A stretch of 29,436 nucleotides of DNA from Elusimicrobia bacterium HGW-Elusimicrobia-2 (GTDB lineage: Bacteria > CG03). Shown here piece after piece: positions 1 to 29,436 of this stretch. The notes below the pieces were generated by a model. That model saw only the letters and a list, made by a program, of their open reading frames with translations. It was not told the origin of the DNA and searched no databases. The stretch spans positions 1 to 29,436 of the forward strand of contig PHAM01000022.1 of NCBI GenBank assembly GCA_002841685.1. The letters run 5' to 3'. The position numbers and the translations under genes are program-made. Numbering within the stretch: position 1 is the stretch's first letter; each line of letters begins with the position of its first letter.

Positions 1-482
1 GCCTTTTCAGTCTCCCCCCGACGAGCGCCTGTTTGCGCGACCCCCAAAATCCGCTTGTTTTCGCTGTTTTTTTCGCTATTTTGGCGAACTTGGGCTAAGG
101 GTTTCACCTCATAGCCCATGACAAGAAGAGATCCGTGTATCCTGCTGCTGAAACTGTATACGCCCACCAGCCGGACGATCTCGCCTTTTATTCCCGTTTC
201 CTCCATCAGTTCTCTAATACACGCCTCTTCGGGATGTTCACCGCTCTCAACAAATCCTCCCGGCAAAGACCATTGGCCGGCCGCCGGCTCAAAAGCCCTG
301 CGGCTGACAAGCACTTCGCCGCGCGTATTGACCACCGCCGCCACAGCCACTGGCACGGGATTCTGATAATTGATCCACCGGCATGAGGGACAGGCCAGGC
401 GAGCGGCGCCGTCTATATCCTTAGCCACGAGTTCCGTTCTGCATATCGGACAAAATTTAAAAATCGGTTTTTTGTCAATCAT
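1..482 (-). CDS. Nudix hydrolase with N-terminal zinc ribbon, cut by window edge
   Basis: Probable nucleoside-diphosphate-linked pyrophosphohydrolase of the zinc-ribbon Nudix group (NADH or ADP-ribose pyrophosphatase-like); the substrate cannot be read from the sequence. Residues 11-34 hold two CxxC pairs (C11/C14, C31/C34). A full Nudix box covers about residues 76-98 (GFVESGE, then RELMEETGI), matching GX5EX7REUXEEXGU. The ATG at 482 follows GGGGAGAG and overlaps the yggS stop by 8 nt, so translational coupling is likely. From about residue 130 (base ~95 downward) the protein no longer looks like the family. The usual strand and helix after the EVKPL segment are replaced by a polar stretch rich in N, S, E and K that stays open to base 1. 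The C-terminus is therefore missing, rearranged or an assembly join. Confidence 0.85.
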   Translation of the reverse strand, partial: MIDKKPIFKFCPICRTELVAKDIDGAARLACPSCRWINYQNPVPVAVAAVVNTRGEVLVSRRAFEPAAGQWSLPGGFVESGEHPEEACIRELMEETGIKGEIVRLVGVYSFSSRIHGSLLVMGYEVKPLAQVRQNSEKNSENKRILGVAQTGARRGETEK

Positions 483-1134
483 AATTTCTCTCCCCGAATA
501 TTCTGGTACCTATCCTCACCATATTGGCCCCCTCCCCGATCGCGAGCTTATAGGAAGAAGTCATGCCCATGGACAGATATTTCATTTCAACACCTTCAAT
601 CTGCCTGAGTTTAATCTTATCAAATACCCTGCGGGTTTGGCTAAAATACATCCGCAAATCGTCATCTTCCGCTACCAAAGGACCCATGGTCATCAGCCCT
701 TTAACGGCAATATTTTTTAAACCCGCGATCTTCCCAACAAAATTCTCCGCATCTGCCGGCCGCACCCCTGCCTTCGCGCTCTCTTCGGCGCTGTTTATTT
801 CCACAAGAACCGGCATCACCTTGTTTATAGCGGCGCACCTTTTATTTATTTCTTCCGCCAGGCGAAGGGAATCCAGAGTTTCTATCATATCAACTTTATC
901 AACGATCTGTCTGACTTTATTCGTCTGAAGATGTCCTATAAAATGCCACAAGACCGGAACCTTTACAGAATCATAAACCCTGATAAGATCCTGCTCATAA
1001 TTTTCACCGATGATTTCAACGCCCGCCTCGAGAGCTTCCAATATTTCAGTCGCGGAACGGGTCTTAGCGGCTGCGACAAGCCTAACCCCTTCGGGCAACT
1101 CAGCCAGCAAAGCTTTAACATTATCTTTTATCAT
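475..1134 (-). CDS. yggS: YggS/PROSC-type PLP homeostasis protein
   Basis: Pyridoxal-phosphate-binding protein of the YggS/PLPBP family, 219 residues (usual length about 220-235). It is thought to buffer cytosolic PLP and to affect amino-acid and keto-acid pools; it has no known catalytic reaction. The PLP lysine is K24 in VAAAKTRSATEI. Other family signatures are GENYEQD, WHFIGHLQTNK, GLMTMGPL, LSMGM and RIGTRIFG. The ATG at 1134 is chosen because family similarity begins there; the same frame stays open far upstream, but that part lies antiparallel-free inside feoB in another frame and shows no family similarity. The start lies 5 nt after the feoB stop, with only a weak ribosome site, so it is probably read as part of feoA-feoB-yggS-Nudix. 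Confidence 0.93.
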   Translation of the reverse strand: MIKDNVKALLAELPEGVRLVAAAKTRSATEILEALEAGVEIIGENYEQDLIRVYDSVKVPVLWHFIGHLQTNKVRQIVDKVDMIETLDSLRLAEEINKRCAAINKVMPVLVEINSAEESAKAGVRPADAENFVGKIAGLKNIAVKGLMTMGPLVAEDDDLRMYFSQTRRVFDKIKLRQIEGVEMKYLSMGMTSSYKLAIGEGANMVRIGTRIFGERNYD

Positions 1135-1139
1135 GCCTA

Positions 1140-2846
1140 TCACAAAATAAGATTTAATATGCCGCCAACAAAAAGGGTGGCGGCGATCATTATCAGCGCG
1201 GATTTCATCATATCTTTTATTCCGAGCTCCTTTATCAGAACCGTGAATGTGGCAACGCAGGGAAAATACATGGTCAGAACAACCGACGCTATGACAAGCT
1301 GCTTGACTGAAAGACCCAGGGGAGCGAGCATCCCGACGGCGACGTCCTTCCTTAAAAAACCCACCACCAGGGCGGCCACGGTTTCCTCCGGAAGGCCCAT
1401 GACACCTGTGATAACAGGCGCGGCCAATTTTCCCAAAAACTTTATGACGCCGAGAGCGTAGAGTAAATTCACCGCCAGCACACCAAGCATGACAAATGGC
1501 ACCGCTTCCTTTATAAACCATTTGACCCTCATCCAGACTTTTTCAAAAAGGACTTTCATATAAGGCATTCTGTACGGCGGTATTTCCACAAAAATTTCGG
1601 GAGACTCGCCTTTCACCAAAGCGTTCTGCAGCAGGCCGAGTATAACCCAGACAATAAAAAGCGTGCCGAGGACCTGAGCCAGGGCCATCGCCCCGTAATT
1701 CCCCACAAGGCCCATGATCATCGCTATCTGCGCCATACAGGGGACAGCTATCGCCATGAGCGTGGCCGCTATAAATCTCTCCCTCCTGGTCTCCAGCACT
1801 CTTGTGGCCATAGCCGCCGGCACATTGCATCCGAGGCCCAGCATCATCGGAATAATGGCAAGGCCGTGCAGCCCCACCCTGTGCATCAGATTATCCGATA
1901 GGACGCCTATCCTGGGGAGATAACCCGAGTCCTCAAGAAAACCGAGCACCAGATAAAATGAAAAAACATATGGTAACACCATCGCTATGGGAACAAACAA
2001 ACCCGTGGTCAAAAGGCCCATTGACTGGACGAAATCAATATTACCGTCTATGAGTTTTCCGATGAGTATTTCATGGGCAATACCGCCGGGACTCAAAAAA
2101 GCCAAAGCCCTGACAATAAACGGCCCCCACAGTTTTTCAAAAACGGGTTCAAAAATATGGGCTATCAGCCCTTCTCCTATAAACCTTATCACCATAAATG
2201 ACAGCGCCGCTATGATTAAAGCTATCGGAATTCCTGTCAGCGGCCTTATGCTCGCGTCCGCCAGGGTTTCCAGAAAAGTGTGATGCCTGTGAAAAAACTT
2301 CTGCGCCTTGCCGGCAATACGGCCGGATTCGGCCCAGACATCTTTCACATCATATTCAAAACCGCTCACCCGCGCCTGCACCATCCTGCCGACCAGTTCT
2401 CTTATCCCTTCTCCGCTGACAGCGCAAACCGCTACGACAGGAATGCCCAATATCTCCTCAAGCTTCGGCACATCGATCTCAATACCTCTGTGCTTCGTCT
2501 CGTCCCACATGTTAAGAACGACGAGCATGGGCGCGCGGCGGCTTATCAACTGCAGGGTGAGTTTAAGATTCCTCTCAAGGCGCGTGGCGTCCACAATGTT
2601 CAAAACGATATCGCCCTCTTTCAGCATATCCAGCGCCACTTCCTCGGCCTTGGTTCCGGCGGCAAGACTGTAAACGCCGGGCACATCTATAAGTTCGACT
2701 TTCTCGCCGGCCAGGCGCATACAGCCTCTGGTGTATCCCACAGTTGTGCCGGAATAATTTGAAGTGATGACGTCAACGCCGGTGAGGCGCGAAAAAACGG
2801 CGCTTTTGCCGACATTGGGATTGCCCATAAGAAGTATTTTTTTCAT
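1140..2846 (-). CDS. feoB: Ferrous iron transporter B (GTPase-coupled membrane permease)
   Basis: Inner-membrane Fe(II) uptake protein, 568 residues, at the short end of the FeoB range (E. coli 773). The N-terminal G domain has G1 GNPNVGKS (8-15), a G2 threonine region around 33-36, G3 DVPG (54-57) and G4 NMWD (112-115). From about residue 200 the protein is a multi-helix membrane domain with gate-type segments, including GYLPRIG, LGCNVPAAMATR with its conserved cysteine, and PCVATFTVLIKELG near the end. The start codon directly abuts the feoA stop with no spacer, as expected for coupled expression. The reduced length seems to come from a short helical linker after the G domain and a short C-terminal tail rather than from a break; no frameshift is seen. 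Confidence 0.95.
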   Translation of the reverse strand: MKKILLMGNPNVGKSAVFSRLTGVDVITSNYSGTTVGYTRGCMRLAGEKVELIDVPGVYSLAAGTKAEEVALDMLKEGDIVLNIVDATRLERNLKLTLQLISRRAPMLVVLNMWDETKHRGIEIDVPKLEEILGIPVVAVCAVSGEGIRELVGRMVQARVSGFEYDVKDVWAESGRIAGKAQKFFHRHHTFLETLADASIRPLTGIPIALIIAALSFMVIRFIGEGLIAHIFEPVFEKLWGPFIVRALAFLSPGGIAHEILIGKLIDGNIDFVQSMGLLTTGLFVPIAMVLPYVFSFYLVLGFLEDSGYLPRIGVLSDNLMHRVGLHGLAIIPMMLGLGCNVPAAMATRVLETRRERFIAATLMAIAVPCMAQIAMIMGLVGNYGAMALAQVLGTLFIVWVILGLLQNALVKGESPEIFVEIPPYRMPYMKVLFEKVWMRVKWFIKEAVPFVMLGVLAVNLLYALGVIKFLGKLAAPVITGVMGLPEETVAALVVGFLRKDVAVGMLAPLGLSVKQLVIASVVLTMYFPCVATFTVLIKELGIKDMMKSALIMIAATLFVGGILNLIL

Positions 2847-3077
2847 CTAATCCACTTCCACTATTATTTTCTTGGCCATACCATAGCCGACGGCTATTTC
2901 AGTGTCTTTGACCTTGATAAGAACGGGCCCGCGCATAAAATGCCCTGTGATCTTTTTAATGGACGCTCCGGGCACTATGCCCATATTCCCTATTTTCTCG
3001 CTGAAAAACTCACCGCCATCAAGATCTGAGACAAGCCCGGCGGCGCCGTCTTCCATGCACACAAGATCAACCTTCAT
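2847..3077 (-). CDS. feoA: Ferrous iron transport protein A
   Basis: Small cytoplasmic SH3-like partner of FeoB, 76 residues from the ATG at 3077. Family features are the GAAGLVSDLDGG opening, the EKIGNMGIVPGASI core and the closing VGYGMAKKIIVEV strand. The ATG at 3077 is preferred over an in-frame GTG at 3089 because GGAG sits 6-9 nt before it and would lie inside the coding region if the GTG were used. It is the first gene of feoA-feoB-yggS-Nudix. No clear promoter was found in the 53 bases before it, which are mostly taken by the palindrome at 3097-3121. No Fur box was recognised. Confidence 0.92.
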   Translation of the reverse strand: MKVDLVCMEDGAAGLVSDLDGGEFFSEKIGNMGIVPGASIKKITGHFMRGPVLIKVKDTEIAVGYGMAKKIIVEVD

Positions 3078-3092
3078 TTTGTTCTCCACTGT

Positions 3093-3121
3093 AAAAAGGG
3101 GACATCCTGAATATTTCCCCT
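3093..3121 (-). terminator. Terminator-like palindrome between the epimerase gene and feoA
   Basis: Arms AGGGGA (3097-3102) and TCCCCT (3116-3121) flank a 13-nt loop. On the minus strand the stem is followed by a short T run (3093-3097). It sits 10 nt after the epimerase stop and would separate that gene from feoA. The long loop and short T run make it weaker than a canonical terminator. It could instead be a dispersed REP-like palindrome. Confidence 0.45.
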
Positions 3122-3130
3122 GGCGGGATA

Positions 3131-4030
3131 TTAAAGACCGTGATTTTCAATATAGTCTTTAATGCCGTCTTTCAGGCTGTAGCGGGTTTTAAAACCGAGA
3201 TATTTTTCGGCCTCAGTCGTGTCCGCCTGGGTGTGATTCTGGTATGTGCCCTCGTAAGGGTTGTCTATATATTCCGCCTCAAGCGATGTGCCGAGGACCG
3301 AGTTGATATCGGCGACGAGCTCATTGAAATCCACCGCCCTGCCCGTGCCCACATTATAAACGCCGCTCCGGCCGGCCTTGACGGCAAGGATAGTGGCCTC
3401 TACGACATCGTTCACATAGATGTGGTCTCTTTTCTGTTCTCCCATTTTGAAAATTCTGGGACGGGCGGCGCTTTTCATCTGCCGGACAAGATGATATATC
3501 ATGCTCGCCGGACGGCCCTTGTGCGCCTCGCCGGGCCCGAAAACATTGAAATATCTCAGTCCCACGATGTGCATGCTCCCGCATAACTCCCCGGCCATAT
3601 CATCCATCGCCAGTTTGCTTTCCGCGTAGGCGCTTAAAATCTCTTTCTTCTGGCTTTCTTTCTGGGGGGCGGGGCCGTTGCCGTACATGCTGGCGGATGA
3701 GGCGTATATCAATTTCGCCCCGGAGTCACGCGCCAGTTTTATTATATTCCTGAAACCCTCTATGTTCGACCGGACCATCTCCCTGTCATCGCCGTATCGC
3801 GGATCCGTGATAGCGGCCTCGTGAAAAATGATATCATAATCCCCTGAGAGCGCCGGCCCTTTTGATATATCCCTGTTTTCGAATTTTCCCTTAAATCCCC
3901 GCAGGTTCTCCGTAACGCCGGCGAAAAAATTATCAACGGCGGTGATATCAGAATCCGGGAATCTCCTCTGCAATTCAAGAGTGAGATTAGAACCGATAAA
4001 ACCCGCCGCGCCTGTCACAAGTATCTTCAT
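3131..4030 (-). CDS. rfaD: ADP-L-glycero-D-manno-heptose-6-epimerase (HldD/RfaD-like)
   Basis: NAD(P)-dependent sugar-nucleotide epimerase of the extended SDR family, 299 residues. It most resembles HldD, which turns ADP-D-glycero-heptose into ADP-L-glycero-heptose for LPS inner core. The Rossmann motif GAAGFIG is at residues 7-13 and the catalytic pair is Y135/K139 (YAESK). HldD-type features are the GRPASMIYHL region, KRDHIYVNDVVEA, YNVGTGRAVDF and a C-terminal YQNHTQADT segment. The ATG at 4030 is used because the Rossmann strand starts there; an in-frame upstream extension overlaps the HEPN remnant. No Shine-Dalgarno is visible, and a TATATT box lies only 6 nt upstream. A UDP-glucose 4-epimerase activity is the main alternative; no other heptose gene is nearby. 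Confidence 0.8.
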   Translation of the reverse strand: MKILVTGAAGFIGSNLTLELQRRFPDSDITAVDNFFAGVTENLRGFKGKFENRDISKGPALSGDYDIIFHEAAITDPRYGDDREMVRSNIEGFRNIIKLARDSGAKLIYASSASMYGNGPAPQKESQKKEILSAYAESKLAMDDMAGELCGSMHIVGLRYFNVFGPGEAHKGRPASMIYHLVRQMKSAARPRIFKMGEQKRDHIYVNDVVEATILAVKAGRSGVYNVGTGRAVDFNELVADINSVLGTSLEAEYIDNPYEGTYQNHTQADTTEAEKYLGFKTRYSLKDGIKDYIENHGL

Positions 4031-4031
4031 G

Positions 4032-4157
4032 TCATGAATATACCAAAATGCCGCCGCCTCGTGCAATCATGCTTTGATAAAACTCTGAAGCTTTTTTCAA
4101 ATAAATTTTATATTTATTTCTATCAACCACTGTATGTTTTATTTTTTTCGCAGTCAT
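4032..4157 (-). pseudogene. Truncated HEPN-domain protein (N-terminal remnant, 41 codons)
   Basis: A short frame starts at ATG 4157, overlapping the nucleotidyltransferase stop by ATGA. This is the usual coupling in nucleotidyltransferase/HEPN gene pairs. Residues 1-31 resemble the start of HEPN partners: a basic leader, then NKYKIYLKKASEFYQSM, the first amphipathic helix of that fold. After residue about 32 the frame becomes RGGGILVYS and stops at 4032, just before the epimerase start. HEPN proteins are usually about 120-140 residues, so the remaining helices and the catalytic motif are lost. The downstream 3' part is absent, which suggests a deletion junction near base 4060. The HEPN assignment rests on about 30 residues plus gene order. 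Confidence 0.6.
4037..4066 (-). promoter_or_regulatory. Possible promoter of the heptose epimerase gene
   Basis: On the minus strand, a TATATT -10 box (4037-4042) is preceded after 18 nt by TTGCAC (4061-4066), a weak -35. Only 6 nt separate the -10 from the ATG at 4030, so a transcript starting here would have essentially no leader, which fits the missing ribosome site. Confidence 0.4.
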
Positions 4158-4774
4158 ACATCCTCCAGTGGTTTCCCCGCAATGACAAAATTATTCTTAA
4201 TTATTTCTCTGATCACCGGAACTTTCTTTGCTTTCTTGGACCTGAATTCATTAACAGTTTGAATATACGGAGAAAGGGCATTGCCGAATTCCTTGATTAT
4301 CTCAGCGCCGGCAAGCCCCGCTTTCTTCTCGACTATGTCTTTATCTCCTGATTTTTTCACAAGCAGAAAAATATCTATGTCGCTTTTTGCTCTATCTTGC
4401 TTCTTTGCCACACTGCCAAAAACAACAGCGGAAATCAGTTTATGCGGCACCAAATCGTCAAAATGCTTCAATAATATTTCCTTCAAGCGCAGATAGCACC
4501 TGTCTTCTTGTTCGAATAACGGACCAAGAGATTTTTTTACGAGATAATTTTCATCATTTAATTTGTAAAGATGCCCTACCCCAACACTGCGGAATAAAAG
4601 CAGCCCTTCGTTATAAAGTTGCCTGAGCGCCTTATGGCATGTAGCCGGACTCACCTCAATTTCTTTAGAAATTTGACGACCCGTCCATTCCGCCCCAGTC
4701 TTTATGAAAAAACGGAGGATTTGCACTTTTGCCGTCTGATTCAAAATTTTATCCAGTGGTTTAAAAAATTTCAT
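4154..4774 (-). CDS. Winged-HTH nucleotidyltransferase (MNT-type antitoxin-like)
   Basis: A 206-residue protein with two parts. Residues about 8-75 form a winged helix-turn-helix (TGRQISKEIEVSPATCHKAL, then a wing containing GVGHLYKLN). Residues about 105-190 form a minimal nucleotidyltransferase with GS at 120-121 and the metal pair D132/D134 (SDIDIFLLV). In MNT/HEPN toxin-antitoxin modules such enzymes neutralise the HEPN RNase, in some cases by AMPylation. The next gene is a HEPN remnant coupled by ATGA, so this looks like an antitoxin that outlived its toxin. The start at 4774 has AAAGGCG at SD distance. A TTGACA -35 and twin palindromes lie just upstream, so the HTH probably represses its own promoter. 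Catalytic residues look intact. Local sequence is AT-richer than flanking genes. Confidence 0.8.
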   Translation of the reverse strand: MKFFKPLDKILNQTAKVQILRFFIKTGAEWTGRQISKEIEVSPATCHKALRQLYNEGLLLFRSVGVGHLYKLNDENYLVKKSLGPLFEQEDRCYLRLKEILLKHFDDLVPHKLISAVVFGSVAKKQDRAKSDIDIFLLVKKSGDKDIVEKKAGLAGAEIIKEFGNALSPYIQTVNEFRSKKAKKVPVIREIIKNNFVIAGKPLEDV

Positions 4775-4796
4775 AATTACGCCTTTTTCTTAACCC

Positions 4797-4840
4797 AAAC
4801 ATATGTTTAGTTTTCTAAACATATGTTTACAAATATAAAC
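4797..4840 (-). promoter_or_regulatory. Twin-palindrome operator of the winged-HTH nucleotidyltransferase gene
   Basis: AAACATATGTTT occurs twice, at 4797-4808 and 4817-4828, with centres exactly 20 bp apart (two helical turns). Together they form a perfect inverted repeat with 14-nt arms (4797-4810 and 4815-4828) and a TTTT centre. A looser copy, GTTTA..TAAAC, continues at 4825-4840. The block lies between the -35 element and the gene, where a repressor would block transcription. The likely binder is the winged HTH encoded downstream. Confidence 0.7.
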
Positions 4841-4851
4841 ACTTCTGTCAA
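4824..4851 (-). promoter_or_regulatory. Promoter of the winged-HTH nucleotidyltransferase gene
   Basis: A consensus -35, TTGACA (minus strand, 4846-4851), is followed after 16 nt by TAAACA (4824-4829), a weak -10 embedded in the second operator palindrome. The transcript would have a leader of about 40 nt that contains the first palindrome and the ribosome site. Confidence 0.5.
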
Positions 4852-4877
4852 GGCATTGATCGCTTTTGCCGCCTTGC

Positions 4878-6509
4878 TCAACGTTTACTTTTTCTTAAAT
4901 CAATCCTGATTCCAATATCTTTCTGGACACCCTTTTCGTCGTCATCTGAAAAATCGCCGCAGTCATCTTTTAAATTTGCCCCGACGCTGTATAAAAGCAA
5001 ATGATCTTGGCTTTTTTTGTATATCAGTTTCTGACCGGAAAACTTGTCCTCTATGTCAACCGCTTTCACATAACCGCCCCGCACCAATTCGGCAAAACTA
5101 TTTGGATACCGCCCGGTTCGTTTTTCGAATATCTTGAGCTTATTAACCAATAGCGCCAGCTGAGTGTAGGTATCGGTTTTATATTCTTTTGCGCATAAGC
5201 TTGCGTACTTTGGCACAGCAATTTTGGCAAGAACAAAAGGCCAGATAGGATAATCTCCTATTCTGTCCTCATTTACGAAAGAATCATCATGTATTTTTTT
5301 ATACGGCTGCCCTGACTCCAAATCTTCAACCATCCCTGCAAAATAGTTTATAATTTCAATGTGCGTTACTTCAAAATATCCCGTATATTTGATTAAAATC
5401 CCGCCCCGCTCGCGAAGATACGAAAATATATCTGTCATATGCGCACTCTCAAACCGGAACGCCCCGGATACCATATTGCTTTCGCGTATTTCTGATAATT
5501 CTTTTTCCAATACTTCCGGAATTATTGCCTCGGGGTTCAGCGAGATTATCCTCAATACCGTTTCGGATATTCCTTGCTGTATAGCTACAGCAATCATCGC
5601 ACCTATCAACCCCGGCTGCTGCCCTATGAGCTTCAAGAATTTAATGTCTTTCCTGATAAAATTCCATGCGCCATCAATCCTGTTTTTCTTTGCCTGGCTC
5701 AAAGCGTTCACACACAAAAGCTGGTTTATCATTATATTATTCGCAAATTTTGGTATAGAACACATCACCGGGTCTTTTGAGCCTTCCAAATAATTTACAG
5801 GTTCCCAAAATTCATATTTATCAAGAATTTTTACTATTTTGTTTAATTCCGGGGATGATAAATCGAGAACCTTATCAATATCCTTTCCTTTTTTCCGCGT
5901 CCATGTTTGCCTGAACAGTTTGGAATTTATGATTTCAGTATTTTCTATCTCATCCCAAACTTTCCCAAAATCTTCCGCGGCATTATCCAGCAACGGATAC
6001 GCGTTTTTATCCTCGGGAATTCCACGATGAAAATCCTTTATTGAAGTCGGTATACCTTTTGTCCCCAGAACCTTCAACCGCGCCTTTACTTTGGCCGAAT
6101 AATAACTGCTAATGGCTAACGGAACTATGACACATATTAGTATCAGCCCTGCAAACCAGCATAAAGTCCGACGAATAAATAACCGGTTGTCTTTCTGGAT
6201 TTCCTTGTATTCATATTGTTTAAAATTCACGCCCAACCTTTTCTTAGTTGAAACCTCTTCCCTGTCAACACCAAACATATATTCGCAGGCTTTATTCAAA
6301 CGCGAAAACTTGATAAACAAAATGCAAAAACAAATCAGCAGTATCGCCAAAACATACAACCCCGTCCAATTCGGCAGAAAATTCCTTAACGCTGAAAAAA
6401 GCGGTATCGTTAAAACCAGCAGAGAATAAAGTATTAAGCAGAACGAAACCACATAAAAAAAGCTTCTGACAACTCCCAGCAGAATTTTTTTTGAAAATGT
6501 AAATTTCAT
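4878..6509 (-). CDS. Unrecognised membrane protein with pseudopilin-like C-terminal segment
   Basis: A 543-residue protein I cannot assign to a named family. Three membrane segments lie in the N-terminal quarter (about 15-41, 48-68, 115-136), followed by a large soluble part. Around residues 180-195 is GIPEDKNAYPLLDNAAEDF. The C-terminal 90 residues have a helix, then RTGRYPNSFAELVRGGY, FSGQKLIY, LLLYSVGANLKDD and an acid-rich loop. This resembles the C-terminal domain of GspG-like pseudopilins, whose acidic loop binds calcium; similar tails occur in planctomycete-type hypothetical proteins (from memory, not searched). The start at 6509 is fixed by GGAGGT 7 nt upstream; an upstream in-frame extension has no such signal. 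It follows the double-receiver gene by 13 nt and may be co-transcribed with it. Base composition is AT-richer than its flanks. Confidence 0.7.
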   Translation of the reverse strand: MKFTFSKKILLGVVRSFFYVVSFCLILYSLLVLTIPLFSALRNFLPNWTGLYVLAILLICFCILFIKFSRLNKACEYMFGVDREEVSTKKRLGVNFKQYEYKEIQKDNRLFIRRTLCWFAGLILICVIVPLAISSYYSAKVKARLKVLGTKGIPTSIKDFHRGIPEDKNAYPLLDNAAEDFGKVWDEIENTEIINSKLFRQTWTRKKGKDIDKVLDLSSPELNKIVKILDKYEFWEPVNYLEGSKDPVMCSIPKFANNIMINQLLCVNALSQAKKNRIDGAWNFIRKDIKFLKLIGQQPGLIGAMIAVAIQQGISETVLRIISLNPEAIIPEVLEKELSEIRESNMVSGAFRFESAHMTDIFSYLRERGGILIKYTGYFEVTHIEIINYFAGMVEDLESGQPYKKIHDDSFVNEDRIGDYPIWPFVLAKIAVPKYASLCAKEYKTDTYTQLALLVNKLKIFEKRTGRYPNSFAELVRGGYVKAVDIEDKFSGQKLIYKKSQDHLLLYSVGANLKDDCGDFSDDDEKGVQKDIGIRIDLRKSKR

Positions 6510-6522
6510 TTGTTTACCTCCT

Positions 6523-7311
6523 TCAAACTTCGGCGCTTTTGCCGGTTTCATTTTCCGTGAGGCGCTGGGCTATTCTTATGAAAAGCCGCCCGAAGTCCAG
6601 CGGTTTGATAAAAATGTCATCAGGGCTGAGCGCTTTGCCTATACGCATCCTCTGTATCACAGCGGGGTCTTCTCCTGAAACGATTATAATAGGAATATGG
6701 CTGATCTCTTTAAAGCTCTTAAGCACGGTGTAGGCCAGAGCCCCGCTTCCGGCGGGAAGATTAATGTCCAGCAAGATCAGATCGGGGATCTTCTCTTTCG
6801 CCAGAGAGACAGCCTCATAACCGCCGAAAGCCGAAATCGTGCCGTATCCGGCGGCCTCAAGGTTCTGTTTTATTATCTCGTTCATGGAAGTGTCGTCGTC
6901 AACGATGAGTACCCTCCTGCCCGCGCGGCTTTTTTTCTCCGCGAGATATGAGTTTACGCGTTCCAGGAATAACGGAATGTCCAGCGGTTTGACAAATATG
7001 TCCTCGGCCGGAATATCCTTAACGCTCTGCATCCTCCGCACTCTGGCCGGGGATTCTCCCGATATGATAATTACCGGCAGGCTCTTCGTCGCCGTCATTG
7101 CCTGAAGAGCCGCATAAACCATCTCGCCGCTGCCGTCGGGGAGATTGATATCGAGGACCACGAGATCAAATCTAAAAGACCCCGCTTTGTCTATCGCCTC
7201 TTCCGCGCCAAAGGCTGACATTGTGCCGTATCCGGCCGCCTCCAGACAGTCCCTGACAATATCATTGGAATCCTTATCGTCGTCCACTATAAGTATTTTC
7301 TGTTTGATCAT
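6523..7311 (-). CDS. Tandem double-receiver response regulator
   Basis: A 262-residue protein made only of two CheY-like receiver domains (about 5-122 and 132-252) with no output domain. Receiver 1 has acidic residues D10-D12, phosphoacceptor D54 (LDINLPDGSG), ISGES and K108. Receiver 2 has DDD (138-140), D182 (LDINLPAGSG), VSGED and K236. Both look phosphorylatable. The two halves are similar enough to point to an internal duplication: LEAAGYGT, then M or I, then SAFG, occurs in each. Such proteins can act as phosphate sinks or relay adaptors; no partner kinase is encoded here. The ATG at 7311 is preferred over an in-frame TTG at 7326, because the TTG falls inside the -10 region of a plausible promoter. 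The membrane protein at 4878-6509 follows after 13 nt. Confidence 0.9.
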   Translation of the reverse strand: MIKQKILIVDDDKDSNDIVRDCLEAAGYGTMSAFGAEEAIDKAGSFRFDLVVLDINLPDGSGEMVYAALQAMTATKSLPVIIISGESPARVRRMQSVKDIPAEDIFVKPLDIPLFLERVNSYLAEKKSRAGRRVLIVDDDTSMNEIIKQNLEAAGYGTISAFGGYEAVSLAKEKIPDLILLDINLPAGSGALAYTVLKSFKEISHIPIIIVSGEDPAVIQRMRIGKALSPDDIFIKPLDFGRLFIRIAQRLTENETGKSAEV

Positions 7312-7316
7312 CGCCG

Positions 7317-7344
7317 ATTTTAGCAATTAACTCACGCTTTGCAA
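7317..7344 (-). promoter_or_regulatory. Extended -10 promoter of the double-receiver gene
   Basis: On the minus strand, TTGCAA (7339-7344), 16 nt, then TGCTAAAAT (7317-7325), an extended -10. The -10 ends 5 nt before the ATG at 7311 and no SD is present, so the mRNA is predicted to be leaderless. Confidence 0.6.
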
Positions 7345-7452
7345 AAATCCGCAGATTAACCCATACTGTCCGCACATCATAACCCGCAAAACTTTACCAC
7401 CATTCTTACAAAAGGGCGGGCACAACGGGATTTTCTCTTTCACCGGTTTTTT

Positions 7453-7461
7453 TGTTAATAT
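7453..7461 (+). promoter_or_regulatory. Extended -10 promoter of the EamA transporter gene
   Basis: TGTTAATAT matches an extended -10 (TGnTATAAT with one mismatch) and ends 5 nt before the ATG at 7467. No convincing -35 and no SD were seen. The 155-base gap 7312-7466 otherwise holds only the divergent promoter of the double-receiver gene. Confidence 0.45.
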
Positions 7462-7466
7462 TATCC

Positions 7467-8318
7467 ATGCATTGGATAATAATTTCAGGCTTGTGCGCGG
7501 TATTTTTCGGGGTGCAGGGCGTTTATGTCCGCTATCTGCATTTAAAAAAAATCGGCGCGACAGAGGCGATACTCTTCTCTTATTTCGCCTTTGCCCTGCC
7601 GTTCCTGATGGTGCCGGCGATAAAAGAAGGCTTCGGCGCGATACAGCCGGGTTTCTGGCGCTGGGCTATACTGACATCAACGGGGGCACTCGCCGGTTTT
7701 TATTGCAGCATCAAGGCCCTGAAATATGCGGAGGCCTCTCTCGTGATGCCTGTCCTGGCGCTGTCTCCGCTGCTTGTGATTCCCGTGAGCGCGCTGATGC
7801 TGAAAGAGTTTCCTTCGGCGCCGGCATTGATTTCCATGCTCATCATCGTCATCGGATGTTACGTGCTTGCCTCCGGCGGCAATCTTGCCGCACCTTTCAA
7901 GATGATAGCCGAAGAAAAAGGCGTACGGTGGGCATTGCTGACCATAGTTATCTGGTCATTCGTTGCAAGCGCCGACAAGAACGCGCTTGGTCGGTCTTCC
8001 GTCGCCGTCTATCCCTTTATTGAAGCGGCGTTCATAACGCTGCTACTGCTTCCGCTGCTGTTTAAAATTAAAATAAAATTAAAGGAACTGAAATATCTTT
8101 TCGTGTGCGGCGCGTTGAACGCGGGGCTTTTCATGACACACATGGCAGCGCTTGCAGTGACGCCGAGAGTGTCGTACCTGATAGCGATAAAACGGTCCGG
8201 CATACTCATTTCGGTGGTTGGCGGCCTCCTGCTTTTCAGAGAAAAAGAACGCATCCGGCGGCTTTCGGCGGCGGTCATCATAATCGCCGGCAACGTGATG
8301 CTCTACATTTTTTCTTAA
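7467..8318 (+). CDS. EamA/DMT-family membrane transporter
   Basis: A 283-residue inner-membrane protein with about ten hydrophobic helices in two five-helix halves, typical of the drug/metabolite transporter superfamily. Features are the opening HWIIISGLCAVFFGVQGVY, the loop KALKYAEASLVMPVLALSPL after helix 3-4, and a second half ending in AAVIIIAGNVMLYIF. The substrate cannot be inferred. The ATG at 7467 is chosen over an in-frame TTG at 7452, which falls inside the -10 box and adds residues not needed for the first helix. There is no SD. The gene ends 4 nt before the glycosyltransferase gene, so the two are probably co-transcribed; an EamA-like flippase role for a lipid-linked sugar is possible but not shown. 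Confidence 0.85.
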   Translation: MHWIIISGLCAVFFGVQGVYVRYLHLKKIGATEAILFSYFAFALPFLMVPAIKEGFGAIQPGFWRWAILTSTGALAGFYCSIKALKYAEASLVMPVLALSPLLVIPVSALMLKEFPSAPALISMLIIVIGCYVLASGGNLAAPFKMIAEEKGVRWALLTIVIWSFVASADKNALGRSSVAVYPFIEAAFITLLLLPLLFKIKIKLKELKYLFVCGALNAGLFMTHMAALAVTPRVSYLIAIKRSGILISVVGGLLLFREKERIRRLSAAVIIIAGNVMLYIFS

Positions 8319-8322
8319 AACA

Positions 8323-10140
8323 ATGGCACGAGCGAAAAAATCAAAAAAATCTTCCCTGCCGCTAGTTATCTCCATAATGCTGTTCGTCATCCTCGCCATA
8401 TCCAGCGCGCTGAAAAAATCCCCTGTTTATGATGAAACCCTGCATCTCTCCGACGGTCTTGCCTACCACAAATTCCACAATTTCAGATTCGGGATAGAAC
8501 ACCCGCCTCTTTTGAGATACATCGCGGGCTTTTCGGGCTATTTCGCCAAAGCGATCCTCCCCTCACCGGAAAACCTGATAAGAACAGCCGATGAAATCCG
8601 CGTCAATAAATGGTCACCCGGAAAAGATTTCGCTTTCGCGGAAAAAGCCCTGTTTCTAAACGGCAGCGATACCGAACGCCTGCTGTTTACCGGACGCCTC
8701 CTTCTGCTGCTTCTGGGAATACCTCTGATTATCATCCTGCACCGATGGGCCAATGAAATCTACGGCGAAAGAGCCGCGAATATCAGCGCCTTCATGCTGG
8801 CGCTATCCCCGAACCTGCTGGCCCACGCGAGACTTGTGACAACGGATTTCGGCAGCGCCGCTTTTACTGTCATGGCAGCGTATTTTCTCTGGCGATATAC
8901 AAAAAAACAGGATCTGAAAAATTTTCTGATATCCTCAATATTGTGGTCGCTGGCCCTGTCATCCAAACACAGCGCCGTATTTTATTTTATCATCTTCCAG
9001 ATAACCGCCTTTTTCTTTATCGCGGACAAAAAGAAATTCGCCTGGCATTTTCTCGCTCAGATCCCGCTGATCATTTTAATTATCAACCTCTCCTATCTCT
9101 TCACGGAACCCGTGTGCGGCGCTTTCTTTGATTCAGATGAATTGAAATCACTGCCCTCTTTTGTCCGCGGGCCCTTGAATATCGCCGCGAGGATTTCTTT
9201 TCTTCCCGAAACCTATCTCAAGGGCATAGCTTACAGTTTCTTTCATTCGCGGCGCGGCCACAGCGCCTATTTGCTCGGAATGTATTCCGTAAAAGGCTGG
9301 GCGTATTATTTCCCTCTGGCCATACTGCTCAAGAGCACTATCACTGGCATCTTTCTTACCGCGCTGTCTGTCATAACCACAAAAAGCTCAAAAATAAAAA
9401 AAGACGAAATGTTTTTTGTTCTGCCTTCCGCGGCTTTCCTGATTTTTATGATGAGCGGCAATCTGAATATAGGCATACGCCACGTTATTCTTTTATTGCC
9501 GTTTGCTTTTCTTTTTTTCTCGCGCTCGGCAAAACTTCTGAAAGGCCGCGCGCTGGCGGCTATAGCGGCGGTGGCGCTTTTTGAAAACCTGCTGATCTTC
9601 CCGGATTACCTGTCCCATTTCAATTTCATTCTCGGCGGGCCGAAGAACGGGATAAAATACCTCGGCGATTCAAATCTGGACTGGGGGCAGGGACTGAAAC
9701 AGCTTGCGGAATGGTGGAAAAAAGAAGGAGAGCCGCCTCTCATCCTTTCATATTTCGGATCCGGCTCACCCGAATATTACGGTATCAGATATCAGGGATG
9801 CCTTATGAGCGCGCCCGTGGCACGCGACGGCGAACTCATCAATCCCGGAAATACTGAAAAAGAATATTTCGCGGTGAGCGCCACGAATCTGCAGGGCATA
9901 TATTTCGGCAATTACGGAAGGCCATTCGCATATTTTCTTTCAAAAAAACCCGAAAAAATATGCGGCGGCTCAATATATATTTACGATATCAGCCGGGATT
10001 ATAACGCGCGGCTGCTCCTGGGGTCTATCTACCATGCACGGGGAGAGAAAACGCGCGCGGAATCAGAATTTAGAAAAGCTATGAAGATCAGTCCCGAAGC
10101 CGAAAAAATTATTCAGGATTATTTTTCAAAAAAGAGATAA
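8323..10140 (+). CDS. PMT/ArnT-type membrane glycosyltransferase with C-terminal TPR-like hairpin
   Basis: A 605-residue integral membrane protein of the GT-C fold, likely a polyprenyl-phosphate-sugar-dependent glycosyltransferase (GT39/GT83 relatives). The first periplasmic loop after helix 1 carries the acidic pair D37/E38 (VYDETLHLSDG) and EHPPLLRY, typical of the family. About ten further helices follow. A C-terminal soluble part contains YLGDSNLDWGQGLKQLAEWW, a segment common in this family, and ends in a helical hairpin with TPR character (LLLGSIYHARGEKTRAESEF). The acceptor is unknown. Translation starts 4 nt after the transporter stop. The last 32 bases overlap tail-to-tail with the HD-GYP gene on the other strand. 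Confidence 0.85.
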   Translation: MARAKKSKKSSLPLVISIMLFVILAISSALKKSPVYDETLHLSDGLAYHKFHNFRFGIEHPPLLRYIAGFSGYFAKAILPSPENLIRTADEIRVNKWSPGKDFAFAEKALFLNGSDTERLLFTGRLLLLLLGIPLIIILHRWANEIYGERAANISAFMLALSPNLLAHARLVTTDFGSAAFTVMAAYFLWRYTKKQDLKNFLISSILWSLALSSKHSAVFYFIIFQITAFFFIADKKKFAWHFLAQIPLIILIINLSYLFTEPVCGAFFDSDELKSLPSFVRGPLNIAARISFLPETYLKGIAYSFFHSRRGHSAYLLGMYSVKGWAYYFPLAILLKSTITGIFLTALSVITTKSSKIKKDEMFFVLPSAAFLIFMMSGNLNIGIRHVILLLPFAFLFFSRSAKLLKGRALAAIAAVALFENLLIFPDYLSHFNFILGGPKNGIKYLGDSNLDWGQGLKQLAEWWKKEGEPPLILSYFGSGSPEYYGIRYQGCLMSAPVARDGELINPGNTEKEYFAVSATNLQGIYFGNYGRPFAYFLSKKPEKICGGSIYIYDISRDYNARLLLGSIYHARGEKTRAESEFRKAMKISPEAEKIIQDYFSKKR

Positions 10141-11056
10141 ATGCTCCCACTATTTCCGGATCCCACTGTTTGCCCGCGCAGTCGTTAAGTATCCTTATCA
10201 CATCATCTCTGTTTATTTTCTTTCTGTATGCCCTGTCCGAAGTCATCGCGTCCCATGAATCGCAAACCGCCATGATGCGGGCGCCGAGAGGTATGGCGGA
10301 ACCGGAAAGCCCGCCCGGATAACCTTTGCCGTCATAACGCTCGTGATGATATCTTATTACCGGTATCACATCCTTCAGCTTTGTCAGTGATAAGCATATC
10401 TCGGCGCTGAGAACGGGATGGGTTTTAATTATCTGATATTCCTCAGCCGTCAGGCTGCCGTTCTTTGTCAGTATGAAATCCGGCACGCCTATCTTGCCTA
10501 TATCGTGCAGAAGCCCTGCGCGCTTTATTCCTATACAATCATTCTCGCTCCAGCCGAGCCCCCGGGCGAGATTATAACAGTAATTGCTCACCCTGTTTGA
10601 ATGCCCGCGGGTGTAGAGGTCCTTCGCCTCAATCGCCGCGGCAAGGGTGTAGAGAACATTATTGGTGTCTTCCAGATCGGAAAGGGCATTTTTCAGTCTG
10701 ATATGATTTTTTACCCTGGCCATGAGTTCGAAATGATTATAGGGCTTTGAGATAAAATCGTTGCATCCGAGATTATAGCCTTTGATCCGCGATTGGGTGT
10801 CATTGAGAGCCGTGAGCATGATCACGGGCGTCAGCGACGTGGTTGAATCAGTTTTAAATTTTTCCAGAAGCTCAAAACCGCTTTTATCCGGCAGCATTAT
10901 ATCCAGCAGTATGACGCCGTAGTCATTCATCGGAGCCTTCAGCTCGGCGGTGGCGCCATCCGGCGCTATATCGCAGATATAGCCTTCGGCAGACAATATG
11001 TCTTTCAGCACCTCGGCACCGTCGGGGTTGTCTTCCACTATCAGTATTTTTTCCAT
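10109..11056 (-). CDS. Response regulator with HD-GYP c-di-GMP phosphodiesterase domain
   Basis: A 315-residue cytoplasmic regulator. The receiver (1-118) has E8/D9, phosphoacceptor D52 (LLDIMLPDKSG), a TAL switch region and K104 (SKP). A linker helix leads to an HD-GYP domain (about 130-310) with H184/D185 in LLHDIGKIGVPD and HHERYDGKGYP at 237-247, the complete active-site signature. It should hydrolyse cyclic di-GMP when phosphorylated; no cognate kinase is adjacent. The ATG at 11056 matches the receiver start. The 68-base spacer to nadE is shared by divergent promoters: TGCTAAAAT on the minus strand lies about 40 nt upstream of this start. The 3' end overlaps the glycosyltransferase gene by 32 bases. 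Confidence 0.95.
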   Translation of the reverse strand: MEKILIVEDNPDGAEVLKDILSAEGYICDIAPDGATAELKAPMNDYGVILLDIMLPDKSGFELLEKFKTDSTTSLTPVIMLTALNDTQSRIKGYNLGCNDFISKPYNHFELMARVKNHIRLKNALSDLEDTNNVLYTLAAAIEAKDLYTRGHSNRVSNYCYNLARGLGWSENDCIGIKRAGLLHDIGKIGVPDFILTKNGSLTAEEYQIIKTHPVLSAEICLSLTKLKDVIPVIRYHHERYDGKGYPGGLSGSAIPLGARIMAVCDSWDAMTSDRAYRKKINRDDVIRILNDCAGKQWDPEIVGAFISFLKNNPE

Positions 11057-11088
11057 ATTCCGGCCAATAAGCCCTATTCAGAGCACTC

Positions 11089-11116
11089 TTGATTTTAGCA
11101 AATTTTAATGTACAAT
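11089..11116 (+). promoter_or_regulatory. Promoter of nadE
   Basis: TTGATT (11089-11094), 16 nt, then TACAAT (11111-11116), a 5/6 match to the -10 consensus. Eight bases then precede the ATG at 11125. There is no SD, so transcription is predicted to start within 1-2 bases of the start codon. Confidence 0.6.
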
Positions 11117-11124
11117 TGAAGTTC

Positions 11125-11838
11125 ATGGAAAAAAAAATTATAAGCGGCCTTAGGAAAAAGCTCAAAAGCGCGAGTGCGGCGGGTTTTGTGCTCGGCTTGA
11201 GCGGCGGGATAGATTCCACCGTCGCGGCCATGCTGGCCCATAAGGCCTCGCGCGGGAAGACCACGGCTCTTATTCTGCCATGCGAATCCCTCAAAGAAGA
11301 TATTGAGGACGCGAAAAAATTCGCGCGCAAATTCAGAATCCCGTTCCGCATAATGGATCTGACAAAATTGTACCGTTCGGCCCTGAAAACCTGCGCCGTT
11401 AAAAGCACAAAATCCGGGCGGGGCAATCTGAAAGCCCGTCTGAGGATGACGGTAATTTATTATTTTGCCAACAGTAAAAATTACCTTGTCGCCGGCACCT
11501 CAAACAGAACAGAGCTGAAATTCGGATACTTCACAAAACACGGCGACGGCGCGGCGGATGTGCTGCCGCTGGGCGATCTCCTGAAAAAACAGGTGAGAGA
11601 GCTCGCAGTCAAACTGAACATTCCGAAATCAATCATTGACAAAGCCCCGAGCGCGGGCCTGTGGCCCGGCCAGAGCGACGAACAGGAAATAGGTTTAAGT
11701 TACGAAATTATGGATCGGATAACCCGTACAGATAAGATACCGTCAGGGCTGACGGCCCCGCAAAAAAAACGGGCTGAAGAAATGATAGGCCGTGCGGCCC
11801 ACAAATTGAAATTACCCGACATCTGTAAAACCCGCTAA
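11125..11838 (+). CDS. nadE: NH3-dependent NAD+ synthetase
   Basis: Amidates nicotinic acid adenine dinucleotide to NAD+ using ATP and ammonia; cytoplasmic. It has 237 residues, the size of the single-domain ammonia-dependent form without a glutaminase domain. The PP-loop SGGIDST is at 26-32. Other family segments are NLKARLRM, AGTSNRTELKFGYFTKHGDG, ADVLPLGDL and PSAGLWPGQSDE. The ATG at 11125 is preferred over an in-frame ATT/ATG-like extension from 11089 because that stretch contains the promoter. It stands alone on the plus strand between divergent HD-GYP and convergent lysine-rich genes; the hairpin at 11898-11942 may end it too. Confidence 0.94.
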   Translation: MEKKIISGLRKKLKSASAAGFVLGLSGGIDSTVAAMLAHKASRGKTTALILPCESLKEDIEDAKKFARKFRIPFRIMDLTKLYRSALKTCAVKSTKSGRGNLKARLRMTVIYYFANSKNYLVAGTSNRTELKFGYFTKHGDGAADVLPLGDLLKKQVRELAVKLNIPKSIIDKAPSAGLWPGQSDEQEIGLSYEIMDRITRTDKIPSGLTAPQKKRAEEMIGRAAHKLKLPDICKTR

Positions 11839-11897
11839 ATCCGGCCCGGCTAAAATTTCCCCGCAGCAGGCTTCACAATCTCCCTTCATCGGGATAT

Positions 11898-11942
11898 AAA
11901 AAAAACCGCGCCTGTCCCGACACGTGATCGGGAAAGGCGCGG
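11898..11942 (-). terminator. Strong intrinsic terminator of the lysine-rich cluster
   Basis: A stem of 8 bp, one mismatch and 6 bp (arms 11906-11920 and 11928-11942) encloses the loop cacgtga. On the minus strand it is followed by eight T (complement of 11898-11905). It lies 11 nt past the lysine-rich stop. Read from nadE, the hairpin has only a broken A/T flank, so it is mainly a minus-strand terminator. Confidence 0.92.
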
Positions 11943-11953
11943 CCAAAAGAAAA

Positions 11954-12310
11954 CTATCTTTTTTTCTTTTTCTTCGCGACTTTCTTCTTCGCGACTTTTT
12001 TCTTCGCGACTTTCTTCTTCGCCGCTTTTTTCTTTTTCACAACTTTTTTCTTCACGACTTTTTTCTTCGCCGCTTTTTTTCTTTTCTTGCCGCCGCGGGA
12101 CATTGTGGCTTTCGCTACGTCACCGTTCTTGTCAAGAAAATAAAGAAAACCTTTCTCTTTTTTCACTCCGGCGTCGGTCAATTTTTTGGCTTTTCCGCCT
12201 TTTTTGCCCGCGCGAGCCATCGGAGCGGCCCAGACGTTTCCGTCTTTGCCGATGTAATAAAGATGGTTTTTCTCTCTTTTCAAACCAAGCTTAACAATTT
12301 TCTGAGCCAT
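11954..12310 (-). CDS. Lysine-rich histone-like protein with duplicated N-terminal motif
   Basis: A 118-residue, very basic protein. Residues about 7-37 and 47-76 are two copies of one motif: G, L or V, K, then EK, an LY pair followed by Y or F, K-D/N-G-N/D-V, and an M-A/S-R-x-GKK end (compare KNHLYYIGKDGNVWAAPMAR with KGFLYFLDKNGDVAKATMSR). Each copy could be a small beta hairpin. Residues 79-118 are AKKK/VVKKK repeats like the tail of histone H1 or the bacterial Hc1/AlgP types. It probably binds nucleic acid; whether DNA compaction or RNA binding cannot be told. The ATG at 12310 has GGAGG nine bases upstream, just past the 41-residue basic peptide stop. A strong terminator follows. Confidence 0.8.
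   Translation of the reverse strand: MAQKIVKLGLKREKNHLYYIGKDGNVWAAPMARAGKKGGKAKKLTDAGVKKEKGFLYFLDKNGDVAKATMSRGGKKRKKAAKKKVVKKKVVKKKKAAKKKVAKKKVAKKKVAKKKKKR
11957..12076 (-). repeat. Repeats encoding the AKKK tail of the lysine-rich protein
   Basis: Near-tandem 12-15-nt units (plus-strand form ttcttcttcgcgac and variants) encode AKKK/VVKKK blocks. Their similarity to the copies at 12328-12447 offers room for slippage or unequal recombination. Confidence 0.85.
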
Positions 12311-12324
12311 ACTAGATAGCCTCC

Positions 12325-12450
12325 TTACTTCTTTTTCTTTTTCGCTACTTTTTTCTTCGCGACTTTCTTTTTCACGACTTTTTTAGCGACTTTTTTCTTC
12401 GCCACTTTCTTCTTCACGACTTTTTTCTTCGCTGCTTTTTTCTTCGCCAT
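12325..12450 (-). CDS. 41-residue Lys/Ala/Val peptide, basic, overlapping the HTH gene
   Basis: A short frame from ATG 12450 to TAA 12325 encodes only M, A, V and K in AKKK/VVKKK blocks, the same pattern as the tail of the next gene. Translation is supported by a GGGGTGA ribosome site 5-11 nt before the ATG and by a stop 14 nt before the lysine-rich gene start. The first 68 bases lie inside the 3' end of the HTH gene, one frame over. It may be a free polycation with a job like the histone-like tail, or a duplicated tail left after a recombination event. A +1 frameshift from the HTH frame would instead fuse the HTH domain to this tail; nothing seen requires that. Confidence 0.6.
   Translation of the reverse strand: MAKKKAAKKKVVKKKVAKKKVAKKVVKKKVAKKKVAKKKKK
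12328..12447 (-). repeat. Second block of AKKK-encoding repeats
   Basis: The same 12-15-nt unit family as at 11957-12076, here encoding the 41-residue basic peptide. In the neighbouring frame over 12383-12450 the same repeats read as EEKS/EESG blocks at the end of the HTH protein. Confidence 0.8.
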
Positions 12451-12691
12451 TTTTCTCACCCCCTTTTACGATATTTTTTTTAGGCTGAAAAAGGGGTCCG
12501 TTCAAAGAAGATGTAATAATGTGTTCTTTCAGCCATGAATCGATTACCTGTTTAGAAAATTTATACTGCCTGCCTATTTTGGAGGCAGGTATTTTTTTGT
12601 CCCTGATCAGCTTGTATATCTTTGATCCGCTGACGCCTATATACTCTGCCAACTCGGAAACATTCATTATTTCTTTTTGCATAATCAACAT
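12383..12691 (-). CDS. Excisionase-type HTH DNA-binding protein with acidic tail
   Basis: A 102-residue protein of the helix-turn-helix 17 (excisionase/MerR-like) group. Residues about 7-58 hold MNVSELAEYIGVSGSKIYKL, the RDKKIPASKIGRQYKF wing and VIDSWLKEH. It probably acts as a small transcription factor. Residues 81-102 are a Glu/Ser/Lys-rich tail created by reading the lysine repeats one frame off; 68 bases are shared with the basic peptide gene. Three in-frame ATGs exist (12691, 12682, 12667). I choose 12691 because a near-consensus promoter puts the transcript start almost on it and no SD precedes any of them. It leads the cluster HTH, basic peptide, lysine-rich protein, and may control it. 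Confidence 0.8.
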   Translation of the reverse strand: MLIMQKEIMNVSELAEYIGVSGSKIYKLIRDKKIPASKIGRQYKFSKQVIDSWLKEHIITSSLNGPLFQPKKNIVKGGEKNGEEKSSEEKSREEESGEEKSR

Positions 12692-12699
12692 CCAACGGA

Positions 12700-12728
12700 A
12701 TTTTACATCTATTGCCTTTTGTTGTCAA
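12700..12728 (-). promoter_or_regulatory. Near-consensus promoter of the HTH/lysine-rich cluster
   Basis: TTGACA (12723-12728), 17 nt, then TAAAAT (12700-12705). Eight bases separate the -10 from the ATG at 12691, so the 5' leader would be 0-2 nt. The elements lie in the 47-base gap after the mfd stop. Confidence 0.75.
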
Positions 12729-12738
12729 GTGGTAATTT

Positions 12739-15660
12739 CTACCGCTCCCTTTTAGTAGGTACTGCTTTCGGCTGGAAACCGCTTTCAGGCGCGTTTCCTT
12801 GCTGGAATTTTTTAATCAAGTCCGATTGAGACAAAGCATAAAAAACGCTCTGACCGTTCTTGTTGACATTAAATCCGGAGGAGGTTTCTTCTATGCCGCT
12901 GATACCGGCCATGATAGCGGTGATTCTCAACCTGGCGGATTCCATGAGTTTTTTCACCTCTTCGGGATAACCCCCGAAGCGGTCAACAATTTCCGCCTCA
13001 TACCTGTCAAGCTGTTCAAGGATGCTGATCCTTGACAATCTCATGAGCAGCCGGAAACGCTCTTCCTGCGAAACGACATAATCCTCCGGTATATACCTCC
13101 CCCCGGAAGAAAAAACGATGCGGCATTCTTTTACATCCTCTTCTCCCTTCAGGCGTTTGACGGCTTTCTCAAGCAGTTTGAAATATAGCTCCGAGCCCAC
13201 ATCCTTAATATAGCCGTGCTGCTGGGGGCCGAAAATATTCCCCGCCCCCCGAAGCTCCATATCGCTCATGGCAATTTTCAGGCCAGAAGAGAGGGCGTCA
13301 TAATCCCTCAAAAATTCCAGGCGTTTCATGGAGTTCTTTTTTACTTCGGCGTCATAGAAAAAATAACAGTATGCCCTTTTAGCGCCTCTGCCGACACGGC
13401 CCCGGAGTTGATACATCTGAGAAAGGCCAAGAAGCTGCGATTTTCTTATTATGAGCGTGTTGACGTTGCTTATATCGAGTCCCGACTGGATTATCACGGT
13501 GGAAATGAGAACATCGTATTCTCCGTTAGCAAAAGCCATCATCACCTCCGAAAGTTTTTGGGCAGACATCCCCGCATGCGCGGTCACCACCCTGAGGCCG
13601 GGGAACATCTTCATAAAATCCTCACACAATTTATTTATCCCGGATATCCGGTTATACACATAAAAAATCTGTCCGCCCCGGGATATTTCACGGCGAACCG
13701 CTTCTCTGAGCAGATCATCATTATAGGAACCGGTAAAAGTTTCAACCCTCATCCGGCCGGGAGGCGGGCTTTCTATTATTGAAAACGACAGTATCCCCGA
13801 AAACGACATTGACAGAGTTCTGGGGATGGGCGTTGCCGACATCATGAGGATATCGGCAGAGGGATATCTGTTCTTCAGCAGTTCTTTCTGCCTGACGCCG
13901 AAACGGTGCTCCTCGTCTATGACGGCAAGTCCGAGTTTCGCGAAAACGATATCTTTTGAAAAGGCAGAGTGCGTGGCGATCAGTATGTCGGTGCGGCCGG
14001 ATGCGAGGCGCTCAACAACCTCCCCCCGGCGGGAAGAGCCGAACCTTGAAAGCATGTCTATTTCCACCGGAAAACCTTTAAAGCGCTCGCGGAAAACATA
14101 ATACTGCTGCTGCGCGAGGATGGTCGTGGGCACCACGCACACGGCCTGGTATCCACCCCAGCAGCATCTGAAGGCGGCCCTCATGGCGATCTCCGTTTTC
14201 CCGTAGCCCACATCGCCGCAAAGAAGATGCTCCATGGGAAAGGGCTTTTCCATTTCTGATAAAATCCGCCGGGAAGCAAGCCGCTGGTCGGGTGTTTCCT
14301 CATACGGAAAACTCCGGATAAAATCTTTTTCGGCTGGAGACGGCTTGAAAGAAACGCCACGGATCTTTTTTCTGCGAGCTCCGGTTTCCATGATCTCCCT
14401 TGCCATGCTGAACACATTCTTGTACACCCTGGATTTTTTATTTTTGAATTCGTCGGCTCCGAGCCTGGATATCACCGGCCTCACGCCGCGGGGAGCTTTC
14501 CAGCGGTGGAGTCTGGCGAACTCCTCCACCGGTATATGCGCTGTACCGTCCGCGTAAGCTATTGACACATAATCCACGGGCTTGCCCTTTATTTCAAACT
14601 CGGCCAGCTTGATGAATTTCCCTATACCGTAATCCTCGTGCACGACGATATCACCCCTCTTATACACCGCTTCAGGAGTAAATTTTTCCGCCGCAGTGGA
14701 TCGCGGCGCCGACGAAAGACGGCCCCCAAAACCCAATATCTCCGCGCTTTTAAGGCACAGGAGCTTATCCGGCCTTGAAAGGAATCCTCCCGATATATCA
14801 CCGTGAATGTATTCAGCGGGAATGCCATGACTGAAAGTTATCTCTTCTTCAAGGTATTCCCGCGCGTCGTTTCCGGCGCAAAATATTTTTATCCTGAATC
14901 CTTCAGAAGCGAAACTTTTCAGGTCTTTTAACAGGAAATCCATTCTGGCGCTGTAAACAGGCGCCCGTCTTATGCCTGTGTCGGCGCCGGCCGGCGAAAA
15001 AACATAGTCCGCCGCGGCGACGGCCTCAACCGAAACCCCGTCGGCGCGGGCGAGAGCGCAGGGCTCTCCGAAAAAAGAAAAAAGCTTTTCTCCGCCATGC
15101 GGACTCCCTGAAATTTCCGCCGTATCTATGCCCCTGCCGCTGAGCTGAGTTGATGGATCAAATAAATTAATGCTGTCGGCTCCGCTGATACTGAAACGTA
15201 TCCTGAAAGGATCCGGAGAGGCAAAATCCCATAAATCCATCACACTGCCTCTTAAAGAAAATCTACCCCTGTCAAAAACAAAATCGCTTTTCCCAAAACC
15301 CATTCCGCAAAGTTTCTTCGCGGCGTCCTGCGGTGACAGTTCCGCGCCCTTTACGATCCTGAAATTTTCAGCGAATTCATTCCGCGAAGGCACACCGCTC
15401 GCCACGGAGACGGCATCGCTTACAATGATATTTTTAGTCCTGTGGAGAAGATTTGAAAGTGCCCCTGCTCTCAGCGAATCATTCTCTGTAAAAAGGGAGG
15501 CGGCAGTCTCCCCCAATGCGCGAAGATCATTATACACCGCCTCCGCTTCCGGGGAATCTTCAAACACGGCGAGGACAATGTTATGTTCTTTCAGCAGGCC
15601 GGTCAGAAAATAAGCGCGGCCAGAAGAGAGGGAATCTCTTATTTTTTTAACCACCGCCAT
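12739..15660 (-). CDS. mfd: Transcription-repair coupling factor
   Basis: ATP-driven DNA translocase that removes RNA polymerase stalled at lesions and recruits UvrA. It has 973 residues (E. coli 1148). The shorter length lies mainly in the N-terminal UvrB-like part, whose opening is abbreviated. RNA-polymerase-interaction domain: about 331-395 (YKRGDIVVHEDYGIGKF). Motor: Walker A GDVGYGKT at 482-489, DEEHRFG, MSATPIPRTL, QSGLDISNVNTLII and QLRGRVGRG. The C-terminal domain includes SQEERFRLLMRL and DRFGGYPEEV and ends in a short basic tail. The ATG at 15660 has no SD and lies 19 nt after the ankyrin lipoprotein stop; it is the last gene of the recA train. No terminator was seen after it. Confidence 0.95.
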   Translation of the reverse strand: MAVVKKIRDSLSSGRAYFLTGLLKEHNIVLAVFEDSPEAEAVYNDLRALGETAASLFTENDSLRAGALSNLLHRTKNIIVSDAVSVASGVPSRNEFAENFRIVKGAELSPQDAAKKLCGMGFGKSDFVFDRGRFSLRGSVMDLWDFASPDPFRIRFSISGADSINLFDPSTQLSGRGIDTAEISGSPHGGEKLFSFFGEPCALARADGVSVEAVAAADYVFSPAGADTGIRRAPVYSARMDFLLKDLKSFASEGFRIKIFCAGNDAREYLEEEITFSHGIPAEYIHGDISGGFLSRPDKLLCLKSAEILGFGGRLSSAPRSTAAEKFTPEAVYKRGDIVVHEDYGIGKFIKLAEFEIKGKPVDYVSIAYADGTAHIPVEEFARLHRWKAPRGVRPVISRLGADEFKNKKSRVYKNVFSMAREIMETGARRKKIRGVSFKPSPAEKDFIRSFPYEETPDQRLASRRILSEMEKPFPMEHLLCGDVGYGKTEIAMRAAFRCCWGGYQAVCVVPTTILAQQQYYVFRERFKGFPVEIDMLSRFGSSRRGEVVERLASGRTDILIATHSAFSKDIVFAKLGLAVIDEEHRFGVRQKELLKNRYPSADILMMSATPIPRTLSMSFSGILSFSIIESPPPGRMRVETFTGSYNDDLLREAVRREISRGGQIFYVYNRISGINKLCEDFMKMFPGLRVVTAHAGMSAQKLSEVMMAFANGEYDVLISTVIIQSGLDISNVNTLIIRKSQLLGLSQMYQLRGRVGRGAKRAYCYFFYDAEVKKNSMKRLEFLRDYDALSSGLKIAMSDMELRGAGNIFGPQQHGYIKDVGSELYFKLLEKAVKRLKGEEDVKECRIVFSSGGRYIPEDYVVSQEERFRLLMRLSRISILEQLDRYEAEIVDRFGGYPEEVKKLMESARLRITAIMAGISGIEETSSGFNVNKNGQSVFYALSQSDLIKKFQQGNAPESGFQPKAVPTKRER

Positions 15661-15679
15661 TGAAATAAAAAAAGCGGCT

Positions 15680-16891
15680 TCAGTATTCCCGGGCCCCGGA
15701 GGCCTTGAGCGCGGATATCATTTTATCGTTTCTTTTGTATTTGGCGATTTCCAGAGCGTTGAGCGCTTCGGCATTGCGGGCGTTTATATCCGCCCCGTTT
15801 TTGATGAGCAAAAGCGTGGTCTCCGTACTGTTTTCCGCGACAGCGGCCATAAGCGGCGTCCAGCCCTTCGCATCCGCAGCGTTGACATCCGCGAGCATCC
15901 CTATGAGGAATTCCGCAATGGCATGACAATTCCCCATAGCCGCGTAAAAAAAAGCCGTTGTGCCGTCGGAAGAAGCGGCGTCGACATCCGCCATATTCTC
16001 GGCCAGGAGCGAGGCCATTTTCAGATCATTGTTTTTCGCGGCGATCATCAGAGGTGTCAGATCACCCTGCCTTTCATTCGCCAGGGCTCCGGAGTCAAGA
16101 AAAAAAGAGGCCGCATCCAAAGAGCCCGCCCTCACGGCTTCGCCGAAGGGGCTGAAAGCGTGCCTGTCTTTGACCGACATGTCCGCGTCCGCGCCCAAAA
16201 GCAGTTTGATCATATCTATGTTATTATTCGCGGCGGCCAGATGCAGGAGCCCGGAGTCGTATTCCGCTTTGACAGAAGCTCCGGATCTTATCAGGATATC
16301 CGCTGTTTTGATCATGTTGTTTTTGACAGCATGGAAGAGAGCGTCTCGGCCCAAGTCATCTTTTTTATTTATATCCGCTCCGCTTTTAATGAGCTCGGCG
16401 CAGGCCTCAGTCACACCCCTCGCCGAAGCATGCATCAGCGCCGTGACACCACCGTCAAAAACAGCCTCCGCGCCGGGAAAAAAGAGTTTGACCATACGGG
16501 GCGAATTATTTTCCACGGCAAAAAAAATGGCCGTTTTCCCCGTGAGATATTCCTTCGCGTCCGTGTGGGCACCTTTTTGTACGAGCAGTTCCGCGGGGGA
16601 AACAGCGCCTCCGGCGGCAGCATACATAAGCGCCGTAAAACCGTCCTTGTCCCGCGCTTCAATATGAGCGCCCGCGTCAATAAGAAGCAGCGCAATATCC
16701 GGAAGATTGCGGTAAGAGGCCTCCATGAGGGGCGAGATGCCTCCGGGATAAACAGCGTTGACATCCCCACCCGATGCTATGACCGCGGAAAGTTCTTCTC
16801 CGCCGCCGGGCCGGAGCGCTGAAAGAGGGACCCTCAAAGACGCGCAGGAAGAAAGAAGCGCAACCGCGGCCAGGAAAAAAACTTTTTTCAT
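15680..16891 (-). CDS. Ankyrin-repeat lipoprotein
   Basis: A 403-residue exported protein. Residues 1-16 are a lipoprotein signal (MKKVFFLAAVALLSSC) with lipobox LSSC and C16 as the lipid-bearing residue. About eleven ankyrin repeats follow, recognisable by repeated G-x-TALMYAA, PLM-A, LLI-x-GADINA and similar turns, filling the protein to its end. It should be a membrane-anchored binding scaffold; the partner is unknown. The ATG at 16891 overlaps the dapB stop by ATGA with GGAGG upstream. An in-frame longer form starting within dapB would put the signal peptide internally, which is unlikely. Its place between dapB and mfd suggests joint transcription only. Confidence 0.9.
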   Translation of the reverse strand: MKKVFFLAAVALLSSCASLRVPLSALRPGGGEELSAVIASGGDVNAVYPGGISPLMEASYRNLPDIALLLIDAGAHIEARDKDGFTALMYAAAGGAVSPAELLVQKGAHTDAKEYLTGKTAIFFAVENNSPRMVKLFFPGAEAVFDGGVTALMHASARGVTEACAELIKSGADINKKDDLGRDALFHAVKNNMIKTADILIRSGASVKAEYDSGLLHLAAANNNIDMIKLLLGADADMSVKDRHAFSPFGEAVRAGSLDAASFFLDSGALANERQGDLTPLMIAAKNNDLKMASLLAENMADVDAASSDGTTAFFYAAMGNCHAIAEFLIGMLADVNAADAKGWTPLMAAVAENSTETTLLLIKNGADINARNAEALNALEIAKYKRNDKMISALKASGAREY

Positions 16892-17640
16892 AAACCCAGC
16901 ACCTCCCCCATGCCGTAAATACCCGGCTTTCTGCCTTCTAGCCACAGCGCCGCCGCGACGGCGCCTTCGGCAAAACAGCTTCTTGAATAAGCCCTGTGGG
17001 ATATCTCAAAACATTCACCCGGCCCCGCGAACATCACGCTGTGCTCGCCCACAATATCTCCGGCCCTCACTGAATGTATGCCTATTTCATCCTTTTTACG
17101 CGCGCCGGTCATGCCATGCCTTCCATAAACATCATTGAGCTGCCGTACGCTTTTTATCTCTTCAACGAGCTTCAGAGCTGTCCCCGAAGGCGAGTCTTTT
17201 TTTTTGTTGTGATGGGCCTCTACCACTTCAATGTCATACTCCTTCAATTTTTCAGCCGCCCGGCGGACAAGAGAAAAGAAAAGATTGACGCCCTTGCTCA
17301 TGTTCGGGGCAAAAACCACGGGGAATTTTTCAGCGTACTTTCTGATCTCACCCGCCTGAGAAGATGTAAAACCCGTTGTGCCTATGACGGCCGATCCCTC
17401 AAAAACTGAAAGATGTTCAAGAGTCGCCCCCGGCGCGGTAAAGTCAATAAGACAATCGCAGGCGGAACCGGCAAGCTTTATATCCGCGCTCACCCTGTGT
17501 CCGTGAATTACTCCTCCGATATCGGGGGAATCCGCTCTTTCCAGAAGAGCCCCTATTTCTATGCCCGGAGCCGACAAAACACTTTCCGCTATGGCCTTTC
17601 CCATTTTTCCGGACGAACCGACTATACAGACTTTTATCAT
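16888..17640 (-). CDS. dapB: 4-hydroxy-tetrahydrodipicolinate reductase
   Basis: NAD(P)H-dependent second step of the diaminopimelate/lysine branch; cytoplasmic. It has 250 residues, a typical size. The nucleotide-binding start is VCIVGSSGKMGKAI (residues 4-17). The family signature is HHNKKKDSPSGTA with the catalytic His-His and Lys, preceded by APNMSKGVNLFF. The ATG at 17640 follows GGAGGAGA and overlaps the dapA stop by ATGA; the in-frame upstream extension lies inside dapA and is not supported. It feeds directly on the product of dapA upstream. The end overlaps the ankyrin lipoprotein start. Confidence 0.95.
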   Translation of the reverse strand: MIKVCIVGSSGKMGKAIAESVLSAPGIEIGALLERADSPDIGGVIHGHRVSADIKLAGSACDCLIDFTAPGATLEHLSVFEGSAVIGTTGFTSSQAGEIRKYAEKFPVVFAPNMSKGVNLFFSLVRRAAEKLKEYDIEVVEAHHNKKKDSPSGTALKLVEEIKSVRQLNDVYGRHGMTGARKKDEIGIHSVRAGDIVGEHSVMFAGPGECFEISHRAYSRSCFAEGAVAAALWLEGRKPGIYGMGEVLGL

Positions 17641-18692
17641 TTCTCCTCCACCGACGAAAGCGCTCTCCAAACGGAATCATCCGAGAGGACTTTCGCTATA
17701 TCCGTGCCGTAAAATTCCTGTATCGGCTTTAAAATTTCGGGACTCAGCAGCCACACGCTTTTAAGCGCCGAGCGCAGGGTCAAACCGCCGGCCGGCGTCA
17801 TCATTCCCAGCGGTGCCCTGAACTTACCGGAGGGCATACCCAGAGCGCGCATAAGGGTTTTAATCGGTACGGGGTTGCGGAATTTATCCGTCACTTTATA
17901 CTGGTTCCCCTTTATTTCCACCATGCGCGTGCTTTTAACCGTGATAATATCAAAAAGAGGCTTCAGTTTTTTGTTGATTTCTTCCGCCGCGCCGTATTTA
18001 CCGGAAGCGGCCGCTTCACACATCCTGCTTATGGCCGCGGGTACTATGTTGCTCAGCACGGATATGACGCCCTTCGCTTTTATTTTCGGCGAGACCATCA
18101 TCTCAAAGGTAATTCCGTCATCGCCTGAAAGAATGGCGAAGTTCTCCGGCAGAATGCCGCCTTCTATTGACATTCTCTCCAGATCGCCGGTGGCCTCTTT
18201 AACGGCGTTGATGTTGGCGTATTTCTCAGCGAGAAGAGCCAGATCATAGGCGGATAACTCGCAGCCGGTTCTTCCCGGAATGATATAAGGGACCATTTCA
18301 ATATCGGGAAAAGCCTCGGCAATCCTGCCATAGTGCCGCGTGCGGAGCTCAAAAGACGACGGGCCGTTGTAATAGCAGTCTATTATCAGCGCCGCTTTTA
18401 TTCCTGCTTCCACGGCGGATTTTACTGATCTGATGGATTCTTCCGTCGAGTTGGAACCGCAGCCCGCGAGAAGCCCGCAACGCCCGGCGGCAAGCTCAAA
18501 AACTTTTTTATTTACCGCTCCGTGCTCGTCATGGCTAACGGTGGGAGACTCGCCTGTTGTTCCCATGGGAAGAAGACCAGATATTCCTTCCTTTATCTGA
18601 AATTCCACATTTTTATTAAGGCCTTCCCAATCCACACTTTCGTCTTCTTTAAACGGCGTCACCAACGCGGTCCACGCGCCTTTAAATTCCAT
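17637..18692 (-). CDS. dapA: 4-hydroxy-tetrahydrodipicolinate synthase with C-terminal extension
   Basis: Condenses pyruvate with aspartate semialdehyde, the first committed step to DAP and lysine. It has a TIM-barrel core with TTGE at 45-48, YYN at 107-109, Y136 and R141 (PYIIPGRTG) and the Schiff-base lysine K165 (NAVKEATGD). It is 351 residues, against about 290-300 for most DapA. The excess is a tail of about 45 residues after the usual end (from SALKSVWLLSPEILKPIQEF onward), of unknown role. The ATG at 18692 has GAGGAGGG. The gene lies 27 nt after lysA and overlaps dapB by 4 nt. Other aldolases of the N-acetylneuraminate lyase family are an alternative by sequence, but lysA and dapB neighbours settle it. 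Confidence 0.93.
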   Translation of the reverse strand: MEFKGAWTALVTPFKEDESVDWEGLNKNVEFQIKEGISGLLPMGTTGESPTVSHDEHGAVNKKVFELAAGRCGLLAGCGSNSTEESIRSVKSAVEAGIKAALIIDCYYNGPSSFELRTRHYGRIAEAFPDIEMVPYIIPGRTGCELSAYDLALLAEKYANINAVKEATGDLERMSIEGGILPENFAILSGDDGITFEMMVSPKIKAKGVISVLSNIVPAAISRMCEAAASGKYGAAEEINKKLKPLFDIITVKSTRMVEIKGNQYKVTDKFRNPVPIKTLMRALGMPSGKFRAPLGMMTPAGGLTLRSALKSVWLLSPEILKPIQEFYGTDIAKVLSDDSVWRALSSVEEK

Positions 18693-18719
18693 ATTCCCTC
18701 CTCTTTAATTCCTTCTGAG

Positions 18720-19949
18720 TCATATGAGTTTCCGGATATCTTCGCGCTCTCTGATAAGAGCTGTGCGGCTGCCGTCAACGAGCACTTCCGCGGGGCGGGC
18801 GCGAAGATTGTAATTTGAGCTCATGGAATAGCCGTATGCCCCCGCGCCCCTGAGAGCGAGAAGCTCCCCCGCATACAGATTCTGCATCCGCCGCTTCTTG
18901 GCCAGCACATCGCCCGACTCGCAGATAGGGCCGACAATATCATAATCCTTCTTTTCTCTTTCGGAAAAAACCTTCGCCGGCAACGCCTCATGATACGCGC
19001 CATAGATACTGGGCCGCATGATATCATTCATTCCGCCGTCAACGACCACAAAATTTTTTCGCCCTGATCGCTTATTCGATATCACTCTCATGAGTAGCAC
19101 GGCCGTGTTGGCGATGAGCATGCGGCCCGGCTCGATTATAATTTTCGGCGCGATCCTCAGCGCGTATTTCTTTATGACAGCGGCGTATTTGTCCAGAGTC
19201 TCCGGGATCTCGCTCTGATATTTAACGCCCAGGCCTCCGCCGGCATTAATGTATTTCAACCTGATTCCGGACTTCGCGAGTTGTTTTGAAAAAACCGCCA
19301 GTTTCTTCAGCGCCTCGGCGAAAGGATCTGTTTCTGTTATCTGCGAACCTATGTGCATGTGCATTCCGCAAATTTCAATAGTCTCAAGCGACGCCGCGAG
19401 CCTGTATGCTTTAAGAGCGTCGTCATAGGCCAGGCCGAATTTGGATTCTTTCAGGCCCGTGGCGATGTGCGGATGTGTCGGCACCCTGATTTCCGGGTTT
19501 ACGCGAAAACTTACGCGGGCTTTTGTTTTCATACTACCCGCTACCCTGGATATGTTCAAAAGATCTTCCGCGCTGTCGGCGTTTATCATCCTGATGTTCA
19601 TTTTAAGGGCGAGCTTTATCTCTTCATCCGTCTTGCCGTTACCGTTTAGGATGATCCTATCCTTCGGCACACCCGCTTTGCGTGCGAGAAGTAGCTCCCC
19701 GAGAGAAACACAGTCCGCGCCTACGCCCTCTTGATTCATCAGTTTGAGCAGCGCGCTGTTATTGTTGGCTTTATAAGCGAAACATATCAGCGCGCCCGAC
19801 GAACGGAAAACTCTTTTCACTTCTCCGATATGGCGCAGAAGCGTTTTTTTTGAATACACGTACAGCGGCGTTCCGTATTTTTCCGCCAGAACGCTCAATG
19901 GTATTTCCTCGGCGAACAATTCAGATCCTTTATACTTGAAATAATCCAT
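18720..19949 (-). CDS. lysA: Diaminopimelate decarboxylase
   Basis: PLP enzyme converting meso-diaminopimelate to lysine; cytoplasmic, 409 residues. The PLP lysine is K60 (CFAYKANNN). Other signatures are GADCVSLGELL, HMHIGSQI, INAGGGLGVKY, EPGRMLIANTAVLLMRV, GGMNDIMRPSIYGAYHE, CESGD (substrate-binding cysteine region) and AYGYSMSSNYN. The ATG at 19949 is 2 nt after the cyclophilin stop with a GAGG-type site. It stands first of the trio lysA-dapA-dapB, so the first, second and last steps of the pathway are co-transcribed. The middle steps (dapL or dapD/E/F) are not in this window. Confidence 0.95.
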   Translation of the reverse strand: MDYFKYKGSELFAEEIPLSVLAEKYGTPLYVYSKKTLLRHIGEVKRVFRSSGALICFAYKANNNSALLKLMNQEGVGADCVSLGELLLARKAGVPKDRIILNGNGKTDEEIKLALKMNIRMINADSAEDLLNISRVAGSMKTKARVSFRVNPEIRVPTHPHIATGLKESKFGLAYDDALKAYRLAASLETIEICGMHMHIGSQITETDPFAEALKKLAVFSKQLAKSGIRLKYINAGGGLGVKYQSEIPETLDKYAAVIKKYALRIAPKIIIEPGRMLIANTAVLLMRVISNKRSGRKNFVVVDGGMNDIMRPSIYGAYHEALPAKVFSEREKKDYDIVGPICESGDVLAKKRRMQNLYAGELLALRGAGAYGYSMSSNYNLRARPAEVLVDGSRTALIREREDIRKLI

Positions 19950-19951
19950 AT

Positions 19952-20449
19952 TTACTTCAGCCTCACATTCATGATCTTATCCCCGGGGTATATCTGAGCA
20001 GCCACATCCAAACCCTGCGTCACCTCGCCGAAAATTGTGTACTCTCCGTCAAGGCGGGGCGCGGACGAAAGGCATATATAAAACTGACTGCCGTTTGACC
20101 TCTTATCCGGATTGACGCTGTCATCCATACGCGCCATAGCCACGGTGCCCGGCACATGCTTCAGTTCCCGGGATATTTCCGCAGGGAGAGTATAGCCCGG
20201 GCCGCCGCCGCCGTGGCCCAGGGGATCGCCGCCCTGCACAATCACATCTTTCACCACTCTGTGAAAAGTCAAACCGTCGTAAAAGCCCTGTTTTGACAGC
20301 CTGATAAAGTTTTTTACAGTTTCCGGCGCGTATCCAGGATACATCTTTACAACTATGAGACCCTTCTCCGTCTCAAGCTCAGCGACGGGCGCTTCACCGC
20401 GGCACGATAAGAATAAAAACGCCATCAAAAAAACCGGCAAAAATCTCAC
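19952..20449 (-). CDS. Lipoprotein cyclophilin-type peptidyl-prolyl isomerase
   Basis: A 165-residue prolyl isomerase. The N-terminus is a lipoprotein signal ending at C16 (LFLSC), so it probably acts on the periplasmic side of the membrane. The cyclophilin core includes APETVKNFIRL, GLTFHRVVKDVIVQGGDPLG, GTVAMARM, NGSQFYICL and DGEYTIFGEVTQGLDV; R in FHRV is the catalytic arginine. The start is a GTG at 20449, fixed by GGAGGG 5 nt upstream. Only 2 nt separate it from lysA. The 164-base gap to xerD holds a GC-rich hairpin block and then an AT-rich stretch with possible -10 boxes, so a second promoter before this gene is possible. Confidence 0.92.
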   Translation of the reverse strand: MRFLPVFLMAFLFLSCRGEAPVAELETEKGLIVVKMYPGYAPETVKNFIRLSKQGFYDGLTFHRVVKDVIVQGGDPLGHGGGGPGYTLPAEISRELKHVPGTVAMARMDDSVNPDKRSNGSQFYICLSSAPRLDGEYTIFGEVTQGLDVAAQIYPGDKIMNVRLK

Positions 20450-20514
20450 AAGCCCTCCGTTATCCTTTCCATATTTCTATTTTTATCATATTTGGCGCAA
20501 AAATAGAAGATGGG

Positions 20515-20605
20515 TGCCGGCCGCGATGAATAAAGAGCCTCGACTGAGCCCGGAGGGCGAGGGAAAGGCACGGGCGCGAGATGTGAGCGCCCCGGAATGC
20601 CGGCC
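20515..20605. other. GC-rich hairpin-forming spacer between xerD and the cyclophilin gene
   Basis: A 91-base block bounded by two copies of TGCCGGCC (20515-20522 and 20598-20605). It can fold into gccc-gga-gggc (20548-20558), widened by CCTCG/CGAGG, and into gggcgc/gcgccc (20572-20577 with 20587-20592). Composition differs sharply from the AT-rich 20461-20510. No open frame with a start and ribosome site was found. It may be a repeat unit, an attenuator or a structured RNA. Confidence 0.4.
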
Positions 20606-20613
20606 AGCGGACT

Positions 20614-21480
20614 TCAGCTGCGGGGATGAAAACGGCGGTGTATCTGGCGGAGCCGCTTGGTGGAAATGTGCGTGTAGATCTGAGTTGTGCTGATCTGAGC
20701 GTGGCCGAGCAGCTCCTGTATAACGCGAAGATCAGCTCCGTTCTGGAGAAGATGCGTCGCAAAACTGTGCCTGAAAGTGTGCGGGGTTATCCGCCTTGTG
20801 ATACCGGCGTCCGCGCAGAGTTTTTTTATTATTTTCCACACGCCCATACGGCTGAACGGCGCGCCGGACGGATTGCGGAAAAGGGAATTCCCCTCTTCCG
20901 CGGGAGAAAAAAGCAGAAAAGCCTTCACCGCGGAGCAGGCTTTTTCTCCTATCGGAACAATTCTTTCTTTTCCTCTTTTGCCCAGGCATTTGAGAAAACC
21001 CACATCAAGATTGACGTCTTTGACCTTTAACGATATCAGTTCGCTGATTCTCAAACCGGCGCCGTAAAGCACTTCTATCATGGCGGTATTCCTCAAAGAT
21101 GTCCTTCTGCCCCGCGCTACCCGGTTTATAACCTGTTCCACCTCCGAGACGCTGAGAACATCCGGCAGATAGCTTTCAAGCCGAGGGCTCCTCAGGGCGG
21201 AAGCGGGATTACGCTGCGCCATACCGTCCTCCACCAGGAATTTCCAGAAACTTCTAAGAGCGCAGATCTTCCTCGCCAGAGTGCGGGATGAAACACCGCT
21301 TCTTTTTTCCCTTAAAAAAGCAGTGATGTGTTTTTCACCTATATTCGCGACCGGAACGTCAATCGTTGAGAAAAATTCCCTGATATCTCTTGTGTAAGCC
21401 TGGATGGTGAGCTTTGACAGGCCTCTCTCCGAAGCACAATAACCCCCGTATTCGGCAAGAAGCGCCGAAGCTTTATCCAT
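20614..21480 (-). CDS. xerD: Tyrosine recombinase XerD/XerC
   Basis: Chromosome-dimer resolution recombinase of the phage integrase family, 288 residues. The N-terminal SAM-like core-binding domain spans about 1-95 and the catalytic domain about 105-288. Catalytic set: R144 (GAGLRISEL), K168, H234/R237 (HTFRHSFATHLL), H260 (LLGHAQISTTQIYTH) and the nucleophile Y269; all are present. XerC or XerD cannot be separated with certainty by eye, and no second copy is in the window. The ATG at 21480 is 14 nt after the recA stop with a weak GAAG site. Its place next to recA makes sense as a joint recombination unit rather than a mobile element; no att site or cargo is seen. Confidence 0.92.
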   Translation of the reverse strand: MDKASALLAEYGGYCASERGLSKLTIQAYTRDIREFFSTIDVPVANIGEKHITAFLREKRSGVSSRTLARKICALRSFWKFLVEDGMAQRNPASALRSPRLESYLPDVLSVSEVEQVINRVARGRRTSLRNTAMIEVLYGAGLRISELISLKVKDVNLDVGFLKCLGKRGKERIVPIGEKACSAVKAFLLFSPAEEGNSLFRNPSGAPFSRMGVWKIIKKLCADAGITRRITPHTFRHSFATHLLQNGADLRVIQELLGHAQISTTQIYTHISTKRLRQIHRRFHPRS

Positions 21481-21494
21481 TCTTCGCGGAAAAA

Positions 21495-22532
21495 TTAATC
21501 TTTATCAGATTTTTTCTTTTCGTCTTTTTTCTTTTCGGGAAAAGCGATCTTCAGTATTTCTTTTTCAAGCGCCGATGAGACTTTGTTATCGCCCTGAAGC
21601 ATTTCCACGGAATTTTCGCGACCGATGCCGAGTTTGACATCGCCGTAAAAAAAGGTGTTGCCCGTTTTTTTGATCAAACCAAGCCCTGTTCCCACATCCA
21701 GCAAAGACGATTCAGGCACAATTCCTTTGCCGAAATATATATCAAATTCGCAGACTTTATAGGGGGGGGCCACCTTGTTTTTGGCCACTTTCACCTTGAC
21801 CCTCGCGCCGATTATGTCCTCTCCTTTTTTTATGGATCCTATTCTTCTGATATCCAGACGGACGGACGAATAAAATTTGAGCGCCCTGCCTCCCGGTGTT
21901 GTTGTCGTGCCGCCGAAGCCGAAAGTCATGCCTATCTTTTCTCTTATCTGATTTATGAAAACCGCCGCTGTCCTGGACTTGGATATGGCCGAAGCCAGAC
22001 GCCTCAGGCTCTGCGACATGAGGCGAGCCTGAAGCCCCACCGTCGGTGCGCCTATATCCCCTTCAAGCTCGGCTTTGGGCACAAGAGCCGCCACCGAATC
22101 CAGAACGATGATATCGATGGATCCGCTCCTTATCAAAGTGTCTATTATCTGCAAGGCCTGCTCCCCGGAATCCGGCTGCGAAATAAGGAGCTCTTTGATG
22201 TTAACACCTATTTTTTCCGCGTAATCCGGATCCATCGCGTGTTCGGCGTCAACGAAAGCCGCCGTTCCACCGGCCTCCTGGACATTGGCTATTATCTGCA
22301 GAGCCAGAGTGGTCTTGCCGCCGCCCTCGGGTCCGTAAATTTCGGTGATGCGGCCGCAGGGGATGCCCCCTATACCAAGCGCGATATCAAGCGACACAGC
22401 CCTTGTGGGAATAGCCGTCACCTTGCCGAAAAATTTTTCATCGCCCAGCCTCATTATGGAACCCTTGCCGAACTTCTTCTCGATTTCAGCGAGCGCCACA
22501 TCTAAACTTTTCTGTTTTTCATCTTTTGACAT
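21495..22532 (-). CDS. recA: Recombinase A with unusual L2 loop
   Basis: ATP-dependent strand-exchange protein and LexA coprotease, 345 residues. Walker A is GPEGGGKT (67-74; usually GPESSGKT). [27 protein letters not shown] and the [14 protein letters not shown] helix are standard. The DNA-binding L2 loop (201-216) reads [14 protein letters not shown], where nearly all RecA have a form like FGNPETTTGG or FGSPETTPGG. The glutamate of that motif is missing and the loop is about two residues longer. No intein is present. The C-terminus is lysine/aspartate-rich. The ATG at 22532 has GGAGG six bases upstream. It lies 40 nt after the small conserved gene and 14 nt before xerD. No clear SOS box was found. 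Confidence 0.96.
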
Positions 22533-22572
22533 TTTGTCCTCCGATTATCTTTTCACGACACCAGCGCTTACA

Positions 22573-22860
22573 TCAAACATTTTCAGATTTTTTGGCCTCT
22601 ATAAAGGCCGACTCCGGGAATATGGTGACAATTTCGTTCTTGTTAAGATTGAGGAACCTGACACGGTAAGACCATTTCGCTCCGCTGATGGAATCTATCT
22701 CCGCGTCGGTGACAGGAATAAACTGCCTCACGGGAGAATTGACGAAATCCGACACTCTTCCTCCGGGCGGCAAAAACATTTTGCCTTTTATTTTGCAATT
22801 ACCGAGATAGATTATGACGCTGATCTCATCTCTGTCCGGCTTGTCTATCTCCCTTTCCAT
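22573..22860 (-). CDS. Small conserved protein preceding recA
   Basis: A 95-residue soluble protein, not tied to a named function. It reads as a small beta-rich domain: VIIYLGNCKIKGKMFLPPGG, then RVSDFVNSPVRQFIPVTDAE, then VRFLNLNKNEIVTIFPE. The pattern of a strand, PGGRxSDFxN, FIPVTDA and a final strand resembles a family of short uncharacterised proteins (DUF6812-like, from memory). No catalytic motif or membrane segment is seen. The ATG at 22860 is preceded by AGGG at very short range and by a promoter whose -10 lies 6 nt away. It is the first gene of the recA-xerD-lysA-dapA-dapB-mfd train. Confidence 0.75.
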   Translation of the reverse strand: MEREIDKPDRDEISVIIYLGNCKIKGKMFLPPGGRVSDFVNSPVRQFIPVTDAEIDSISGAKWSYRVRFLNLNKNEIVTIFPESAFIEAKKSENV

Positions 22861-22866
22861 ACCCTA

Positions 22867-22895
22867 TTTTTAGAAATTAAACGGCTTTTTTGCAA
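22867..22895 (-). promoter_or_regulatory. Promoter of the recA train
   Basis: TTGCAA (22890-22895), 17 nt, then TAAAAA (22867-22872). Six bases separate it from the ATG at 22860, predicting a leaderless or nearly leaderless mRNA. It sits in the 42-base gap after queE. Confidence 0.55.
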
Positions 22896-22902
22896 TAGCG
22901 CG

Positions 22903-23568
22903 TTACTTTAGCGCGAGGAGATTATGTATCTGCGGGAGCATCCGCACTTTCGGGTAAACGCGCTGAATACGCCCAGCAAAAAGAACGGCCTTGTTCAGGG
23001 CTTTTTTATCGATCTTTTTTCCTGCGCTCACTGGCTGCAGCACAATAGTTGAATTCGCGAATTTAGCGAGGAAACGGCTGGTTTCGATAACATCTTCAAA
23101 TTTCGCCGCGGCAGTGATGACGATTTTCAGCGTAAAAGGCACCCCGCTTATGCTTCGTATGAATTTTCTGACGGGAGGAGTAAGGGGAAGCTCAGCATGA
23201 AAAGAAATGTGTTCAAAAACTCCCGGTTCGGCTAGGAGATTTGAACCGGCGGTCTCTATAAAAACCTGCCTTGCAGAATGTTTCCCCGACTTGATTTCGG
23301 CCAGAAGCGCGCTGAGGAATTCGCCCTGCAGCGTCGGCTCTCCTCCCGTTATCACAACAGGCGCCGGGCCTTTGATCCGCGACGCCACAGTTTCAGCCGT
23401 CATCAAGGTCCCGCCGGTTTTGGCGTAAAGCGTATCACAATAAGAACAGTTTTTATCACAACCGGAAAATCTCACAAACCAGCACGGCAGACCGGCATAA
23501 ATACCCTCCCCCTGAATTGAAAAAAAAATCTCGGTGATTTTGCCTTTTACGCTTTTGCTGTTTCTCAA
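22903..23568 (-). CDS. queE: 7-carboxy-7-deazaguanine synthase (radical SAM)
   Basis: Radical SAM enzyme converting 6-carboxytetrahydropterin to 7-carboxy-7-deazaguanine for preQ0/queuosine; cytoplasmic. It has 221 residues from the start used. The 4Fe-4S motif is CDKNCSYC (C37, C41, C44), preceded by FSIQGEGIYAGLPCWFVRF as in the family. VVITGGEPTLQ (SAM-binding GGEP) and FIETAGS follow. No ATG fits. The frame has a TTG at 23568, 4 nt after the queC stop, that gives the expected N-terminus; earlier in-frame codons lie inside queC and add foreign sequence. There is no strong SD, so this start is uncertain. It is the last gene of queD-queC-queE. Confidence 0.9.
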   Translation of the reverse strand: MRNSKSVKGKITEIFFSIQGEGIYAGLPCWFVRFSGCDKNCSYCDTLYAKTGGTLMTAETVASRIKGPAPVVITGGEPTLQGEFLSALLAEIKSGKHSARQVFIETAGSNLLAEPGVFEHISFHAELPLTPPVRKFIRSISGVPFTLKIVITAAAKFEDVIETSRFLAKFANSTIVLQPVSAGKKIDKKALNKAVLFAGRIQRVYPKVRMLPQIHNLLALK

Positions 23569-23572
23569 TTTT

Positions 23573-24241
23573 TTATTGGCCTGCCCAGTTCCGGCGAAGA
23601 GCAGGGTCTTCCATCCCCGCCTGCCGAAAACCCTTTGCTCTGAGCAGACAGGAATCGCACTTTCCGCAGGGATACCGTCCACCCTCATAGCAGGACCATG
23701 TGTGCCGGAGCGGCACTTTGAGCCTCCGGGCGAGCAGCACTATCTCTTTTTTGCTTTTTTTGAGAAGCGGGGTTTTAATAGACACTTTCCCGAGAGAGGC
23801 CTGCTTTAGAAGTTTGTTGAACTCCTTATAGTAAGCCGGCCGGCAATCCGGATAACCGGAAAAATCCACAGCGTTCGCGCCTATGACGATATAATCCATT
23901 TTTGCCGCCTCACAGAAAGACAGCGCGTATGAGATGAATATCGTGTTTCTGCCGGGGACGTAGGTTGACGGAATTTTTTTGGAAGACACCTTGCCTGGAG
24001 GGATGCGCCCGGAGCGTCCGATGAGACTTGACCCTCCCCATGGGAGTTTTATATCAACAATAGTGCAGGGCCTCCCTGCGCACTCGGCTATTTTTACCGC
24101 TTTTCTGATCTCTGCGCTGTGACGCTGATTATATGAAAAAATAAGACAATGGGTTTCATAACCGCGCTTTATGGCCCAGTAAAGAATGGTTGACGAATCC
24201 AGCCCTCCGGACAGGAGCACGGCCACTTTGCGTTTTTTCAT
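23573..24241 (-). CDS. queC: 7-cyano-7-deazaguanine synthase
   Basis: Makes preQ0 from carboxy-deazaguanine, ammonia and ATP; cytoplasmic, 222 residues. The PP-loop SGGLDSS is at 11-17. YNQRHSAEI, STYVPGRNTIF and the GANAVDFSGYPDCRP segment are family-specific. The zinc site is C184, C192, C195 and C198 (CYEGGRYPCGKCDSCLLR). The ATG at 24241 overlaps the queD stop by ATGA, so expression is coupled. Its product is made from that of queE, whose gene lies directly downstream. A preQ0 reductase (queF) is not in the window. Confidence 0.96.
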   Translation of the reverse strand: MKKRKVAVLLSGGLDSSTILYWAIKRGYETHCLIFSYNQRHSAEIRKAVKIAECAGRPCTIVDIKLPWGGSSLIGRSGRIPPGKVSSKKIPSTYVPGRNTIFISYALSFCEAAKMDYIVIGANAVDFSGYPDCRPAYYKEFNKLLKQASLGKVSIKTPLLKKSKKEIVLLARRLKVPLRHTWSCYEGGRYPCGKCDSCLLRAKGFRQAGMEDPALRRNWAGQ

Positions 24242-24603
24242 TTCCGGGAATAAGACGCTATATTATTGTCCGTTTCCGAGATCTTTATTGCTTCCAGGCA
24301 CACGCCGGCAGGCAGGAGCGCCGCCAATTTTTTAAAGATATAGCGCGCTATATTCTCGGATGTGGGGTTGAGCTTTTTGAAATCCCGCAGGTCATTGAGC
24401 AGAATGTGGTCAAGCGGCATTATCACCCGCTTCAGTTTATCTTTCAAGTCCTTGAAATCCATCACCATGGCGTTCTTAAGTTTAACCGACGACACTTCCG
24501 CCGTCACGCCCCAGTTATGGCCGTGAAGATTTTCGCACTTGCCTTTATAATCCCTGAGATAATGAGCCGAAGAAAAATGATCTTTTACAAAAATTCTGTA
24601 CAC
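24238..24603 (-). CDS. queD: 6-carboxy-5,6,7,8-tetrahydropterin synthase
   Basis: Zinc enzyme of the 6-pyruvoyl-tetrahydropterin synthase fold making carboxy-tetrahydropterin from dihydroneopterin triphosphate; first committed step of the deazaguanine branch. It has 121 residues. The zinc histidines are H14 (FSSAHYL), H27 and H29 (LHGHNW), with catalytic C23 in GKCENLHGH. PTSENIA and ISETDNN complete the pattern. The start is a GTG at 24603, supported by GAGGG about 8 nt upstream, so the gene begins inside the last 19 bases of murI. It is coupled by ATGA to queC. Confidence 0.94.
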   Translation of the reverse strand: MYRIFVKDHFSSAHYLRDYKGKCENLHGHNWGVTAEVSSVKLKNAMVMDFKDLKDKLKRVIMPLDHILLNDLRDFKKLNPTSENIARYIFKKLAALLPAGVCLEAIKISETDNNIASYSRK

Positions 24604-25385
24604 AGTTGAGCCCTCCCCGCGGACACTTTCATTATTTTTTTTGCCATTTTAACAAAATGCCCCGGGTCATCGCTGACATAAAAAGAACTCTTCCCTGCTC
24701 CCGGACAAATCCGGACACTGCCGGAGATCGCCTCAGCCAGCGAGGAAGAATCCACGAGGCGCGTTTTCGGGCCCATGAAATCAGCGATTTCTCTTCTGAG
24801 TATGGGATAATGCGTGCAGCCCATTATCAGCGCTTCCGGGCGCATGCGGCGGATCGGGGCAAGATATATTCCGGTGACTTTTTCCGCGACATCCGTTCCT
24901 GACCAGCCCTCCTCCACCAGAGGCACGAAAAGGGGGGCCGGCAGGGATTTCACTTTGATTTTTTTGTTTATTTTCTTCAGCTGTTTTTCGTACACCCCGC
25001 TTTTTATCGTGAGTTTCGTCCCGATAACGGCCACGCGCGAAAAAACCGCCGCATCCCCAACCGCCGCGGCGATAACTCCGTGAACAGGTACAGGGCTGTT
25101 TCTGGAAATGCTCTCAAGCGCCACGGCGGATGCCGTGTTACAGGCGCACACGATCAGGTCCGCCTTTTTCCTGAGAAGAAAAGACACAATCTTTTCCGTG
25201 TAGGCGATGATGGTCTTCCCTGATTTGCCGCCGTAGGGCACATGAGCGGTGTCGGCGTAATAAATAAAATCACAGAAGGGGTATTTTTTTTGGAGAGTTT
25301 TATAGACTGTCAGTCCGCCTATACCGGAATCAAACACGCCTATTCTGGTTCTCCGGCCGGGTGCGGAACACTTTTTTTGGGTCAT
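24585..25385 (-). CDS. murI: Glutamate racemase
   Basis: Cofactor-independent racemase giving D-glutamate for peptidoglycan; cytoplasmic, 266 residues. The acid/base cysteines are C82 (CACNTASA) and C190 (GCTHYP). D19 lies in GVFDSGIGGLTV, and ADTAHVPYGGKS follows. The start ATG at 25385 lies 7 nt after the stop of the HAMP-domain gene with no obvious SD. The 3' end overlaps the queD start by 19 bases. It has no functional link to the que genes beyond sharing a transcript. Confidence 0.95.
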   Translation of the reverse strand: MTQKKCSAPGRRTRIGVFDSGIGGLTVYKTLQKKYPFCDFIYYADTAHVPYGGKSGKTIIAYTEKIVSFLLRKKADLIVCACNTASAVALESISRNSPVPVHGVIAAAVGDAAVFSRVAVIGTKLTIKSGVYEKQLKKINKKIKVKSLPAPLFVPLVEEGWSGTDVAEKVTGIYLAPIRRMRPEALIMGCTHYPILRREIADFMGPKTRLVDSSSLAEAISGSVRICPGAGKSSFYVSDDPGHFVKMAKKIMKVSAGRAQLCTEFL

Positions 25386-25392
25386 ACTGTTT

Positions 25393-25980
25393 TCAGGATT
25401 TATATTTGGACAGCTCTCTGTATATAGCTTCCTTCTTCGCTGTTATTGACGTTAACCTATTCTCTATGTCGCTCTCAAAAGCGTTTTTGTTTTTGAGGAG
25501 TTTTTCAAGTTCCTGCAGTTCGTCGCCAAGACGCCTTGAGTTATCGCGCGATGTTCGAACGGTGCCGGAAAAATTTTCCAGAAGCCTGTTGATGGCCCCC
25601 GCAAGGGGCAGAAACTCATCTTTCTCGCGGAGCACAAGCCTTTTGGATATATCGCCCTCGTCCATAAGGCTGATGAGCGAGGCCATCCTGTTCACGGGCC
25701 CGACGATCCTGTGGGAGAAGAGAATCCCTGCCGCCGCGGCTACTATGATAAGCGCTATCACCCCCGCCCAGTAAGGGAGCAGGAGGCCCCTTGCCACATC
25801 CATGGAAATTGACTTTGTCACGGCTTCGGAAAGCCTGGATGAGAGCAGAGGATAGGCCAGAGTGAAGGTTAAAACGGATATCGCCGCGGCCACGCTTATC
25901 ATGGCCGCTATGATATAGGCCGTGTACCTGAGCTGATAATTCTTGTGCGTTAAAAAATGCTTTCTCTCGTATAAAGGCAT
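25393..25980 (-). CDS. Membrane HAMP-domain protein without output domain
   Basis: A 195-residue inner-membrane protein. It has a short cytoplasmic start, TM1 about 20-43, a small periplasmic loop of about 25 residues, TM2 about 70-90, a HAMP domain about 90-143 (RIVGPVNRM, then LREKDEFLPLAGAINRL), and a charged coiled coil to the end. There is no kinase, methyl-accepting hairpin or cyclase, so it cannot signal by a known enzyme; it may be a dimer partner or structural adaptor. The ATG at 25980 overlaps the upstream stop as TGATG, with AGGCG upstream. The tight coupling to the pseudo-receiver/FlgD-Ig protein suggests they work together at the membrane. Confidence 0.85.
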   Translation of the reverse strand: MPLYERKHFLTHKNYQLRYTAYIIAAMISVAAAISVLTFTLAYPLLSSRLSEAVTKSISMDVARGLLLPYWAGVIALIIVAAAAGILFSHRIVGPVNRMASLISLMDEGDISKRLVLREKDEFLPLAGAINRLLENFSGTVRTSRDNSRRLGDELQELEKLLKNKNAFESDIENRLTSITAKKEAIYRELSKYKS

Positions 25981-27323
25981 CAATCGCCTGTATAAATTTT
26001 TTCCGTGAAACTTTTATCGCCTATTTTAATGCTCACCCTGAAATTATTTTTTATGAGCGAGCCGTCATCCGTTTTGCCCTTCCATGGTATCTCAAAAACA
26101 CCGGTATTGTGTTCCTTATTATTCAGTATTTCCGCGCTCTGGCGGGAAGACGCCGCAGTGATAACAACAGGAGAGATTTCCTTCACCCTGTATTTTATGA
26201 CGAGCGTGTCAGCGCCCGGTTTAAAGATTTTGGGCTCAACGCTGAATACTCTCCTGGCGGCGGCTTTTCCCTGCCAATCCGCGACCATATCGGAAAGAAG
26301 GGGGAAATTAAACAAATTCAGCGCTATTATAACAACAGCCATAGGCACAGCTACAGCGGCGGCTTTTCTTTCCTTCTTCATGGCCCATGCGGCGATACCG
26401 AAACAAATACCCGCTCCGGCAAAAACATAAGGATATATAAAAAAACTCAGGAAAACCGAGCCCGCGCACAAAATGTCCAGTACAGATGCGGACGAGGATT
26501 CCTTTTGAACCACGATGCGTTCGGCCAGATAGGGATTTTCTTCGGAAAAGACAACGCTCTCCCTCAAGAGCCTTACGCCGTTTTTCACATCTTCCATAAG
26601 GAGAAGTTTTTTCGCGATTTCAAGCATCAGCGCCAAATTACCAGAGTCAACAGCGCCGCGTGCGGCCCTGGACTCTCTATTGATATCCTCGCGTGAGGCC
26701 GTAAAAGATGTCTGCTCCGTTTTCGGGCTTTCCGCCTCTTTTGAATGCACAATTTCCCTTATAAGGCCCTGAGTCCTCAAATCTGTCGGGAAAACCCTCC
26801 TTAAAAATGTCGCTATTTCCAGAGCCCTGGAAAAATCCTTTTTGCCTATGCACGCTAGGCACTCGTTCTTTTTCTCATCATACACCTCATTCAGCAGTTG
26901 TTGAATGGCAATGCCTATACTGCCTTCCGTTATTATGGGAAGCTGCGGGGGGGACACCTTTCTCTTTTTCCAGCCGGACAAACTTTTTATTTTGTCGAGC
27001 ATATCCTCATCGCTCAAATCCCTGTTGAAGCAGCCGGCTATTTCCAGAAGCTCTGCGACTTTGGGCGTGGGATGCAACTTTGTGAGGATGACGAGAGGCG
27101 ATTCAAGGCATTTTTCCTTTAAGCCCGCGGCAAAATTGATCCCGTCAATGGAAGAAAACACCATCTCGCTGACGACAACATCCGGCTTTTTTTTCAGGAT
27201 TTCATTGATCGCATCTTCCGGCGACTCAAAAAGCGTCACAATGTAATCGCTTTCAATAACACCCTTGAGCTTAGCGGCAGAATCCTTATCTTCCGCGATA
27301 ATATAGGCCGTTTCTTTTACCAT
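25980..27323 (-). CDS. Pseudo-receiver membrane protein with C-terminal FlgD-like Ig domain
   Basis: A 447-residue protein with an unusual order of domains. Residues about 5-115 have the pattern of a receiver (AYIIAEDKDSAAKL, PDVVVSEMVFSSIDGI), but the phosphoacceptor aspartate is replaced by glutamate (E53) and the conserved lysine region reads FNRDL, so phosphorylation is unlikely. Residues about 130-270 are helical and resemble TPR-like packing. Two hydrophobic segments (about 285-313 and 321-342) cross the membrane. Residues 361-447 look like a FlgD-type Ig domain (IFKPGADTLVIKYRV, then FEIPWKGKTDDGSLIKNNF). The ATG at 27323 has GAGGGG nine bases upstream and overlaps the pilin stop by 7 nt. 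The function is unknown; pilus or secretion assembly is suggested by the pilin upstream. Confidence 0.8.
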   Translation of the reverse strand: MVKETAYIIAEDKDSAAKLKGVIESDYIVTLFESPEDAINEILKKKPDVVVSEMVFSSIDGINFAAGLKEKCLESPLVILTKLHPTPKVAELLEIAGCFNRDLSDEDMLDKIKSLSGWKKRKVSPPQLPIITEGSIGIAIQQLLNEVYDEKKNECLACIGKKDFSRALEIATFLRRVFPTDLRTQGLIREIVHSKEAESPKTEQTSFTASREDINRESRAARGAVDSGNLALMLEIAKKLLLMEDVKNGVRLLRESVVFSEENPYLAERIVVQKESSSASVLDILCAGSVFLSFFIYPYVFAGAGICFGIAAWAMKKERKAAAVAVPMAVVIIALNLFNFPLLSDMVADWQGKAAARRVFSVEPKIFKPGADTLVIKYRVKEISPVVITAASSRQSAEILNNKEHNTGVFEIPWKGKTDDGSLIKNNFRVSIKIGDKSFTEKIYTGD

Positions 27324-27802
27324 GTGTTTATCCCCTCGCCCTTTGTGTCTAATTCATTGCAATTGACATACCATGTCCCTATATCCTTCATATACACCCA
27401 TGCGGCAGAACCGAAGGTAGCCCTTGAGTTATATTCAAAAGTTTTAGACCCGTCTCCCTGTACAGCCACCACGACTACATTTGTATTAACAGGAAGGTTT
27501 AATCCCGTCTGCACTGCGGGAATCGCGCTGACATATTTGGGAACAATCGCCGCTCCCGAATCCAGAGCGGAAATCAAACTATAATCCGCTATGAAAGTGT
27601 CCTGATAAGGCCACACGCCGATGTGATCCGCGTAATAAATGGAAACCACCGATCTCAGCACGCCGAGATTGCTTTTTGTGACGGCCTCATTGGCTTTCCG
27701 CATCATATTGGCAAATTTGGGCACCGCTACAGCCGACAGCAGGCCGACAATAGTGACGACTATCATCAGCTCAATCAGTGTAAAAGCCTTATTCGATCTC
27801 AT
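27317..27802 (-). CDS. Type IV pilin / type II pseudopilin-like protein
   Basis: A 161-residue prepilin. The short leader MRSNKA is followed by FTLIELMIVVTIVGLLSAVA, the prepilin-peptidase motif plus hydrophobic helix, with E11 as the conserved glutamate at mature position 5. The residue before cleavage is alanine rather than the usual glycine, which is tolerated in some pseudopilins. The globular part has YYADHIGVWPYQD, as in GspG-like proteins, and a C-terminal segment with GSAAWVYMKDIGTWYVN. The start ATG at 27802 has GGAG and lies inside the last 14 bases of rng. No prepilin peptidase or assembly ATPase is in the window. Its gene continues into the pseudo-receiver protein with a 7-nt overlap. 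Confidence 0.93.
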   Translation of the reverse strand: MRSNKAFTLIELMIVVTIVGLLSAVAVPKFANMMRKANEAVTKSNLGVLRSVVSIYYADHIGVWPYQDTFIADYSLISALDSGAAIVPKYVSAIPAVQTGLNLPVNTNVVVVAVQGDGSKTFEYNSRATFGSAAWVYMKDIGTWYVNCNELDTKGEGINTW

Positions 27803-29204
27803 ATTCCTGCTCCGAAATTTTGTAATCCGCGCGGATCCTTATCCTTTTGCCGGTAGACGCGGCCAGGGCATCTATGGCGTCCTCCGTGAACATGTCCGCG
27901 ACAGTCGGATGCACAAAAACATTCACCGACACAGCATGCAGATTCTTCCTGTTTTTCATCAAATGCCTCTTTATCCTTATGAGCATCGTCAGGGGCGATA
28001 ACACGCGGCCGCTCCCGTCGCAGTGTGAACACTTGACGCTCACCTTTTCAAGAATATTATCCTCCAGCCGCTGTCTTGTTATTTCCACAAGGCCCAGCCG
28101 ATTCAGCGGCAGAATATCGATCTTGGCCCTGTCAAACGAGGCCGCTTCTTTCATTATGTCATAAATTTCCTTCCTGTGTAAAGACTTTTCCATGTCAATA
28201 AGGTCGCAGACGATTATCCCGCCTATATTCCTGAGCCTTATCTGCCTCATTATTTCTTTCGCCGCCTCTTTGTTGGTCCAAAAAGACGTGTCTTCAACTG
28301 AGCCCTTCTTCTTGAATCCCTTGCTGTTAACATCCACGGCCGTGAGAGCCTCGGTGGACTGGATCACTATCTCGCCTCCGGAACTCAGCGCAACAGAAGG
28401 CTTGGTTAATTCCCTGATGACTTTTTCAATACCATACATTTCAAAGAGGCTCCGATTGTCTTTCTCGTCGCTTGTGAGAAACGCTTTTTTATCCGGGGCG
28501 ATCTGCTTCAGATATTTTTTCGCCTTTTCCAGTTCCTCAATCGGCTCGACATAAACGCCATCTGTTTTATCATTGAGCATCTCTCTTAAAATTTTCGGGG
28601 TAAAATCCTGCATGCAGTATATCTGCCCTGTTTTTATATCCCTGATTTTTTCCTTTTCTATCTCACGCCATACCGAAGCGGCGAATTCCCCGTCGCTCTT
28701 TATTTCTTTTTCCGTTCTGTCGGAGGCCTGAGTCCTGGCGATCCAGGCGCCGCCGTGGACGGATTTGAGTTCCTCCATTATTTTTTTCAGACGGAACCTC
28801 TCTTTCCGGTCTGTAATATTTTTTGAAACGCCGCCTCGGGTTGAATTGGGCATGAAGATAAGGAAGCGGCCGGGAACGGATATGTAACCGGTCAGGCGCG
28901 CAGGCTTGGTCTTGATCTCATCTTTAGCTATCTGAACGAAAAGCCTCTCACCTTTTTTTATCGCTCCCGGATAATCCGAAAAAGGGAGAAAACAGTTCCT
29001 TCCAATACCGATGTCGACGAAAGCGGCGTGAATGGCGTTGTTGATGCCGGAGGCAAGACCGTAATATATGTCGCCTATCCTGGAAGGTTCTTCCTTCCTC
29101 TCGATAATGAGTTCCTGCACCTCGTGCCCGCGCAGATACGCGGCGCGCTTTTCATCCGCGTCAACTTCTATGAGTATAATATTCTTAACTTCTTGCCTTC
29201 GCAT
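27789..29204 (-). CDS. rng: Ribonuclease G/E family endoribonuclease
   Basis: Endoribonuclease for rRNA maturation and mRNA decay; cytoplasmic, 471 residues, the length of RNase G rather than RNase E (no long C-terminal scaffold). An S1-like domain covers about 35-115 (GDIYYGLASGINNAIHAAFVDIG). The magnesium ligands are D291 (LTAVDVNSKG) and D334 (IIVCDLIDM). The zinc-link is CSHC (C392, C395), and LNRLGLVEITRQRL precedes it. The ATG at 29204 is 6 nt from a likely -10 box; AGG nearby could serve as a weak ribosome site. It is the first gene of the train rng-pilin-pseudo-receiver-HAMP-murI-queD-queC-queE. Confidence 0.95.
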   Translation of the reverse strand: MRRQEVKNIILIEVDADEKRAAYLRGHEVQELIIERKEEPSRIGDIYYGLASGINNAIHAAFVDIGIGRNCFLPFSDYPGAIKKGERLFVQIAKDEIKTKPARLTGYISVPGRFLIFMPNSTRGGVSKNITDRKERFRLKKIMEELKSVHGGAWIARTQASDRTEKEIKSDGEFAASVWREIEKEKIRDIKTGQIYCMQDFTPKILREMLNDKTDGVYVEPIEELEKAKKYLKQIAPDKKAFLTSDEKDNRSLFEMYGIEKVIRELTKPSVALSSGGEIVIQSTEALTAVDVNSKGFKKKGSVEDTSFWTNKEAAKEIMRQIRLRNIGGIIVCDLIDMEKSLHRKEIYDIMKEAASFDRAKIDILPLNRLGLVEITRQRLEDNILEKVSVKCSHCDGSGRVLSPLTMLIRIKRHLMKNRKNLHAVSVNVFVHPTVADMFTEDAIDALAASTGKRIRIRADYKISEQEYEIE

Positions 29205-29210
29205 GCCTAC

Positions 29211-29239
29211 CTTTTAGCAAAAAAACGCGCTTATGGCAA
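29211..29239 (-). promoter_or_regulatory. Promoter of the rng train
   Basis: TTGCCA (29234-29239, minus strand, 5/6 match), 17 nt, then TAAAAG (29211-29216) preceded by TGC (extended -10). Six bases lie between the -10 and the ATG at 29204. Confidence 0.55.
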
Positions 29240-29262
29240 AATGTATCATTATTTTCTACAAT
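29234..29262 (+). promoter_or_regulatory. Promoter of tRNA-Val
   Basis: TACAAT (29257-29262) is a 5/6 -10 match. A weak -35, TGGCAA (29234-29239), lies 17 nt upstream and is the same hexamer that serves, read on the other strand, as the rng -35. The expected start is near 29269, 13 nt before the mature tRNA. Confidence 0.5.
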
Positions 29263-29281
29263 ACTTTTCGATGATTCAAGC

Positions 29282-29355
29282 GGGCAATTAGCTCAGCTGG
29301 TGAGAGCGCTGCCCTTACAAGGCAGAGGCCGCAGGTTCGAATCCTGCATTGCCCA
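29282..29355 (+). tRNA. tRNA-Val (anticodon UAC)
   Basis: A 74-base cloverleaf. Acceptor GGGCAAT (29282-29288) pairs fully with ATTGCCC (29348-29354), with discriminator A at 29355. The anticodon arm CTGCC/GGCAG encloses CTTACAA, giving anticodon TAC (valine GUA/GUG, with wobble). The T arm GCAGG/CCTGC holds the standard TTCGAAT loop. CCA is not encoded; ATA follows. It lies divergently from rng. Confidence 0.97.
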
Positions 29356-29369
29356 ATAAGGTAAATGAG

Positions 29370-29436
29370 CAAGCCAACTGCTTGGCTTGTGTCAGGATTC
29401 GAAGACCACAGCGATGCGCGAGTTTTGCGAAGCAAA
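29370..29436. repeat. Hairpins and inverted T-arm copy after tRNA-Val, running off the window
   Basis: CAAGCCAA (29370-29377) pairs with TTGGCTTG (29382-29389) over a ctgc loop. Then CAGGATTCGAA (29393-29403) is the exact inverse complement of the tRNA T-arm sequence TTCGAATCCTG (29335-29345). The window ends inside a further palindrome, TTTGC-GAA-GCAAA. No gene is seen after the tRNA; this looks like a repeat element at an assembly edge. Confidence 0.6.

Follow-up and report, generated by a model that had tools for sequence, protein, structure and literature searches.

A lysine-rich minigene probably accounts for the read-through tail of an overlapping helix-turn-helix gene in an Elusimicrobia genome

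Introduction

Does one stretch of Elusimicrobia DNA serve two proteins at once, or does one of its two open frames come for free? The question arises in the 29,436-nucleotide stretch analysed here (the window; contig PHAM01000022.1 of Elusimicrobia bacterium HGW-Elusimicrobia-2), where the ORF of a helix-turn-helix (HTH) protein (12691..12383) and a short lysine-rich ORF (12450..12325), both on the minus strand, share 68 nt (12450..12383). The lysine-rich (K) frame is +1 relative to the HTH frame. A first-pass annotation read the shared bases as the acidic tail of one protein and part of a basic peptide, and proposed either that the two products bind each other through their opposite charges or that capture of a repeat had deprived the HTH gene of its own end. 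In a survey of 338 genomes, no co-directional overlap longer than 60 nt was accepted as real, the longest being the 56 nt of holD-rimI (PMC2478687). Under published neutral models, same-strand overlaps arise more commonly through 3' extension of the upstream gene (PMC3887535), and selection need not be invoked for them (PMC3887535, PMC2542354).

Results

Gene order and gene products

The overlap lies in a unit on the minus strand that runs from a sigma-70-type promoter, TTGACA-17-TAAAAT (12700..12728; 11 of 12 consensus bases), to an intrinsic terminator (11904..11944; -31.7 kcal/mol, z -6.3), with the gene order HTH, K-rich minigene, 118-aa basic protein. The mfd gene lies upstream and ends at 12739. 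The relatives examined likewise have a TTGACA-box promoter ahead of the HTH gene, and tRNA-Val was the sole match in an Rfam search.

The HTH ORF (12383..12691) encodes 102 aa, read-through tail included. It matches PF12728 (HTH_17; E 7.8e-14, 52.1 bits against a curated cut-off of 27) and the excisionase family TIGR01764 (54 bits against 28.8), and these matches, with the promoter, bear out the earlier view that domain and promoter both back the protein. A fold is predicted with confidence over residues 7-61, similar to those of excisionases, RacA and BldC; in a fold search it superposed on RdfS at 1.2 A over 52 columns with probability 1.00, at an E-value of only 0.011. By profile score and predicted winged-helix fold, the protein belongs with the HTH_17/excisionase family, sharing the domain and predicted fold of RdfS (8dgl) and BldC (6ama). 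Unlike that family, it is linked to a basic-protein gene rather than to an integrase, and it carries the read-through tail. A phage excisionase would be expected beside its integrase, but no integrase adjoins the gene; a single recombinase-like ORF (XerC/D-like by eye) was seen, 8 kb off at 20614-21480, and relatives keep the basic-protein gene as the neighbour. Comparison with relatives places the conserved part, the domain plus a PLF motif, at residues 9-68 (12488..12667). Residues 76-99 mostly have pLDDT below 50, and the tail is thus predicted to be disordered.

The minigene (12325..12450) encodes 41 aa of KKKVA-type pentamers in a tandem repeat with a 15-nt period and 7.3 copies. Four A separate its Shine-Dalgarno site, GGGGGTGAG (12455..12463), from the ATG at 12450, and its stop, at 12325, lies 14 nt ahead of the ATG of the 118-aa gene (12310), so that the peptide does have its own ribosome site and a stop just before the next gene, as had been noted. 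The site and the ATG are kept in every relative that has the minigene, the site reading GGGGGTGAG, GGGAGGTGAG or GGAGGTGAGG. The peptide had no family match in Pfam or NCBIfam, and a literature search found no named lysine-rich protein in Elusimicrobia. With its tandem lysine-rich pentamers containing Ala and Val, it resembles chlamydial Hc2 and the bacterial H1-like proteins (PMC2848022). It differs from them in size (41 aa against 165-237), in having three lysines per pentamer where they have two charged residues, and in the lack of a sequence family match; on sequence, the likeness would extend to the pentamer repeats, and neither to size nor to sequence similarity.

The 118-aa protein (11954..12310) has two KxGxKxxxxLYYxxKDGxV units, predicted to form three strands each (six in all), and a KKKVA tail, predicted as a long lysine-rich helix. 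Searches of Pfam, NCBIfam and PHROGs gave no credible match, and neither a PDB profile search nor a fold search gave a credible relative among solved structures. Its 76-aa core (12083-12310, minus strand), with two KxGxKxxxxLYYxxKDGDVxxAxMARG units, represents a widespread small basic family for which we found no Pfam, NCBIfam or PDB match. One scan with the core gave at least 360 coding matches, with relatives in Elusimicrobiota, Omnitrophota, Neomarinimicrobiota, Woesearchaeota and others. Several of these cores, from unrelated phyla (L067, L055-L065, L093, L100), carry Lys/Ala-rich C-terminal tails of very different lengths, a distribution that suggests that H1-like tails may have been gained repeatedly on the basic core. 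On two further contigs, L094 and L110, from Omnitrophota and Woesearchaeota, separate short lysine-rich ORFs lie downstream of the basic-core gene; K-rich minigenes there may therefore have arisen more than once. The minigene DNA in the window is about 82-85% identical to that encoding the tail of the 118-aa protein, which is compatible with copying from the tail and also with convergence of simple repeats.

The overlap in relatives

We compared the HTH gene of the window with orthologues from five other genomes, three from the same genus and two more from the family, making six genomes in all; the search in one more family genome, G005, found no orthologue. The same overlap in the same phase was seen in G001, G002, G003, G004 and G006, and also on a more distant contig, L081, which is labelled Clostridia and groups with the window's family in the tree (86/89). 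Overlaps in the six genomes measure 17, 22, 22, 25, 27 and 86 codons, and that of L081 measures 11. In G004 (L005:1729-1990) the minigene is triplicated, the copies lying 75-90 nt apart and each complete with ribosome site, start and stop; through all three the HTH frame is open, up to the next gene. Thus, at all seven loci that have the K-rich ORF the HTH frame reads into it. Since the overlap is common to relatives and constant in phase, it is not a sequencing error, and the arrangement is real and inherited. ORF reading and relatives together confirm that the 68 bases are open in two frames, one apart, on the same strand; the shared part was underestimated at a third of the peptide, and in fact makes up just over half of its 41 codons (codons 1-22).

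Many Elusimicrobiota basic-core genes have an HTH gene upstream, mostly close by. Where no K-rich ORF intervenes, a stop of their own follows the domain by at most about 20 codons in the HTH relatives of this phylum, with ends such as QMPLFKTK, MGLFEKKGNR and KKEPATK directly before the stop codon. The contrast between these early stops and the seven loci that read in fits the proposal that capture of the repeat cost the HTH gene its own end, and it disposes of a tail conserved across HTH homologues. Distant HTH_17 matches outside the orthologous group also have no such tail, and these, being paralogues, were given little weight. Core relatives from other families of the window's phylum were observed with neither the HTH gene nor the KKKVA tail.

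Three of the linkers between HTH domain and minigene differ in length from that of the window (-3, +21 and +39 nt), in each case by a multiple of three, and no linker acquired a stop. Were the HTH frame unconstrained and the events independent and single, the chance of this would be 1/27. Constant phase and in-frame linkers hint weakly that read-through was kept, or that the other phases are harmful, and they are the one finding that sits uneasily with the by-product reading. Translational coupling via overlap is well known in operons, and ribosomes finishing the HTH gene might have to cross the minigene start in order to open or pace its translation, the tail residues being irrelevant; the shared phase at seven of seven loci and the in-frame linker changes would fit, as would the pairing of the ribosome-site G run with an upstream C run in one fold of the window segment, made without a shuffle control. 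However, the overlap varies in length between 11 and 86 codons and favours no particular end point, a ribosome site so near to consensus should suffice by itself, and the commonest overlaps are of 1 or 4 nt (PMC3887535). We therefore regard selected coupling as rather unlikely. The more specific proposal that read-through was kept on purpose, with a phase-locked overlap coupling a DNA-binding regulator to a histone-like, DNA-compacting peptide in all lineages that have it, strikes us as improbable.

A-rich runs within and ahead of the overlap could be taken to favour a programmed +1 frameshift that joins the HTH domain and the lysine-rich peptide in one product. Yet in four of the six genomes a K-frame stop lies a short way upstream of the ATG, the run that is 8 A long in the window has 6 to 9 A among relatives, no slippery site is conserved, A6G is by inspection out of the canonical frame for either ORF, and the minigene has a start of its own. 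A fused product, which the first-pass annotation had raised, is thus not indicated and seems scarcely credible, and fusion by frameshift or slippage was rejected after frame reading across the six genomes.

Composition and substitution pattern

The HTH-frame tail in the window, NGEEKSSEEKSREEESGEEKSR, has 9 Glu against 5 Lys/Arg, a net charge of about -4. It is indeed net negative, as is the tail in most relatives, but only mildly acidic, and across relatives the charge varies between about -6 and, in G004, near neutral. The position of the tail stop also differs in almost every lineage. For the HTH frame to stop inside the minigene, a K-frame codon with T as its last base must be followed by a lysine codon, mostly as GCT-AAR. 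As a null we took codon usage in the non-overlapping Lys-rich tails of the 118-aa genes of the same genomes. Simulated overlaps averaged 20 to 34 codons, the observed length was reached or exceeded with a probability of 0.66-0.84 per genome, and the observed overlap fell below the simulated mean in five of six genomes. Moreover, the tail of the 118-aa gene is overlapped by no other gene, and in the window the same shift turns it into EKKKSGEEKSREEKSCEKEKSGEEESREEKSREEESREEKEKK; such shifted tails give a Glu/Ser/Lys text, which in four of the six genomes no stop interrupts. Simulation and shifted tail together make the composition of the HTH tail a property of the repeat; an open, acidic HTH frame inside the K-rich ORF is a chance outcome of lysine-rich codons.

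Substitutions point the same way. Between G000 and G001, differences at HTH codon positions 1, 2 and 3 number 1, 0 and 11 in the domain and 5, 0 and 0 in the overlap, where the first position of the HTH codon coincides with the wobble position of K-frame codons. With two disjoint pairs pooled, the ratio of position 1 to position 3 is 10:3 in the overlap and 10:39 in the domain (Fisher P = 0.0003). This shows the K frame as the dominant constraint in the overlap, although with few genomes a weak constraint on the HTH frame may exist beside it. Overlap and phase are shared by relatives, but purifying selection in the overlap is visible in these few genomes for the K frame only.

Two readings can be weighed on this evidence. 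In one, the Glu-rich tail is functional and binds and modulates the minigene product or the 118-aa protein; a net negative charge in the window and most relatives would suit it. We consider this very doubtful, given that the charge is near neutral in G004, substitutions track the K frame, the same text stands in an unused shift of the 118-aa tail, and other HTH relatives have no tail at all. The suggested binding through opposite charges gains no support from a tail that is predicted to be disordered, evolves as the silent side of the K frame and varies in stop and charge. In the other reading, the K-rich ORF is an untranslated spacer copied from the 118-aa tail. It is a simple-sequence repeat without a database family, but the conserved Shine-Dalgarno site and ATG, the wobble-biased substitutions and the three complete units in G004 make a mere spacer highly improbable.

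Discussion

We suggest that the HTH tail, which gives no hint of a role of its own, is probably an out-of-frame by-product of the K-rich minigene, left after the HTH stop was lost. A unit with one promoter and one terminator would encode a small winged-HTH regulator, a lysine-rich mini-protein and a basic two-repeat protein. The ancestral HTH gene would have ended no more than about 20 codons beyond its domain. We infer that, in the ancestor common to L081 and the window's family, a KKKVA minigene came between the HTH and basic-protein genes, possibly as a copy of the Lys-rich tail of the latter. The HTH stop would then have been lost, and the frame would enter the minigene one base out of phase and end wherever TAA is formed by chance across a GCT-AAR junction of the K frame. 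If both frames are translated, the added 11-86 residues would be a tolerated, disordered, Glu/Lys/Ser-rich by-product. Any consequence would presumably be translational, in that ribosomes finishing the HTH gene would cross the ribosome site of the minigene, and would not be a property of the tail.

The locus resembles same-strand overlaps formed by 3' extension (PMC2478687, class iii; PMC2542354; PMC3887535): on sequence comparison the upstream HTH gene is longer than its relatives, the offset is +1 (phase 1), and both genes lie on one strand. At 68 nt it exceeds the maximum of 56 nt accepted in the survey (PMC2478687), and it differs in being common to several genera.

This is a long same-strand overlap that resembles dual coding and most likely is not. 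Lysine-rich repeats, when shifted, yield long open Glu/Ser/Lys frames for free, and such 'acidic partner' ORFs elsewhere should therefore be discounted. Pairs of an HTH gene and a basic-core gene, with a TTGACA-box promoter ahead of the HTH gene, recur across Elusimicrobiota, the two genes being further apart at some loci, and the basic protein may be regulated by, or co-regulated with, the HTH protein. The surrounding unit, an HTH regulator with a basic two-repeat protein that occurs in several little-studied phyla, merits more attention than the overlap.
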